A stretch of DNA of 64,000 nt from Oceanisphaera pacifica (lineage in GTDB: Bacteria; Pseudomonadota; Gammaproteobacteria; Enterobacterales; Aeromonadaceae): assembly GCF_017498065.1 (NCBI RefSeq), contig NZ_JAGDFX010000008.1:62001-126000 (forward strand), read 5' to 3'. Below, one piece after another: positions 1 to 64,000 of the stretch; position 1 is the stretch's first letter; the number at the start of each line of letters is the position of its first letter. Both the position numbers and the translations under genes were made by a program. The notes beneath the pieces are model-generated. The model worked only from the letters and a program-made list of their open reading frames with translations. It did no database searches and was not told the DNA's origin.

Positions 1-44
1 AATAGCAACATAATCAGTTTCATTGCTAAGTTTAGTAATTTCAT
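1..44 (-). CDS. DUF1145 (YhhL-like) membrane protein, N-terminal fragment
   Basis: Only the first 14 or so codons are inside the window. The ATG overlaps the rsmD stop codon by four bases (ATGA), so the two are translationally coupled. The visible start, MKLLNLAMKLIMLLL, is a hydrophobic N-terminal segment. In enterics rsmD is followed by the small DUF1145 membrane protein YhhL in exactly this position and orientation, which is the main reason for the call. The rest lies outside the window, so identity rests on synteny and a short hydrophobic start. Confidence 0.5.
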   Translation of the reverse strand, partial: MKLLNLAMKLIMLL

Positions 45-637
45 TGTGCATTTTCCCTTTGATAAAGTTGATAAATAACGTGGCCTGCGTGCTTATCTTT
101 TAATAGTCGCCAATTCGTTGGCAGTGATAATGATTCAGATGATTGCTCTCGCTCGATATAAATTTTTGCATTATCATTTAGCCAGCCGTTTTCTTCTAAC
201 CACTGGCAGACATTGGGTAGTAATTCACGGTGAAATGGCGGATCGAGAAAAACTAAGTCAAACGCGCTAGCCGGAGTCTGTAAAAAACGTTCGGCATCGT
301 TATGAATGACTTTGCCTTGGGCTGCTGGCAAACTGGCAAAATTGTGTTGTAACTGTTGGGCGACTTTGGCGTCTTTTTCTATTAAAACGACCTCTTTCGC
401 GCCACGGGATAAGGCTTCAAAGCCCAAGCTGCCGCTGCCGGCAAACAGGTCTAAGCATCGGCAATGGCGAATATCGAACATTAACCAGTTAAACAATGTC
501 TCTTTTATTCGATCGCTGGTTGGCCTTAAACCTTCGCTATTGAGCACGGGTAATTTGCGCCCACGCCATTGTCCGCCAATCAAGCGAATTTGTCCGGTAC
601 CTGCTGCGGCCTTTTTAATTGGTTTTGCTTTTGCCAT
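41..637 (-). CDS. rsmD: 16S rRNA (guanine(966)-N(2))-methyltransferase RsmD
   Basis: A 198-residue SAM-dependent methyltransferase that modifies G966 of 16S rRNA during assembly of the small ribosomal subunit. The SAM-binding glycine loop DLFAGSGSLG is at residues 63-72 and the catalytic N-methyltransferase motif DPPF at 132-135. The N-terminal part with RPTSDRIKETLFNWL is typical of the family, and the length matches. It is divergent from ftsY, the same arrangement as in Escherichia coli, and overlaps a downstream DUF1145-type gene by four bases. Confidence 0.95.
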   Translation of the reverse strand: MAKAKPIKKAAAGTGQIRLIGGQWRGRKLPVLNSEGLRPTSDRIKETLFNWLMFDIRHCRCLDLFAGSGSLGFEALSRGAKEVVLIEKDAKVAQQLQHNFASLPAAQGKVIHNDAERFLQTPASAFDLVFLDPPFHRELLPNVCQWLEENGWLNDNAKIYIEREQSSESLSLPTNWRLLKDKHAGHVIYQLYQRENAQ

Positions 638-766
638 CTCGTTTCGCCGTGTTTCAATAAAGTGCTAGTATAAGGCGGTTTGCACCCATAAGGGGTGAGT
701 ATTCTAAAGAAGGTGCCGAGTTACGGCTAGTCCTAATCACCCTGACATTTAGTGAGTAATATCAGA

Positions 767-2095
767 ATGGCAAAAAAAGGTTTATTTTCTTGGCTGGGCT
801 TTGGCAAAAACAAAGATCAGCAAGCAAGGGACGTAGAGCAAGAACAACAAGCGCAACAGCTTGCTGAAGAGGCTAAGGCGGCTGAGGAAGCGCGGTTGGC
901 GGAAGAAGCCAAAGCGGCCGAGCAAGCTCGGTTGGCGGAAGAGGCCAAAGCGGCCGAGGAAGCACGGTTGGCGGAAGAAGCCAAAGCGGCCGAGCAAGCG
1001 CGGTTAGTGGAAGAAGCCAAAGCGGCCGAGGAAGCACGGTTGGCGGAAGAAGCGAAAGCGGCTGAAGCAGCACGGTTAGCGGAAGAAGCCAAAGCGGCTG
1101 AAGCAGCACGGTTAGCGGAAGAAGCCAAAGCGGCCGAAGAGGCACGGTTGGCAGAAGAAGCCAAGGCACCTAAAAAAGGTTTTTTTGCTCGCTTAAAAAC
1201 AGGCCTGCTTAAAACACGACAAAATATAGGATCCGGTTTTTTTGGCCTCTTTAGCGGTAAAAAAATTGATGATGATTTATTTGAAGAGCTAGAAACCCAG
1301 CTGTTAACGGCAGATTTAGGCGTAGAAACCACACTCTCAATTATTGATAACCTAACGCGTCAAGCCAACCGCCGTCAGCTAAAAGACGGCGAGGCCTTGT
1401 ATGAGCTGTTAAAAGAAGAAATGGCCGCTATCTTAAACAAGGTAGAGCAGCCCTTGGTGATTGATAATGATCATAAGCCCTATGTTATTTTAATGGTGGG
1501 GGTGAATGGCGTGGGTAAAACCACCACCATTGGTAAAATGGCGCGTCAGTTTCAAGGTGAAGGAAAATCAGTGATGCTGGCTGCAGGGGATACCTTTCGT
1601 GCCGCAGCGGTAGAGCAATTACAGATTTGGGGCGAGCGCAATGATATTCCTGTTATTGCCCAACATACCGGTGCCGATGCGGCTTCTGTTATCTATGATG
1701 CCGTATCAGCGGCTAAAGCACGAAAAGCTGATGTACTGATTGTTGATACTGCTGGGCGCCTACAAAATAAATCGCACCTAATGGATGAGCTGAAAAAAGT
1801 GGTGCGCGTTATGCAAAAAGTGGATGGCGGCGCACCACACGAAATTATGCTTACCTTAGATGCGGGTACAGGCCAAAACGCAATTAGCCAAGCCAAAATA
1901 TTTAATGATGCCGTGCCAGTCACTGGCATTACACTGAGCAAGCTCGATGGCACAGCCAAAGGAGGGGTTATCTTCTCTGTGGCTGATAAATTTGGTATTC
2001 CTATTCGTTATATTGGGGTGGGTGAACAAATTGATGATTTACGCCCCTTTGTTGCCCAAGAGTTTATTGAAGCCCTCTTCACGCAGGATGAATAA
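767..2095 (+). CDS. ftsY: Signal recognition particle receptor FtsY
   Basis: SRP-dependent GTPase that docks ribosome-nascent chain complexes at the inner membrane. The start chosen is the ATG at 767, giving [14 protein letters not shown], which matches the amphipathic membrane-targeting start of other FtsY proteins; a GTG five codons upstream (752) is the alternative. The acidic A domain is replaced by eight and a half copies of a 12-residue Ala/Glu repeat (860-1168). The NG domain follows, with G1 GVNGVGKT near residues 245-252, then [16 protein letters not shown] and [10 protein letters not shown]. The gene ends directly against the ftsE ATG, so ftsYEX is one operon. Confidence 0.97.
860..1168 (+). 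repeat. 36-bp coding tandem repeat in ftsY A domain
   Basis: About 8.5 tandem units of 36 bp encode the 12-residue unit [12 protein letters not shown], with E/Q/A variation at one position and one L-V-E-E variant. Units differ at synonymous positions (gcc/gcg, gaa/gag, ttg/tta), so the array is not freshly expanded throughout, but several neighbouring units are nearly identical. The predicted product is a long, highly charged helix between the membrane-targeting start and the NG domain. Confidence 0.95.
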
Positions 2096-2770
2096 ATGAT
2101 CCGCTTTGATCAGGTTAGCAAGGTATATAGCGGTGGCTTTCAAGCGCTGCAAAAGGTCAGTTTCCACCTAGGAAAAGGGGAAATGGCCTACCTCACTGGG
2201 CACTCGGGGGCGGGTAAGAGTACCCTGCTTAAGCTGATAAGCGTGATGGAGCGACCCACAGATGGCCAAGTGTTATTTAATGGCCAAGATGTGAGTCGCA
2301 TTCGCCGTGGCCACATACCCTATGTGCGCCGCCGCATTGGCATGATATTTCAAGATCATCATCTCATTAATGCCCGCACCGTATTTGATAATGTTGCCTT
2401 ACCGCTAGTTATTGAAGGCTATAGCCATCAAGATATTCGCAGACGCGTGTCGGCGGCATTAGATAAAGTAGGCTTATTGGGCAAAGACCGATATTTTCCT
2501 CTGATGTTATCTGGCGGTGAGCAACAAAGAGTAGGCATAGCGCGCGCCATTGTGAATAAGCCCTTATTGCTATTAGCGGATGAGCCCACAGGTAATTTAG
2601 ATCCTGAATTATCAATGGAAATATTACGGTTATTCGAAGCTTTTAATAGCGTGGGCGTGAGTGTACTCATTGCCACTCATGACACGGGATTAATTAACTC
2701 GCAGCGTCACAGAACTTTAACCCTTAATGCAGGCCGACTAGAGCTGGAGAGCCGTGATGAGCAAATATAA
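2096..2770 (+). CDS. ftsE: Cell division ATP-binding protein FtsE
   Basis: ABC-type ATPase of the FtsEX divisome complex, which energises the activation of septal peptidoglycan amidases through EnvC (also encoded here, at 9064-10260). It has 224 residues, Walker A GHSGAGKST at 35-43, signature LSGGEQQR at 138-145 and Walker B ADEPTGNLD at 161-169. The ATG immediately follows the ftsY TAA, and its end overlaps the start of ftsX, so translation is probably coupled along the operon. Confidence 0.97.
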   Translation: MIRFDQVSKVYSGGFQALQKVSFHLGKGEMAYLTGHSGAGKSTLLKLISVMERPTDGQVLFNGQDVSRIRRGHIPYVRRRIGMIFQDHHLINARTVFDNVALPLVIEGYSHQDIRRRVSAALDKVGLLGKDRYFPLMLSGGEQQRVGIARAIVNKPLLLLADEPTGNLDPELSMEILRLFEAFNSVGVSVLIATHDTGLINSQRHRTLTLNAGRLELESRDEQI

Positions 2771-3704
2771 ATTATCTTTGCTACAGCGCTTGGTGATGTA
2801 TGGCACTGATCATATACGCCAGCTTTTTACTAGTTTAGGCGAGCTATGGCGCACACCATTAAGCTCGCTAATGACCATTGCCGTATTAGGGGTGAGCTTG
2901 GCGCTGCCGGCCAGTTTTTATGTACTATTAAAAAATGCCGAGTCGGTGAGTGCGGTGTGGCAAAGTAAGGCGCAAATTAGCCTCTACTTACAGCAAGAAA
3001 CAACAGAACAACAAGTGACCGAACTGCAAGCCCATTTGGCCGCCTTACCCGAAATAGACAAGGTGACCTATATTAGTGCCGAGCAAGGGTTGGCTGACTT
3101 TAAGGGGGCTGCCGGTTTTGCTGAGGCTCTCGATTTATTGGCAGAAAACCCCTTGCCAGCGGTCTTTATTGTGGGGCTATCGGAAGTAGGGCGCAGCCCA
3201 GAAGCTGCCGAGCAGTTGCTGGCCGACATTAAAGCTGAGCCTATTGTTGAGACGGCAAGGTTGGATATGGCTTGGTTAGCGCGTTTATCAGGCATAGTCG
3301 ACTTATTGCGCCAAGCTGTGGTAGGTATGGCGAGTTTACTGCTGGCAGGCGTATTGCTGGTGGTGGGCAACACCTTACGACTCAATATTTTAAATAGCCG
3401 CTACGAAATAGAAGTCATGAAGCTGGTGGGCGCCACGGATCGCTTTATTCAAAGACCTTTTTTATATGTTGGGCTTTGGTATGGCATAATAGGCGGCCTA
3501 TTAGCTTGGTGGTTAACCTTAGTGATGGTGTTTTGGCTTAGTCACAAGGTCAGTGCCTTAGCTGACTTATATCAAAGTGATTTCAATTTGTTGGGCTTAG
3601 GCGTAGAAGAGAGTGTGCTATTAGTGGTGACCGGTACACTATTGAGTCTACTTGCGTCTGGTTTTTCAGTGCGTCGGCATATTCGTGCTATAGAGCCGCA
3701 GTAA
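2757..3704 (+). CDS. ftsX: Cell division permease-like protein FtsX
   Basis: Membrane partner of FtsE. About 315 residues: a cytoplasmic N-terminus, a first membrane segment (LMTIAVLGVSLALPASFYVL), a large periplasmic loop carrying the expected EnvC-binding region, and three C-terminal membrane segments in the FtsX permease fold. The ATG at 2757 is preferred over a GTG one codon upstream (2754). It overlaps ftsE by 14 bases. A 202-bp gap to rpoH follows. Confidence 0.95.
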   Translation: MSKYKLSLLQRLVMYGTDHIRQLFTSLGELWRTPLSSLMTIAVLGVSLALPASFYVLLKNAESVSAVWQSKAQISLYLQQETTEQQVTELQAHLAALPEIDKVTYISAEQGLADFKGAAGFAEALDLLAENPLPAVFIVGLSEVGRSPEAAEQLLADIKAEPIVETARLDMAWLARLSGIVDLLRQAVVGMASLLLAGVLLVVGNTLRLNILNSRYEIEVMKLVGATDRFIQRPFLYVGLWYGIIGGLLAWWLTLVMVFWLSHKVSALADLYQSDFNLLGLGVEESVLLVVTGTLLSLLASGFSVRRHIRAIEPQ

Positions 3705-3842
3705 AGCGAGTCTGTTATTTGATTAAACTTGAACTTAATGAGTGAAGTGTGGTCTTATATGACCAGTACAACACCATTTCTAGAGCTTTGTTTTAAATAA
3801 ATACATTTTCCGCGTTGCAGCGTTCGGCAGGCATTGCTTGTG

Positions 3843-3862
3843 GCTAACCCCTAGGGATTAGC
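3843..3862. promoter_or_regulatory. Near-perfect 20-bp palindrome upstream of rpoH
   Basis: The sequence GCTAACCCCTAGGGATTAGC is symmetric at 18 of 20 positions and lies about 45 bp before the rpoH ATG, inside the expected rpoH promoter or 5' leader region. It could be an operator or a small mRNA hairpin in the leader. No T-run follows, so it does not look like a terminator of ftsX. Confidence 0.4.
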
Positions 3863-3906
3863 ATAAATAAGCCGCCAACGCTGCCGTTATACGGAGTCAT
3901 GTAACA

Positions 3907-4779
3907 ATGAATACGAGTGTAATGACGACAGATTTTCAGCGCCATTTCTCCCTTGTACCGCAAGGTAGCCTGGAGGCTTATATTCAGGCAGTAAATACCA
4001 TTCCTGTATTGAGTGCAGAAGAAGAAAAGTCACTCGCTGAACGACTACAAAGCGATGGTAGCCTATCTGCTGCCCGACAGATGATTATGTCGCATTTGCG
4101 CTTTGTGGTGCATATTGCCCGTGGCTATTCTGGTTATGGTTTGCCACAAGCAGACCTGATCCAAGAGGGTAATATTGGCTTAATGAAGGCGGTTAAGCGT
4201 TTTGACCCAGGTGTTGGGGTGCGCTTAGTTTCGTTTGCCGTGCATTGGATTAAAGCCGAAATTCACGAGTATGTATTACGCAATTGGCGTGTAGTGAAAG
4301 TTGCCACCACTAAGGCACAACGTAAGTTGTTCTTTAATCTGCGTAAATCTAAAAAACGTTTGGGTTGGTTTAACCAAGATGAAGTTAATATGGTTGCCGA
4401 AAATCTAGGTGTGCAGCCCTCTGAAGTGTTAGAAATGGAATCGCGCATGAGTGCGCAAGACCAAGCCTTCGATTTAGCATCAGATGACGACGAAAAAGAA
4501 ACTAACTTTTCGCCAGTTCAATATCTACAAGATCACAGTTCAGATGTGGCAACTCAAGTAGAAGACGACAACTGGGAGCAAACGGCAAATCGGCGTTTAC
4601 GCTCAGCGCTAGCTACATTAGATGAGCGTAGCCAACATATTATTCAAGCCCGTTGGCTAGACGAAGATGACAAGACCACTTTACAAGTGTTAGCTGATCA
4701 ATACGGTGTATCCGCAGAGCGAATCCGTCAGTTAGAAAAAAGTGCACTTAAAAAGTTAAAAGTGGCCATGGATTCTTGA
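3907..4779 (+). CDS. rpoH: RNA polymerase heat-shock sigma factor RpoH (sigma-32)
   Basis: Alternative sigma-70-family factor directing transcription of chaperone and protease genes after heat shock. 290 residues, as expected. Region 2 ([19 protein letters not shown]), the RpoH-specific box ([13 protein letters not shown]) and region 4 with the helix-turn-helix ([19 protein letters not shown]) are all present. Its place directly downstream of ftsYEX is conserved in gammaproteobacteria. A rho-independent terminator follows at 4801-4824. Confidence 0.97.
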
Positions 4780-4800
4780 AGGTGAATGAAGACTGAAGAA

Positions 4801-4824
4801 AAGGCCCCGTTGGGGCCTTTTTTT
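4801..4824 (+). terminator. Rho-independent terminator of rpoH
   Basis: An 8-bp perfect GC-rich stem (AAGGCCCC / GGGGCCTT) with a 3-base GTT loop runs directly into a T-run. It lies 21 bp after the rpoH stop and before the carbonic anhydrase ribosome-binding site. Confidence 0.9.
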
Positions 4825-4869
4825 CCGCCAACAATCTATTCTAATAGAAGAAAAAAGCAGGAATACCCC

Positions 4870-5523
4870 ATGAGAATATTGAAGCAGCTGTTTAACAATA
4901 ACCAGGAATGGTCAGAGAGGATCAAAGCGGAAGATCCGACCTTTTTCGAGCAATTAGCGTTACAGCAAACACCTGAATATTTATGGATCGGCTGTTCAGA
5001 TAGCCGTGTTCCTGCCAACCAGTTAACAGGGTTATTACCCGGTGATGTATTTGTACACCGTAATGTGGCAAACCTGGTGATGCATACCGATTTCAACTGT
5101 TTGTCGGTGGTACAATATGCGGTAGAAGTACTAAAAGTGAAGCATATTATCATTTGTGGCCACTATGGCTGTGGCGGTGTTAGAGCTGTAATGGATGATA
5201 TGGAACTTGGGTTGATTGATAATTGGTTATGTAGCCTTAAAGACTTATATCAGCGTTATCGTAAAGACTTACACGACTTAGAAAGTGAGCAGTTACAAGA
5301 AGACGCACTGTGTGAACTAAACGTAGTAGAGCAGGTTTCCAACCTGTGCCGAACCAGCATAGTGCAGCACGCATGGCAGCGAGGACAAGAGTTATCTATT
5401 CACGGCTGGGTATACGGTATTAAAGATGGCAGATTGCATGATTTAGATGTCTGCGCATCAGAAAAAATGGAGACACCCGATGTATATCGTATTTTGCAGC
5501 AACGTATTTTAGATAACAGGTGA
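4870..5523 (+). CDS. can: Beta-class carbonic anhydrase (Can type)
   Basis: Zinc enzyme interconverting CO2 and bicarbonate in the cytoplasm. The ATG at 4870 is chosen because the protein then starts like E. coli Can and an AGGA ribosome-binding site lies just upstream; a longer reading frame from 4786 would run through the rpoH terminator. The zinc ligands Cys42, Asp44, His98 and Cys101 (motifs CSDSR and HYGCGG) fall at the same residue numbers as in E. coli Can. 217 residues. The gap to glpX is 36 bp, so the two may be co-transcribed. Confidence 0.95.
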   Translation: MRILKQLFNNNQEWSERIKAEDPTFFEQLALQQTPEYLWIGCSDSRVPANQLTGLLPGDVFVHRNVANLVMHTDFNCLSVVQYAVEVLKVKHIIICGHYGCGGVRAVMDDMELGLIDNWLCSLKDLYQRYRKDLHDLESEQLQEDALCELNVVEQVSNLCRTSIVQHAWQRGQELSIHGWVYGIKDGRLHDLDVCASEKMETPDVYRILQQRILDNR

Positions 5524-5559
5524 TGCCAATAGCGATCATTTGAACGATTAGGAAAGATC

Positions 5560-6567
5560 ATGAGACGTGAATTAGCCATTGAGTTTTCCCGCGTAACCGA
5601 AGCGGCCGCCTTGGCCGGTTACAAGTGGTTAGGTAGAGGCGATAAAAATACCGCTGACGGTGCTGCCGTGGCAGCAATGCGTCATGTATTAAATGAAATT
5701 GAAATTAACGGTGAAGTGGTTATCGGCGAGGGCGAAATTGATGACGCCCCTATGCTCTATATTGGTGAGCAAGTCGGCCTTGGCGGTGAAGACGTTGATA
5801 TTGCCGTTGATCCCATAGAAGGTACGCGCATGACGGCCATGGGTCAGTCTAATGCTCTCGCCGTGATTGCCGTGGGCGAAAAGGGCGCTTTTTTGCGTGC
5901 CCCCGACATGTATATGGAAAAGCTAATTGTAGGCGCGCGGGCCAAAGGTGCCATCGACTTGTCTAAGTCGATTGAACAAAATATAAAATCTGTTGCTAAA
6001 GCGCTTGATAAGCCACTATCACGCTTTACTGTGATTACCTTAGCCAAGCCCCGCCACGACAAAGCCATTAAAACCATGCAAGCATTGGGTGTGCGCGTGT
6101 TTGCTGTGCCCGATGGTGATGTGGCTGCTTCTATTTTGGCCTGTGTGCCAGAAAGCGAAGTAGACATGCTGTATTGCATTGGTGGCGCTCCTGAAGGTGT
6201 GATTTCGGCAGCGGCCATTCGCTCGTTAGATGGCGATATGCAAGCGCGCCTAGTTCCGCGTTACGAAGTAAAAGAGCCAACAGAAGAAAACGTTGAACTG
6301 GGTAAGCAAGAAGTAGCACGTTGCCAAGAAATGGGCATTGAAGTGGGTAAAATTTTAAAATTAGAAGATATGGCCCGCACCGACAACGTACTGTTTGCTG
6401 CCACCGGCATTACTAAGGGTGATTTGCTAGAAGGTATTAGCAGCGATGGTTATTATGCCCATACCGAAACGCTAGTGATCCGCGGTAAGTCGCGCACTGT
6501 ACGCCGCATTCGCTCTACCCATATTTTATCTCGTAAGCAACAAGCACTAAAAGATATTATTTTGTAG
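5560..6567 (+). CDS. glpX: Class II fructose-1,6-bisphosphatase GlpX
   Basis: Gluconeogenic phosphatase converting fructose 1,6-bisphosphate to fructose 6-phosphate. 335 residues, full length for the class II family. The metal-binding motifs GEGEIDDAPM and DPIEGT of the lithium-sensitive phosphatase superfamily are visible, followed by the GGAPEGVISAAA segment. An AGGAAAG ribosome-binding site precedes the ATG. It is not next to glpFK here; a strong terminator follows at 6591-6616. Confidence 0.95.
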   Translation: MRRELAIEFSRVTEAAALAGYKWLGRGDKNTADGAAVAAMRHVLNEIEINGEVVIGEGEIDDAPMLYIGEQVGLGGEDVDIAVDPIEGTRMTAMGQSNALAVIAVGEKGAFLRAPDMYMEKLIVGARAKGAIDLSKSIEQNIKSVAKALDKPLSRFTVITLAKPRHDKAIKTMQALGVRVFAVPDGDVAASILACVPESEVDMLYCIGGAPEGVISAAAIRSLDGDMQARLVPRYEVKEPTEENVELGKQEVARCQEMGIEVGKILKLEDMARTDNVLFAATGITKGDLLEGISSDGYYAHTETLVIRGKSRTVRRIRSTHILSRKQQALKDIIL

Positions 6568-6590
6568 AAGCTAACATGCTAGCAATAGAA

Positions 6591-6616
6591 AAAGGGATGC
6601 CACGGCATCCCTTTTT
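6591..6616 (+). terminator. Rho-independent terminator of glpX
   Basis: A 10-11 bp perfect stem (AAAGGGATGCC / GGCATCCCTTT) with a very short loop, followed by T residues, 23 bp after the glpX stop. Its A-rich left flank could let it serve the convergent strand as well, but fumC ends 165 bp away. Confidence 0.9.
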
Positions 6617-6642
6617 ATTATGCTATTGGGCCTGAGCCCACT

Positions 6643-6680
6643 TCGTCATTGCGAGAAGTGCAACGACGCGGTAATCCATC
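6643..6680. repeat. Dispersed CGTCATTGCGAG-type repeat
   Basis: The stretch beginning TCGTCATTGCGAGAAGTGC and continuing to GGTAATCCATC matches the widely distributed bacterial intergenic repeat that starts with CGTCATTGCGAG and ends with GCAATCC/GGTAATCC. Only one copy was seen in the window. It sits between the glpX terminator and another palindromic repeat. Confidence 0.65.
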
Positions 6681-6689
6681 TAACAAGCT

Positions 6690-6775
6690 GCCGTACGCTT
6701 TACGCTGAGCGCCTTACGAAAAAACAAAACCGCCGTTTTCTTTAACATAAAGCGTATGGCGTACCACGTACAGCT
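6690..6775. repeat. Palindromic intergenic repeat, family C (copy 1)
   Basis: Outer arms GCCGTACGCTTTA (6690-6702) and TAAAGCGTATGGC (6748-6760) are inverted copies of one another with one mismatch, enclosing a 45-bp centre. The right arm recurs at 37970-37982 as GTAAAGCGTATGGC. It lies just downstream of the fumC stop codon and could add a hairpin to the fumC mRNA 3' end. Confidence 0.7.
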
Positions 6776-6781
6776 GTATGT

Positions 6782-8143
6782 TTAACGCGTAAGCGCAGCG
6801 GGATCGAGCAGGGTGCGTAGTTCGTCCTCCGACAGCTCGGTGTGCTCAAGTGCCACATCCAATATCGGTCTTTGCTCTTTGTAAGCTTGTTTGGCAATTT
6901 TAGCTGCATTATCGTAACCAATAACCGGGTTTAATGCTGTTACCAAAATAGGGTTTTTAGCTAAGTTCTCATCAATATGCGCCTGATTGATAGTAAAACC
7001 ACTAATGGCATCGGCTAACAAGGGCGCTGAGTTACTCAGTAATTGGGTCATGGTTAATAGGTTGCTGGCTACTAAGGGTAGCATCACATTCAGCTGAAAG
7101 TTACCCGACTGGCCGGCCACTGTGTTGGCTGAATCTAGGCCAATAACTTGTGCTGCTACCATGGCAATGGCTTCAGGTATTACCGGGTTAACCTTACCCG
7201 GCATAATAGAAGAGCCAGGTTGTAGAGCAGGCAATTGAATTTCGCCAATGCCGGTCAGGGGGCCTGAGTTCATCCAGCGTAGATCATTGGCAATTTTCAT
7301 TAGTGCCACCGCCAATGTTTTTAGCTGACCCGACAGCTCTACCGCTGTGTCTTGACTGCTTAAACTATAAAAATAATCTTCTGCTGGGCAAAAGTGTAAC
7401 TCTGTTTGCTGATTAAGATAATCACAAGCTAACTGCGCTTGGCGTGGATCGGCATTAATACCAGTACCAATAGCTGTGCCCCCCAGAGCCAGTTGCTGTA
7501 GTCGGCTTTGCAGGCCATCCAGTCGCTGGCTGGCATAGCGTATTTGTGTGGCCCAACCGCCTAGCTCTTGGTCAAAGCGCAGTGGCATGGCATCCATTAA
7601 ATGGGTACGGCCGGTTTTTACTTGGTCGGTTAGCTGCTCACCTTTAGTGAGTATGGCTTGTTCTAGTTGTAACAGCGCCGGCATTAAGCTTCTGGTAAGA
7701 CTCAGCGTTGCACTTAGGTGCAGAGCAGAGGGGATAACGTCGTTTGAACTTTGGCCCATATTAACGTCGTCATTGGCGCCTACCTTTTTACCCAGCGCGC
7801 TACTGGCTAAGTGTGCTAGCACCTCATTTACGTTCATATTGGTGCTGGTGCCAGAGCCGGTTTGGTAGATATCAATCGGAAACTCATTAGGATGCTGACC
7901 ATCAATGACGGCGTTAGCGGCGGCAATAATGGCGTCGGCTTTGTCTTGGTCTAGCCGCTTAAGTTGAGCGTTAGCCTGCGCACACGCGGCTTTTATGCTG
8001 GCAACCGCACTAATAAAAGCGGGGGGCAAAGGCTGGCCTGAGATGGGGAAGTTATTAATGGCTCTTTGTGTTTGCGCACCATAAAGTGCGTTGGCGGGTA
8101 CTGTTACTTCACCCATAGAGTCGGTTTCAGTTCTCATCTTCAT
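6782..8143 (-). CDS. fumC: Class II fumarate hydratase FumC
   Basis: Iron-independent fumarase of the TCA cycle, hydrating fumarate to malate. 453 residues. The family signature GSSIMPGKVNP is at 310-320, with the substrate-binding TGSGTSTNMNVNE near 95-107 and the catalytic histidine in TGRTHLMDA. An AAGGAG ribosome-binding site is five bases before the ATG at 8143; a second ATG two codons in is possible. It is a single gene, convergent with glpX and close to panM. Confidence 0.96.
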   Translation of the reverse strand: MKMRTETDSMGEVTVPANALYGAQTQRAINNFPISGQPLPPAFISAVASIKAACAQANAQLKRLDQDKADAIIAAANAVIDGQHPNEFPIDIYQTGSGTSTNMNVNEVLAHLASSALGKKVGANDDVNMGQSSNDVIPSALHLSATLSLTRSLMPALLQLEQAILTKGEQLTDQVKTGRTHLMDAMPLRFDQELGGWATQIRYASQRLDGLQSRLQQLALGGTAIGTGINADPRQAQLACDYLNQQTELHFCPAEDYFYSLSSQDTAVELSGQLKTLAVALMKIANDLRWMNSGPLTGIGEIQLPALQPGSSIMPGKVNPVIPEAIAMVAAQVIGLDSANTVAGQSGNFQLNVMLPLVASNLLTMTQLLSNSAPLLADAISGFTINQAHIDENLAKNPILVTALNPVIGYDNAAKIAKQAYKEQRPILDVALEHTELSEDELRTLLDPAALTR

Positions 8144-8196
8144 TCTATCTCCTTAAAAGGCTAAGCCATTTGGTTCGATAAACAGTCAGCGTGGTA

Positions 8197-8583
8197 TTAA
8201 TGACAGCTTAGCAAAGTTGTTTGTGCATTAAAGCCTTGGCTGGTTAAAAACGCGACTAGATCGTTTTGTTGTACCCCAGGAGCTTGTTGAATATGGCAGC
8301 TAATGTGTGGGTGGCCATTGGCATGGGCGTCTTGCTTAATTTGGCGCAATAACTCTTGGCCAATACCACGACGGCGCGTAATATCGCGCACGGCAATAAA
8401 GTTGAGCTGTGGTGTTTGCTGTGCTTTATGGTGTTGTAACCAAGCCAGTGCCACGGCTTTATCGTTAAAGGTTGCCAGGTAAAACATGGCCTGCTCGGGC
8501 AGTTTGTGACCCTGTAAAATAAGGTTCACATGGTGGCAATATTGTTCGGGAATGTGCGCTAAACGATGTACAGTGAGGCGCAT
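8197..8583 (-). CDS. panM: PanM/PanZ-like GNAT-fold protein (aspartate decarboxylase maturation factor)
   Basis: A 128-residue small GNAT protein. The acetyl-CoA-binding segment VRDITRRRGIGQELL closely matches the E. coli PanM segment VREVTRRRGVGQYLL, and the flanks (MRLTVHRL at the start, FLTSQGFNAQ near the end) also align. PanM promotes self-cleavage of the PanD precursor, so it acts in beta-alanine and coenzyme A synthesis. The match was made by eye; a generic GNAT acetyltransferase is the alternative. An AAGGAG site precedes the ATG. Confidence 0.75.
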   Translation of the reverse strand: MRLTVHRLAHIPEQYCHHVNLILQGHKLPEQAMFYLATFNDKAVALAWLQHHKAQQTPQLNFIAVRDITRRRGIGQELLRQIKQDAHANGHPHISCHIQQAPGVQQNDLVAFLTSQGFNAQTTLLSCH

Positions 8584-8706
8584 AATGGCTCCTTAAAAAG
8601 CTCAGTTTATCATGCTATGTGTCTAGCATTAGTGCTAACTAGCTATGTTTTTTGGTCTAATACTCTTTACCTAAAAAGAGAAGCCGACAACAGTGAGAGA
8701 GTGCTA

Positions 8707-8958
8707 ATGGAATGTCGAAGTGGTTGCGGTGCCTGCTGCATTGCGCCAAGTATTAGTGGGCCTTTGCCCGGCATGCCTAATGGTAAGCCTGCGGGTGCGC
8801 CCTGTGCGCAGTTAATGGCGGATATGCGGTGTGCTATTTTTGGCCAACCCGAGCGCCCAGCGGTGTGTGCAAGTTTTAAGGCGATGAATGATGTATGCGG
8901 CGAGTCCAAAGACCAAGCCATTTGGCTGATTAGCGAACTAGAAAAGGCAACGAGTTAG
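8707..8958 (+). CDS. YkgJ-family cysteine cluster protein
   Basis: About 83 residues, starting MECRSGCGACC. The early cysteines (3, 7, 10, 11) plus later CAQL, RCAIFG and VCASF cysteines form the pattern of the YkgJ/UPF0153 zinc- or iron-chelating family. The ATG at 8707 is chosen because everything upstream in the frame overlaps panM and lacks the family start; a GAGAG ribosome-binding site precedes it. Function is unknown. Confidence 0.8.
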   Translation: MECRSGCGACCIAPSISGPLPGMPNGKPAGAPCAQLMADMRCAIFGQPERPAVCASFKAMNDVCGESKDQAIWLISELEKATS

Positions 8959-8960
8959 TA

Positions 8961-9061
8961 GCGCCCGGCACCCAGCACCCAGCTTAACATCCTAAAGCCA
9001 AAACCTGATGTGCATCAGGAGGGTGTTTGCTTTTTAGCTAGGCGCTTGGTGCTCGGCGCTG
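8961..9061. repeat. Palindromic intergenic repeat, family B (copy 1), with envC terminator hairpin
   Basis: The two ends, 8961-8985 (GCGCCCGGCACCCAGCACCC and on) and 9036-9061 (AGCTAGGCGCTTGGTGCTCG and on), are imperfect inverted copies. In the centre, CCTGATG-TG-CATCAGG (9004-9019) is a perfect 7-bp stem that, read on the minus strand, is followed by TTTTGG and may terminate envC. The same sequence family recurs at 14006-14039 and 20777-20850. Confidence 0.7.
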
Positions 9062-9063
9062 TA

Positions 9064-10260
9064 TTAAGACTTTAACCAGGGTAGGGGATTGACGGCTGAG
9101 CCTTGGTAGCGAATTTCGAAGTAGAGGCCAGTTTTATTTTGCGCGCCACTGTCGCCACTTAACGCTATGGGCTGACCGACTTTAACTTTATCGCCTGGGT
9201 TAAGTAACAGCGACTGATTATGACCATAAAGACTCATATAGCCTTTGCCGTGCTCAATGACCATCACCATACCAAAGCCATTTAGCCAATCGGCATACAC
9301 CACCTGTCCATTGGCAATGGCCTTTATTTCTTTGCCTGCGGGGGCACTAATAAATAGCCCTTTCCACTGTAATTGGCTGGTGCGTTTACTGCCAAACTTT
9401 TGTATTAATTTGCCTGTTAATGGCCAAGGCAAGGTGCCTTTTTTTAAGCCCGCAAAACTACCACTCAGCTTTGCCACTACTGGGGTTCGCCCCGAGCTGC
9501 CGGTTCGTTGCGCGGCTCGCGCTTCTCGCTCAGCACGTTCGCGCTCGGCTTTTTCTTGGGCGGCCTTAATTTGGCGCTCTAAATGATTAGCGGCTTGGCG
9601 CAGGCTAGTTAGCCTTTGGTTACCCTTATCTAAGGCGTTATTCAGCTGCTTAGCGGTGGCCGCTCGTTTACGTTGTTGGGTGCTTAAGTTGTCTTGCTCT
9701 TGTTGCTGGCGAGCCAGTAATTGATTTAATTGCTGGCGGCTTTGTTCAGCTTGGTGGCGGTTGTTAGCCAGCTGTTGTTGAGTTTTGGCTAATTGCTGTA
9801 AGGCTTGGGCGCGCGCTTTATTTAAATGGGCGTAATAGTGTAATAAGCGGTCTATTTCGGTGCTGTCTTGGCCATTGAGCAATAATTTTAAATAGTCGTG
9901 GCGACCATTTTGATAGGCAGCGCGGAGTTGTTCGGCGAGTAACACTTGTTGCTGTTGAGCTTGTTGGGTTAATTGCTGATGCTCTTTATCTAACTTAACC
10001 AAGGCAGCTTCGTTATCGCTTAACTTATTTTGTGTTTGGTTAAGTTTACGCGCCATGGTAGAAATGGCTTTTTCATCTTTCGCAAGTTGTTGTTGTAACT
10101 GCTTTAATTTGTTTTTTTGCTGCTGCAAGTTTTGTTGCTGGCTGGCAATTTGTCCTTGTACGTTTTTTAGCTCTTTACTGTCGTCTGCCAATGCGAAAGT
10201 GCCGATCATAAGACCGGCACTTAATAACACTAATGTAATGAACTGTCGCTTTTTGCCCAT
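9064..10260 (-). CDS. envC: Murein hydrolase activator EnvC
   Basis: Periplasmic activator of septal amidases, controlled by FtsEX (2096-3704). 398 residues: signal peptide (FITLVLLSAGLMIGTFALA), a long Gln-rich coiled coil to about residue 250, then a C-terminal LytM/M23 domain. The LytM domain is degenerate as in other EnvC proteins: the usual HLHFE active-site motif reads GLYFEIR, so it should activate amidases but not cut peptidoglycan itself. It starts 7 bp after gpmI, and the gpmI-envC pair is conserved in E. coli. Confidence 0.93.
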   Translation of the reverse strand: MGKKRQFITLVLLSAGLMIGTFALADDSKELKNVQGQIASQQQNLQQQKNKLKQLQQQLAKDEKAISTMARKLNQTQNKLSDNEAALVKLDKEHQQLTQQAQQQQVLLAEQLRAAYQNGRHDYLKLLLNGQDSTEIDRLLHYYAHLNKARAQALQQLAKTQQQLANNRHQAEQSRQQLNQLLARQQQEQDNLSTQQRKRAATAKQLNNALDKGNQRLTSLRQAANHLERQIKAAQEKAERERAEREARAAQRTGSSGRTPVVAKLSGSFAGLKKGTLPWPLTGKLIQKFGSKRTSQLQWKGLFISAPAGKEIKAIANGQVVYADWLNGFGMVMVIEHGKGYMSLYGHNQSLLLNPGDKVKVGQPIALSGDSGAQNKTGLYFEIRYQGSAVNPLPWLKS

Positions 10261-10267
10261 AGGCTGA

Positions 10268-11800
10268 TTATTTCAGAACCATCAGCGGCTTACCAGTCAT
10301 TTGCTCAGGTGTTTCCATGCCTAGCAAGTTCAACATGGTTGGCGCTAAGTCCGATAAACGTCCTTTAGCGGCAGGCGTTGCGTCTCTGCCCACATAAATA
10401 AGCGGAACCGGCAGAGTAGTGTGTGCGGTTTGCACTTGTCCTGTTACTGGGTTGATCATTTGTTCAGCGTTACCATGATCGGCAGTAATTAATGCCTCGC
10501 CACCCACTTCTTTTAGTGCCGCGACAGCGCGGCCCACAGATTTATCTATGGCTTCACAGGCTTTTACTGCTGCTTCAAACACACCGGTATGGCCCACCAT
10601 ATCGCCATTGGGGTAATTACAAATAATCACATCAAAGGCTTGGCTTTTAATGGCTGCTACTAGCTTGTCGGTGAGTAGTTCAGAGTTCATTTCTGGCTGC
10701 AAGTCGTAAGTGGCCACTTGTGGGCTTGGGATCATTTCCCGCTGTTCACCCTTAAAGCAGGCTTCGCGGCCGCCATTAAAGAAGAAGGTAACGTGAGCGT
10801 ACTTCTCGGTTTCAGAAATGCGCAGCTGAGTTTTACCGTGCTCCGCTAGCCACTCCCCTAGGGTATTAGGCAAGTCCTCGGGCGGATAAGCACAAGCAGT
10901 TTCAATATCGGCGGCATACTCGGTGAGCATCACAAAGTCACTCAGCGCGGGGCACTGGGTGCGAGTAAATTCGCTAAAGTCTTTTTGCACAAAAGCGCGC
11001 GTCAGTTCACGGGCGCGATCGGCGCGGTAATTCATAAAAATCACGGCATCGCCGTCTTCAATACGCACCGGCTCGCCTAAGGTAGTGGCGGTTAAAAACT
11101 CATCGCTTTCGCCTCGCTCGTAAGCCGCCTGCAACCCGGCTGTGCCATCAGCGGCATGATATTCAGCCGCACCTTGGGTGAGTAAGTCGTAAGCCACTTG
11201 CACCCGCTCCCAGCGGTTATCGCGGTCCATGGCAAAATAACGACCCACAATAGAGGCTAAACGGCCTTTACCTAGTTTGGCGCATTCATTTTCGATTAAC
11301 TCAATAGAGCTTAATGCCGAACGAGGAGCCACATCTCGACCATCTAAAAAACCGTGTATATAAATTTTATCAGCCCCGCGCTCGGCGGCCATTTTTATCA
11401 TAGTCACCATTTGATCTTGGTGGCTATGCACGCCCCCCGCCGACAGTAATCCCATAATATGCACAGCTTTGCCCTGCTCGGTGGCACCGTCTATGGCTTT
11501 GGTTAGGGTGGGGTTAGTAAAAAAGTTGCCGTCTGCAATGGCTTTATCAATGCGTGTTAAATCTTGATAAACAATACGACCCGCACCAATATTAACGTGT
11601 CCCACTTCAGAGTTGCCCATTTGGCCCTCGGGCAAGCCTACATCATGGCCCGAAGTGGAAATCAGCATTGAAGGACAGTCTTGCATTAAGCCATCCAGTA
11701 CCGGGGTGTGTGCGGTGTGAATAGCGTTATGTTCGGTGTTTTCACTATAGCCCCAGCCATCCATAATGATGAGCACTAGGGGCTTTTTGGTCGAGTTCAT
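10268..11800 (-). CDS. gpmI: 2,3-bisphosphoglycerate-independent phosphoglycerate mutase
   Basis: Glycolytic and gluconeogenic enzyme interconverting 3- and 2-phosphoglycerate, manganese dependent. 510 residues. The alkaline-phosphatase-fold metal site DGWG is at 14-17 and the phosphoserine nucleophile is Ser64 in [10 protein letters not shown]. The C-terminal metal ligands occur in [11 protein letters not shown]. It is first in a gpmI-envC operon and divergent from yibN. Confidence 0.96.
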
Positions 11801-12046
11801 AGTGTAAGCCTAAGTTTGTGATTTTAAAGTGCAAGTCGAGAACAACAATCATTGCTATTTTACTCTGGCCATCTTACTACAAATGGCAATTTACTGGCCA
11901 CCCGAAGCCGATGGCGGTAGCGAAAAGAGTGACCTGTGTCCGGTATTTGTGGCCGTTCACAAAAACGGAGCTGCTGTTATTTACCGATACGCCATGTATA
12001 CTCGTTTTTTTGTGTATTTTGACCTTAAACTTAAAGAAGTAATCCC

Positions 12047-12475
12047 ATGCAAGAGTATCTTGATTTTTTTACAGACAGCCCCATGCTGGTCATTGTTTGG
12101 TTTGGTTTAGTGGTTGCCATTATTGCAATGAGCATTATGGCTAAGTTGAGCAAAGTAACTGTGCTTAGCACGCAAGAGGCAGTGACGCTTATCAATAAGC
12201 AAGAGGGTGTGGTTATTGATATACGAGGCGCCGAAGACTTTCGTAAAGGCCATATAGCCAATGCCATTAATGTGCCCGCCTCTCAGCTGAAAGAGAATAA
12301 CTTAAACCTGATTAAAAAATATCAGGGTAAGCCCGTTTTGTTAGTCTGTGAAACGGGTGTCACAACAGCGAGTGTGGGTCGATTATTATCTAAGGGTGGC
12401 TTTGCACAGGTTAACACCTTACGCGGTGGTATGACCGAATGGCGCACTCAAAATTTACCCGTGACTAAACGTTAA
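12047..12475 (+). CDS. yibN: Rhodanese-like membrane-anchored protein YibN
   Basis: 142 residues with one N-terminal membrane segment (about 13-32) and a single cytoplasmic rhodanese domain. The catalytic-loop cysteine is Cys101 in VCETGVTTAS. YibN is a likely sulfurtransferase; its true substrate is not clear from sequence. It heads the yibN-secB-gpsA group. In E. coli grxC lies between yibN and secB, but here only 28 bp separate them, so grxC is absent from this site. Confidence 0.88.
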   Translation: MQEYLDFFTDSPMLVIVWFGLVVAIIAMSIMAKLSKVTVLSTQEAVTLINKQEGVVIDIRGAEDFRKGHIANAINVPASQLKENNLNLIKKYQGKPVLLVCETGVTTASVGRLLSKGGFAQVNTLRGGMTEWRTQNLPVTKR

Positions 12476-12503
12476 TTTTTAATACATTTAATAAGGATAT
12501 CCC

Positions 12504-12995
12504 ATGGCTGAAGAAGTAAACGGTGCAGGCGCTGAAGAGCAGCAACAAGTTGAATTTCAAATCCAGCGTATTTATCTAAAAGACGTGTCTTTTGAAGCAC
12601 CAGGTACGCCGGTTGTTTTTCAAAAAGAATGGCAGCCCGAAGTAAAGCTAGACCTAGACACTAAGAGTTCTCGTTTGGGTGACAATATTTTTGAAGTGAT
12701 TTTAACGCTCACAGTAACCTGTAAGCTGGGTGAAAACGAAACGGCTTACTTGTGCGAAATTCAGCAAGCGGGTGTGTTCACGATTGGCAATATGGCCGAT
12801 CAGCAACTGGCGCACTGCTTGGGTGCCTTCTGCCCTAATGTTTTGTTCCCATATGCACGTGAAACTGTGAGTAGCTTAGTGGGCCGAGGTTCTTTCCCTC
12901 AGCTAAACTTAGCGCCCGTTAACTTTGATGCTTTGTTTGCGGCACACGTACAGCGTGCTCAAGAGCAGCAGCAAGCACAGCAGGCTGATGCCTAA
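12504..12995 (+). CDS. secB: Protein-export chaperone SecB
   Basis: Tetrameric cytoplasmic chaperone that keeps preproteins unfolded and hands them to SecA. 163 residues, normal length. The conserved central region ([43 protein letters not shown]) is clear. AAGGATAT precedes the ATG. Its stop overlaps the gpsA ATG by one base, which is conserved secB-gpsA coupling. Confidence 0.97.
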
Positions 12996-13999
12996 TGCAT
13001 AACGACGCCGCCATCTCGGTATTGGGTGCCGGCTCTTATGGTACCGCCTTGGCCATTGCCCTTGCGCGCAATGGCCATAAAACCCTGCTGTGGAGCCATA
13101 GGGCTGAACAAGTTGCGACCCTATCAGCTGAGCGCTGTAATCGGGTGTTTTTACCCGATGCGGCTTTTCCTGATAGCTTGATACCCATAGCTGATTTGCA
13201 GCAAGCGGTGCAGGCTAGCCGTAATTTGCTTATTGTGGTGCCCAGCCATGTGTTTGCCGATGTGCTAAGACAAGTTAAACCCTTTTTGCGTCCAGACAGT
13301 CGTGTTGCTTGGGCAACCAAAGGTCTTGATCCTAATACTGGTGCATTGTTGCAAGACGTAACGCGAGATGTATTAGGTGAGCAAACGCCATTGGCCGTAT
13401 TGTCGGGCCCTACCTTTGCTAAAGAGCTGGCCATGGGCTTGCCGACCGCGATTTCTTTGGCGGCTACTGAGCCCGAATTTGGCCAAGATTTAGCGGATTT
13501 ATTGCACTGTGGCCGTTCATTTAGGGTGTATTTGAATGACGACATGGTGGGCTTGCAGCTAGGTGGTGCGGTTAAAAATGTGATTGCGATAGGAGCAGGC
13601 TTAGCCGATGGGTTAGGCTTTGGCGCCAATGCCCGCACCGCACTAATTACTCGTGGCTTGGCAGAGTTACAGCGCTTAGGGGTTGCCTTAGGTGCTCAGC
13701 ACGAAACCTTTATGGGCATGGCCGGGCTTGGCGACTTAGTACTAACCTGTACCGATAATCAGTCCCGTAACCGTCGGTTTGGGTTAGCGTTAGGTCAGGG
13801 CAAAGATGTGCAAACCGCCATGGCTGATATTGGCCAGGTGGTAGAAGGGTATCGCAACGCCGCTGAAGTACAGCAATTGGCACAGCGCAATGGGGTGGAA
13901 ATGCCCATTTGCGAGCAAGTGTATCAAGTCTTGTATCAAGGCAAAAATGCCAAAGAAGCCGCCATTGCTTTACTTAGCCGCCATCGTAAAGCGGAATAA
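12995..13999 (+). CDS. gpsA: Glycerol-3-phosphate dehydrogenase [NAD(P)+]
   Basis: Makes sn-glycerol 3-phosphate from dihydroxyacetone phosphate for phospholipid synthesis. 334 residues. The nucleotide-binding loop GAGSYGTA is at 11-18, SGPTFAKE and [12 protein letters not shown] form the catalytic region, and the C-terminal substrate-binding domain contains [10 protein letters not shown]. The ATG overlaps the secB stop (TAATG). The gene ends before a repeat and a bidirectional terminator. Confidence 0.96.
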
Positions 14000-14005
14000 C
14001 TAAAA

Positions 14006-14039
14006 GCAGCGCCTAGCGCCCAGCACCAAGCGCCGAGCT
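14006..14039. repeat. Intergenic repeat, family B (copy 2)
   Basis: A G/C-rich run of short degenerate units (AGCGCCTAGCGCCCAGCACC and on) that matches the arms of the repeats at 8961-9061 and 20777-20850. A small hairpin (GGTCCAA / TTGGACC, about 14045-14062) follows it. It lies 6 bp after the gpsA stop. Confidence 0.65.
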
Positions 14040-14084
14040 AAAACGGTCCAATGAATTGGACCCTACAGAAGCCGAATTGCCATA

Positions 14085-14114
14085 AAAAAGGGAACCGTTT
14101 AGGTTCCCTTTTTA
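14085..14114. terminator. Bidirectional terminator between gpsA and nfuA
   Basis: The stem AAAAGGGAACC / GGTTCCCTTTT with a 5-base loop is followed by T residues on the plus strand and, read the other way, also ends in a T-run. It lies between the convergent gpsA and nfuA genes and can serve both. Confidence 0.9.
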
Positions 14115-14144
14115 TTTGGTAGTGCGGGGCCAACAGACTGTTAA

Positions 14145-14723
14145 TTAGTAATAAGAGTGCTCGCCGCGTTCGTGATCTGTGGCATCACGCACGCCGGTAA
14201 TTTCACCGGCAAACTGCTCAAGCAGTTGTTTTTCTATGCCATCTTTTAAAGTGACATCAATCATAGAGCAACCATTACAGCCGCCGCCAAATTGTAAAAT
14301 GGCTAACCCTTCTGGTGTAATCTCGGTTAACACCACTTGGCCACCGTGGCTGGCAAGCCCTGGGTTAATTTGCGATTGCAACACATACTCAACGCGATCG
14401 GTTAAGGGGGCATCATCAGGCACCTGCGCCATTTTAGCGTTAGGCGCTTTTAGGGTTAACTGCGATCCCATTTGGTCGCTCACAAAGTCAATTTCAGCGT
14501 CTTGTAAAAAAGACTCACTTTGCTTATCAACCACAGCTTCAAAGCCGTTATACGGCAAATGTATATCATCATGCTCAACCGCATCCGGTGGGCAGTAAGA
14601 CACCCCACACTCCGCATTTGGGGTGCCGGGATTGACCACAAACACACGAATATTAGTGCCTTCTGGTTGCTGCGATAGCAATTTACAGAAGTGTTCCTGT
14701 GCTGTTTCGGAAATATTAATCAT
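14145..14723 (-). CDS. nfuA: Fe-S biogenesis protein NfuA
   Basis: Iron-sulfur carrier that delivers 4Fe-4S clusters to target enzymes under stress. 192 residues from the ATG at 14723 ([12 protein letters not shown]); the longer frame to 14756 adds 11 non-conserved residues. An N-terminal degenerate A-type domain is followed by a C-terminal Nfu domain with the cluster-binding pair Cys149 and Cys152 in GGGCNGCS. It ends RGEHSYY, identical to the E. coli protein. Neighbours comF and bioH match the enteric order. Confidence 0.96.
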
Positions 14724-14794
14724 CGCTATCCTCGTAAACCTGACTAGACAACTCAACTTTTATCATACTCTTGTTGCCCCTGCTTGAATAGCCG

Positions 14795-15490
14795 TTAACG
14801 GCCAAGAGTGCGGCATACTGCCCATACTTCTACTTTTACAACGCCTTGATCGTACAATAGCTGGGTCAGCTCGGCCATGGTACTGCCAGTGGTAATCACA
14901 TCATCTAATAGCGCCACATGCTGATAAGAGATTGCACGGCAAGCAAAAGCTTGGTGCAAATTTTGTTGGCGCTCGCGGCGACTCAGGTGGGTTTGTGAGG
15001 CTGTTGAGCGCACGCGTTTTAAGCTGGTGCTATCTATAACAATCGGCAAGATATCTTGTATTCCACGAGCAATTTCATCGGCTTGGTTATAACCACGGCG
15101 CATTTTTCGCCACCAATACAAGGGTACCGGCATAACTACCTCTGGGTAGGGGGCGGTTACCTGACGCGCTAACAACTGGCCCAGTAAGCGGCCATTAAGT
15201 GCTCGCTGGTGATACTTTAAGTCATGAATTAGTCGCGCATAAGGAGGCTCAAAATCGGCAAGTACTTGCATGCGCTGCCACAGTGGTGGGTGGCGTTGGC
15301 ACTGGCCACAGCTGGCATCGGCCACTGACAACGGAAATGCACATTGCGGGCAGGGATACAGCAAATACGGCAATTCAGCTTGGCACAAGTCACAAATAAG
15401 TGGCTGTTGCTGGCAGTCGTGCCGACACAGCAAACACTGGCCCCACCATAACGGGGGAGATTGTAAGCGAGTCAGCAAGCGTTTTATCAT
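14795..15490 (-). CDS. ComF-family phosphoribosyltransferase-like protein (GntX/YhgH type)
   Basis: 231 residues from the ATG at 15490. The N-terminus carries a cysteine-rich double zinc-binding region (CLLCRHDC, CDLC, CPQC, CGQCQ), followed by a PRTase fold with the PRPP-binding loop VALLDDVITTGSTMAEL. This family includes ComF, needed for DNA uptake in competent bacteria, and E. coli GntX/YhgH, which is needed for use of DNA as a nutrient. The longer upstream frame overlaps bioH on the other strand and is not used. It is divergent from bioH with 28 bp between. Confidence 0.88.
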   Translation of the reverse strand: MIKRLLTRLQSPPLWWGQCLLCRHDCQQQPLICDLCQAELPYLLYPCPQCAFPLSVADASCGQCQRHPPLWQRMQVLADFEPPYARLIHDLKYHQRALNGRLLGQLLARQVTAPYPEVVMPVPLYWWRKMRRGYNQADEIARGIQDILPIVIDSTSLKRVRSTASQTHLSRRERQQNLHQAFACRAISYQHVALLDDVITTGSTMAELTQLLYDQGVVKVEVWAVCRTLGR

Positions 15491-15518
15491 GGCGGCATAA
15501 CCAGCAAAGGGTAATCTA

Positions 15519-16298
15519 ATGAGTGTATACGTAGAAAGGCGAGGCCAGGGCCCAAACTTGGTGTTATTACACGGTTGGGGCATGAATAGTGCGGTATGGG
15601 ACGGTTTAGCCATGCGACTAGAAAATGACGCTAGCCTATATCTAGTTGACCTACCCGGTTTTGGCCAAAGCGACGCGCTGCCCCCAGATGCCACTTTATC
15701 TGACTGGGTGCAGGCCATATTAGAGGTGGTGCCCCATCAAGCCACTTGGCTGGGCTGGTCGTTAGGGGGCTTGCTGGCAACACAAGCGGCATTGCTCGCG
15801 CCCAATAGAGTAAGTCAGTTGATCACTCTTGCCAGCTCGCCTTGCTTTGTCGCGAATGACACTTGGCCAGGTATTAAGCCTCAGGTGTTGGCCAACTTTG
15901 AACAGCAATTATTAGCCGATCATCAGGCGGTGGTTAATCGCTTTTTGGCGCTGCAAGCCATGGGCAGTGAGCATGCTCGCGAAGACATTCGTCAACTAAA
16001 AGCCAGTCTAGCCGCCAAACCGGCACCCAGCCCAACTGCTTTAGCGGCAGGCTTAGCCTTGTTAGGCGAGGTAGACCAACGCGCCCAGTTATGTGAGTTA
16101 CGCATGCCTTTATTGCGCCTTTATGGTCGGTTAGACGGCTTAGTTCCTCACCAAGTTATTGTCAGGGTGGAGGCGTTACTACCAGAAGATGTTCAGTATC
16201 GGCACAGCCATATAGAAGCCAAAGCGTCCCACGCGGCCTTTATTTCTCACCCAGATGCCACCGCAGAGCGCATTAAGCTCTTCTTGCAGCAAAACTGA
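15519..16298 (+). CDS. bioH: Pimeloyl-[acyl-carrier protein] methyl ester esterase BioH
   Basis: Alpha/beta hydrolase that ends pimelate assembly in biotin synthesis by removing the methyl ester. 259 residues. The nucleophile is Ser81 in GWSLGG, the oxyanion region HGWGMNS is at the start, the acid lies in YGRLDGLVP and the histidine in KASHAAFISHP. AAAGGG precedes the ATG. Location next to comF and nfuA is the conserved enteric position. Confidence 0.93.
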   Translation: MSVYVERRGQGPNLVLLHGWGMNSAVWDGLAMRLENDASLYLVDLPGFGQSDALPPDATLSDWVQAILEVVPHQATWLGWSLGGLLATQAALLAPNRVSQLITLASSPCFVANDTWPGIKPQVLANFEQQLLADHQAVVNRFLALQAMGSEHAREDIRQLKASLAAKPAPSPTALAAGLALLGEVDQRAQLCELRMPLLRLYGRLDGLVPHQVIVRVEALLPEDVQYRHSHIEAKASHAAFISHPDATAERIKLFLQQN

Positions 16299-16664
16299 CT
16301 CCAGCCAAACCATGTATTTGGTCGTTATTTTAACTGCAAAATAATATTCCGCTCTAAAGCTTCACACTGCAAACTGTAATTAGAAATGTCTAATTTACAA
16401 CCTTGATCACATAATCGTTAATGTATTTCTCGTTTTCGTTAACGATTTAAGTCTGTTTTTTTACTTGTGAATACCTCGCCCTCTTATTTTAATCTTTATT
16501 AAACAAAGGTTTGTTGATTTTCCTGTGTCTTTTGGTGAGCGTTTGAACGACTTACTCTATGGTGCTGCTTATCACCTGAAAAAATAAATAATTTACATTT
16601 TTCACTGATATCGTTTACATTGGTATTGTTAACGTTAAGTTTCTGTATTGTGAATGAGGTGAGC
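16299..16664. other. 366-bp AT-rich intergenic region upstream of the ureide block
   Basis: No convincing ORF. It separates bioH from the accessory racemase gene. It contains two perfect 10-bp palindromes sharing GTTAAC: TCGTTAACGA at 16436-16445 and TTAACGTTAA at 16629-16638, the latter 26 bp before the racemase ATG. These are candidate regulator sites for the downstream genes. No clear terminator for bioH was recognised. Confidence 0.5.
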
Positions 16665-17378
16665 ATGAAGATTAAAATTATTAACCCTAATACTACCCAA
16701 GCATTTACTGATGCGCTGCAAACCTTGGGCAATGCTGTCTGTCAGCCTGATACTGAGATCGTAGCGATCAGCCCTATTAATGGGCCAAGTACCATCGAAA
16801 GCTTTTATGATGAAGCGCTAGCGGTACCTGGTGTGTTTGAAGAAATAATCAAAGGGAATAAAGAGGAAGGTGTCGATGCGTACGTATTAGCTTGTTTTGG
16901 TGACCCTGGGCTTTATGCTGCTCGAGAGTTAACGAGCAAACCAGTTCTTGGTATTGCTGAGGCAGCCTTTCATATGGCAGTGATGGCTAGTGCATGCTTT
17001 AGTGTAGTGACGACTTCAGCGCGAATGCGTTTTATGACAGAGCACTTAGTTACCCGTTACGGTTTTGATGCACAGTGTAAAAAAATACGCACCACGCCGA
17101 TGCGAGTGGCTGATCTTGCTAATTCACCAGATGAAGCCGTGGCCAAAGTCATTGCGGAATGTATTTCGGCACGGGAAGAAGATCATGCTGAAGCCATCGT
17201 ATTAGGCTGTGCAGGCATGTCACCGTATCGTGAAAAAATTGAACAAGCGGCAGGCATTCCGATCATTGACGGCACAGTAGCAGCGATTAAGTTGTGCGAG
17301 GCTATGGTGGGCATGGGTTTAGGTACTAGCAAGGTGTTGACCTTTAACTGGCCGCGCCCTGAGATGAAGACCAACTAA
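16665..17378 (+). CDS. Hydantoin/allantoin racemase family protein (Asp/Glu racemase superfamily)
   Basis: Racemase of 5-membered ureides such as allantoin or 5-substituted hydantoins. 237 residues from the ATG at 16665 (MKIKIINPNT), preceded by a GAGGTGA site. Both catalytic cysteines are present: Cys77 in LACFGDPG and Cys182 in VLGCAGMS. The next gene is an NCS1 permease, then a GntR regulator and a purine-type deaminase, so allantoin in a purine-degradation route is the favoured substrate; hydantoin salvage is the alternative. Confidence 0.85.
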   Translation: MKIKIINPNTTQAFTDALQTLGNAVCQPDTEIVAISPINGPSTIESFYDEALAVPGVFEEIIKGNKEEGVDAYVLACFGDPGLYAARELTSKPVLGIAEAAFHMAVMASACFSVVTTSARMRFMTEHLVTRYGFDAQCKKIRTTPMRVADLANSPDEAVAKVIAECISAREEDHAEAIVLGCAGMSPYREKIEQAAGIPIIDGTVAAIKLCEAMVGMGLGTSKVLTFNWPRPEMKTN

Positions 17379-17446
17379 TAGTAACAACTGGACGAAGAGA
17401 TCTACTAGGGTCGAAGCCAGTGTGACGCAATGCTGAGGATTATATT

Positions 17447-18823
17447 ATGTCTACGCAACATATAAAAATTGAAGGTGCCACCGCAAAGCATATTGATGCT
17501 GTGGAGCAAGTAGAGAGTAAGAAAGCAGGTGAAGAGTCACTAGCTCCGCAAAAAGTGAGGATTATGGGGCGATTTTCTTATCTGCTAGCTTGGTTTGGTG
17601 GGTGTGTCTCGATAGGTACATTTACTATGGGTTCGAGCATTGTCGGAACGCTTAACCTGACACAAACAGTAGTCGCGATTACTATTGGTTGTTTCATTAT
17701 TGGTATCGCACTCGCTCTCAATGGTGCCGCTGGCTATCGGTATGGTATTCCTTTTATGGTGCAGGCGCGAGGCTCGTTTGGCTTTGCCGGTACGCGTCTC
17801 CCTGGCTTGGTGCGGGCAGTTCCTGCAATTGTTTGGTATGGCTTTCAAAGTTGGATTGGCGCCGGTGCGCTAAACGCAGTATCTGCGACTTTGTTTGGTT
17901 TTGACAACTTAGTACTTTTTTTCATCGTCTTCCAATTTCTCCAAATTGGGTTATCACTGTTTGGTTTTAAAGGAATTAAGTGGTTAGAAAACTTTGGAAG
18001 CGGCTTTATTCTACTTGCCTTAATGTACATGTTTTATAGTGTGATTAATCGCTACGGTGATGAGATTACAACTAATTTAGTGAATGTAGAAGGTACGTGG
18101 GGATTACCGTTCTGGGGCGCTACTATGCTGTTTTTGGGCATTTACAGCACTATGATGTTGAACGTTAGTGATTACTCACGCGAACTTAAAGAAGGTGCAA
18201 AACCTAGCTGGTTAACGGTACTTTATGCAATGTCTATTTTACCCTGTACCTTGTTTATGGGATTAATTGGCTTAATGGTATCGGGTGCTACTGGCATATC
18301 TGACCCTATTCAAGTGTTTTCTAGTGCGGTAGATAACCCTCCTTTGTTAATGATCACTCTATTGTTTATCGCCTTTGCTCAGGTCACAACTAACGTATTA
18401 AATAATGTGGTACCGCCTACTTACATATTGATGGATGTGTTTAAGCTGAAGTTTCGTACATCTACTACTTTAGTGGGGTTGTTAGCTTTTTGTACTTTCC
18501 CTTGGAAGTTAGTACGGGAAGACTCTGCGCAAGGGCTACAAATATTTGTACAAACCTATTCGGCTTTTTTAGGACCTATCTTTGCGGTTATGGTGGTGGA
18601 TTACTTTATTCTTCGTCGCCGCAACTTAAATTTAGAGCACCTCTATAATGCTCAGGGCCCTTATAAAGGGATTAACTATGGTGCCTTTGCTGCGGTTGCC
18701 GTTGGTGCTACAGTGGCATTAACTTTCACTTCTATCTCTTGGTATGCCAGTTTGGTACCTGCTGGTCTTGTCTATTACTTGTTAATGCAATATTGGCAGC
18801 CATGTCAGCGCTTTCGCCAGTAA
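17447..18823 (+). CDS. NCS1-family nucleobase/hydantoin/allantoin permease
   Basis: 458 residues with about twelve membrane segments after a charged 45-residue N-terminus. The conserved NCS1 core is clear: FMVQARGSFGFAG, followed by WYGFQSWIGA, then NVSDYSRE and the VDYFILRRR segment late in the protein. Relatives are the hydantoin carrier Mhp1 and the allantoin permease PucI. Adjacent to the racemase (68-bp gap), it probably imports the racemase substrate. TGAGGA precedes the ATG. The exact substrate cannot be told from sequence alone. Confidence 0.88.
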   Translation: MSTQHIKIEGATAKHIDAVEQVESKKAGEESLAPQKVRIMGRFSYLLAWFGGCVSIGTFTMGSSIVGTLNLTQTVVAITIGCFIIGIALALNGAAGYRYGIPFMVQARGSFGFAGTRLPGLVRAVPAIVWYGFQSWIGAGALNAVSATLFGFDNLVLFFIVFQFLQIGLSLFGFKGIKWLENFGSGFILLALMYMFYSVINRYGDEITTNLVNVEGTWGLPFWGATMLFLGIYSTMMLNVSDYSRELKEGAKPSWLTVLYAMSILPCTLFMGLIGLMVSGATGISDPIQVFSSAVDNPPLLMITLLFIAFAQVTTNVLNNVVPPTYILMDVFKLKFRTSTTLVGLLAFCTFPWKLVREDSAQGLQIFVQTYSAFLGPIFAVMVVDYFILRRRNLNLEHLYNAQGPYKGINYGAFAAVAVGATVALTFTSISWYASLVPAGLVYYLLMQYWQPCQRFRQ

Positions 18824-18970
18824 GGTGTAGTGATACCTGCTTATACAAACGATGAATGTGTTAATGTTATATTGAGCTATCGTTAGCAATAACTATCTGT
18901 CGGCGCTAATGCGTCGGCAGCTTTGTATTGGTAGAGTGTCTAATTAAATGGGTGAGAAGAGGCGAAAGAT

Positions 18971-19666
18971 ATGAGTAGTAAGGCGAATGATGTAGATAAG
19001 GCATACCAGCGTATTTGGGAAGCGATAGTGGCTCATAAATTACAGCCTGGTATTCGACTTAAAGAAGAAGAGCTAAGCGAAACCTTTGATTTAAGTCGAG
19101 GATTTGTAAGAAAGCTATTATTGCAATTGTCTTATCACAAGCTTGTTAATTTAGTGCCGAATAGTGGTGCTTTTGTAGCAGAGCCCTCACCCGAAGAAGC
19201 TCGAGAAATATTTCAAGCACGTCGGTTAATAGAAGCAGAGCTAGTGCGAGAGCTGGCAACCAACAGTACGGCCCAAGAAGTTAAGTTATTACAAGCTCAT
19301 CTTGAGCAAGAGCATAATGCCTTAGAGCAGGGTAAAAATAGTTTACAAATTCGCCTTTCTGGTGAGTTTCATTTATTGATAGGGCAGCTGGCAAACAAGC
19401 CGGTTTTAACCTCTTTTTTACATGAGATCATTCCTCGTTCATCCCTCATCGTTGCTTTATATCAAGGGTCAAGACATATTCATAATAGTCACTCTGGTAT
19501 GTTGTGCAATGAGCATAACGCATTATTAGAAGCAATAGAGAGTCATCAGGTAGAGAAAGCAGTGCAGTTAATGCTTGATCACCTAAACGAAATAGAAGCT
19601 CAACTACAATTAAACACTCAAATAGATGATGAGCACCATCTTAAGCATATTTTCACTGATATTTAA
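18971..19666 (+). CDS. GntR-family (FCD subfamily) transcriptional regulator
   Basis: 231 residues: N-terminal winged helix (residues about 8-75, with LSETFDLSRGFVRKLLLQL as the recognition region) and a C-terminal all-helical FCD ligand-binding domain whose metal-binding pattern includes EFHLLIGQ and two later His residues. Regulators of this class often control ureide and purine catabolism genes. It follows the permease by 147 bp and probably regulates this block. The palindromes upstream of the racemase are candidate targets. Confidence 0.85.
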   Translation: MSSKANDVDKAYQRIWEAIVAHKLQPGIRLKEEELSETFDLSRGFVRKLLLQLSYHKLVNLVPNSGAFVAEPSPEEAREIFQARRLIEAELVRELATNSTAQEVKLLQAHLEQEHNALEQGKNSLQIRLSGEFHLLIGQLANKPVLTSFLHEIIPRSSLIVALYQGSRHIHNSHSGMLCNEHNALLEAIESHQVEKAVQLMLDHLNEIEAQLQLNTQIDDEHHLKHIFTDI

Positions 19667-19877
19667 TTGGTCTTTCAACATTTAGCAAGCTTGGCTAGCA
19701 AAACTCAACTGTTTATTCAGTTTGTTGATAGGAACGTGTTGTATGTTTTTTCATCACTCGAGCTGCTAATTCATGCAGCTTGGCTTATAGTAAATAGCGA
19801 AGGTGGGGGGATCAAAAGGGTGTTTGTCTAAATTGCTTAGCAAGCACACAAATGAGTACAGCAGGGAGTTGAGGGTG

Positions 19878-20198
19878 ATGATAAATCCGATGATGATACC
19901 TACTATTGCTCCTGTGGCGGTAGACCCAACTAGCGAAACGGCCAAAACCGATAAATCTCGTCGGGCTAGCATGCCGGTTATTACTGCCATTATGCCTTAC
20001 GCGGCTATTCGCCCGCGGCATAAAGACCGAGAACGCGACCGCCGCCAAGCTGCTTTTGAGGCATGGTTAGGCTTACGCCACGGAGAAGTCTGCTGGATTG
20101 GGACTAACGCAGGTATGAGCCGCCGATTGAATGTGATTAGCCAGCGTTATGCAAGCTCAGATGACGATGAAAGCCTTATGTTAGATGTAGAAGTCTAA
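19878..20198 (+). CDS. Small Pro-containing protein of unknown function
   Basis: About 106 residues starting MINPMMIPTIAPVAVDP. A GAGGG site lies four bases before the ATG. The N-terminal third is rich in Pro and small residues, the middle is very basic (RPRHKDRERDRRQ), and the end is acidic. Its start (a short INP...PVAVDPTSETAKTD segment) resembles small uncharacterised proteins in related marine gammaproteobacteria, but this is memory only. No domain is recognised. An opposite-strand frame (19766-19990) is hydrophobic and less convincing. It sits between the GntR regulator and the deaminase. Confidence 0.5.
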   Translation: MINPMMIPTIAPVAVDPTSETAKTDKSRRASMPVITAIMPYAAIRPRHKDRERDRRQAAFEAWLGLRHGEVCWIGTNAGMSRRLNVISQRYASSDDDESLMLDVEV

Positions 20199-20252
20199 GC
20201 TTGGGCCAATGCTATTCGCCTAAATTTATTGAGCTAATGGAGTTTATAAAGC

Positions 20253-20735
20253 ATGTCTGATGTTGATTTTATTAAAACCACCATCGAGCTGGCGCGAGAC
20301 AATGTGGCGCGAGGTGGCCAACCCTTTGGTGCCTTATTGGTGCAAGATGGCAAAGTATTGAGCGAGGGCGTAAACGAAAGCTATATTGATCATGACTGCA
20401 CCGCCCACGCCGAAATTCAGGCGATTCGCAATGCCGGCAAGCAACATCAAACCAGTTCTTTTGTGGGTAGCACCATGTATGCCAGCGGCAAACCTTGTGC
20501 TATGTGCATGGCGGCGATGATCCAAGCGGGTGTGTCTAAGTTGGTATATTGTGCGGGTGACGATGTGGGCGAGAGCTACGGCTGGTCTACCGAATATTTA
20601 TACGAGCGCATGCAGCGTGATTTTGGTAACCAAGGTATAGACACCACACACCTGCCATTAGACGAAAAAACACAAGTATTTGAGCTATATAAAGAGCAGC
20701 ACGGTAAAGGCAACAACGAGCAAATGAAAGGTTAA
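20253..20735 (+). CDS. Nucleoside/guanine deaminase (cytidine deaminase-like zinc fold)
   Basis: 160 residues. Zinc site: His52-Ala-Glu54 with the catalytic glutamate, and Cys82/Cys85 in PCAMC. The tail resembles the small GuaD-type guanine deaminases, which deaminate guanine to xanthine, more than tRNA adenosine deaminases. Context with an allantoin-type racemase and NCS1 permease supports purine catabolism. GGAG precedes the ATG. A repeat and then a strong hairpin terminator (20941-20979) follow. Confidence 0.8.
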   Translation: MSDVDFIKTTIELARDNVARGGQPFGALLVQDGKVLSEGVNESYIDHDCTAHAEIQAIRNAGKQHQTSSFVGSTMYASGKPCAMCMAAMIQAGVSKLVYCAGDDVGESYGWSTEYLYERMQRDFGNQGIDTTHLPLDEKTQVFELYKEQHGKGNNEQMKG

Positions 20736-20880
20736 AAGATAGCTGTAAGCCGTCAGCTATAAGCTATCAGCTAAAGACAGCGCCGAGCGCCTGGCGCCTA
20801 GCACCAAGCTCAACAAAAGACGGTGTTTGTATTTTAGCTCGGCGCTGCTCTTAAGCCGTCAGCTATCAGCGAAAGACAAA
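20736..20880. repeat. Composite intergenic repeat, families A and B
   Basis: Ordered parts: family A (20741-20775, AGCTGTAAGCCGTCAGCTAT and on), family B (20777-20812, GCGCCGAGCGCCTGGCGCCT and on), an inverted family B end (AGCTCGGCGCTGCTC, 20836-20850) and a second, shorter family A copy (20852-20876, TAAGCCGTCAGCTATCAGCG and on). The A-B-inverted B-A layout gives a large palindrome. Family A relatives occur at 36626-36662, 61767-61803 and, inverted, at 59256-59281 and 57964-57983. Confidence 0.75.
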
Positions 20881-20940
20881 TCGGCCGCTGTGTCTCAAAT
20901 GCAATTTTGTGAGCTGGGGGCAGAATCTCGCTGGCAATAT

Positions 20941-20979
20941 GGCCTTCTTTTATGGGATAAAAGAAGGCCATTATTTTTT
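20941..20979 (+). terminator. Strong hairpin terminator or attenuator before the second racemase gene
   Basis: A perfect 12-bp stem (GGCCTTCTTTTA / TAAAAGAAGGCC) with the loop TGGGA is followed by ATTATTTTTT. It lies over 200 bp after the deaminase stop but only about 23-32 bp before the next gene's start, so it may terminate the deaminase transcript or act in the leader of the second racemase gene. Confidence 0.85.
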
Positions 20980-21011
20980 GGGTTAACCGCTAGGAGCTCA
21001 CCATCAAACAC

Positions 21012-21665
21012 TTGATCTTGATTAACCCTAATAGCAATAGCGATACTACCGCTGCCATGGTGGCACAGGCGCAAGCCGTGCTGGGTAATAGTGTGCGTGT
21101 TATTGGTAAAACTAATACCCAAGCGCCGCCGTTACTTGCAAGCCCCGGTGATATGCAACTCGCCGAGCAGGGGGTATTGCAGTTAGGCATACAGGCCGAA
21201 CAAGTGCTGCGCCATTTAGAACAAAACGGCGTCATTATAATTGCCGCCTTTAGTGATCCGGGGCTCGCGATACTCAGCGAGCGTGTATCGGTACCCGTGC
21301 TGGGTATTGGGCAAAGTACCTTGCAAGAGGCGGCCATGGGTGAGCGTCGCTTTGGCATTGTGACAATTACGCCTAATAGCGACTTATTAGCTTCATTTTA
21401 CACACAGGCGGCCACGCTGGGTCTCAGTAATTTATATTGTGGTGCCCGGGTGACGCAAGGCGAGGCACAGCAGCTGTTAGCTAACCCAGAACAGCTTGAT
21501 CTTGCACTGGCGAGCGCCATAGATGAGTTGATTAACGATGGTGCACAAGCCGTTATTCTCGGCGGCGGCCCCTTGGCTGCAGCGGCTGAGCGACTACAAC
21601 CGCAGTTTAATGTACCCCTGCTTAATCCGGTGGCAGCGGCTGCACGAGCAGCGTTTAAGGACTAA
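21012..21665 (+). CDS. Asp/Glu/hydantoin racemase homologue lacking both catalytic cysteines
   Basis: About 217 residues, same fold family as 16665-17378: the start ILINPNSN, the SDPGL loop and the VPVLGIG strand all align. The two catalytic cysteines are missing: the residue matching Cys77 is Ala79 (IAAFSDPGL) and that matching Cys182 is Gly185 (VILGGGPL). It is therefore unlikely to racemise by the two-cysteine mechanism. The start is uncertain: TTG at 21012 is the first standard codon, but the AGGAG site at 20992-20996 is better spaced for the ATC at 21003. The frame is otherwise intact. Confidence 0.75.
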   Translation: MILINPNSNSDTTAAMVAQAQAVLGNSVRVIGKTNTQAPPLLASPGDMQLAEQGVLQLGIQAEQVLRHLEQNGVIIIAAFSDPGLAILSERVSVPVLGIGQSTLQEAAMGERRFGIVTITPNSDLLASFYTQAATLGLSNLYCGARVTQGEAQQLLANPEQLDLALASAIDELINDGAQAVILGGGPLAAAAERLQPQFNVPLLNPVAAAARAAFKD

Positions 21666-21832
21666 TACTGAGTTGCAGCTCCCTTTATCTGGCTTTGCTA
21701 GCAAAATAGCGTTCGGCTACAATATCGTGCCAGCGGAAACCGTGGCTGGCATGAGATACGTCTATCTCACTCTTTAGTAAAGAAAGTAAAACTCCGGGAC
21801 GGGCCGGCTCTAGTATTAACTAAGAGCCATAT

Positions 21833-22297
21833 ATGGCTCGGGAGAAGCTTTTGTTTACCTTAAGTGCAGTTAAACGTCGCTTGCTGTATGTTGCCCTTTT
21901 TGAAGTGTTTGCCATTATCCTTTCTACTTTCATACTAATGGTGTTAAGCGATGGCAGCGCCGATGACTCTTTGCCGATAGCGATTATTATTTCTACCGCC
22001 GCTGTAATTTGGAATTATATTTACAACGCCTTATTCGAGCGGTGGGAAACCCTTGCCAATGTCACTAAACGCAGCTTGGCGATTCGCAGCCTGCATGCCG
22101 CTGGCTTTGAAGGCGGCTTATTTCTGTTTTGCTTACCGCTTTATATGCTGTGGTACGGGGTAGGGCTTTGGCAGGCGATAATGATGGAGTCGGCTTTACT
22201 GCTGTTTTTCTTAGTGTTTACCTTTGTGTTTACCCTTGCCTTCGATAAGGTCTTTACCTTGCCGCATCAGATGCGATCTGCAGAAATATCTCAGTAA
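21833..22297 (+). CDS. PACE-family multidrug/chlorhexidine efflux transporter (AceI-like)
   Basis: 154 residues with four membrane segments formed by two tandem bacterial transmembrane pair domains. Family motifs are visible: RRLLYVALFE near the start, WNYIYNALFERWE at the end of the second helix, HAAGFEGGL in the second repeat and FTFVFTLAFDKVF near the end. Relatives export chlorhexidine and other biocides or short-chain diamines in exchange for protons. It is separated from the racemase homologue by 167 bp and is probably a separate unit. Confidence 0.9.
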   Translation: MAREKLLFTLSAVKRRLLYVALFEVFAIILSTFILMVLSDGSADDSLPIAIIISTAAVIWNYIYNALFERWETLANVTKRSLAIRSLHAAGFEGGLFLFCLPLYMLWYGVGLWQAIMMESALLLFFLVFTFVFTLAFDKVFTLPHQMRSAEISQ

Positions 22298-22309
22298 GCA
22301 TTTATGCAA

Positions 22310-22605
22310 CTTTGATATCTGCCATATTTTAGGAAAGAGTGCACGAATGTAGAAGCCGCTTTAGCTGGCTGGTTTTACGTAGTAAAACAAAAACCATCAG
22401 GCAGCGCCAAGCCATCAGATAACCCCATCCCAAGCACAAGTTCACCCCCATACGCTGGTATTTTGTGTGTATGTAACAGCCGAATAAAGGGCCAGCTCCT
22501 CCGACACGCCGTGAATACCTCCTTGTAGGCTCCGCCGCGCCATCCTTGGCGCGGAGGGTCGGCTGAGCCGATCCCTTTATCCGGCTTTCGGCTGCGGAGT
22601 TGTCG
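22310..22605. repeat. Long non-coding repeat, copy 1
   Basis: Starts at the CTTTGATATCTGCCATATTT stretch and ends near GGCTGCGGAGTTGTCGG. It is matched along nearly its full length by 22682-23056. The right half holds an imperfect long hairpin (ATAAAGGG ... CCCTTTAT) enclosing TCCTCCGACACGCCGTG and a GC stem CCGCGCC...GGCGCGG. No coding potential is conserved between the copies. Confidence 0.85.
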
Positions 22606-22681
22606 GTTAGTTTTTGTAGTCCCGCGCTTTAACTGCGGGCTCTGCGAAGCAGAGCAGCATTAAGCTTTATCATCACAGGCA

Positions 22682-23056
22682 GCTTTGATGCCTGCCATAT
22701 TTTAGGAGAGTGCACGAATGTAGAAGCCGCTTTAGCTGGCAGGTTTACGCAGTAAAACAAAAACCATCATGCAGCACCAAGCCATCAGATAGCCCCATCA
22801 CAAACAGCTGTGATATCAACCTATCGCAGCAAAGCAGTTGCTTTGCGGTGGTCGCGCGTTTTAACCGTGAAATGGTGCGAAGCGCCATCCCATGCACAAG
22901 ATCATTCCATACGCTGGTGTTTTGTGTAACAGCCGAACAAAGGGTCAGCTCCTCCGACACGCCGTAAATACTTCCATGTAGGCTCCGCCGCGCCCTCCTT
23001 GGCGCGGAGGGTCGGCTGAGCCGATCCCTTTATCCGGCCCTATGCTGCGGAGTTGT
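22682..23056. repeat. Long non-coding repeat, copy 2 (with an 85-bp insertion)
   Basis: A direct, diverged copy of 22310-22605. It has about 85 extra bases near the middle (from about 22804, ACAGCTGTGATATCAACC, to about 22890). The same outer AAAGGG...CCCTTT arms and GACACGCC core are present. Between the copies (22606-22681) are two hairpins, CCCGC/GCGGG (22621-22639) and GCTCTGC-GAA-GCAGAGC (22639-22655). Short ORFs on both strands here overlap each other inside the repeat and are not considered genes. Confidence 0.85.
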
Positions 23057-23138
23057 TTGTATGGTAGCTACAAGCAGAGCATTGCCTGGTAACATAGCTT
23101 GCATCAATCGGAGTTGAGCAAGTCCAAGGGATAAATAG

Positions 23139-26100
23139 ATGCAGCAGATGGGTATTTATGAGCAGCTGATTACTCAGTTGGTTGATTCACGTTTAAATCG
23201 TGAACAGTTTTATGTGGGTGAGCGCGTATTAGAAACAGAGGAAGCATCAACTTGGTTATCGCGTTTTTTAAGTGGTATTTTGTCCCATGCAGTCGACTTG
23301 ATTCCCAATGATGCTAACCGATTAGAACAGCAAATTGAGCTTGCTAACCAACTGCTGCTGTGGTTAAAAACTCAGCTTAATGATCCCGACTTCTTTGAAG
23401 AGAACTTACTGGAAAGCCAAGGTAAAGTTCTGACTGCCCTGTATAAGTTAGATAATCCGGTTGCGGCGGATCTTAAAAAATACGTCGCTGATATATTTCC
23501 ATTAACGGGGCTTACACAAAGTGAACTGTTCTGCGGCAGTAACGCTGGGCTTTCATTAGAGTCTGAGCTGAAGCGGGAAATATTGTCGTCCGATAAAATC
23601 TACTGGTTGGTGTCTTTCATTAAGTGGACCGGCATTCGCATTTTTCGTAAAGAGCTGGAAGAATTTACCCGCAGTGGCCGCCAGCTCAAGGTGATTACTA
23701 CTTCTTATATGGGAGCCACTGATGCTAGGGCGGTGGAGTTTTTAGCCGGCCTACCTAATACCGAAGTTAAGCTTAGCTATAACACTCAGAGTGAACGGCT
23801 ACATGCTAAAAGCTATCTGTTTCTGCGTGATACAGGCTTTAATACTGGTTATATAGGTTCTTCAAATTTATCGCATTCAGCGCTAACCAGCGGCTTGGAG
23901 TGGAACCTAAAGATCACCTCTCAAGAAATCCCACATATTATTAAAAAATCCCTGAGTACCTTTGAAACCTATTGGGCTTCAAATGATTTTGAAGTGTTTG
24001 ACGGCCAAGCTGAAAGTCAAACCAAGCTAACTACTGCGCTGCGCGAAGCGCGGGGTAGCTATGCGCCCGCTAATACGCACTTTTTCGACTTAAAGCCTTT
24101 TCCCCATCAGCAAGAAATACTGGAACAGTTAGCCGTTGAGCGTGACTTACATCAACGCTTTAGAAACTTAGTGGTGGCGGCGACCGGCACGGGTAAAACC
24201 TTAATTTCCGCTTTCGACTTTGCTCGATTTTTGCGTAATAAACCGGATGCCACATTTTTGTTTGTAGCCCACCGCCAAGAAATTCTGCAACAAGCCCAAG
24301 CTTCCTATCGGGGGGTGTTACGTAACGGTAACTTTGGAGAATTGTGGGTGGGCGGTGCTAAGCCTGATCACTACCGTCAGTTGTTCGCCTCTATTCAAAC
24401 GCTTAATAATCAGCTCGAAGACTTGTCTTTATCTGCTGATTATTACGACTACATTGTGATTGATGAGGTGCACCACATAGCGGCTAGCAGTTATCGTGCC
24501 GTGCTGAAGTACTTTGCGCCACAAATATTATTAGGCTTAACGGCAACACCTGAGCGACATGATGGCAGTGATATTCTGGCCGACTTTAATGGTGTGATTG
24601 CCGCTGAAATTCGCTTGCCAGAAGCTATCAATCGCCGTCATTTATGCCCGTTTCAATACTTTGCGGTGGATGATGACACTGACTTGCGCAGTATACCTTG
24701 GAGTCGTGGTCGCTACGATATTGCTCAGCTTACTAACTTATATACCCACAATCAGGCGCGAGTGGATAAGATAGTGCAGAGCCTACAAGATATTGTTACC
24801 GATATCGGCAGTGTTAAGGCGTTGGCGTTTTGTGTCAGCCGTAAGCATGCCGATTTTATGTGTAAGCAGTTTTTGCTAAAAGGCATTAACAGCGATATTT
24901 TAACGAGTGATAACAGTGCTGAGCGTCAGCAAAAGCAGCAAGCACTGCGCTCCGGCCAAATTAATGTGTTATTTGTGGTCGATATCTTTAATGAAGGCGT
25001 CGATATACCTGAAGTAGACACATTATTGTTCTTGCGGCCCACCGAAAGCCTGACTATTTTCTTACAGCAATTAGGCCGTGGCTTACGACTGTCTGACGGT
25101 AAAGAATGCTGTACAGTTTTAGATTTTGTCGGCAACTCGCGACCAGAGTATGATTTTGCCGAAAAGTTTAGAGCTTTAGTCGGTAAAACCAATCGCGCCA
25201 TTAGTGATGAGGTCAAGCAGGGTTTTCCGCACGCGCCGCTAGGCTGTCGCATTGAGTTGTCTAAGCGCACCCAAGAAATGGTGCTCGGCAATATCCGCAA
25301 GGCGACGGTGAACTTAACGCGCTTGCTGGGTTTGATCCGCCAGTTTTCCTCACATTCTGACTTGCCATTAACGCTGGCGAATTTTTTGAAAATTAACCCT
25401 AATTTAAAATTAGAAGACATCTATAAAAGAGGCAGGAAAGACGGCAGAAATAGTTTGGCTGGCTTAATTGAGCTGGCTAACCCTAGCCAAGATGGCATTA
25501 GCGCTGATGAAGAGTTAATAAAAGCTTATGAAAGCGCCATCAAAAATAGGCTGTTGAATTGTGACTGCTTTGGTTATCTGCAGTTTTTACGTGATCTCGC
25601 GGCTAACGATTTCACGCTAACCGAACAGATGGACGATCGTCATGCAGTGATGTGCCATTACGACTTTTGGCAAAAGTCCGGGCCAGTATTGGACTTTTCT
25701 ACGCTGGAAGAAAGTTTGAGCGCGCTACAGCATCCCGTCTTGAAAACTGAGTTGTTAGATGTACTCGATTTGTTGATTAATCGCATTCGTCATGAGCAGT
25801 TCTCGCTGGTTAATTTGCCGCTTAATCCACTAAAAGGTCATGCTCGTTATACTCGAGAGCAAATTTTAGCAGGCTTTGGCGTGACCACGTTTGACTATCA
25901 AAAGCCGGCGCGAGAAGGGGTCTTGATGATTGCGGAGCAAAACGTTGAGCTGCTATTTGTCACGCTGAATAAGAATGAAAAACAATTTTCACCCACCACT
26001 ATGTATCATGATTACGCCATTAATGAGCAGCTGTTTCACTGGCAATCCCAGAACAGTGCCCGGCCAGAGCGTGGTAAAGGCTTAAGTTATATTCAGCATC

Positions 26101-26300
26101 AGCAAACTGGTAAACGGCTGTTTTTATTTGTGCGCGAGCAAAGCAAAGATGAATACGGCGCTACCATGGCTTTCGTAAACTTCGGCGAAGTGGAATATGT
26201 CTCCCACTCTGGCAGTCAGCCGATGAACATTACTTGGCAGCTGAAAACAGCCATGCCAGCCTTTATGTGGCAGCAAGCGGCTAAATTAGCAGTGGGGTAA
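23139..26300 (+). CDS. PLD-like nuclease / SF2 helicase / DUF3427 protein
   Basis: 1053 residues. An N-terminal region leads into a phospholipase D-type nuclease segment (about residues 150-270, with HAKSYLFLRD and YIGSSNLSHSAL forming the HxK...N site). A superfamily 2 helicase core follows: Walker A TGTGKT near 348-353, DEVHH near 441, LGLTATPERHDG, and motif VI QQLGRGLR. The C-terminal third is a DUF3427-type domain. This architecture is found in restriction-like and defence neighbourhoods. It is convergent with hipA, with only 6 bp between the stops. AAGGGA precedes the ATG. Nucleic-acid cleavage coupled to translocation is inferred. Confidence 0.85.
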   Translation: MQQMGIYEQLITQLVDSRLNREQFYVGERVLETEEASTWLSRFLSGILSHAVDLIPNDANRLEQQIELANQLLLWLKTQLNDPDFFEENLLESQGKVLTALYKLDNPVAADLKKYVADIFPLTGLTQSELFCGSNAGLSLESELKREILSSDKIYWLVSFIKWTGIRIFRKELEEFTRSGRQLKVITTSYMGATDARAVEFLAGLPNTEVKLSYNTQSERLHAKSYLFLRDTGFNTGYIGSSNLSHSALTSGLEWNLKITSQEIPHIIKKSLSTFETYWASNDFEVFDGQAESQTKLTTALREARGSYAPANTHFFDLKPFPHQQEILEQLAVERDLHQRFRNLVVAATGTGKTLISAFDFARFLRNKPDATFLFVAHRQEILQQAQASYRGVLRNGNFGELWVGGAKPDHYRQLFASIQTLNNQLEDLSLSADYYDYIVIDEVHHIAASSYRAVLKYFAPQILLGLTATPERHDGSDILADFNGVIAAEIRLPEAINRRHLCPFQYFAVDDDTDLRSIPWSRGRYDIAQLTNLYTHNQARVDKIVQSLQDIVTDIGSVKALAFCVSRKHADFMCKQFLLKGINSDILTSDNSAERQQKQQALRSGQINVLFVVDIFNEGVDIPEVDTLLFLRPTESLTIFLQQLGRGLRLSDGKECCTVLDFVGNSRPEYDFAEKFRALVGKTNRAISDEVKQGFPHAPLGCRIELSKRTQEMVLGNIRKATVNLTRLLGLIRQFSSHSDLPLTLANFLKINPNLKLEDIYKRGRKDGRNSLAGLIELANPSQDGISADEELIKAYESAIKNRLLNCDCFGYLQFLRDLAANDFTLTEQMDDRHAVMCHYDFWQKSGPVLDFSTLEESLSALQHPVLKTELLDVLDLLINRIRHEQFSLVNLPLNPLKGHARYTREQILAGFGVTTFDYQKPAREGVLMIAEQNVELLFVTLNKNEKQFSPTTMYHDYAINEQLFHWQSQNSARPERGKGLSYIQHQQTGKRLFLFVREQSKDEYGATMAFVNFGEVEYVSHSGSQPMNITWQLKTAMPAFMWQQAAKLAVG

Positions 26301-26306
26301 GAGAGC

Positions 26307-27572
26307 TCATGCTTTAAGCAGGTTAATATTTTCGTTAATACGGTCCTGAATGAGTTGTAGCGTGTTTTTCGTTATTTGATTATCAAACAAGCTCTGAGCT
26401 CTATTGCTAAAACCTTCTGCCACAGCGCAGTATCGGTCAATAATATTTTCCGCCAAACTGGGTGATAAGTCTGCTTCTTTAACGCCGAGCGAGACCATGA
26501 TTTTGCGGTTAATATTCAGAGCCTCGCCCATAATATCCATCTGATGGTAGCCGCCTGGGCCTTCACAAAAGGTAACATCGTAGGCTGGGGCTAGCTGCCA
26601 CTGACCCTTGGCTGACATTATATAAGCAAAGTTTTTAGGGTGGTCATCACGGTTATTGAATACCACATTAAACACCGCTCGTTCAAAAGCACTGGTTTTT
26701 TCGCGAGCATCATTGGTACATATTTGTGTCGCCCGCAAAAAATTTGCATAGTCTAATGCGCCTGGAGACTGGTAATTAGCACCAGTAAAGGCAGCAAGGC
26801 TTTGCATGGGAACGCGCATATTATTGAGCCGGTCAAAGCGTTTAGTGGCAAAAGCCGCCTGACCATTTGGTAAGTTAAAATGCAGGGTGTCGGGAGTGCT
26901 AATACCGCACTCGCGCAGACACTGAGAATAGACAGCTTCAATCGCACAAACTTCAGGATGTTCTGCTTGAGCGGGAAATTTAATTAACCAAGCTTCTAAA
27001 TTTGCAGTTTCAGCCGTGCTAAAAACACCCGTTTCAGGATTGCGATAAAGTAAGACTTTTGGTCGTGCGCCTTGCGGCGAGCCGCCGATTAGCATGAGCT
27101 GCTGTAAAAACTCTCCGCCTTCACCATCCAATACCGTTTGTACGTCTTGTGCTATTTTTTCAAGGGTGATTTCTTCAGGCGTCGCCGTATCATCTATTGA
27201 TACTGGCCTAAACGACATGGCACCCATGGCCTTATCACCAATGTAACCTAGCCGTACTAAAGGGCTGATGCGAGCAGGATTAAGGCCATTACGCTTAAAC
27301 AAACGATCCATCAGCAGCATGCCCCAACCATCGGGTAAGGCATCATAAACGGGGCCCGGTAACCCTAGCTGATGTGCGGGGAAATCTTTACGTAACTTAG
27401 TTTCGTTTAGCGGTAGCAAATAAGACGATAACTCAACGCCCTTACTTAAGGCCTCATCGCTATACTCGAACAAGATTAAAGGGCGACCCGTTAGTGTGGT
27501 TGATGAAGCTAGCGTGCCCCAATGCCAGCATTCCCCCCAGCCTTCGTAATAAATGTGTATTTTTTCAGGCAT
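26307..27572 (-). CDS. hipA: HipA-family serine/threonine kinase toxin
   Basis: 421 residues from the ATG at 27572 (MPEKIHIYYEG), with AGGAGG upstream inside hipB. Family features: an N-terminal HipA subdomain (PVYDALPDGWGMLLMDR), a kinase lysine region (FATKRFDRL), the catalytic loop NNRDDHPKN near 305-313 and the metal-binding segment LAPAYDVTF near 327. HipA kinases inactivate targets such as glutamyl-tRNA synthetase and cause dormancy; the target here is unknown. It starts one base after the hipB stop, so the pair is translationally linked. Confidence 0.88.
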   Translation of the reverse strand: MPEKIHIYYEGWGECWHWGTLASSTTLTGRPLILFEYSDEALSKGVELSSYLLPLNETKLRKDFPAHQLGLPGPVYDALPDGWGMLLMDRLFKRNGLNPARISPLVRLGYIGDKAMGAMSFRPVSIDDTATPEEITLEKIAQDVQTVLDGEGGEFLQQLMLIGGSPQGARPKVLLYRNPETGVFSTAETANLEAWLIKFPAQAEHPEVCAIEAVYSQCLRECGISTPDTLHFNLPNGQAAFATKRFDRLNNMRVPMQSLAAFTGANYQSPGALDYANFLRATQICTNDAREKTSAFERAVFNVVFNNRDDHPKNFAYIMSAKGQWQLAPAYDVTFCEGPGGYHQMDIMGEALNINRKIMVSLGVKEADLSPSLAENIIDRYCAVAEGFSNRAQSLFDNQITKNTLQLIQDRINENINLLKA

Positions 27573-27573
27573 G

Positions 27574-27879
27574 TTACGACTTCCTCCTAACGCGGTGTCG
27601 CTTATTACTTTCTTCAAAGCGCTGTAGATCATCTAAGCTGTCGATCTTGGGCTGAAACAGCGCTTCTAGCTCTGTAATTCGGCCGAGCACCATGGCGATG
27701 CGCACTAGAGTTTCGAAGCTAGTATTCTGGCCATTTTCTAGGTTAGATAAGGTATTCACACTCACGCCGGCACGCGCTGCCAGCTCTGCCTGAGTCATTT
27801 GCTGGGCAAGGCGCTCTTTGCGCAGCCGCTGACAAAGTAATTCGACGACCTCGCTGGGTTTAGTGAAGGTTAAATCCAT
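27574..27879 (-). CDS. hipB: HipB-like helix-turn-helix antitoxin
   Basis: 101 residues with an XRE-type helix-turn-helix at about residues 17-71 (MTQAELAARAGVSVNTLSNL). HipB proteins bind the operator and neutralise HipA. The C-terminus is charged. Only 30 bp separate its start from the jetD stop, but a likely promoter and a palindromic operator lie there (27891-27927), so it can be expressed apart from the Wadjet cassette. Confidence 0.85.
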   Translation of the reverse strand: MDLTFTKPSEVVELLCQRLRKERLAQQMTQAELAARAGVSVNTLSNLENGQNTSFETLVRIAMVLGRITELEALFQPKIDSLDDLQRFEESNKRHRVRRKS

Positions 27880-27890
27880 TATATTGTGTC

Positions 27891-27927
27891 TTAAGTGGGC
27901 TTTATTGACTTAATGCCCATTATTATA
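27891..27927 (-). promoter_or_regulatory. Predicted hipBA promoter and operator, overlapping the jetD end
   Basis: Read on the minus strand, a TATAAT -10 (plus coordinates 27922-27927) is followed by the perfect interrupted palindrome TTAAGT-N11-ACTTAA (27891-27913), just where transcription would begin. The palindrome covers the jetD stop codon. No strong -35 is seen. HipB binding here would repress its own operon. Inference from spacing and symmetry. Confidence 0.55.
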
Positions 27928-29121
27928 GGTTTTAATTGTAAGGTTCGCCAGTGCGGTTTGCAGTAACGAGAAGGGAATTCTTTCTTGTTCTAAGCGCAAG
28001 TTGGCTTGCCAATGGTGTTGTTTAAGTTGCTGATAAAGTGCCTGTTCAAATTCATTTAGATGCGGTAATTGCGCTGCGCTATGGGGGTTGGTTTCTACTC
28101 CCCAGAGCGGACGACAGTGTGCTAGGGTGTCGTTGTCCATTAGTAGAGATTGCGCCTGTGGAAAGTAGCCGCGTAACTGCGAGAGCATAGCAAAGCCATG
28201 GCTGTCGATATCTCCCCAATAGTGAATACGACAGCTTGCCAACCAAGGCACGTTTTGTAGCATTTGCACACCATAGCCTAAGCCGTAGATCACTAAGGCG
28301 TTGCGCACGGGCGGAAAGGCCAAGCCATTCACTTTGTTCTCGGTAATGAATACCCGGTCGAGTAACAGATCCAGTTTGCTAAAAGCGCTTAGCGGAATAC
28401 TCAGCTCGTCGAGCCCGCCTAGTTCGGCGGCCAGCGCGGGATCGAGCAGCCGAAAACTGACTGTGGGTTGCTCGTAGTTAAGGCCGTAGCGTTTTTCAAA
28501 ACCGTGCTCTCTTAAGCCGCTAATGCTGTCATCTATTGCCGTGGCGGGCAGCAGTTGGTCGAGTAGTATTTTAAGGATCGGCTTATGAGCTTCAATAAAC
28601 TTACTGTCTACGCCAGGTATATCGAGCTGGCGTATATAAAGCCCCGGCCTGGGCTGGTTGACTAAATAACGGCACACCGCCAGTAGTTGCGGCCAGCAAC
28701 CGGCATATTTACCTATAGTGGCGGCGGCTTGTGGTAACCAGTGGCTAAGTTCGGGGAAACGGTTGCTAATTAGCGCGCAGTCGCCAACAAAGTGGCGCCA
28801 ACTTTGTAGTTGACCGACAAAGCGCGCCAATGCCTCCATATTGGCAAATTCGATGGCCACCGGTAAACGCTGGCGGCCCATGGTTGAGAATTGAAACTCG
28901 TGTTCAATGAGTGTCAGCTCTTTTACCCTTGCCAGATCATTGCGCAGTTGCACTAGTTGGCGTTGATATAAGGCAAAGTCATGTAACAGTTGCTTATCAC
29001 TGAGGCGAGGGAGCTTGACTTGGTAGGGAAAGTCGAGCGTTTCCTCTAGCCAAGCTCGGTGCCAGCCTAGGCGCTGCCACTGTTTAGTGAGCTTGTTGCG
29101 AATGGCCTTAACATCCAACAT
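27910..29121 (-). CDS. jetD: Wadjet subunit JetD (DUF3322/DUF2220, Toprim-type nuclease)
   Basis: 403 residues. The N-terminal DUF3322 part (PRLSDKQLLHDFALYQRQL) is followed by the DUF2220 Toprim-like domain with the acidic motif GDIDSHG near residue 303, the expected metal site. In Wadjet, JetD is the nuclease that cuts plasmid DNA after the JetABC SMC complex extrudes a loop and senses a small circle. It starts 4 bp after jetC and is the last gene of the jet cassette before hipB. Confidence 0.92.
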   Translation of the reverse strand: MLDVKAIRNKLTKQWQRLGWHRAWLEETLDFPYQVKLPRLSDKQLLHDFALYQRQLVQLRNDLARVKELTLIEHEFQFSTMGRQRLPVAIEFANMEALARFVGQLQSWRHFVGDCALISNRFPELSHWLPQAAATIGKYAGCWPQLLAVCRYLVNQPRPGLYIRQLDIPGVDSKFIEAHKPILKILLDQLLPATAIDDSISGLREHGFEKRYGLNYEQPTVSFRLLDPALAAELGGLDELSIPLSAFSKLDLLLDRVFITENKVNGLAFPPVRNALVIYGLGYGVQMLQNVPWLASCRIHYWGDIDSHGFAMLSQLRGYFPQAQSLLMDNDTLAHCRPLWGVETNPHSAAQLPHLNEFEQALYQQLKQHHWQANLRLEQERIPFSLLQTALANLTIKTYNNGH

Positions 29122-29125
29122 AAAG

Positions 29126-32100
29126 CTAGTTTATCTCCTGGATCATTTGCTGATAAGGCTGTAATTGTTGTTGCTGAGAGTGCTGATCTAACTGCTGGCG
29201 ATATTCGGCAATAGTCATATTAAGCACCATAGAGAAATTTTGCTGCTGATCGACAAAGTGCACATGCTGCACATAGTGCTCTATGATATCGATCTTTTGT
29301 AATGGCGTAACCAGCAACAATTGCAGACCCAGTTTTTTAAATAATTCTAGGCCAAAACGGGTGCTGTCTTTTGAGCCACGGGCAAAGGCTTCGTCGATCA
29401 CCACTAGGTTAAAGCGGCGGCGCTGCTGCTGGCCTTCTTGGCCTACTAGCCGGTATTGCAACAAGATGGCGGCAGCCAGAATAGAGTAGGCGAGTTTTTC
29501 TTTTTGGCCGCCTGACTTACCTCCGGAATCTGAATAACATTCTTTTTCGCTATTATCTTCACGATAACGTTCAATTACGTTAAATAGCTGCCAATAACGT
29601 ACATCTACCACTTTTTTGGTCCATTTTGGCTCATTGCGCATTTGTTCAATTAAGCTTTTAACCTGTTCAAACTTTTGTTCTGAATATAAGTTGTCGTCGG
29701 TGGCGTATTCTACGCATTGCTTCAGTCGCTGTTTAAATTCGCGGATCTCGACATCCGGTGAGGCCACGCCATCCACTTCTATATAGGTGCCATCTTGATA
29801 ATCCAGCGCGTGTAGCGACTGGTTGATTAAGCGAATGCGCGCAGCTATGTCTTCTTCTTGGCGGTCGAGCTGGCTGCGAAATAGCGCCATGGCACGAATA
29901 GTGTCTTGATTCAGCATATCTTTAAAGCGCTGTTCGTGGCGTGGCAAATCTTCTTGCTGCAACTGGCTCAATAGCGCTTGATACTCCGCTAACGCCGCTA
30001 AACTTTGGTCTAACTCGGTGACATCGTTAGGGAAGGCGTAACCAAATTGGCCCATTGCCTTGATCATTTGGCTTTCTTTGCGACCGCGCTTTTCTTCTAG
30101 ATGCTGAATTTTATCGTTTAACTTACTGCGTAATAAGCTGCCCTGGCTGCCCAGCATTTCTATACGCAAATTCTCGTGGGCGCAGTGTTGGCGGAATAAC
30201 GCGCTAAGGCTTGGGAAGTATAGATCTTGAGTGGTTTGGGCTAAGGCCTGCAACTGAGCTTCACTTGCTGCTAACGCTTGACTGAAATGCTCGATTTCAG
30301 TGTCTAGCTTACCTCGTTCGGTGAGCCGTTGATCTCGCCGCTCTTGTAGCTTGGTATGGCTTGCTTTGGCCGTTTGCAAGGTGTGTTGCAGTGCTTGCAA
30401 CTGATCGGAAGATTGTTCGAGCTGTTGATATTCTTGTTGTAACTGCTCTATGTGCGCCGTTAATTGCGGCCAGTTAAGCTGTTCAAAGTCGAGATCAAAT
30501 TCCGCCAGATTCAAGGCTTGGCGACGAACTTCATCCAACTGTTCACGTTGTTGTTGATGCGCTGCTAGTTGCGCATGTAGTGAGGTGATTGCTTGTTGCA
30601 GTTGCTGATATTGGGCGGTTAACAGTTGTATTTTTTGCTTGTTGCTCCAACCCAGCACATAACGGCTTTGGTCGTTAATGGCATAACGGTCATCTTTTTC
30701 ATGGCGAGAAGGGCCAGACTTTATCTGCCCTTGGGCGGTGAGGCCTTTATTGCTACGGCGAAAATCGTCCAAATTAGCACAGCAGTGATAATTAAAGCGC
30801 TGCGCCAGTTCTTTATCTAGCCAGGCATACAGCGGGCTATCGGGCTTGATCTCCACTTTATCGGGCAACTGGCCGGTATTGGGCTTAATGGGTACATAAT
30901 CGGTTAATGGTTTCACTCTGTGATACACCAAGCGCGAACCCAGTTTGGTTTGCTCAATAAAGTTGCTGACCGACACATATAAGTGCTCGGGTACCAGCAG
31001 GCTAAGGGCAAAGTTATGCAGCACTCGTTCGATAGCGCCTTGCCAAGCCTGTTCGTGGGGCTTTATTTGTAATAGCTCGCCAACGAAGGGTAGCTCGGTT
31101 TCGGGCACATTTAATGCGGCACTAAGTTGCTCGCGGATCTTAAGCTGACGCAAGGGGATATTAGACTGGCGCTTTTTTAACGCGGTAAGTTCATCGTTAA
31201 TGGCACCTTGTTGAGACTGTTGTTGGTTTAAGTCTTGCTTGAGGGTGTCTCTTTGTTGCTCTTGCTGTGTTTGTTGCTGACTAATGTGCTCAACATGCTC
31301 TTTAGCTTGGGCTAAGTTACTAACAAAGGTGTCGGTGGTTAGTTGCTCATTCAAGCCTAAGGCACGCACCAGTTGTTGATAGCGATGGGCGTTGCCTTGG
31401 CGTTGATCGCGATCTTTGCCGAGGCGCTGTATATCTGTGGTTAATTGCTGTAACCGACCGCCACCTTGGCTATAAATGTCTTCGCTCAGCTGCTCAATTT
31501 GCAAGAAGTGCTGGTTTAGCTGTTCGGTGAGCTGTTGTAAGTTGAGGTTAACTTTATCTTGGTCTTGGCGCTTTTGCTGTAGCCGTTTTTGATATAAGGG
31601 CACGGCGAGGCTGGCCATAAACACCTCGCTGAGATCGCGACTGTGATTGAAGTGCTCTTTTTCTTGCGCAGCACTTAGCGCGTCATTACCCAATTGGCTC
31701 ACGGGTTCAAGCAAGCTCACTTTTTGTCGTGCTGCCACCACTGCATCATGCACGCGTTTAAGGGCGTCATAATTGCTTTCTAGCTCAACAATCTGTTTTT
31801 CTATCTCAGGCGCAGTTAGCATATTTTGCCGCACAAAATCAGTCACCGATCCGACCGACTTCATAGAAATTGTTTGGTTGAACAATTCCAGTGCGCGACC
31901 ATCGGCACCCAAGCCTAGCAGTTTACTAAAGCACTGTTGGTAGGGGGCAAAGCTGTCAAATATCTCGATACCAGCCTGTTTGCGGAGACTTTTTCGAAGG
32001 TCGACTATCTTGCTGCCAAAGTGAGTGAAATGGCTGGCTAAATCCAGTTTAATAGGGGCGACCACAAACAGTCGGCGAACTTTACGCTCGCCGGGCTTTA

Positions 32101-32533
32101 GCCAAAATACTTGCGCCAAGGTGACGTCTTGCGCTAATGCCGAGGAATAAAATTGCGCCAGTAATACGCTGTAATGATCTGCGCCGCGCAAACCCACGGC
32201 CTTGGCTTTACCATAGTCATCTTGCTGGGAGGTGTAATAACCGTGAAAGTAAGATTCAAGTGAGCGCTCTTTATCATCGGCCCCTGCGGCCTTATTAAAG
32301 GCGACCTTGCGCGGTGGCACTAGCAGGGTGGTTAGCCCGTCTACCAAGGTGGACTTGCCACTACCAATGTTGCCGGTCAGTAGGCTGTTATTACCGGCGA
32401 GGTTAAGCTGCCAAATTTTTTGATCGAAGGTACCCCAATTCAGCACTTCAAATTGTTGCAATCGAAAGCCATTTAAGGCGCCGGCATTGGCATCAAGATC
32501 AGTGCCGGCATGAGTCAGTTGGGTATCAGTCAT
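29126..32533 (-). CDS. jetC: Wadjet subunit JetC (SMC/MukB-like ATPase)
   Basis: 1135 residues in SMC layout: N-terminal Walker A GNIGSGKST at 54-62, long Gln-rich coiled coils around a short central globular part, and a C-terminal ABC signature SGGQKEKLAYS from about residue 1007 with Walker B LVVIDEAF near 1047. JetC is the loop-extruding motor of the Wadjet complex. It overlaps jetB by 8 bp; GGAG precedes its ATG. Size and motifs match type I Wadjet. Confidence 0.94.
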   Translation of the reverse strand: MTDTQLTHAGTDLDANAGALNGFRLQQFEVLNWGTFDQKIWQLNLAGNNSLLTGNIGSGKSTLVDGLTTLLVPPRKVAFNKAAGADDKERSLESYFHGYYTSQQDDYGKAKAVGLRGADHYSVLLAQFYSSALAQDVTLAQVFWLKPGERKVRRLFVVAPIKLDLASHFTHFGSKIVDLRKSLRKQAGIEIFDSFAPYQQCFSKLLGLGADGRALELFNQTISMKSVGSVTDFVRQNMLTAPEIEKQIVELESNYDALKRVHDAVVAARQKVSLLEPVSQLGNDALSAAQEKEHFNHSRDLSEVFMASLAVPLYQKRLQQKRQDQDKVNLNLQQLTEQLNQHFLQIEQLSEDIYSQGGGRLQQLTTDIQRLGKDRDQRQGNAHRYQQLVRALGLNEQLTTDTFVSNLAQAKEHVEHISQQQTQQEQQRDTLKQDLNQQQSQQGAINDELTALKKRQSNIPLRQLKIREQLSAALNVPETELPFVGELLQIKPHEQAWQGAIERVLHNFALSLLVPEHLYVSVSNFIEQTKLGSRLVYHRVKPLTDYVPIKPNTGQLPDKVEIKPDSPLYAWLDKELAQRFNYHCCANLDDFRRSNKGLTAQGQIKSGPSRHEKDDRYAINDQSRYVLGWSNKQKIQLLTAQYQQLQQAITSLHAQLAAHQQQREQLDEVRRQALNLAEFDLDFEQLNWPQLTAHIEQLQQEYQQLEQSSDQLQALQHTLQTAKASHTKLQERRDQRLTERGKLDTEIEHFSQALAASEAQLQALAQTTQDLYFPSLSALFRQHCAHENLRIEMLGSQGSLLRSKLNDKIQHLEEKRGRKESQMIKAMGQFGYAFPNDVTELDQSLAALAEYQALLSQLQQEDLPRHEQRFKDMLNQDTIRAMALFRSQLDRQEEDIAARIRLINQSLHALDYQDGTYIEVDGVASPDVEIREFKQRLKQCVEYATDDNLYSEQKFEQVKSLIEQMRNEPKWTKKVVDVRYWQLFNVIERYREDNSEKECYSDSGGKSGGQKEKLAYSILAAAILLQYRLVGQEGQQQRRRFNLVVIDEAFARGSKDSTRFGLELFKKLGLQLLLVTPLQKIDIIEHYVQHVHFVDQQQNFSMVLNMTIAEYRQQLDQHSQQQQLQPYQQMIQEIN

Positions 32534-33131
32534 CTTTTTGCTCCTGCTGTGGCGTTAGCAATTGGCTAAATTCGGCAATCTGTTCGGCATTAACAAAGGC
32601 CTTGATGATGCGCTGAACTTCAAAGTCGTTGGGGTGATTGGTAATGCTGCTAAGAAACCCCATTTCGATGACTTTTTTGATCAAGGCATCGTATTCACGC
32701 TGTTGTTTTAGCTCGTTGCTTACCTCTGGGCTGTAAGGCTGCAACCATTGGTATATTTCTTGGCGGCTCACGATCAATCGCGGGGCGCTCTCTTGGTCGT
32801 CGTGTTCGGCCAGTCGCTTACGCAGCGCCACCAATAATAGGGTTTGCGCCAAGGTGAGGCTGCGCCTAGAGATCAGGCGCGGTAATTCGGCATCGTCATT
32901 TTCAAACTGCAGCTGTGCCATAAAGGCATAGCCTTCGGCTTCATCTAGCGTTAGCCCTAAGCCAAGGTGTTGAAAATAATCACGAATAGACTGTTGATCA
33001 CGCAGCAGTTGCTCCCATAAATCCCGATGACGAGCGCGATATACCGGACCTTTAAGTAGTTTTATCAACAATGCTGACTGGTCGCGCTGTGCTTGTTCTG
33101 AAAGCGCATGGCTAGTTAAGGTGTCTGACAT
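32526..33131 (-). CDS. jetB: Wadjet subunit JetB (DUF4194, kite protein)
   Basis: 201 residues. The DUF4194 winged-helix pattern is visible, including RLISRRSLTLAQTLLLVALRKRL and the later VSRQEIYQWLQPY segment. JetB corresponds to the kite subunits of condensins (MukE-like) and links JetA to the JetC heads. GGAG lies eight bases before the ATG. It starts one base after jetA ends and overlaps jetC. Confidence 0.92.
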   Translation of the reverse strand: MSDTLTSHALSEQAQRDQSALLIKLLKGPVYRARHRDLWEQLLRDQQSIRDYFQHLGLGLTLDEAEGYAFMAQLQFENDDAELPRLISRRSLTLAQTLLLVALRKRLAEHDDQESAPRLIVSRQEIYQWLQPYSPEVSNELKQQREYDALIKKVIEMGFLSSITNHPNDFEVQRIIKAFVNAEQIAEFSQLLTPQQEQKDD

Positions 33132-33132
33132 A

Positions 33133-34620
33133 TCAGCGGCTCCGAATAAAGGTGATGGTAGGTATTTGAATGGTGCGAGTCAGCTCTGGCTCAGGCTGCC
33201 AGCGAATGGTTTGTTGTTGTTGCTCGTCAATATGGGCGGGCAGTATTTGCTCGCAAGCCAGCTTAATATAGGTCAGCAGCTCATCTAAGCCATAGCGCAG
33301 TGGGTAGCGTGTAATAACTTGTTCCAGCGTGGTTTGGCCACCGTTATCGAGTAAGCATTGGCTAATGTTTTTTTGTAACTGGAGTTCATCAATATGGCTA
33401 ATCGCTAACAAGGGCGTGAGGTCAACTTGAGCGGTGGCGTCGCCTAATTCTGGCTGTGAGTTAAGGTGTTCGCTGCCTTTATCTTGATACAGCTGGCGAC
33501 TAAAAATAGTATTAATGGCTGCTTGGGTGCCCGCCAGCGTGGTTAGCTCGGCTTTCAGGTCAATGGTGGGCTGGTCGCTTGCTTGCGGTGAAAGGCGTTG
33601 ATGAGCAAGGGCTTCAAACTGATTAATTAGCTCGATAATGCGCCGATTATCCTGAGATTGTTCCTGAATATAACGGCGTAGCTGATCGGTAATTTGCTGG
33701 CGAGTGCCGTGCACCTTGGCGCCGGCCTCTAATAGATAACTATAAAGATGGCTCAGCAGTGCGTCTTGCTGCACTAATACTTTACCTTGCTCTTGGTCAA
33801 GCAGCTGTTGCAGATTGTGGCGCATGCTGTCGCGTAATTGCGGCGTCATCAATAATTCAAAAAAGGCGCTAAAGGACTGACCTTCGTCGGAGTCATCAAT
33901 CACATCTTGATGGCTAAAGATATGATCTAACACTTCGCCTTTATGGCCACCGCGTAGGCTAATAGTTTTGCGGGTTTCTTTGTCGAGGCTACGAAAGTTG
34001 GCTTCCACTTGGCGAAAGTCCCCCAGCAGTTGCCGTGACATATTGGCGAGCAAGAACAATCGTTCACGTATTTGTGTGTCGGAGAAGCCGCTGTCTTGGC
34101 CCAGTTCGACGGCGATGATCTCTTGTTCTATTTCGGCCTTGCGTGCTTGCAGGGTGTGCAACTTGGCTGTGCGGTCTTCGCTGGTGCCTTGCACCAACTC
34201 GCCAATCAAGTCGAGCAGCATCTTGAGTCGTGATTCGGTGCCCACAAACTGGCGGCCTTGTATTTCTTCTAACCAGCGCAGTACTTTTTCGACTTCTGGC
34301 AATAAATCGCATTCTGGCTCATCGGCCTGCTGCGGCAGGTATTTGCGTAAATAGCCGCCTTTGGCATTAATCCAATCATCAATATAGGCCCGTGCCGACT
34401 TGGGGTATCTTTCTTCGCCGTAGCTGTCGGTAATATTAAATAGGTGCTGCTCTAGCATCGATACTAATTCTAAATAAGGAATGCTGCGTCTGTTGGTGGC
34501 AATAAAAGCATGATGAAAAAAGCTTGCCAGCAAGGCGAAGTGCTGAGAGCGCAATAAGCGCAAGGCCAAGCTGTGCTCTTTAAACTGCTCAAGCTGGTCA
34601 TAATTTAGGGCGGTATTCAT
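33133..34620 (-). CDS. jetA: Wadjet subunit JetA (DUF3375, kleisin)
   Basis: 495 residues of DUF3375. The start, with YDQLEQFKEHSLALRLLRSQ, and the HRDVIDD-like region (FSHQDVIDDSDEGQSF) are typical. JetA is the MukF-like kleisin that closes the JetC ring. Its ATG overlaps the stop of the WYL regulator gene by four bases (ATGA), so regulator and complex are translationally coupled. GGAG precedes it. Confidence 0.92.
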   Translation of the reverse strand: MNTALNYDQLEQFKEHSLALRLLRSQHFALLASFFHHAFIATNRRSIPYLELVSMLEQHLFNITDSYGEERYPKSARAYIDDWINAKGGYLRKYLPQQADEPECDLLPEVEKVLRWLEEIQGRQFVGTESRLKMLLDLIGELVQGTSEDRTAKLHTLQARKAEIEQEIIAVELGQDSGFSDTQIRERLFLLANMSRQLLGDFRQVEANFRSLDKETRKTISLRGGHKGEVLDHIFSHQDVIDDSDEGQSFSAFFELLMTPQLRDSMRHNLQQLLDQEQGKVLVQQDALLSHLYSYLLEAGAKVHGTRQQITDQLRRYIQEQSQDNRRIIELINQFEALAHQRLSPQASDQPTIDLKAELTTLAGTQAAINTIFSRQLYQDKGSEHLNSQPELGDATAQVDLTPLLAISHIDELQLQKNISQCLLDNGGQTTLEQVITRYPLRYGLDELLTYIKLACEQILPAHIDEQQQQTIRWQPEPELTRTIQIPTITFIRSR

Positions 34621-35513
34621 AAGCAGGCTCCAGGCAATAGGGCTTTATTGGTGATGGCAGCTAGCTGCTGGTGATCCGCGAGCGCCAGCGGATATTGGGC
34701 CGGATTAAGCCGATAATCGGCTGAGCAATCGACCAGCCATTGCTGCATAACATAGCCGAGCAAGGCTTCTCGTATTTCTAGGTTAAGCCGATCTTGGTGC
34801 ATGCCATAATCGAGTGCTATGGCCTGTGGGTACGGCAATTTAGGGTGTGCCATTAAAGTGAGCGGCAAAATATGATGCCAGCTGGCATCTTGTGCCTGCT
34901 GCTCGCAGTCAGTTACTGTTTGGTCTAGCGGCTGAATACGGGTAAAGCGAGTTAATACAAAATCACGAAAGCTCTGGCTGCGTCGGTCGAAGGCGCGTAC
35001 ATGCCAGCGCCGACCGTTATTGACTAAAGTGTGAGGCACCAACTCGCGACTTTGCTGGCCAGAAGACAAAGAAACATAATCGCAGCTAATGGCTTGGCGT
35101 TGGCTAATGGCCAGCAGCAGCGGCGCTAATAACTGTTCGGCCGGCATAATAGTGGGCACCGCATTCAAGCAAATACCGCTCAGGTTCGGCCCCATGGTGA
35201 GCCCTTGCCAAGCGTGCTTGCTGAGTTGGTCGAGTATCAGCTGGGGATCATGTTCGAACAATGGGGCAAAAGCCGCGGTGCGGTAATACAGCTTGGTATC
35301 GTGGCGCAGCGTTAGGTTGTTGGGGGCTAATTCTCGATAAAGAGCTAAATCACGAGTGCCCGATGCCAGACCGGTTTTAAAGGTTTGCAGCAAGTCGGTG
35401 CGCGCCACTTGGCCAAAATAATGTAAACAACAGTCGATAAAACGCAGCCGCTCACGCTGGGCATGAGGGTAAGCAGTAAGGTCCAGTGTTTGTGACATAA
35501 AATCTTGAGACAT
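34617..35513 (-). CDS. WYL-domain transcriptional regulator of the Wadjet operon (BrxR/CapW-like)
   Basis: 298 residues. The N-terminal winged helix-turn-helix (about 1-90) carries the pattern RLRFIDCCLHYFGQVARTDLL. A WYL domain follows in the middle (ISCDYVSLSSGQQ ... RRWHVRAFDRRSQSFRDF), and a short C-terminal domain completes the BrxR/CapW architecture of defence-island repressors. It is first in the operon and overlaps jetA. The promoter upstream is overlaid by two palindromes that are the likely binding sites. Start at 35513 is taken; an ATG five codons in is possible. Confidence 0.87.
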   Translation of the reverse strand: MSQDFMSQTLDLTAYPHAQRERLRFIDCCLHYFGQVARTDLLQTFKTGLASGTRDLALYRELAPNNLTLRHDTKLYYRTAAFAPLFEHDPQLILDQLSKHAWQGLTMGPNLSGICLNAVPTIMPAEQLLAPLLLAISQRQAISCDYVSLSSGQQSRELVPHTLVNNGRRWHVRAFDRRSQSFRDFVLTRFTRIQPLDQTVTDCEQQAQDASWHHILPLTLMAHPKLPYPQAIALDYGMHQDRLNLEIREALLGYVMQQWLVDCSADYRLNPAQYPLALADHQQLAAITNKALLPGACL

Positions 35514-35541
35514 AGTAGCCAGCCAATAATGAACATGACTG

Positions 35542-35589
35542 AATCATAATGATTAGACCGGCATGGTGCAATCATTATGATTAGATCGG
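35542..35589 (-). promoter_or_regulatory. Wadjet operon promoter with twin palindromic operators
   Basis: On the minus strand TTGCAC (plus coordinates 35566-35571) and TATGAT (35543-35548) are separated by exactly 17 bp. A 13-bp palindrome AATCATAATGATT (35542-35554) covers the -10; its partner AATCATTATGATT (35570-35582) abuts the -35. Both are followed by AGACCGG or AGATCGG, making a 20-bp direct repeat 28 bp apart. This is a repression layout, most likely for the WYL protein. Confidence 0.75.
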
Positions 35590-35710
35590 GTTGTTTTACT
35601 CCAGCTCTAAGGCGAGATCCTGACCTGCGTGAGGAAGACGTCTGAAATACAGCGCCAACAACAAAACACCGCATGATATGAACGGTACTAATTTTACTTA
35701 GATATGAGAG

Positions 35711-36580
35711 TCACTGCCGGCAAATTTCATCACAGGCGGAGATCAAGCGTTCGGCCAGCATTTTGCTGTGGGTAGAGAGCTTATCTTGGGCGTGTAGGGT
35801 GAGCTCTAGGTTGGGCACGGCGGGTAGGCCGTCTTGCTCGGTTAAAATTCTATGTTCTGGCGTAACCAAGCGCCGTGGTAACAGTGATATGCCAAAGCCG
35901 GCTTCTACGGCACAGCACACGCCAGACAAGCTGGTGCTGACATACGCGAGTCGCCAGCTGCGTCCGAGTCGGTCGAAGGTGTGGGCCATTTCGCTACGAT
36001 ATAAACCGCCAATGGGAAAGGTCACTAATGGCACAGGGTCGCGACTAAGGTTGTTGCTGTGTAGGCTGTCAATCCAACATAGGGGCTCGGGCCAGCTGGC
36101 AAGGCCGGGGGCGCTGCTTTCGCGTTGTTTTACTAAGGCTAAATCCATATCGCTACCCTGAAACTCTTGCCAAATATCGCTGCATAGGCCGCTGGTTACT
36201 TCGAGTCGAATGCCGAGGTGCTGATTAGAAAAAGCCGCTAGGGTGGGCATAATGGCGTGAGTGGCAAAGTCTTCGGGTACCCCTAAACGAATTTTTTGTT
36301 GCTCGGCGCTAATGCTGGTTTGGGCTATGGCTTCGTTCATCATCTGCAAGATGCGCCTAGCATAGTTTAATACCCGCTCGCCTTCTAGAGTGGGGGTAAT
36401 GTAGCGTCCTTTGCGGTGTAATAGCTCGCAACCAAATTGCGCTTCTAGTTTGCGCACCTGTTGGCTAACGGTCGATTGAGTAAGATGGGTGCTTTCACCG
36501 GCACGAGTAAAGCTGCCGGTATCGGCCACCGCAATAAAGCTGCGTAGTAAAATGGGATCTAAAGTAACGTTTAAGTTCAT
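35711..36580 (-). CDS. LysR-family transcriptional regulator
   Basis: About 289 residues from the ATG at 36580 (MNLNVTLDPILLRSF); an upstream TTG at 36598 is less likely. N-terminal helix-turn-helix with TQSTVSQQVRKLEAQFG and a C-terminal substrate-binding domain. It is divergent from the ureidoglycine aminohydrolase gene, separated by 388 bp, so control of that gene is possible. It is separate from the defence cassette, which is read in the same direction but has its own promoter. Confidence 0.88.
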   Translation of the reverse strand: MNLNVTLDPILLRSFIAVADTGSFTRAGESTHLTQSTVSQQVRKLEAQFGCELLHRKGRYITPTLEGERVLNYARRILQMMNEAIAQTSISAEQQKIRLGVPEDFATHAIMPTLAAFSNQHLGIRLEVTSGLCSDIWQEFQGSDMDLALVKQRESSAPGLASWPEPLCWIDSLHSNNLSRDPVPLVTFPIGGLYRSEMAHTFDRLGRSWRLAYVSTSLSGVCCAVEAGFGISLLPRRLVTPEHRILTEQDGLPAVPNLELTLHAQDKLSTHSKMLAERLISACDEICRQ

Positions 36581-36968
36581 GGTTTTCTCTGAATGCAATG
36601 AAGGGTGAAGAGGGCAACATAAGAACAGCTGTAAGCGATCAGCTTTAAGCCGTCAGTTAAAAGCAACAGCAAAACACATGCTAGTATCGAGTATGACGAA
36701 GTTTCAGGGACTCGTTTTAAGTATTAGTAATTAAAGCATTTCAAGCTTAGCGCTGTTCTCTTTGTCGTGCTCTTCACTCTTTACCCCTCGCACTGTACTG
36801 GGTAGTGGCTTAGCCACTAGTTTCCATTAAATTATTTAATTTATCAATCTAGATGCTTTGTTATACAATAACGAGGTTGAAATAAGACACTATCATTTAA
36901 ACAGCTATGCCGTTCGGCGTGGCTTTTGTCGGCAACTGGCCGGCCCCTCGTATTAAAGGACAGAAATC
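36581..36968. other. 388-bp divergent intergenic region
   Basis: No gene seen. It contains a family A repeat (36626-36662), an AT-rich stretch at about 36830-36900 that is the likely promoter region of the ureidoglycine aminohydrolase gene, and a short GCCG-TT-CGGC hairpin near 36909. AAAGGA precedes the ATG at 36969. Confidence 0.5.
36626..36662. repeat. Intergenic repeat, family A
   Basis: AACAGCTGTAAGCGATCAGC followed by TTTAAGCCGTCAGTTAA. It matches 20741-20775 and 61767-61803 over most of its length. Confidence 0.7.
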
Positions 36969-37814
36969 ATGGCCCGTAATACCTATTATGCACCTAAGGG
37001 CGGTTTGCCGCCTCAAACTCAGCTGATCCACGATCGTGCTGTATTTACTGAAGCTTATGCCGTTATTCCTAAAGGTGTCATGAGCGACATCGTTACCAGC
37101 TTCTTGCCTTTTTGGGATGAAACTCGCCTGTGGGTTATCGCGCGCCCGTTAAGCGGTTTCGCTGAGACTTTCTCACACTACATCATGGAAGTTTCTCCAA
37201 AAGGTGGTAGTGATAAGCCTGAGCTAGATAAAGGCGCAGAAGGCGTTATTTTTATCGTTGAAGGTGAAATGACGCTGACCCTAGAAGGCAAAGAGCACCA
37301 CATGGACTTAGGCGGTTACGCTTACTTGCCAGCCGGCGCCAACTGGAGCGTTCGCAACAACAGTGGCGAGCCTGTACGTTTCCATTGGTTGCGTAAAGCG
37401 TACGAATTTGTTGATGGTATTGATGTACCAGAAGCGTTCGTAACTAACGAAAATGACATTGAGCCTACGCCAATGCCAGACACTAACGATGCATGGGCAA
37501 CCACTCGTTTCACTGATCCAACGGATCTGCGTCACGATATGCACGTGAACATTGTAACTTTCCAGCCAGGCGGCGTTATTCCATTCGACGAAACTCACGT
37601 TATGGAACACGGTCTGTATGTATTGGAAGGTAAAGCGGTTTACCACTTGAACCAAGACTGGGTTGAAGTTGAAGCAGGCGACTACATGTGGTTGCGCGCT
37701 TTCTGCCCACAAGCTTGCTACGCTTCTGGCCCAACTCGCTTCCGTTACTTGCTATACAAAGACGTTAACCGTCACATGGTGTTGAACTCTTCACCTGCTT
37801 ACCGCGGCCGCTAA
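36969..37814 (+). CDS. allE: (S)-ureidoglycine aminohydrolase (bicupin)
   Basis: 281 residues forming two cupin domains. The C-terminal cupin holds the manganese-site motif with HVMEHGLYVLEGKAVY, and both halves show the PxG turn. The enzyme converts (S)-ureidoglycine to (S)-ureidoglycolate with ammonia release, late in allantoin degradation. Codon use is strongly biased (cgt, ggt, gaa, aac), suggesting high expression. No allantoinase or allantoate amidohydrolase gene is nearby. A strong terminator follows. Divergent from a LysR gene. Confidence 0.9.
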   Translation: MARNTYYAPKGGLPPQTQLIHDRAVFTEAYAVIPKGVMSDIVTSFLPFWDETRLWVIARPLSGFAETFSHYIMEVSPKGGSDKPELDKGAEGVIFIVEGEMTLTLEGKEHHMDLGGYAYLPAGANWSVRNNSGEPVRFHWLRKAYEFVDGIDVPEAFVTNENDIEPTPMPDTNDAWATTRFTDPTDLRHDMHVNIVTFQPGGVIPFDETHVMEHGLYVLEGKAVYHLNQDWVEVEAGDYMWLRAFCPQACYASGPTRFRYLLYKDVNRHMVLNSSPAYRGR

Positions 37815-37856
37815 GCCACAGTAAGTTGCAGCTTTTTAGTTGCAGCAAGTAAATTA

Positions 37857-37885
37857 AAAGGGCAGCCCACGGGTTGCCCTTTTTA
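37857..37885 (+). terminator. Terminator of the ureidoglycine aminohydrolase gene
   Basis: The stem AAAAGGGCAGCC / GGTTGCCCTTTT (one G-T pair) runs into T residues, 43 bp after the stop codon. A family C repeat follows it. Confidence 0.88.
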
Positions 37886-37889
37886 ATGC

Positions 37890-37982
37890 GTATGAGACGC
37901 CGTGCGCCTTACGCTATACGTCTTACGTCTCTAAGGTCTCGTTTTGTGTTTAACGTACCGCGTAGGACGTAAAGCGTATGGC
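37890..37982. repeat. Palindromic intergenic repeat, family C (copy 2)
   Basis: Arms ACGCTATACGTCTTACG (37911-37927) and CGTAGGACGTAAAGCGT (37961-37977) are inverted copies matching at 15 of 17 positions. The right end GTAAAGCGTATGGC matches the repeat at 6690-6775. It lies between the aminohydrolase terminator and the yjjG stop. Confidence 0.7.
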
Positions 37983-37988
37983 TTTCCC

Positions 37989-38663
37989 TTACCCCAACAA
38001 CAACCGCTGTAATTGCTGTAGTGAACTGACTTGATAATGCGGCTGTATGCCTTTGGGGGTAGGGTGGCCGGCGCTATTGAGCCAGCAGGTGTCTATGCCG
38101 GCATTAAGGCCACCTAAAATATCCGAGTGCGGATTATCACCCACCATTAAAATTTGCTCTTTGGGTGGATGGCCCATCAGCGTAAAGGCATGCTCAAAAA
38201 TAGCCACATCGGGTTTAGCCACACCCACTTGTTCTGAGATGACTAAGGTATCAAATGCTTGTTGCCAGCCGGCACGGGTTAAGCGGATATGTTGCATAGC
38301 GCTAAAGCCATTGGTAATAATGCCCAGTTTCGCTTTACCCTGTAGTGCTGATATTAACTCAGGCGCGCCGGGCAAGGGCGGCGATACCTCGGCCATGGCA
38401 CTTAGGTAGTCTTGATTAAGGCGCTCTGTGGTTACATTTAACCGCTCAGCCCAGTCTTTAAATCGAATATGTTGTAATTGAGCGGCATTAATGGTGCCGT
38501 TTTGATAATCCACCCACAGTGGCGCACTTAAGGTGCGATAGTCTTGGTAGTCTTGTGCAGTAAAATTAACGTCAAAAGTCTCAAACATACGCGTTAAGCC
38601 AAGAAACGCATCAAAATGAAATAACGTTTCATCGGCATCAAACAAAACCCACGAATAACGCAT
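37989..38663 (-). CDS. yjjG: Pyrimidine 5'-nucleotidase YjjG (HAD superfamily)
   Basis: 224 residues. HAD motif I FDADETLF near the start, motif II ITNGFSA, lysine in VGVAKPD and motif IV VGDNPHSDILGG. Very close to E. coli YjjG along the length, including the segment LWVDYQNGTI. It dephosphorylates dUMP, UMP and non-canonical pyrimidine nucleotides and so keeps them out of DNA. It is convergent with the aminohydrolase gene. Confidence 0.93.
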   Translation of the reverse strand: MRYSWVLFDADETLFHFDAFLGLTRMFETFDVNFTAQDYQDYRTLSAPLWVDYQNGTINAAQLQHIRFKDWAERLNVTTERLNQDYLSAMAEVSPPLPGAPELISALQGKAKLGIITNGFSAMQHIRLTRAGWQQAFDTLVISEQVGVAKPDVAIFEHAFTLMGHPPKEQILMVGDNPHSDILGGLNAGIDTCWLNSAGHPTPKGIQPHYQVSSLQQLQRLLLG

Positions 38664-38853
38664 AGTGTTATTGCCCTTATTTATTGTCGCTGCTTGCTAG
38701 CTTTTAGCATAAATGCGGTTAGTGTAGAGGGTTCGCCCGAGTAAAGACAAGTTTTGCTAATAGTTAGTGGCTGTTTATGCTGCTTTGGGCTGTGAGTTTT
38801 GGCGCTTATTAATAGCGCGGTGTGTTATTTACTTTGTGATACAAGGCAACAGC

Positions 38854-39462
38854 ATGGAATTTTCTAACTGGTTAGCGCTGGCCACTATTTGTGTGGTAGG
38901 AGCTATTAGCCCTGGGCCAAGCTTGGCGGTGGTTATGCGTAATACCATGAAAGGTGGGCAAAGCCATGGGGTGCTAACGGCCATTGGTCATGGTACGGGC
39001 GTGGGCTTATATGCACTGTTAACCGCCTTGGGGTTGGCGCTGGTTATTGCCAATCACCCTTTGTTATTTGACGGCATTCGTTATGGGGGCGCCGCCTTTT
39101 TAGCTTGGTTGGGTATTAAGGCGTTATTGGCTAAACCGAGTACCCAAGATGAGGGAGAAAGGGTACAGCAGGTGGCCGGCCGACAAGGCGCGTTTGAAGG
39201 TTTTATGGTGGCGTTTTTAAACCCACAATTAGCTATCTTTTTTGTGGCCTTGTTTAGTCAGTTTGTTCATGCCGATACCAATTGGCAGCAAAGCAGCATT
39301 ATGATGCTAACCGCTGGCGGGATAGATGCACTTTGGTATGTGCTGGTGGCCTTGGTGCTTTCTCGTGGACCGGTATTAGTCTGGCTAAAAGCCAAGTCAA
39401 CTTGGTTAGATAGGCTAAGCGGTGTGGTGCTTTTAGCATTGGCACTTAAAGTTGTGCTATAG
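38854..39462 (+). CDS. LysE/RhtB-family amino acid exporter
   Basis: 202 residues from the ATG at 38854 (MEFSNWLALATICVVGAISPGPSLAVV); a longer frame to 38767 has no family support. Six membrane segments and the conserved GAISPGPSLAVVMRN start, then FLNPQLAIFFVALFSQF in the middle. Members export amino acids such as threonine, homoserine or lysine; the substrate is not predictable. It stands alone, divergent from yjjG. Confidence 0.88.
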   Translation: MEFSNWLALATICVVGAISPGPSLAVVMRNTMKGGQSHGVLTAIGHGTGVGLYALLTALGLALVIANHPLLFDGIRYGGAAFLAWLGIKALLAKPSTQDEGERVQQVAGRQGAFEGFMVAFLNPQLAIFFVALFSQFVHADTNWQQSSIMMLTAGGIDALWYVLVALVLSRGPVLVWLKAKSTWLDRLSGVVLLALALKVVL

Positions 39463-39825
39463 CTTTTTTTGAACTGAATAGGTCTTAGCTTGCTGTTTTG
39501 TAATTATGTAAATGTGACCTAGCTTAAAGATTGCTACATCGGGTGATCGCGCATATAGGCCAATAAAAGCGTATTTTACGAGCTTGTTATCTCTATGTAA
39601 CGCTTTGTATTAATTGAGTTTGTTTGCTTTTTTTTTTGCTGCTGCGCCCCCATTTTTTGCGGTTGCTGCGCTATTGTCTTTTAGTCGTAGAGCGGCTTGT
39701 TTATTTTTGACATGAGTAAATAATGTCTGGGTATTCAACACGATTTAACCAATATGCAGCGCATATACAATGTATAGCGATGCCTAGCGCAGACCTAGTC
39801 AGGCGCAGTAGCAGGAGACTTTAGA
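39463..39825. other. 363-bp region upstream of the CoA-transferase gene
   Basis: No gene seen. It includes a run of ten or so T residues (about 39630) after AT-rich sequence, and the short perfect inverted repeat ATATGC-AGC-GCATAT at 39752-39766, 60 bp before the next ATG, which may be an operator. AGGAG precedes the ATG at 39826. Confidence 0.45.
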
Positions 39826-41367
39826 ATGTTTGATGAAGCAATCACGGCACAACGTTGCCAGTGGGCACCTTGGCAAAGCAAACTCTGTTCAGCTGAACAA
39901 GCCGCTGCGTTAATTAAAGACGGTATGACGGTCGGCATGAGTGGATTTACTCGTGCCGGTGAAGCGAAAGCCGTACCGATGGCGTTGGCCGAAATGGCCA
40001 AAACAAACCCGCTGTCTATTACGTTAATGACAGGGGCTTCTTTGGGTAATGACCTAGACCGTTTGTTAACAGAAGCCAATGTATTGGCACGCCGTATGCC
40101 ATTCCAAGTGGATAGTACATTGCGTAAAGCGATTAACGACGGCAAAGTGATGTTTATTGATCAGCACTTGTCAGAAACCGTCGAGCAGTTGCGTAATCAT
40201 CAGTTGCCTAAAGTTGATGTGGCTGTGATTGAAGCTTGCGCTATTACCGAGGGCGGCGGCATTGTGCCCACTACGTCATTGGGTAACTCGGCCAGTTTTG
40301 CTATGGATGCCGATAAGGTCATTATTGAATTAAACTTAGCTGCTCCCTTAGCGCTGCAAGGCTTGCATGATGTGTATTTCCCTGAAATGCGCCCCGAGCG
40401 TACGCCTGTGCCCGTGGTTGCCCCTAACTCGCGCATTGGTGGTACTGAAATTGCTATTGATCCGTCAAAAATTGCGGCCATTGTGGTTTCTAATATTCCT
40501 GATAGCCCTTCTACGGTATTGCCGCCAGACGAAGAGACTCAAAGTATTGCGGATCACTTAATTAAGTTTTTTACGTATGAAGTTGAGTCGGGGCACTTAA
40601 CGCCGTCGTTATTGCCGCTGCAAGCTGGTATTGGCACTATGGCGAACGCGGTAATGAGCGGTTTTGCTCATGGCCCTTTTAAAAACCTCACCATGTATTC
40701 AGAAGTGCTGCAAGACTGTACCTTTGATTTGCTCGATGCCGGCGTAATGGACTTTGCATCAGGCTGTTCAATTACGCTGTCTGAAGAGCGTGGCAAAACG
40801 GTGTGGAATAACCTAGATAAATATCGCGACCGTTTAATTTTACGCCCGCAAGAAATCTCAAATTTGCCAGAAGTGGTGCGTCGCCTTGGTATTATTGCTG
40901 TTAACACGGCACTAGAAGCCGATATTTACGGTAACGTTAACTCTACTCATGTGTGCGGAACGCGCATGATGAATGGTGTGGGTGGCTCGGGTGACTTTGC
41001 TCGTAATGCTCATATGTCGATTTTTGTGACTAAGTCTGTGGCTAAAAACGGCGATATTTCTAGTTTTGTGCCTTTTGTTAGCCATGTAGATCATAACGAG
41101 CACGATGTTGATATTTTAGTGTCTGAGCATGGCTTGGCTGATTTGCGAGGCCTAGCACCCCGTGAACGTGCACAAGTGATTATTAATAACTGTGTCGATC
41201 CTAGCTATCGCCCTGCATTGCAAGCTTACTTTGATGAAGCCTGTGAGCGCGGTGGCCATACCCCACATTGTTTAGAGAAAGCACTGTCGTGGCACCATGC
41301 GGTGAATGTAGAAGGCAGTATGCGCAGCTTTATTAAAGAGCAAGAGTTAGCCGAAGCTGAAGCATAG
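39826..41367 (+). CDS. Acetyl-CoA hydrolase / succinyl-CoA:acetate CoA-transferase
   Basis: 513 residues, full length for the class I CoA-transferase Cat1/AarC group. The catalytic glutamate is Glu293 in MYSEVLQD, and the glycine-rich GVGGSGDFARNA segment lies late in the protein. The enzyme moves CoA between succinyl-CoA and acetate (acetate use or a bypass of succinyl-CoA synthetase) or hydrolyses acetyl-CoA. It is monocistronic with a long leader and its own terminator. Confidence 0.92.
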   Translation: MFDEAITAQRCQWAPWQSKLCSAEQAAALIKDGMTVGMSGFTRAGEAKAVPMALAEMAKTNPLSITLMTGASLGNDLDRLLTEANVLARRMPFQVDSTLRKAINDGKVMFIDQHLSETVEQLRNHQLPKVDVAVIEACAITEGGGIVPTTSLGNSASFAMDADKVIIELNLAAPLALQGLHDVYFPEMRPERTPVPVVAPNSRIGGTEIAIDPSKIAAIVVSNIPDSPSTVLPPDEETQSIADHLIKFFTYEVESGHLTPSLLPLQAGIGTMANAVMSGFAHGPFKNLTMYSEVLQDCTFDLLDAGVMDFASGCSITLSEERGKTVWNNLDKYRDRLILRPQEISNLPEVVRRLGIIAVNTALEADIYGNVNSTHVCGTRMMNGVGGSGDFARNAHMSIFVTKSVAKNGDISSFVPFVSHVDHNEHDVDILVSEHGLADLRGLAPRERAQVIINNCVDPSYRPALQAYFDEACERGGHTPHCLEKALSWHHAVNVEGSMRSFIKEQELAEAEA

Positions 41368-41387
41368 TTACAGATAAAGTGAAATAT

Positions 41388-41423
41388 AAAGCCCGTTTAG
41401 CGATAGCTAAGCGGGCTTTTTTT
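41388..41423 (+). terminator. Terminator of the CoA-transferase gene
   Basis: A 13-bp stem (AAAGCCCGTTTAG / CTAAGCGGGCTTT, one G-T pair) with a CGATAG loop is followed by a T-run, 20 bp after the stop. Confidence 0.92.
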
Positions 41424-41804
41424 ATTATTTTTAATATTTGGTGAAAAGGTAAGTCAGTGTTGCTCGCTGGGTTAAGCGTGTAAGGCGATGTTCTGGCAAA
41501 GGTAAGCAGAAAGACAGAGCATTCAATACGGCACTAAAAGTTGTTTTTTACGATTAGGGCTACCCTCGCTTTGTTAGAATAGTTGTGCGCTAGATCAAGT
41601 TTTGTTAGGATATTTGCGCAAGTTACTGCGGTTTTCCTGATTTAACCAGCAAGATCTAAGCATTAACCTAAAAGTAACAAAATAGCTTACCTGTAATAGA
41701 AAGGCGTAAACAGAATTTGTTACAACTCAATAAAACGATAACAATTAAATAGAAAGCCCATTTAGGGCCGTTCATTTCTTATCATTATCCACCGGACTTA
41801 GCCG
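41424..41804. other. Intergenic region upstream of the cyo operon
   Basis: About 380 bp without a supported gene, AT-rich after 41640. It probably holds cyo operon promoter elements, but no confident -35/-10 pair or oxygen-regulator box was identified. Half of an FNR-like site (ATCAA near 41594) lacks its partner. Confidence 0.4.
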
Positions 41805-42218
41805 TTGAACCCTACACCTTTGCTTACGCTGACTGATAAATGGCACGACATAGCGTCGTTGTCACAAATTGGCGTGGATGGCGTAGGCGTGGTTAGCTTG
41901 GTGATGATGTTAGAAGTAATCAGTGAATGGTTATTATCTTGGGCCGGTTTGTCGGGTGATGTGCTTGAATATCAAGCTCAACTTAGTGACTTACTGCCCA
42001 TAGAGACTATTCAATCTCTTATTATTACTAGCTTGCTCGTCTTTGTGCCTTTATTACTGCAGTGGCTATTATTGCTGTTGTATTTGCTGCTGCAAACGCT
42101 GCATTGGCCACGCTTAACCTCGGTTAAGCCCAATTTTGACTCTCCGCTCCCACAATACAGCGTACTGCGCTCCGATCACGGCTGCCGCGCTCCCCCTTTG
42201 GCCCTCTCTGGGTTTTAG
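41805..42218 (+). CDS. Possible small membrane protein (uncertain)
   Basis: An open frame of 137 residues beginning at TTG. The centre has a strongly hydrophobic stretch (SLLVFVPLLLQWLLLLLYLLL) after an amphipathic N-terminal part, which would fit an inner-membrane protein. Against it: no ATG or clear ribosome-binding site, and a C-terminal end that looks non-coding (Pro/Arg-rich). No family is recognised. It may be a genuine unknown, a fragment, or chance. Confidence 0.3.
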   Translation: MNPTPLLTLTDKWHDIASLSQIGVDGVGVVSLVMMLEVISEWLLSWAGLSGDVLEYQAQLSDLLPIETIQSLIITSLLVFVPLLLQWLLLLLYLLLQTLHWPRLTSVKPNFDSPLPQYSVLRSDHGCRAPPLALSGF

Positions 42219-42418
42219 CACTCCTTAGGCTCAAATAAGTACTTTTACTGATGCTTGCTGCTGACTTTTAGTTAGTTAACACAGTAAAGACTGGTTGACG
42301 TCTGCATTCGAGTGTTTGCCCCATATTGGGTCTGCGTGTTGTTAATTATTGCGCATTTGCTTGTTTGGTTTATGCCCGCAAATGTAGCTTATTCATCTAC
42401 ACGGATACCTCTCATGGT

Positions 42419-42454
42419 CTTATCGCTTGGCGATAAGGTAATTCCTTAAGGAAT
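42419..42454. promoter_or_regulatory. Two adjacent palindromes in the cyoA leader
   Basis: CTTATCGC-TTG-GCGATAAG (42419-42437) is a perfect 8-bp stem with a 3-base loop, and ATTCCTTAAGGAAT (42441-42454) is a perfect 14-bp palindrome immediately after. They end 20 bp before the cyoA ATG, so they fall either in the promoter or in the mRNA leader just ahead of the ribosome-binding site. Function unknown. Confidence 0.45.
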
Positions 42455-42474
42455 AGGGGAAAGGGTTCTTGTTT

Positions 42475-43437
42475 ATGCAAAACCTAGTTATTCGAAATTC
42501 ATTACTGTCGGCTTTAAAAACCGCGTTGATTGCTGGCACAAGCGCCTTAATGCTGGCCGGTTGCCAAGGCGGCGTGCTTGACCCTAAGGGCCAAGTGGGC
42601 GTCGATGAAAAGCACCTGATCGTGATCGCCACGCTCTTGATGCTAATTGTGGTGGTGCCGGTTATTTTTATGACGCTGTTTTTTGCGTGGAAATATCGCG
42701 AAGGCCGCACCCAAGAAATCTATACACCTAAGTGGTCGCACTCCACCAAAATCGAGTTAGTGGTGTGGATTATTCCCATCATTATTGTGGCAATTCTAGG
42801 AACCATAACTTGGCGCTCTACGCATGATTTGGATCCTTACAAGCCATTGGTGCATGAGAAAGATCACATAGTGGTAGAAGTTGTGTCACTGAATTGGAAA
42901 TGGTTGTTTATTTATCCTGAGCAAGGTGTGGCATCCATCAATGAGTTGGCGTTTCCTACCGATGTACCGGTGGAATTTAAGATAACGTCAGACACCACCA
43001 TGAACTCGTTTTTTATTCCGCAACTCGGTGGCCAAATTTATTCTATGGCCGGTATGGAAACCCAGCTGCACTTAATTGCCAATGAAGCCGGCACTTACGA
43101 CGGTTACTCCGCCAACTACAGTGGTGAAGGTTTTAGCGGTATGCAGTTTAAAGCCATAGCTACACCCGATGAAGCAGGCTTTGATGCTTGGGTTAATAAG
43201 CTCAAACAGTCACCCAACACCTTAAGCCCTGCGACTTATGCGCAGCTGGCTAAGCCGAGCGAAAATAACCCTGTGCAATATTTCGCAAATGTGAATCCAG
43301 GAATGTTCCACCACATCTTGCATCAGTTTATGCCGAGCATGCACGGCGAAAAAGCCGTGGCCAGTGAGCAGGGCCTAGATGCCTCGCACACAATGCACGA
43401 CATAAACGATGAGATGACCATGGAGACTGAAAAATAA
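42475..43437 (+). CDS. cyoA: Cytochrome bo-type quinol oxidase subunit II
   Basis: 320 residues from the ATG at 42475, with AAGGG nine bases upstream; an upstream TTG (42469) is less likely. Lipoprotein signal with lipobox LAGC, two membrane segments and a periplasmic cupredoxin domain. The CuA ligands of cytochrome c oxidases are absent (the region reads [12 protein letters not shown]), so the electron donor is ubiquinol. A 1-bp overlap with cyoB (TAATG) starts the tightly packed operon. Confidence 0.94.
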
Positions 43438-45419
43438 TGTCCTTGCTAGGAAAACTCACATTAGACGCCGTACCGTACCATGAGCCTATTATTATGGTCA
43501 CGCTGGGCGTAGTGGCAATTGTCGCCTTGGTGATTGCCTTTTTGATCACAAAATATAAAAAGTGGATGGTGTTGTGGCGCGACTGGATTACGTCGGTAGA
43601 CCATAAGCGTTTAGGTATTATGTATATTATTTTGGCGTTTGTGATGTTGGTGCGCGGCTTTGCCGATGCCATTATGATGCGAACCCAATTAGCGCTCTCG
43701 ACCAATGGTGCCGATGGCTACTTGCCGCCGGAGCATTACGATCAAATCTTCACCGCCCACGGTGTCATCATGATCATCTTTATGGCCATGCCATTTATGA
43801 TTGGTTTGATGAACATAGTGGTGCCCTTGCAAATTGGTGCGCGGGATGTGGCCTTTCCGTTCTTGAATAATCTTAGCTTCTGGCTAGCAGTGTCGGGTGC
43901 GGTATTGGTGAACATTTCACTGGGCTTGGGTGAGTTTGCTAAAACGGGCTGGGTGGCGTATCCGCCGCTGTCCGAGATGGATTTTAGTCCGGGGGTTGGG
44001 GTGGATTATTACCTCTGGGCCTTGCAAATTTCAGGTATCGGTACCTTGCTAACCGGTGTGAACTTCTTGGTTACCGTATTTAAGATGCGCACGCCTAGCA
44101 TGAAGTTGATGCAAATGCCGATTTTCACTTGGACCTGTACTTGGGCCAATATTTTGATCGTCGCGTCCTTCCCGATATTAACCGCAGTATTGGGTATGTT
44201 AACGCTAGACCGTTATGTGGACTTCCACTTCTTCACCAATGAAGGAGGCGGGAATGCCATGATGTACATCAACCTGTTCTGGGCTTGGGGTCACCCCGAG
44301 GTGTATATCTTAGTGCTGCCAGCATTCGGTATTTTCTCTGAAATTATCTCTACCTTTACTGGTAAGCGTTTGTTTGGTTACAACTCCATGGTGTATGCCA
44401 GCGGTGCCATTTCGGTATTGGGCTTTATCGTTTGGCTGCATCACTTCTTTACCATGGGCTCCAGCGCTAACGTTAACGCCTTTTTTGGCGTAATGACCAT
44501 GATTATTGCGGTGCCCACCGGCGTTAAGTTGTTTAACTGGTTGTTTACTATTTACCGTGGCCGTTTGCGCATAACGGTGCCAGTACTGTGGACGTTGGGC
44601 TTTATGACCACCTTTACTATTGGTGGTATGACAGGCGTATTACTGGCCTTGCCCGGTGCCGACTTTGTGTTGCATAACAGTCTGTTTTTGATTGCTCACT
44701 TTCATAACACCATTATTGGTGGCGCTGTGTTCGGTTATTTGGCCGGCTTTGCCTTTTGGTTCCCGAAAGCCATGGGTTTTCACTTAGATGAAAAGCTGGG
44801 CAAGGTTTCCTTTTGGTGCTGGCAGATTGGTTTCTACGTAGCCTTTATGCCCTTGTATGTGCTGGGCTTTTTAGGCATGACGCGTCGTATCAATCATACC
44901 GACAACCCCGCTTGGAACTTCTGGCTATATTTAGCCGCCGTGGGTGCTGTGTTTATTCTGGTGGGAATCGCAGTGCAGTTCTATCAGTTGTATAAGGCCT
45001 TTCGTGATCGCGAACTAAACCCTGATGTGACAGGCGATCCTTGGAATGGTCATACGCTGGAATGGTCTACCTCTTCACCGCCGCAGTTTTATAACTTTGC
45101 CGAGCTGCCAATGGTGGAAGACATAGATGCCTTTACCCATATGAAAGAAAAAGGCAGTGCCTATCAGGCTCAGGCTGACTACCAAGCGATCCATATGCCG
45201 AGAAACACCAGTACGGGCGTGCTGATTGCCGCGGCCATTACTGGTGCAGGCTTTGGTGCCATTTGGCATATTTGGTGGTTAGTGATTGCCAGTTTGCTGG
45301 CCAGCTTTGTGGTATTTCTATGCCGCGCTTATGACAGTGACACCGACTATTACGTACAGCCCGATGAAGTTAACGCCATCGAGTCTGCGCATATACGTAG
45401 CCAAATCAAGGAGGCCTGA
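43437..45419 (+). CDS. cyoB: Cytochrome bo-type quinol oxidase subunit I
   Basis: 660 residues, the haem-copper catalytic subunit that reduces oxygen and pumps protons. Helix [17 protein letters not shown] carries the CuB histidine cross-linked to tyrosine, LHHFFTMG the CuB pair, and [10 protein letters not shown] the haem ligands region. About fifteen membrane segments. It overlaps cyoA and cyoC by one base each. Confidence 0.97.
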
Positions 45420-46042
45420 TGCAAGCCGTAGCGATAGATAACAATCAAGTGCAGCCACACTCGCACTCATCTGAGCATCACGATACCAGTGGCAATACGC
45501 TGTTTGGTTTTTGGCTCTATTTAATGACCGACTGTTTGTTGTTTGCCTCTGTATTTGCCACCTATGCGGTCTTGTATATGAATACCGCTGGTGGTCCTGC
45601 TGGCAAAGACTTGTTTGACTTAAACTTTGTGCTAGTGGAAACCGGTGTCTTGTTGGTCAGTAGTATTACCTACGGCTTTGCCATGCTGGCCGGTCATCAC
45701 CATAAGCGTGGTACTACTTTGCTGTGGTTATTGGTGACCTTTGCATTGGGTGCCTGCTTTATCGCCATGGAGGTGTATGAGTTTCAACATCTGATCGCCG
45801 AAGGGGCGGGCCCCAGTCGCAGTGCCTTTTTGAGTTCCTTCTTCACCTTAGTGGGCATGCACGGTTTGCACGTGACTGCCGGCTTGGTGTGGATGGCTAT
45901 CTTAATGGTCGAGCTGGTGATGAAAGGCACACAGCCTCGCACCTTGACGCGTTTAAGTTGCCTGAGCATGTTCTGGCACTTTCTTGATGTGGTGTGGATT
46001 TGTGTATTTACCGTGGTCTATTTATTAGGGGCAATGGCATGA
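45419..46042 (+). CDS. cyoC: Cytochrome bo-type quinol oxidase subunit III
   Basis: 207 residues with five membrane segments in the CoxC/CyoC fold. The early [21 protein letters not shown] and late [18 protein letters not shown] segments are typical. It overlaps cyoB by one base and cyoD by four (ATGA). Confidence 0.95.
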
Positions 46043-46356
46043 GCAGTCATGATATAACCGCCGATCACGGCAGTGTGTCTTCTTATCTAACAGGTTTTGT
46101 ACTGTCTATTTTGTTAACCGCCATACCATTTTGGGCGGTAATGACCGGCCAAATGAGCAGCAGCCAAACGCTGTTTGTAGTGGTTGGGTTAGCAATAGTA
46201 CAAATTTTTGTTCACCTTAAATACTTCTTACACCTGAGCTTTAAGCCTAACAGTCGGGCCAATACGGTGGCATTTTTGTTCTCCGCTTTGGTGATTATTA
46301 TGGTGGTGGGTTTATCGGTGTGGATCATCATTAGCTCTAACGAAATGATGATGTAA
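46039..46356 (+). CDS. cyoD: Cytochrome bo-type quinol oxidase subunit IV
   Basis: 105 residues from the ATG at 46039, which overlaps the cyoC stop. Three membrane segments, including [14 protein letters not shown], typical of CyoD. It assists assembly of the CuB centre in subunit I. The next gene, cyoE, is not adjacent: a hairpin-forming repeat lies between. Confidence 0.94.
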
Positions 46357-46380
46357 CGCAAATAAAATAAGTAACGTCGG

Positions 46381-46447
46381 CCAAAGGGTTTACTCCTGCG
46401 ACACGCCATCTTTGGCATGTCACGGTTAGCGGAGTAACTCCCTTTGG
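46381..46447. repeat. Hairpin-forming repeat between cyoD and cyoE
   Basis: Outer arms CCAAAGGGTTTACTCC (46381-46396) and GGAGTAACTCCCTTTGG (46431-46447) pair with one bulge. An inner hairpin GACACGCCA / TGGCATGTC (46400-46408 / 46413-46421) has one mismatch. The layout (AAAGGG ... CTCC ... GACACGCC ... CCCTTT) matches the right halves of the long repeats at 22310-23056. Confidence 0.75.
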
Positions 46448-46501
46448 CTTCTTTGCTGAACTTGGTGTCGTTTGTATCGTCACTGAGGGGAAAATACATA
46501 G

Positions 46502-46522
46502 CGGGATATGCATCCCGAGGGG
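46502..46522 (+). promoter_or_regulatory. Hairpin touching the cyoE ribosome-binding site
   Basis: CGGGAT-ATGC-ATCCCG (46502-46517) forms a 6-bp GC-rich stem that runs directly into the GAGGGGA ribosome-binding site of cyoE. It could lower or adjust cyoE translation relative to cyoABCD, or be chance. Confidence 0.4.
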
Positions 46523-46527
46523 ATTTT

Positions 46528-47415
46528 ATGATCCGACCTTATTTAAAGGTAACCAAGCCCGGCATCATTATGGGCAATCTTATTTCTGTGGCGGGCGGCT
46601 TTTTTATGGCGGCGCGCGGCAATATCGACTGGTCTTTGATGTGGGCAACCGTGCTTGGTTTATCGCTGGTTGTAGCCTCTGGCTGCGCCATTAATAACTG
46701 TATAGACCGCGATATAGATGTGCGCATGCAGCGCACTCGTCATCGAGTGACGGTCACTGGCGAATTGTCGGGCCGCGCCGCTTTGATCTACGGCCTGATA
46801 CTGGGTGTCATCGGTTTTTTTGTATTGGCGATATTCACGAACGCAGTGGCGCTAAGCTTTGCTGTATTGGGCTATGTGGTGTATGTGGGTGTTTATAGCT
46901 TATATATGAAGCGTCAGTCTGTGTACGGCACTCTGGTCGGAAGCTTGTCTGGTGCTGTGCCGCCTGTGGTGGGCTATTGTGCCGTAACTGGCCAATTTGA
47001 TATGGGAGCTGCCATCTTGCTGTTGATGTTCAGCCTGTGGCAGATGCCGCACTCTTATGCCATCGCCATTTTTCGCTACCAAGATTATGCGGCGGCCAAT
47101 ATTCCGGTGCTACCTGTAGCCGAAAGTGTTGCCAAAGCTAAGCGGCAAATCGTGCTTTATATTGCCGTATTTTGTTTGGTGACGACGTTATTGCCGCTTA
47201 GTGGCTACACTGGGTTAACCTTTATGGCGGTATCGTGCGCCACCAGTTTATGGTGGTTGGTGCTGGCCTTTAATGGTTTTTATAAAGGTGTAGAAGAAAA
47301 GGGTTGGGCGCGGCGAGTGTTTGTGTTGTCGATTATTACCATTACTGCCATTAGCCTAACCATGGCGCTAGATTTTAAAGCCGTGCCCGACACTTTGTTG
47401 GTGTTGAACCACTAA
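46528..47415 (+). CDS. cyoE: Protohaem IX farnesyltransferase (haem O synthase)
   Basis: 295 residues from the ATG at 46528 with GAGGGGA upstream. A UbiA-family prenyltransferase with about nine membrane segments. The first Asp-rich motif is [15 protein letters not shown] and the second conserved region is the [15 protein letters not shown] segment. It supplies the haem O cofactor for CyoB. Last gene of the operon, convergent with a VOC-family gene. Confidence 0.96.
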
Positions 47416-47451
47416 GGTGCAGGCTCTATTTTTGATGTTGTGCCCTTTAGC

Positions 47452-47485
47452 TAAAGCAGCTCATCCAACTGCTTTGGCTTTTCTA
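47452..47485 (+). terminator. Weak candidate terminator of the cyo operon
   Basis: A 7-bp stem (AAAGCAG / CTGCTTT) with a 9-base loop is followed by GGCTTTTCT, 37 bp after cyoE. The stem and T-run are short. Confidence 0.4.
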
Positions 47486-47515
47486 TATCCATTTATTTTG
47501 GTATTTGGGCGCCAT

Positions 47516-47896
47516 TTAGTCCATAGAGTGCAGGCCGATCATATTGCCTTCGGTATCGGCAGCGAGGGCAATAAATCCGTAGGGGCCAATAGCAAATTTC
47601 TCTCGTATCACTTGGCCGCCGTGGGCTTGTACTCGACTCGCCTGCTCGGCACAGTCATCACAGCTAAAGTACACCAAAGTGCCGCCACCTCCGGGTGAGA
47701 CACCGTCCATTTTTACCAAGGCACCACAAGCACCGCTAGCGGTTTCTTCACCCGGAAACATCCACATATCGGGCCAATCTTCAGCCCTGTTTTCTGTAGG
47801 CTCTAACGTTATTTGTAACACGGCTTCATAAAAAGTGCGTGCTCGTGTCATATCTGCTACGTAGATTTCAAACCAAACTATCGGATTCGCTTTCAT
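47516..47896 (-). CDS. VOC-family (glyoxalase/bleomycin-resistance fold) protein
   Basis: 126 residues from the ATG at 47896, preceded by AAGGAG. It starts with the FEIYVADMTRARTFYEAVL segment and contains a second beta-alpha-beta-beta-beta unit, as in small VOC proteins. Metal-site residues are plausible, but substrate and function cannot be assigned. The gene stands alone. Confidence 0.82.
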   Translation of the reverse strand: MKANPIVWFEIYVADMTRARTFYEAVLQITLEPTENRAEDWPDMWMFPGEETASGACGALVKMDGVSPGGGGTLVYFSCDDCAEQASRVQAHGGQVIREKFAIGPYGFIALAADTEGNMIGLHSMD

Positions 47897-48024
47897 GACT
47901 AGCTCCTTGGCTGCGGCCGAAACTGGCACCAGTATTTAGTATAGCGAACGCTGTTTTGTGCCGTGGTTAATCAACGCAATGGCGTTTATGGAGCAAGCAG
48001 CGTGAATAAATCACACTGGGGCGG

Positions 48025-48894
48025 CTATAAGGGTTCATGAGACGCCAGATGGGTGCGAATTAAATCTGCTAGCTGACGCGCGGGCTCAGAAGGGCGCCCC
48101 ACAGATCTGTGCAGGGCAATTTCAACAGACTGCAAGGGCGGCATGCCACTGCGCTCGTCAATTACGCGCAGTTGGCTGGTCAGCATATTTCGCGTGACCA
48201 CTACGACCGCCAACCCGGCCACCACCACCGGCATTAATCCGGTCATCGACTGGCTAGAGTAGGCCAGTCGCCAGTCGCGCCCAGCAGAAGCCAAGGCTTG
48301 CTCTGCTACATCTTTAAACACATCGGCGCCCGGCGAGTAGAGTGCTAACGGAATAGGATCACTCAAAGAGGGTTGCGCCTTGGCACCCACGGCCCACACT
48401 AATGGCTCGCGGCGGATCACCTCGCCTCCTGGTGAGCGAACCTGACGGGTCACTATGGCTAAATCTAGGGTGCTGTCTTGTACTTGATTGATAAGCTCTA
48501 CACTCGAGCGACAAATGACTTGCAGTCTAATGGCGGGAAATAACTGACTAAAATGCGACAACACTGAGGTCAGTAAAAATGCATAATCTTCTGGAATACC
48601 CAGACTCAGCTCCCCAGACACTTGGCGTTGCTGAAGGTCGTCAATGGCTTGGTTATTGAGCGCCAGCATCTCTCTTGCATACCCCACCAGCTTTTGCCCC
48701 TCAGCGGTAAGGCGTATACGACGACCATCGCGCTCGTGTAACGCCACCCCCAAAGCCGACTCTAGACGATTTAACTGCATACTCACCGCCGATTGCGTGT
48801 AAGCAAGGCGTTCTGCCGCTTTGGTAACCGTGCCGGTATCTGCCAGCACCACCAGCGTATGCAAGGTGTTGAGATCAAGAATGTGACGTCTCAA
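48025..48894 (-). CDS. LysR-family transcriptional regulator
   Basis: 289 residues starting at a TTG (48894); AAGGA lies seven bases upstream, and no in-frame ATG is close, so TTG is the likely true start. Helix-turn-helix with TQSAVSMQLNRLESALG. It is divergent from a DMT exporter gene with about 110 bp between, the usual layout of a LysR gene and its target. A short TGATA-GT-TATCA repeat lies between them. Confidence 0.88.
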   Translation of the reverse strand: MRRHILDLNTLHTLVVLADTGTVTKAAERLAYTQSAVSMQLNRLESALGVALHERDGRRIRLTAEGQKLVGYAREMLALNNQAIDDLQQRQVSGELSLGIPEDYAFLLTSVLSHFSQLFPAIRLQVICRSSVELINQVQDSTLDLAIVTRQVRSPGGEVIRREPLVWAVGAKAQPSLSDPIPLALYSPGADVFKDVAEQALASAGRDWRLAYSSQSMTGLMPVVVAGLAVVVVTRNMLTSQLRVIDERSGMPPLQSVEIALHRSVGRPSEPARQLADLIRTHLASHEPL

Positions 48895-48910
48895 GTATCA
48901 ATCCTTGTGA

Positions 48911-48922
48911 TGATAGTTATCA
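48911..48922. promoter_or_regulatory. Inverted repeat between LysR gene and exporter gene
   Basis: TGATAGTTATCA has 5-bp inverted arms and lies 17 bp from the LysR start codon. It could be a LysR-type autoregulatory site. Short, so the call is tentative. Confidence 0.35.
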
Positions 48923-49004
48923 AATAATGTCGATTTTGTGATGTTTTGAAAGTGTATAGAGTCGTAGCTTCACTCACAACACTAGCATGACAGGAGTAAC
49001 GACG

Positions 49005-49931
49005 ATGAGTCATTTGGCAGTTTCCTCACCCCATTCGATTGTTCTCAGTGTGTTATCGGCATTGATCGCCGTTATTCTGTGGGCCATTGCCCCTTTGTTG
49101 GTGGATGCCGCAGGTGTGGTGCCGCCGCTACGCTTGGCCAGTATCGCTTTGTTTAGCGGTGCGCTGGCCGCTTTACCCATGGCGCTGCGTCGCCATAAGC
49201 AACGCCAAAACACAGCGGCTGTGCCCATGCGTTGGAAGTTGGCTATTTATGGGTTGGTGCCGGCATTAATGCTGGGCGCAGTAGGCAGTTATTTGGCCGG
49301 CATGGGTAAAGCTCCGGCGGCTGAAGCGGCACTCATTACTTATACTTGGCCGGTGATGTTTATTGTGATCAGTCATTGGATGTTTTATCGACATCTATCC
49401 ATGCCGGTGTTGCTGGGGGCGCTTACCGCGTTTTGTGGCGCCGCTATTTTATTGTCACCGGAATCATCAAATGTAGGGGGCGCTGAGCATGGTCTGGGTT
49501 ATGCTTTGGCTTTACTAGCGGCTTGCTGTTGGGCTTTATATTCTTGGATTTGTCAGGTTGCCCCTGTGCCCATTGCGCCTATGATGCCCACTTTGTTTTT
49601 AATTGCGGCGAGTGGGGCGGCGGCTGGCGATATATTATTAGGTGGAGCCGCTGGCCTACCTTCAGGAAGTGCGTTAGCGGCCGGTGTCGCCTTGGGGCTG
49701 GGGCCTTATGGGTTAGCAATGGTGGCATGGGACTTAGCATTGCGCAGTGGCCCTGCGGCATTGGTGGGGAGTCTTGCCTATGCGGTGCCGGTATTGGCTG
49801 CGGCTTTTTTGGTGATTGCAGGTATAGCCGCACCGGATTGGCGATTGCCAGTGGCTGCACTGCTGGTGGTGGCTGGCGCTATTATTGCTTCAATGAAGCG
49901 CAGAAAGCAGCCATCGGGGGGCGCGATCTAA
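49005..49931 (+). CDS. DMT-superfamily (EamA) transporter, YddG-like
   Basis: 308 residues from the ATG at 49005 with AGGAG nine bases upstream; the upstream ATG at 48987 overlaps that site and is less likely. Ten membrane segments in two EamA repeats, with AEAALITYTWPVMFIVI in the first and GPAALVGSLAYAVPVLAA in the second, close in style to the aromatic amino acid exporter YddG. Substrate is inferred only. Probably controlled by the divergent LysR protein. Confidence 0.87.
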   Translation: MSHLAVSSPHSIVLSVLSALIAVILWAIAPLLVDAAGVVPPLRLASIALFSGALAALPMALRRHKQRQNTAAVPMRWKLAIYGLVPALMLGAVGSYLAGMGKAPAAEAALITYTWPVMFIVISHWMFYRHLSMPVLLGALTAFCGAAILLSPESSNVGGAEHGLGYALALLAACCWALYSWICQVAPVPIAPMMPTLFLIAASGAAAGDILLGGAAGLPSGSALAAGVALGLGPYGLAMVAWDLALRSGPAALVGSLAYAVPVLAAAFLVIAGIAAPDWRLPVAALLVVAGAIIASMKRRKQPSGGAI

Positions 49932-49956
49932 ATAGAGAAAGTGATTAGGACGCTGC

Positions 49957-49988
49957 CAAAAAAATGCCGAAGCTTAGGCTTCGGCATT
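49957..49988 (-). terminator. Terminator of the BCCT transporter gene
   Basis: Read on the minus strand, GCTTCGGCATT and its partner AATGCCGAAGC form an 11-bp stem around a 4-base loop, followed by eight T residues. It lies 27 bp after the transporter stop. The plus-strand side has no T-run. Confidence 0.9.
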
Positions 49989-50014
49989 GGTAGATAGCAG
50001 TAAGAGACGACAGC

Positions 50015-51613
50015 TTACTTGGTTGCTTCTTCCTCTTCTTTAAGTCGACCAACAGGGTCTAGGGTATCTTCTTCATCACTGTGGCGCTCTTTATGGGGCA
50101 CTATGCCTTGCTCATAAGCCATAATATGGGCAATACGCGGGCCTGTCCAAAGTACCGGTAACAGTAATAACGAAACCGGGGCGGCAGTGATAACAATAAA
50201 GGATTGCAGCGCGTTAATACCGCCTTCTCCCATGCGTAGCAATACTGCTGCTACTAAGCCCATGGTGAGTGCCCAAAAAATACGGTCACGAGTACGAGGG
50301 GTATGATCACCACTAATGGCCATAGCAATAGCATAAGCCATGGAGTCACCTGTGGTTGCCACAAAAACAATGGTTAACACCAAGAAGGCGGGCACCATAA
50401 ATTCAGCAAAAGGCAATTGCTGGGTAATACCCAGAAGGGCTGCGGGTAGGCCACCTGCTTCTAACGGAGCTGAAATAACGCCTGCGGTTGTTTCTTCATA
50501 GAAGATACCCGCGCCACCTAATACAGCAAACCAGAAGTTAGTTACTAATGGCGCCATAATAGCCACGGCTACCACTAACTCGCGCAAGGTGCGACCGCGA
50601 GAAATACGGGCAATAAACAGCGCCATCATAGGGCCGTAACCAATAAACCAACCCCAGAAAAACAAGGTCCACCAAGCCATCCAATCGCCTTCAGGGCGAA
50701 CTAAGGCCAGCGGCATAAAGTCTTTTAGGTATAAGCCCATGCCGTTCATGAAGGAGTCAACAATGAAGCCACCTGGGCCAAATAACAAGATCATGGCAAT
50801 GAGCACCAAGGCTAAAACAACGTTAGCGCTAGATAACCACTGAATGCCTTTATCAATCCCGGTTGACGCTGAAATGGTATAAATTAATACTAAGCCACCT
50901 AGGATCATTAACTGCAGGCTATAGTTATTTTGCCAGCCCAGTAGCGCTTCAAAGCTAAAACCTAATTGGGTCGCTAAGAAGCCAATCGGGCCGATAGTGC
51001 CCGCCGCAACGGCGACAATAGACACCACATCGGCAACAGTACCAATCCAATGGGTTTCAATCTTTTCCCCAAAAATAGGGTAAAGCAACACGCGAGGGCG
51101 CATAGATAAGCCTTTATGGTAGTGTGCATACACTACGATTAAGGCTGATAAAGTACCCAGTGCCGCCCAAGCCATAAAGCCCCAGTGCAAAAAGCTTTGT
51201 GCTAAACCGGCAGAGATTTTTGACACACCTTCAGCTTCGGCAAAGGTCGGTGGTGTACTTAAGTAGTGGTACATTGGCTCGGCGGCAGACCAAAACACCC
51301 CGCCTCCTGCCAATAAGGTACACATAATAACCGCGAGCCACTTAAAGGTGGCGGCATCGGGTGTGATGTGCCCACCTAAGCGTATGTCGCCGTATCGGGT
51401 AAAGCCAAGCAGCAGTGCTATGACTAAGTTAGCTAACATCCACAATTGCCACATAGGACCAAAAACGTCGATCACCCAGGCAAAGCCGGTATTGATCCAT
51501 TGGGTCATTTGTTCAAGGTCAAATAGTGCGAGTATTACGAAGATTAGGAGGAAGCCACCACTTAGGCCGGCCACGAGACGTTTGTCGTTCGTTCGGGGTT
51601 TAGAAGAGTTCAT
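50015..51613 (-). CDS. BCCT-family (betaine/choline/carnitine) transporter
   Basis: 532 residues from the ATG at 51613 (MNSSKPRTND). Twelve membrane segments. The BCCT features are present: WSAAEPMYHY in helix 4, the FFWGWFIGYGPMMALFIARISRGRT signature region and TTGDSMAYA late. The signature differs from the common FYWAWWISW pattern of glycine-betaine carriers, so the substrate may be another quaternary amine or a sulfur compound. It has an acidic, charged C-terminal tail. Own terminator. Confidence 0.88.
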   Translation of the reverse strand: MNSSKPRTNDKRLVAGLSGGFLLIFVILALFDLEQMTQWINTGFAWVIDVFGPMWQLWMLANLVIALLLGFTRYGDIRLGGHITPDAATFKWLAVIMCTLLAGGGVFWSAAEPMYHYLSTPPTFAEAEGVSKISAGLAQSFLHWGFMAWAALGTLSALIVVYAHYHKGLSMRPRVLLYPIFGEKIETHWIGTVADVVSIVAVAAGTIGPIGFLATQLGFSFEALLGWQNNYSLQLMILGGLVLIYTISASTGIDKGIQWLSSANVVLALVLIAMILLFGPGGFIVDSFMNGMGLYLKDFMPLALVRPEGDWMAWWTLFFWGWFIGYGPMMALFIARISRGRTLRELVVAVAIMAPLVTNFWFAVLGGAGIFYEETTAGVISAPLEAGGLPAALLGITQQLPFAEFMVPAFLVLTIVFVATTGDSMAYAIAMAISGDHTPRTRDRIFWALTMGLVAAVLLRMGEGGINALQSFIVITAAPVSLLLLPVLWTGPRIAHIMAYEQGIVPHKERHSDEEDTLDPVGRLKEEEEATK

Positions 51614-51784
51614 TACTTCACTTTGTTCAATGCATGAACGCGCCAATTGTACATAGCTAGGTGTGAAATGTGAAGTAACAGCTGTTTTTTTCCGCAGCTT
51701 ATATATGATTTACTAGGTGAGTTATATATAAAGTCTAAGCTGATAATTTAATAGCAGCTTACCAAAGATAGGGTATTTAAATTT

Positions 51785-52519
51785 ATGCTTCGTCCTCGCG
51801 TGACACCTCATCAATTAGTGCACCAGCATCAACCATTAGATGACAATATGTTGGGCGTAATGTGTTGGAACACGCAGAAGTTAACGCTTAGCCCAGAGTT
51901 TGAGTTGTGTTTAACGCAATTACTCGCTCAGTTTCCTACTCGGTTATTGCTACTACAAGAAGCTAAGCTGGCGTTAAGCCAACGGTTAAGCTTAGACGGC
52001 TGGTCTTATGCCGTCTCCCCTAATATTCAAACACAATCGCATTTGTTTGGTGTGCTAACAGCGGGCGAATGCGCTTTTGACGATATCACCACTGTATTAA
52101 GTCAGGGGCGAGAGCTCACCTTTGCCACTCATAAAAGCCAAGTGATTACTCATCATCCATTGCAGGGTGGCGATACTTTATTGGTGACCAATATTCATGC
52201 CATTAACTTTGTGCGCCATGGCCAGTTTCACCAAGAAATTGCCATTTTAAGGCAAATATTATTGCAGCATAAAGGACCGTTAATCGTCGCCGGAGACTTT
52301 AACGTATGGAGCCGCTCGCGCCGCCTATATTTAGCGCAGTTTTGCCGTGCTATGGGGCTTAAAAAAGCGGTGATGGAAGATGCCAAATACATTAAAACCT
52401 ACCGTAATCAGCCGTTAGATTTTATCTTTTACCGAGACTTAAAACTTAAATCAGCGATTGCCATCAACACCCCTACCGTTTCAGATCATAACCCCATTTA
52501 TGCTCAGTTTTCGCGTTAA
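51785..52519 (+). CDS. Endonuclease/exonuclease/phosphatase family protein (YafD-like)
   Basis: 244 residues. The EEP fold motifs are present: CWNTQK near the start, LLLQEAKL with the metal glutamate, GDFNVWSRSRR with Asp and Asn, and a late SDHNPIYA with the catalytic Asp-His. Most like E. coli YafD. The physiological substrate is unknown. Confidence 0.85.
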   Translation: MLRPRVTPHQLVHQHQPLDDNMLGVMCWNTQKLTLSPEFELCLTQLLAQFPTRLLLLQEAKLALSQRLSLDGWSYAVSPNIQTQSHLFGVLTAGECAFDDITTVLSQGRELTFATHKSQVITHHPLQGGDTLLVTNIHAINFVRHGQFHQEIAILRQILLQHKGPLIVAGDFNVWSRSRRLYLAQFCRAMGLKKAVMEDAKYIKTYRNQPLDFIFYRDLKLKSAIAINTPTVSDHNPIYAQFSR

Positions 52520-52800
52520 ACGATAAATAAACAGGTTGCGCTGGCTGGTAGTGACTCTTTATGGTTAAAAATAACTAGCCAAATTGGTAGCAGTAATGAT
52601 AAAACAACCCCTAATATTACAATAACTTATGTGTAACTTTTAATCTGTGAGAAGGTGAGATAAGTAATATAAAAGCCTATTTGTGTTAAGTTTTAAGCTT
52701 GATCTAGCGTAACCTAAGCGAATGATAACTGTGTTTAGATGCTCGACTGTCTTTTCACTACCTTTGCGTAACGCAAGTAAAAACTCAAAGGTGATTATTT

Positions 52801-55098
52801 TTGATTATCCAGTTTGTGGAGCACTCTGCGTTATTACTCGCACTGTGCTGGTTGATGACTTTAAACATCCGTCGCTGGGAACGTAATAACAGCGTTGCTA
52901 AAGTGATTAGCGGTGTGATCTTTGGCCTAACCTGTGCTATTGGAATGATGATAGCGGTGACGTTTGATAATGGCTGGGTGTTTGATGCGCGCTCTGTGGT
53001 ACTAAGTATCGCAGCCTTTGTGAGTGGCCCATTAGTTGCCGTTATTGCAGGTATAATTGCAGCCAGCTACCGCCTGTGGCTTGGTGGCGCTGGTATGACG
53101 GGCGGCTTGGTTGTTATTGGGGGATCGATATTATTTGGCCTACTTTATCGTCATTTATACCAACACAACAAAGTAGGCAACGGGCTTATCTCGCTATTTT
53201 GTTTTGGCCTATTGGTGCATTTAAGCTTGCTTGGGCACTTTTTGTTGTTGCCAGCCGCGGGAGAGATAGCAGTACAAGCAGGTATCGCTATGCTGTTAGT
53301 GATGCCATTAACCACAGTGTGCTTGGGGTGGATGTTAGAAGATATTAAGCGTCGTCATCATAATGAACGTGAGCTACAAATTTCTGCTACCGCTTTTGAA
53401 GTAAGACAAGTGATGATAGTAGCCGATAAAGACCGTCGTATTTTAAGAGTAAACCGAACTTTTACTACCGTTACCGGTTACGAGGCTGAAGAAGTGGTGG
53501 GTAAAAGTACGAGCATATTTCACTCTGGGCGCCATGATGCTGCTTTTTATGAACAGATGCAGCAGCAGTTAGCCGCCGCTGGGCGTTGGCAAGGAGAAAT
53601 ATGGAACCGCCGTAAAAGTGGCGACGTTTATCCCGCTTGGCTATCAATGAGTGCGGTGCGTAATGCTCAGGGTAAGATCACTCATTATGTCTCATCAATG
53701 GAAGATATTAGTGAGCGTAAAGCGGCTGAAGCACGTATTCATCATTTAGCCTCATTTGATGAGCTTACCGGCTTACCTAATCGCAGCTTACTTTTTGACC
53801 GAGTTCAACAGGCCATTAATTTCACAGAAAATAATAAGCGTTATGCTTGTTTGCTGTTTATTGATTTAGACGGTTTTAAAAGTATTAATGATCTTTATGG
53901 CCATGAAACGGGCGATCAGGTGTTGTTAGAAGTGGCAAGGCGACTCAGTCGTGTGCTTTATTCTAACGATACATTGGCGCGTTTAGGGGCTGATGAATTT
54001 GTGATTATGACAGAGAACTTAAGTGTCTCGCACGAACCTGCCTTAATGCGGGCTGAGCAATATGCGATGCGCGTCAATCAGTTACTGAGCCAGCCTTATC
54101 AGGTAGCCGATAATAAGCTATATAGCAGTGCCAGCATTGGGGTTGTTTTATTTAAAGATGCCAGCAGTGCCAGCATTGGGGTTGTTTTATTTAAAGATGC
54201 CAGCAGTTCGAGTAATGAGCTGATACAGCATGCGGAAATTGCCATGCATCAGGCCAAAGCATCAGGTAAACAAAGTATACGTTGTTTTGACCCTGCCATG
54301 CAGGAAGAAGTGAATGCGCGCCTATTATTAGAAGACGATATTCGCCGTGGCTTACAGGCCCAAGAGTTTATCCCTTATTTTCAGCCCCAGTTAAATGAGT
54401 TAGGCCAAGTAACAGGGGCAGAAGTGTTAGCACGTTGGCAGCATGCCGAGCGCGGGCTATTAACCCCTAACTACTTTATTTCAGTTGCTGAACAGGCAGA
54501 GTTAATTGAGCAAATTGATCTACAAATGCTCCGCCAAGCGTGTTTGCAGCTGGCATTATGGCAACAGACCTCCACAACTAGCTCACTGCGTTTGGCGGTT
54601 AATTTAAGTGCACGTTTGCTCTACAGAACAGACTTTGTAGAAATGATATTGCAGTTTTTAGCAGAATCAGGCGCCGATCCGCGTCAGTTAAAGCTAGAGC
54701 TAACAGAAACCATGCTGTTTGATGATATGACCACCGCCATAGCGCGTATGCAGGAACTAAAAAAGTTAGGCATTCGCTTTTCTATCGATGATTTTGGTAC
54801 TGGCTACTCTTCGTTGGCGTACTTACAAAAGCTGCCACTTAACCAACTAAAAATTGATCAGTCTTTTGTGCGAGCGTTACTAATAGAGGATAGCAGTGAG
54901 GCCATCATTAAAGCCATTTGTGCATTAGCCGACAGCCTAGATTTAGAGGTGATCGCTGAAGGCGTAGAAACCCAAGCACAATACCAAAAACTGCTCAGCT
55001 TAGACTGCCTACACTTTCAGGGCTACTTATTTGGCCGCCCTATGCCGCTGGCTGAATTTGAAAGCTGGCTGAGCCAGCAGCCAAGCTCCTCTTCTTAG
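52801..55098 (+). CDS. Membrane PAS-GGDEF-EAL c-di-GMP signalling protein
   Basis: 765 residues from a TTG supported by an AAAGGTG site. Domains: five-helix LytS-type membrane sensor (1-185), PAS/PAC (about 195-305), GGDEF (about 312-490), EAL (about 505-760). The GGDEF motif reads GADEF (396-400) and no RxxD inhibition site precedes it, so cyclase activity is doubtful. In the EAL domain the first motif is EVL, while the ELTETMLFDD, DDFGTGYSSL and GVETQ motifs are intact, so phosphodiesterase activity is likely. A 39-bp in-frame duplication lies in the GGDEF domain. Confidence 0.9.
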   Translation: MIIQFVEHSALLLALCWLMTLNIRRWERNNSVAKVISGVIFGLTCAIGMMIAVTFDNGWVFDARSVVLSIAAFVSGPLVAVIAGIIAASYRLWLGGAGMTGGLVVIGGSILFGLLYRHLYQHNKVGNGLISLFCFGLLVHLSLLGHFLLLPAAGEIAVQAGIAMLLVMPLTTVCLGWMLEDIKRRHHNERELQISATAFEVRQVMIVADKDRRILRVNRTFTTVTGYEAEEVVGKSTSIFHSGRHDAAFYEQMQQQLAAAGRWQGEIWNRRKSGDVYPAWLSMSAVRNAQGKITHYVSSMEDISERKAAEARIHHLASFDELTGLPNRSLLFDRVQQAINFTENNKRYACLLFIDLDGFKSINDLYGHETGDQVLLEVARRLSRVLYSNDTLARLGADEFVIMTENLSVSHEPALMRAEQYAMRVNQLLSQPYQVADNKLYSSASIGVVLFKDASSASIGVVLFKDASSSSNELIQHAEIAMHQAKASGKQSIRCFDPAMQEEVNARLLLEDDIRRGLQAQEFIPYFQPQLNELGQVTGAEVLARWQHAERGLLTPNYFISVAEQAELIEQIDLQMLRQACLQLALWQQTSTTSSLRLAVNLSARLLYRTDFVEMILQFLAESGADPRQLKLELTETMLFDDMTTAIARMQELKKLGIRFSIDDFGTGYSSLAYLQKLPLNQLKIDQSFVRALLIEDSSEAIIKAICALADSLDLEVIAEGVETQAQYQKLLSLDCLHFQGYLFGRPMPLAEFESWLSQQPSSSS
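54124..54201 (+). repeat. Perfect 39-bp tandem duplication in a GGDEF domain
   Basis: Two identical 39-bp units (54124-54162 and 54163-54201) encode ASIGVVLFKDASS twice, followed by a 6-base partial third unit. The duplicated part is the conserved SIG strand of the GGDEF fold. No substitutions separate the copies, so it is recent. Confidence 0.97.
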
Positions 55099-55122
55099 AT
55101 ATACTCATAGGCGAGTTTGCTG

Positions 55123-56355
55123 TTAACGTCTTGGTAAGGCGTTTTTAGCGGCAATCCATTGTGACATATACTTGGTGCTCATCATGCTGTGATGTCGTAG
55201 CATGCTGCCGGTAAAATTCGCTAATCTGTGTTCATCAAGCTGATGGGCTATTTGCTCAATATGGCTAATTAACGCAGCCCCTAAGGTCGCGCCATTATAT
55301 CCTTGTTGTAACAAGGCAGTGCCGTGCAGTTGCGCTTGTTGCCAGCGTGTTTGATCTTGATATAAAGCCACCGCAGCATCGGCCAGCGCTTGAGCATCTT
55401 GGGCAATCGTGCCAGGCCAAGGTTTGTCGCCATGCATGCCTTCGCTGCCAATAGGAGTGGTAACACTGGGGGTTTGCATGATCATGGCATCTAATAACTT
55501 GCCTTTAATGCCGGCACCAAAGCGCAAGGGGGCCAAGCATACGCGTGCTTGCTCCATCACGCTAAAGGCATCATCTGCCCAGCCTTTGATTAAAAAGCCG
55601 GTTTTAGGATTATGTAAGGCGGTGGCTTTGGGGGGCGGGTAAGATCCATAAATATGCAGCTCGGCGCTGGGAAGCTGCTTGCGGATCAGTGGCCAAATTT
55701 GTTGTAGATACAAGACGGCATCCCAGTTAGGGGCATGGCGAAAGTTACCTATGGTCATAAAATGCTGGCGCTGGTCAAAGTGTGCGGTGTGAGTCGGTAA
55801 GTTGGCTAAATCAACCATAAACGGCAGGTGATGTAATAAGCGAGCATCAAGCTTAAAGGTGTCTTGCAGTAGTTGCATTTCAACATCAGAAATAATCAGT
55901 GACAGATCACAGCGCAAAATAGCGGCAATTTCTCGCTTGGCAATATCACTAAATAAATCCGCTGTGCTCATGGCACGTTCGGCCTTATGGGCTTGGTGGC
56001 GCGCCTGACGCAGACACTGTAAATCTTCGGTATCGAGTATTTTTAAGGCCTTTGGGCACTGCTTTTCTACTCGCCAGCCAAATTGTTCTTCCATCATAAA
56101 ACGATCGAACATTACGATATCTGGCGCGTATTGGGCGATATAAGTATCGAAACTGTCACAGTTTAGTGTGATCGCTTGGCTACTAATGCCCTCAGCATTT
56201 AAGTCAATCATGTGTTCGGTTGGCTGTGCTGGGGTGGCAAATTCAACCTGCCAGCCTTGTTGTTTATACAGCCGCAAAATCGACAGCATATGGCTACCCG
56301 CCGCCGAGGAGTTAGGTTCGGGCCACACATAGCCAATCACCAATACTTTTTTCAT
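55123..56355 (-). CDS. Glycosyltransferase (GT-B fold, family 4/group 1-like)
   Basis: 410 residues. N-terminal nucleotide-sugar-fold start VLVIGYVWPEPNSSAAGSHM and a C-terminal half with IGNFRHAPNWDAV, LHIYGSYPP and the donor-binding region APLRFGAGIKGKLLDAM, all typical of GT1/GT4 enzymes. It is followed by manC upstream in the same direction, so it may add mannose or a GDP-sugar-derived unit to a surface polysaccharide. Acceptor unknown. Confidence 0.82.
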   Translation of the reverse strand: MKKVLVIGYVWPEPNSSAAGSHMLSILRLYKQQGWQVEFATPAQPTEHMIDLNAEGISSQAITLNCDSFDTYIAQYAPDIVMFDRFMMEEQFGWRVEKQCPKALKILDTEDLQCLRQARHQAHKAERAMSTADLFSDIAKREIAAILRCDLSLIISDVEMQLLQDTFKLDARLLHHLPFMVDLANLPTHTAHFDQRQHFMTIGNFRHAPNWDAVLYLQQIWPLIRKQLPSAELHIYGSYPPPKATALHNPKTGFLIKGWADDAFSVMEQARVCLAPLRFGAGIKGKLLDAMIMQTPSVTTPIGSEGMHGDKPWPGTIAQDAQALADAAVALYQDQTRWQQAQLHGTALLQQGYNGATLGAALISHIEQIAHQLDEHRLANFTGSMLRHHSMMSTKYMSQWIAAKNALPRR

Positions 56356-56444
56356 TAATAACCTTCTTTATTTAGCCGACTGTAAAAGATCAAAAAGCTC
56401 TTTACCACGGAATCCACAGAAAAATAGCTTTAGTTTTAGTGTAT

Positions 56445-57905
56445 TTAGCTAACTGCTTTGTGTTCTCGGCCATAACTGTCTGCAAAGCGCTCTATGTCGT
56501 CTTCACCTAAGTAAGCCCCAGTTTGCACTTCTATTAATTCTAATGGCGTTGGCCCTGCATTTTCTAGGGCATGTAACTCGCCGACGGGAATATACACCGA
56601 CTGATTCTTGGTGACGAAACGTATTTGCTCGCCTTGGGTAACCTTAGCCGTACCGCTTACCACTACCCAATGCTCGGCGCGGTGCTGATGCCTTTGCAAC
56701 GACAAGCGCCCACCCACATTTACAGTAATACGTTTTACTTGATAGTGCTCGCCATTGTCTATGGCATCAAATTTACCCCAAGGGCGGTGGCATTCACGGT
56801 GCAAAATATGCTCGCTGCGACCATCGGCTGCCAACTGTGCCACCAGCTGCTTGATATCTTGCTCATGGTCTTTATGTGCCACTAATACCGCATCTTTGGT
56901 CTCTATAATCACCACATCTTGCACCCCTAATGCTGCAACTAATCGATGTTCAGCCATAATCAGGCTTTGGCTCACCTGCTGGGTGAGCACATCGCCGCGC
57001 AAGGTATTGCCTTGAGCGTCGGGGGTGAGTTGTTGTGCTAATGCTGACCAAGAGCCGACATCATTCCAACCTGCATTAAGCTCAACCATTGCCGCGTGGG
57101 GGGTGTGCTCCATAACGCCATAATCAATAGAGATATTAGGGCTGGCAAGAAAGGCTTCTTTATGGAGGCGAATAAAGTCGAGATCGCGTTCACTTTGGGC
57201 TAAAGCCGCTTCACAGGCGGCTAATATTTGCGGCTGACAATGCACTAATTCTTGCAGGTAGCTCTTGGCATTAAACATAAAAATGCCACTGTTCCAATAA
57301 TACTCACCACTTGCCACATAATGATTGGCGGTGTCTTGGGCGGGCTTTTCTACAAATTGGCTAACTTCAAACCCAGTGGTATCTGTAATGGCTTCCCCAC
57401 ATTGAATATAGCCATAACCGGTTTCGCCATGGGTGGGTTTAATGCCAAAAGTAACCAGCTTGCCGGCGTTTGCTAGTGGTAGTGCCGCGCGAATGGCAGC
57501 CTGAAAAGCCGACGTATCTGTTATCGCATGGTCGGCGGGCAGCGCCAGTATAATAGCATCGGCATCTTCTGCTTTATGTGGCACGGGTGTACAAGCAATC
57601 TGTTGTTCGGCATACAAGGCAGCTAGCGCGAGCGCGGGTGCAGTATTACGCCCCTCGGGTTCTAGCATTATTTGCGCCTGTATATCCGGTAATTGTCGTA
57701 CTTGTTCCGCCGCTAAAAATCGGTGTTCTTCATGACAAATAAGCAGTGGCGTTTGTATGTCTAGCCCTGCTAATCGAGCGAGTGTACTTTGCAGTAGAGA
57801 AACGTGCGGCGTGAGTAGAGGCAAAAATTGCTTAGGGTGCTGCTGGCGAGACAGTGGCCAAAGTCGGGTGCCGTGGCCCCCTGCCATAATCACTGGAAAT
57901 AACAT
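56445..57905 (-). CDS. manC: Mannose-1-phosphate guanylyltransferase / mannose-6-phosphate isomerase
   Basis: 486 residues, bifunctional type II. The nucleotidyltransferase signature GGHGTRLWPLSR is at the start, with VEKP in the middle. The C-terminal cupin isomerase half has QRHQHRAEHWVVVSG. It makes GDP-mannose for polysaccharide or lipopolysaccharide. Its neighbour is a glycosyltransferase in the same direction, separated by 89 bp. Confidence 0.93.
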   Translation of the reverse strand: MLFPVIMAGGHGTRLWPLSRQQHPKQFLPLLTPHVSLLQSTLARLAGLDIQTPLLICHEEHRFLAAEQVRQLPDIQAQIMLEPEGRNTAPALALAALYAEQQIACTPVPHKAEDADAIILALPADHAITDTSAFQAAIRAALPLANAGKLVTFGIKPTHGETGYGYIQCGEAITDTTGFEVSQFVEKPAQDTANHYVASGEYYWNSGIFMFNAKSYLQELVHCQPQILAACEAALAQSERDLDFIRLHKEAFLASPNISIDYGVMEHTPHAAMVELNAGWNDVGSWSALAQQLTPDAQGNTLRGDVLTQQVSQSLIMAEHRLVAALGVQDVVIIETKDAVLVAHKDHEQDIKQLVAQLAADGRSEHILHRECHRPWGKFDAIDNGEHYQVKRITVNVGGRLSLQRHQHRAEHWVVVSGTAKVTQGEQIRFVTKNQSVYIPVGELHALENAGPTPLELIEVQTGAYLGEDDIERFADSYGREHKAVS

Positions 57906-57963
57906 ACAGAAACTCTTTTACGTTAAATAACAGAAGATAGGGCCAACATTAGGGTTGGGCCGC

Positions 57964-57983
57964 TTGCTTACAGCTTACAGCTT
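57964..57983. repeat. Family A repeat fragment overlapping the rsuA end
   Basis: TTACAGCTTACAGCTTAACG, the inverted form of the family A unit, which overlaps the rsuA stop codon region and supplies its last codons. Confidence 0.45.
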
Positions 57984-58670
57984 AACGCTATCATTATTGA
58001 TTTCATCTTGCGTTAAATAACGCCATTTTCCTACCGGCACATCTAAGCAGATTTTGCCAATTTGCTCGCGGTGTAAGCTCACCACTTTATTACCCACGGC
58101 GGCAAACATGCGCTTTACTTGATGAAAGCGCCCCTCGGTAATGGTTAACCGTACTTCTTTGGCGCCAACTTGCTGTAATTGAGCTGGCAGAGTGAGTTTA
58201 GTTTCACCTTGCAATGTTAACCCTTGGCTAAACACTTGAGCGGTGTTGGCTGCCAGCGGGTCTCTTAACTGTACCCGATAGGTTTTGCTACAACCATAAT
58301 TGGGATGCGTGAGCTGATAAGACCAATGCCCATCATCGGTTAACAGCACCAAGCCTGTGGTATCGGCATCGAGCCTCCCAACTAAGTGTAACTCTGCAGA
58401 TTCATCCATGGTTAGCCAGTTAAAAATAGACGGATAAGCGCCATCTTTATGGGAGCATAAAGTGCCTGCAGGCTTGTTAAACATAAGATAGCGCGCAGGG
58501 CGAGCAACGAGAGGCTGACCTTCTAGGGTAATCTGGTTGTTCTCATGTACTTGCTTGGCGATGTCAGTGATCACTATATTATTCACATAAACCTGACCCG
58601 CTGTAATTGTGGCTCTGGCTTGAGTGCGATCTAATGCAGTACTGCGGCAAATAAATTTATCGAGGCGCAT
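57975..58670 (-). CDS. rsuA: 16S rRNA pseudouridine(516) synthase RsuA
   Basis: 231 residues. N-terminal S4 domain (MRLDKFICRS) and a pseudouridine synthase domain with the catalytic Asp in GRLDADTTGLVLLTDDG. The late segment GRFHQVKRMFAAVGNKVVSL matches E. coli RsuA, which modifies U516 of 16S rRNA. The C-terminal codons lie in a family A repeat. GAGG precedes the ATG. Confidence 0.92.
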   Translation of the reverse strand: MRLDKFICRSTALDRTQARATITAGQVYVNNIVITDIAKQVHENNQITLEGQPLVARPARYLMFNKPAGTLCSHKDGAYPSIFNWLTMDESAELHLVGRLDADTTGLVLLTDDGHWSYQLTHPNYGCSKTYRVQLRDPLAANTAQVFSQGLTLQGETKLTLPAQLQQVGAKEVRLTITEGRFHQVKRMFAAVGNKVVSLHREQIGKICLDVPVGKWRYLTQDEINNDSVKL

Positions 58671-58688
58671 TTAATACCTCAAGCTGCA

Positions 58689-59111
58689 TCATGCTAAAAA
58701 TTGTTCCATCGCTAAATGTGGTATGCCCGCATCCATAAACTCATCACCGTAGGCGGTAAAACCGAGTTTGGCATAAAAGTCGACCGCATGAGTTTGCGCG
58801 CCTAAATATACTTTTTGATAGCCTAAGCGTGTGGCTTCGGCCACCAGCGCTTGTACTACTTTGGCACCTAAGCCTTGGCCTCTGTGGCTTTTTAAGATGG
58901 CAATACGGCCAATATGACCATCATCTAACATACGGCCAGTTCCCACATATTGGCCGTCTACCGCCACTAGTACCTGTATGGCTGAGTCATCTCGCCCATC
59001 AAATTCAAGCGCCAGCGATACCCCTTGCTCTTGCATAAATACTGCCTCGCGAATGGCGCGAATAGCTGGGCTATGGGTGGAGTCGTAAGCCACAATCTGA
59101 ATATCTGACAT
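58689..59111 (-). CDS. GNAT-family N-acetyltransferase
   Basis: 140 residues. The acetyl-CoA loop lies in LKSHRGQGLGAKVVQAL, with the late YAKLGFTAYGDEF and PHLAMEQ segments typical of small GNAT proteins of the ElaA/YjcF group. Substrate unknown. AGGGA precedes the ATG. It is followed closely by rsuA (18-bp gap), so they may be co-transcribed. Confidence 0.85.
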   Translation of the reverse strand: MSDIQIVAYDSTHSPAIRAIREAVFMQEQGVSLALEFDGRDDSAIQVLVAVDGQYVGTGRMLDDGHIGRIAILKSHRGQGLGAKVVQALVAEATRLGYQKVYLGAQTHAVDFYAKLGFTAYGDEFMDAGIPHLAMEQFLA

Positions 59112-59217
59112 AGTGGTCCCTTGGTTAAATAATATTAAAAGTTAAATATTTTTTGCCACAAAGTGCAGGCAAGCGGTAATAAGAGCCAGCTATAACGCAA
59201 GCTCAGGGTCATCGCTT

Positions 59218-59255
59218 AAAAACCAACAGCAAGTATCGGGCTGCTGTTGGTTTTT
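59218..59255 (-). terminator. Terminator of tex
   Basis: A perfect 14-bp stem (AAAAACCAACAGCA / TGCTGTTGGTTTTT) with a 10-base loop; read on the minus strand, a T-run closes it. It lies 30 bp after the tex stop. Confidence 0.88.
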
Positions 59256-59281
59256 CTGAAAGCTGACGGCTGATCGCTATA
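59256..59281. repeat. Family A repeat fragment (inverted)
   Basis: CTGAAAGCTGACGGCTGATC and the following GCTATA are the inverted family A sequence. It lies between the tex terminator and the tex stop. Confidence 0.5.
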
Positions 59282-59284
59282 AAA

Positions 59285-61612
59285 TCATTTCTTCTTCTGC
59301 ATAGCCGCAGCCAGTGCCGCCCCCATGGCGCCTTGTGGTGCAGCGGGCTCGCGACGAGCAGGGCGCTGATTGCTTTGCGGTCGCGCAACATTGGTTTTGC
59401 GGCTACTGTTGTGATCTGGGCGAGCTTGGTTGCCATTGCCGTGTTCGGCAGCGGTTTGTTCTAGGCGCATGGTTAATGCAATACGTTTGCGTGCTAAGTC
59501 CACTTCCATGACTTTAACTTTAACAATATCACCGGCTTTAACCACTTCGCGGGGGTCTTTAATAAAACGGTCGGTGAGCGCCGAAATATGCACTAGCCCG
59601 TCTTGATGTACGCCAATATCCACAAAGGCACCAAAGTTAGTGACGTTGGTCACCACTCCTTCTAGCAGCATATCGGGTTCAAGATCGCTTGGTTTTTCAA
59701 CGCCTTCCATAAAGCGAGCGGCTTTAAACTCGGGGCGCGGATCGCGCCCTGGCTTATCTAGCTCTTTTAGAATGTCTTGTACCGTGGGCAAACCAAAGTC
59801 GGCGTCTGTGTAGTCTTGCGGGTTAAGTGACTGTAATAAAAGACTATTACCAATAATGCTCGGCACAGCTTGCTGTTGCTGCTCAACAATGCGCTTAACA
59901 ACGGGGTAAGCCTCTGGGTGGACGGCTGAGGCATCAAGCGGGTTTTTACCGTCACGAATGCGTAAAAAGCCGGCACATTGCTCATAGGCTTTTGGCCCCA
60001 AACGCGGCACTTTTAACAGTTGTTTACGCTCGGTAAAAATACCGTGCTCGTTACGATAAGCCACAATATTGTTGGCCAAGGTAGGAGTCAGGCCCGACAC
60101 ACGAGTTAGCAAAGGCGCCGAGGCCATGTTGACGTCTACGCCCACGGCGTTCACACAGTCTTCTACTACCGCATCTAGGTTACGCGCCAGTTGGGTTTGT
60201 GACACATCGTGCTGATATTGGCCCACACCAATACTTTTAGGGTCGATTTTTACTAATTCAGCCAGCGGGTCTTGCAGACGGCGGGCAATGGAGACAGCAC
60301 CGCGCAGTGACACATCTAAATCGGGAAATTCATTGGCCGCCAGCTCAGAGGCAGAATACACAGAGGCACCGGCTTCGCTAACCACTATTTTTTGCAGCTT
60401 TAGCTCGGGCGCTTGTTTCATTAAAGTTTCAACTAAGCGCTCAGTTTCGCGAGAAGCGGTGCCGTTGCCGATACTGATTAAGCTCACCTGATGAGCGCGA
60501 CATAAGGCGTCCAGAGAGCGTAAACTTTGCTCTACTTTCTTAAAGGGTTCAAACGGATAAATAGTATCTTGCGCCAATAACTTACCTGTGCCATCAACCA
60601 CCACCACTTTTACCCCGGTACGAATACCCGGATCTAGCCCCATGGTCACGCGCGCACCTGCGGGAGCTGCCATGAGTAAGTCTTGCATATTAAGGCCAAA
60701 TACCTTGATGGCTTCTACTTCTGCGCGCTCGCGGGCTTGGCCGAGTAATTCGGTTTCCATTTGCAGCGACAGCTTCACACGCCAGGTCCAGCTAACAACG
60801 CTCGCCAACCAAGTATCAGCGGCGCGATCTTGGTGTTGCCAATCGATTAAACGACTAATAATGGCTTCACAAGGATGGCTGCTCGCTTGGGTGTCTACTA
60901 CCAAGCTTAAGCTAAGCACGCCTTCGTTACGGCCGCGTAACATGGCCAGTAAACGATGCGAAGGTACACGGCTAATGGGCTCTTGATGCTCAAAATAGTC
61001 TTTAAATTTAGCGCCTGTTTGCTCTTGCCCCGCGCTTACGCGAGATTGTAATTGTCCGTGCTCTTGTAAATATTGGCGCACGGCGTCTAGCACATCTGCC
61101 TGTTCGGCAAAGCGCTCCATTAAGATATATTTAGCGCCATCTAAGGCGGCTTTCTCATCGGCTATGCCCGCTTCTGCATTAATAAAATCGGCTGCTAGGC
61201 GCTGCGGATCTTGGTTGGGGTTGTTAAATAGCGAGTCTGCTAGTGGCTGTAAACCGGCTTCTTTGGCTATTTGCCCTTTGGTGCGTCGTTTTGGTTTGTA
61301 GGGCAGATATAAATCTTCGAGCCGGGTTTTGGTGTCGGCGGTTAATAACTCTTTTTGTAGGGCGTCGGTGAGCTTACCTTGTTCGGTAATGGAATTGATG
61401 ATCACACCCCGTCTGTCTTCTAGCTCACGCAAATATCCGAGCCGACTTTCTAGGTTACGCAGTTGGGTATCATCTAAACCGCCTGTGGCTTCTTTTCGAT
61501 AACGTGAAATAAAGGGCACGGTGGCGCCTTCATCGAGTAGCTTTACTGCCGCATCGACTTGCTGTTGCGATACGGCCAGTTCGGTGGCCAAGGCACGGTT
61601 TATATTTGTCAT
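59285..61612 (-). CDS. tex: RNA-binding transcription accessory protein Tex
   Basis: 775 residues from the ATG at 61612; a TTG one codon upstream (61615) is possible. Tex_N domain, YqgF-like RNase H fold ([13 protein letters not shown]), helix-hairpin-helix, and a C-terminal S1 domain ([22 protein letters not shown]). Strong similarity to E. coli Tex (YhgF) throughout. The basic, Gln/Arg-rich tail ends in AAAMQKKK. It takes part in transcription and RNA metabolism; its exact role is not settled. Confidence 0.96.
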
Positions 61613-61766
61613 CAATAAAAGCTCCGGGCAGCATGCGTGCTACCAAAATGAAAAGGCGTACTAGCTAGACTAGATAAGTATTTAAATAAGCTATTAAGGC
61701 AAAGTTGAGCCAGTATGCGCTTATTATGGAACAGAAGTGTGTTGCAAAGAAGAGGGAGCCCTTAGG

Positions 61767-61803
61767 GAGCTGTCAGCTTTAAGCTGTAAGCGGTCAGATA
61801 AAA
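61767..61803. repeat. Intergenic repeat, family A
   Basis: AGCTGTCAGCTTTAAGCTGT followed by AAGCGGTCAGATAAA. It matches 20741-20775 and 36626-36662. Confidence 0.7.
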
Positions 61804-61901
61804 ACAAACCCCGGGCTTTAGCTGCGGGTTATGCGCAGTAAAATATTTTTGTTCAGTAGCTGAATGCTTAAAGCTGACCAGAGGGCGAAGCCAGACAACA
61901 A

Positions 61902-61923
61902 AAAGGGACCCTAGGGTCCCTTT
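61902..61923 (-). terminator. Terminator of the DUF4168 gene
   Basis: A perfect 22-bp palindrome (AAAGGGACCCT / AGGGTCCCTTT). Read on the minus strand it is followed by TTGTTG, and it lies about 30 bp after the gene's stop. Confidence 0.85.
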
Positions 61924-61954
61924 GTTTATACTCGCTTAATAAGGTTAAGCGATA

Positions 61955-62356
61955 TTACTGTAGGGCGCTAACGCGCTCTTGCAGCTTGGTGTCGGTTTGA
62001 ATGCGCGATGCGATAGCGTTATAGGTGAGGGCATCCAAATTATGTTCTTTTACAGCGTCCAGCATTTGCTCTTGTGCTTGCATTTGTAACTGCTGGGCTT
62101 TTTGTTGATCCGTTTCTTCATTCAGTTTTTTCGTAAACTCGTCACGTACTTTAGCCACATCTTGATTAGCGGCAACAAACTTTTTCAAATCACCATCTGT
62201 GATGGGGCCTGCTTGTTGGCCTGGTGCAGCTTGTTGAGTAGGAGCACCATTTTGCTGTGCGGGTGCTGAAGCAGGGGCCTGTGCCATAACGGCTGTGGCG
62301 CCCATACCAAAAGTGGCAAAGGTGATAGCAGTGGTGAGTGTCTTAAGCTTATTCAT
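61955..62356 (-). CDS. DUF4168 domain-containing exported protein
   Basis: 133 residues. Signal peptide (LTTAITFATFGMGATAVMAQA), a Gln/Pro/Ala-rich linker (about 26-50) and a DUF4168 domain with ITDGDLKKFVAAN and HNLDALTYNAIASRIQTD. Exported, probably periplasmic; function unknown. AGGAG precedes the ATG. It is divergent from a sensor kinase gene. Confidence 0.88.
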   Translation of the reverse strand: MNKLKTLTTAITFATFGMGATAVMAQAPASAPAQQNGAPTQQAAPGQQAGPITDGDLKKFVAANQDVAKVRDEFTKKLNEETDQQKAQQLQMQAQEQMLDAVKEHNLDALTYNAIASRIQTDTKLQERVSALQ

Positions 62357-62506
62357 AATAAAAACTCCTATTATTAAACAGTCAGTTAATAGGTTGCAGA
62401 AGCTGTGCCAACTTTTTGTTTTCTAGTTAAATCTTTGAAATGTAAGTGTTTTGTTGTTTTTAGTGACAGTGTGGCTAAGTCGAGTGGTGTTTTTTATCGA
62501 TTATTG

Positions 62507-62523
62507 TGTGTATAAATTACACA
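62507..62523. promoter_or_regulatory. Inverted repeat at the sensor kinase start codon
   Basis: TGTGTA-N5-TACACA, whose last base is the A of the kinase ATG. It could be an operator or block the ribosome site; no Shine-Dalgarno sequence is seen in front of this ATG. Confidence 0.35.
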
Positions 62524-64000
62524 TGAGAAAAAAGTATCCGTTTAAAAACAACACACCTGCCATTGAGCCAACCCCCAACACTGACCGCAAATGGGGCGTG
62601 AGTGGGTTGCAGCGTACGCTGTTAATCTTTGTCGTATTGCCGTTGGTCTTACTCACCGCGCTGGGTATTCGCTTTGGGCTGGGGCAGGCTAATCAATTTC
62701 AAGAGCAACGTCTTAAAAACGATCTTGAGTTGGTCGGGCGTGCCATTAGCATTCCGGTGGGCACCGCCTTAAACAAGGGCGATCTCGATGCCGTGGAGCT
62801 GGCGTTAGAATCGGTATTTGTGCTGGGTGAAATATATGGCGCCTCGGTATTTGATGTAGATGGCAACCGTGTTGCGTCGGCAGGGGTAACAGAAACCGAT
62901 TTAACCCGCTCTATTATTCCTGAGCGCATTCGCACCACGGGCCAAGGGCAAGAGGCTTTTAGTCGTGTTAAAGGGCGTAATGTGTTTTCCCATTTTCAGC
63001 CATTGTTTGATACTGCTGGCCATATACAAGGTTTGGTGCAAATTACCCGCCGCGCCAGTGACTTTGGTCGGGCTCTTGAGCAACTCACCATTATCGCTTG
63101 GGCGTTATGGGGCGTGTTTAGTTTAGTGATACTCGCCAGTGTACTACTGGGGCATTATGGCGGCGTGGGGCGCTATGTTGATAAGTTGCTGGCGCACATG
63201 CGTCGCGTGGCCGACGGTGATTTATCTCATCGGGCGGCATTAAATGGGCCTAAAGAAGTGGCCAGTTTAGCGAATGGGTTAAACCAAATGTTAGACAGCA
63301 TAGAGCAGGCGCACAGAGAGTTAGATGCCCACCGTGCGGCAGAAACCCAATTAGTGGCACGGCTAAAAGATAACGAAAAAATGGTGGCTATTGGCAGCAT
63401 GGCGCAAGGCATTGCCCATGAACTGGGGGCACCACTGAGTGTGATTGATGGCCGAGCGCGACGCCTAGAGCGGGTGGGAACTTTAAATGAGCAACAACAA
63501 CGTAACTTAGGGGGTATTCGCTCTCAGGTTGATAGGCTCACCCGCACCGTACGCCAGCTACTAGATTATTGTCGCCCCGCTGCCACTCAGCCTCGCAAGT
63601 TAACCGTAAATGCCTTAATACAAGATGTACTTGCTGCTATTGCGCCTGAGTTTGAAGCTAAAGGTTGCCAGTTAAGTACCCAGTTACCCGAGCGTCTGCC
63701 CGATGTATTGGCCGATGCGGGTCGCTTAGAGCTGGCATTACTTAATTTATTACGTAATGCCCTGCAGGCCGCCGAAGGTGATATTGGAGTTTGGGTGGCC
63801 GCAAATAGCCAATGGCTGGTGATCCGCATTATTGATGATGGCCATGGCTTGCCCGAAGACTGCGCGCCCGCTCAGCTGACCGAGCCCTTTTTTACCACTA
63901 AATCACCCGGCGAAGGCACCGGCCTAGGATTGGCGATTGTGCAAGCCGTAGCTGAAGAGCAGGGCGGTTATTTTGCCTTAAGTAATCACCCAGACGGCGG
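62523..64000 (+). CDS. Sensor histidine kinase (partial, runs off the window)
   Basis: At least 492 codons, no stop before the edge. An N-terminal membrane segment (LLIFVVLPLVLLTAL-like), a periplasmic sensor region, a second membrane segment near residue 190, a HAMP domain (MRRVADGDLSHRA), a dimerisation/phosphoacceptor segment MAQGIAHELGAPLSV with the His, then an ATPase domain with LLNLLRNALQ (N box), IDDGHGLP (G1) and GEGTGLGLAI (G2). NtrB-like group. The partner response regulator is presumably just downstream. Confidence 0.93.
   Translation, partial: MRKKYPFKNNTPAIEPTPNTDRKWGVSGLQRTLLIFVVLPLVLLTALGIRFGLGQANQFQEQRLKNDLELVGRAISIPVGTALNKGDLDAVELALESVFVLGEIYGASVFDVDGNRVASAGVTETDLTRSIIPERIRTTGQGQEAFSRVKGRNVFSHFQPLFDTAGHIQGLVQITRRASDFGRALEQLTIIAWALWGVFSLVILASVLLGHYGGVGRYVDKLLAHMRRVADGDLSHRAALNGPKEVASLANGLNQMLDSIEQAHRELDAHRAAETQLVARLKDNEKMVAIGSMAQGIAHELGAPLSVIDGRARRLERVGTLNEQQQRNLGGIRSQVDRLTRTVRQLLDYCRPAATQPRKLTVNALIQDVLAAIAPEFEAKGCQLSTQLPERLPDVLADAGRLELALLNLLRNALQAAEGDIGVWVAANSQWLVIRIIDDGHGLPEDCAPAQLTEPFFTTKSPGEGTGLGLAIVQAVAEEQGGYFALSNHPDG

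Follow-up and report, generated by a model that had tools for sequence, protein, structure and literature searches.

BrxR proteins, which control BREX operons, have a wHTH-WYL-WCX architecture, stand first in the defence operon and bind an inverted repeat at their own promoter, which they repress. The Acinetobacter protein (7t8k) occupies positions -51 to -27, over its own -35 element (PMC9122589), and the E. fergusonii protein of pEFER (7qfz) represses in reporter assays (PMC9122601). The latter report also has a supplementary table of the inverted repeats that precede the genes of 193 BrxR homologues (PMC9122601). CapW, a CBASS regulator of the same architecture (7tb5, 7tb6 and 9c5g), represses its own expression through a single palindrome of 19-24 bp that overlaps the -10 element (PMC9122588). 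The sole substantive link between WYL regulators and Wadjet in the literature that we searched was co-localization, and the switching on of Wadjet appears to have been little studied.

Here we describe a Wadjet operon whose promoter carries two palindromes that are, with high probability, operators of the operon's own BrxR/CapW-type WYL protein, which would shut off this promoter. The BrxR/CapW autorepression scheme is already known, and the present locus would be a further case of it. The operator, its clade-wide word fused to the -35 element and the assignment to Wadjet appear to be new within the literature searched, and this is apparently the first operator proposed for a Wadjet system. 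The supplementary table of PMC9122601 may, however, already include some of the palindromes described here.

A Wadjet operon headed by a WYL regulator

The locus lies in a 64,000-nucleotide stretch of Oceanisphaera pacifica DNA, hereafter called the window, and consists of a WYL gene followed by jetABCD (Table 1). The best PADLOC models for the four jet genes are JetA1, JetB1, JetC1 and JetD1 (PDLC00457, PDLC00487, PDLC00512 and PDLC00530, respectively). The locus is a type I Wadjet, for which plasmid cleavage and exclusion would be expected by homology. Because the genes overlap or sit 1-4 bp apart, the WYL gene and jetABCD very likely form a single operon.

Table 1. Coordinates of the promoter, predicted operators and genes, as positions in the window.
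Feature	Position	Strand	Remarks
-35 element TTGCAC	35566..35571	-	3/6 consensus match
Spacer	35549..35565	-	17 bp
-10 element TATGAT	35543..35548	-	5/6 consensus match; 17 bp from -35
Transcription start (predicted)	near 35536		inferred
Operator O1 (predicted), AATCATTATGATT	35542..35554	-	centre near -12; spans entire -10; invariant across three Wadjet homologues
Operator O2 (predicted), 19-bp extended form TCTAATCATAATGATTGCA	35567..35585	-	core 35570-35582; centre near -40; downstream arm enters -35
20-mer AATCATAATGATTAGACCGG	35542..35561
20-mer AATCATTATGATTAGATCGG	35570..35589
WYL regulator (P0001), BrxR/CapW-like, 298 aa	34617..35513	-	Pfam WYL 1.3e-13; second possible ATG at 35498
jetA (DUF3375)	33133..34620	-	4-bp overlap with WYL stop
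jetB (DUF4194, MukE/MksE-like)	32526..33131	-
jetC (SMC-like ATPase)	29126..32533	-
jetD (JetD_C, DUF3322)	27910..29121	-
HipB/HipA-like pair	27574..27879, 26307..27632	-	about 30 bp past jetD
LysR gene	35711..36598		just upstream

The closest solved relative of the WYL protein is the E. fergusonii BrxR (7qfz; E = 1.7e-63, residues 12-295). The homology to BrxR extends over the wHTH, WYL and WCX domains, nearly full length, and in the alignment with 7qfz the WYL-pocket stretches SLSSG, PHTL, RWHVRAFDR and FRDFVLTR are common to both proteins. The Acinetobacter BrxR is a more distant match (7t8k; 1.4e-26), and CapW is by sequence a clearly remoter relative (3e-26, of the order of 1e-26). With its wHTH-WYL-WCX architecture, its place at the head of a defence operon and a palindrome on its own promoter, the protein is a member of the BrxR/CapW family, and the binding and repression described for BrxR would extend to it by homology.

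In window 23139-27879, Wadjet is adjoined by the HipB/HipA-like pair and by a gene on the plus strand for a 1053-aa restriction-like helicase (PADLOC mREase_IV), and together these form a small defence island.

Twin palindromes on a single promoter

Two copies of the palindrome AATCATWATGATT, centred 28 bp apart, sit upstream of the WYL gene, each within one of two 20-mers of 90% identity that start 28 bp from one another. The twin repeats reported in the original prediction on the promoter of the WYL-Wadjet operon are real. The window contains 29 perfect palindromes of the 6+1+6 form, and the twin is the sole pair among them less than 100 bp apart with at most 2 mismatches. In the 3.1 Mb genome the exact 13-mer occurs at these two places only, where chance would give 0.14 exact occurrences and about 1e-6 pairs within 200 bp. 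Out of 395 genomes of the order, only this one and that of one congener contain the twin pattern.

Taken as hexamers alone, TTGCAC and TATGAT make up an ordinary promoter, and their combination at 17 bp was not among the predictions of a generic promoter scan. Given the predicted transcription start, the centres of O2 and O1 would fall at about -40 and -12, respectively, and the promoter would thus join the operator positions of the BrxR type and the CapW type. The predicted O2 covers -49 to -31, as compared with -51 to -27 for the Acinetobacter BrxR, and it overlaps the -35 element by 2 bp in its 13-bp core and by 5 bp in its 19-bp extended form. O1 lies over the -10 element as the CapW palindrome does, although CapW makes do with one such palindrome.

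The operator sequence is nonetheless different from that of BrxR, whose half-sites are arranged as 10-5-10 or 11-5-11, as opposed to 8-3-8 here. The site reported for the E. fergusonii BrxR, extracted from NC_011743 with the coordinates given in the publication, is GAAACCTACTG-AAAAA-CAGTAGGTTGC. A transfer of this R-BOX sequence to the Wadjet promoter was rejected as it is a different word, and operator specificity is not simply transferable from the E. fergusonii protein because the bound sequence differs.

A search of related genomes for the operator at WYL-Wadjet loci, as the original prediction had proposed, revealed that the twin 28-bp arrangement is kept in three Wadjet homologues. Specifically, G000, G005 and G011 all retain AATCATAATGATTGC, the 28-bp step, AATCATTATGATT and the 17-bp spacer, and G011 does so with both palindromes and the 28-bp/17-bp geometry intact although its sequence upstream of the operator is wholly unrelated. 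One detail did not survive this comparison: the flank AGA(C/T)CGG, described at first as following each repeat, differs in G005 and G011. It is unconserved among the relatives whereas the core is conserved, and we rejected it as part of the operator.

Distribution of the proposed operator among WYL regulators

Relatives of the WYL regulator are present in 126 of 298 genomes. In a quick tree of these regulators, 29 of them form a clade (SH-aLRT 100) that shares the operator, and the E. fergusonii BrxR falls outside it. When upstream regions were scored against the consensus TGCAATCAWWWTGATTGCA (maximum 19), which was built from clade members and so makes the scores partly circular, 28 of the 29 clade regulators carried the palindrome upstream of their own gene with a score of at least 14, and 27 with at least 15. 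These thresholds were reached by 6.5% and 0.8%, respectively, of dinucleotide-shuffled upstream regions. Such a site is found for 3 of 43 regulators outside the clade, and clade member L022 has no recognisable site upstream.

Promoter geometry, measured as the distance from TTG to TANNNT, provides a much less circular test. At 21 of 23 non-redundant loci, a TANNNT lies exactly 17 bp beyond the TTG at the operator end. The remaining gap lengths between 8 and 27 each have a count of 0 or 1, and none of 161 other TTGs in the same upstream regions has a TANNNT at 17 bp. The promoter with 17-bp spacing proposed for the Wadjet operon is thus upheld as TTGNNN-17-TANNNT in its relatives. As read from these sequences, the downstream arm of the operator doubles as the -35 box across the clade, and poor -35 boxes are usual there because the hexamer also serves as an operator arm.

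The genes downstream of clade members vary. They include Wadjet (L005-L008), BREX (tested for L111 and L114, and assigned by similarity to L114 for L117 and L123), an Hma-like helicase (L110), a type IIG enzyme (L105) and type I-like restriction (L118). At three closely related type I Wadjet loci (G007, G071 and G091), both the upstream WYL gene and the operator are absent, and we therefore rejected the notion that the operator is a property of Wadjet. Because downstream genes vary and WYL-less Wadjet loci lack the site, the operator tracks the regulator, just as the original prediction had tied it to the WYL protein. The two appear to be gained and lost together.

The congener G007 is instructive in that its JetA is 91% identical and a small ORF takes the place of the WYL gene and operator. 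Its operon is preceded by a remnant that, judged by eye, is similar to the final part of the same LysR gene, which suggests that this Wadjet occupies the same chromosomal site. G007 consequently offers a natural control strain, with Wadjet and without regulator and operator.

In a neighbouring WYL clade (L046, L051, L054, L055 and L063), a one-letter variant, GTATCAAAATGATAC, occurs in L051 and L054, and the others have imperfect versions. This is as expected if the WYL protein reads the site, and it suggests an altered recognition code. In seven genomes of one family (L100-L104, L106 and L108), the same operator is present with no obvious defence gene nearby, and a cation efflux gene and others are found instead. 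These WYL proteins are orphan regulators.

Probable autorepression, its alternatives and operator spacing

Steric-exclusion autorepression is the most likely mode of action, given that the WYL protein is homologous to BrxR and CapW (PMC9122601, PMC9122589, PMC9122588). In the resting cell, WYL dimers would sit on O2, over the -35 element, and on O1, over the -10 element. The bound dimers would shut RNA polymerase out of the single promoter and thereby keep both the regulator and jetABCD low. A ligand entering the WYL/WCX pocket would then free the dimers, a mode of release already proposed for this family, and Wadjet expression would rise.

It is unlikely that the WYL protein bound at these sites chiefly activates, or that it both represses and activates depending on its ligand in the manner of PafBC or DriD. 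These and other wHTH-WYL-WCX proteins do activate, one of the two sites is centred near -40, a position that some activators use, and the -35 element is poor. However, O1 spans the entire -10 element, where a bound protein would block polymerase, and BrxR and CapW, close relatives that have been characterised, are repressors that act from these same positions. The poor -35 box is also general in the clade, owing to the dual role of the hexamer as -35 element and operator arm.

We consider it very improbable that the sites belong to another factor controlling the operon, such as a Fur-like protein or the product of the LysR gene just upstream. The A/T-rich ATNATNAT palindromes do bear a loose likeness to Fur boxes. 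A global regulator, however, should have many sites, and the exact 13-mer is confined to this locus. Moreover, G011 keeps the operator next to unrelated upstream sequence, and the site goes with the WYL gene through the clade and is absent from the WYL-less G007 despite its LysR-like remnant.

Least probable of all is an RNA hairpin, acting as an attenuator or processing site in a LysR read-through transcript: the two palindromes pair as RNA (-25.5 kcal/mol, z -2.9) and a terminator scan between the LysR and WYL genes found none, but twin palindromes pair in RNA by construction, and the majority of clade members, with one site each and no hairpin of this kind, still keep the palindrome and its 17-bp distance to the -10 element, which makes sense for DNA only.

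Returning to autorepression by the WYL protein, we note that the 28-bp step corresponds to 2.67 turns (28/10.5), a non-integral number that places the O1 and O2 dyads on different faces, and same-face cooperativity was rejected. The cooperative binding in the original prediction thus gains no support from the spacing. Extra operator copies elsewhere in the clade are found, by offset, four times at -14, once at +14, once at -28 and three times at +28, the last three being the Wadjet group and hence one lineage. Extra sites number 16, as compared with 2.4 expected from mononucleotide shuffles of loci that are not independent; at -14, 4 are observed and 0.02 expected. Copies displaced by 14 or 28 bp from the one at the promoter, in a 14-bp register, were seen at L014, L018, L019, L027 and L008, and also at L021. 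A 14-bp step is 1.33 turns, such that successive dimers would be rotated by about 120 degrees, and simple same-face cooperativity is not implied.

We tentatively raise the possibility, which we think doubtful at present, that one operator word fused to the -35 element serves the whole WYL clade, whichever of several unrelated defence systems is controlled, and that further copies are placed at steps of 14 bp (14 or 28 bp). If so, where a cell has several such islands, the regulator of one could also act on the Wadjet, BREX or restriction operon of another, and each operon would be held more or less tightly according to its number of 14-bp steps. An exact operator, promoter and regulator are now proposed for Wadjet and are open to standard assays, and the clade-wide word indicates what many WYL regulators that otherwise lack annotation are likely to control.

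Near matches also turned up when the same genome was searched for a regulon of the site. The 13-mer is found with 1 mismatch at three further places (C32 and C15); the copy on C32 probably lies inside a longer reading frame, since no ORF of at least 80 aa closed within the stretch examined. A 20-mer with 2 mismatches, ATGCATTATGATTAGACCGG, is located between divergent TetR-type and GST-like genes (L003, 1501-1520) and has the ATTAGACCGG tail in common. It is probably an unrelated TetR-type site whose likeness is coincidental.
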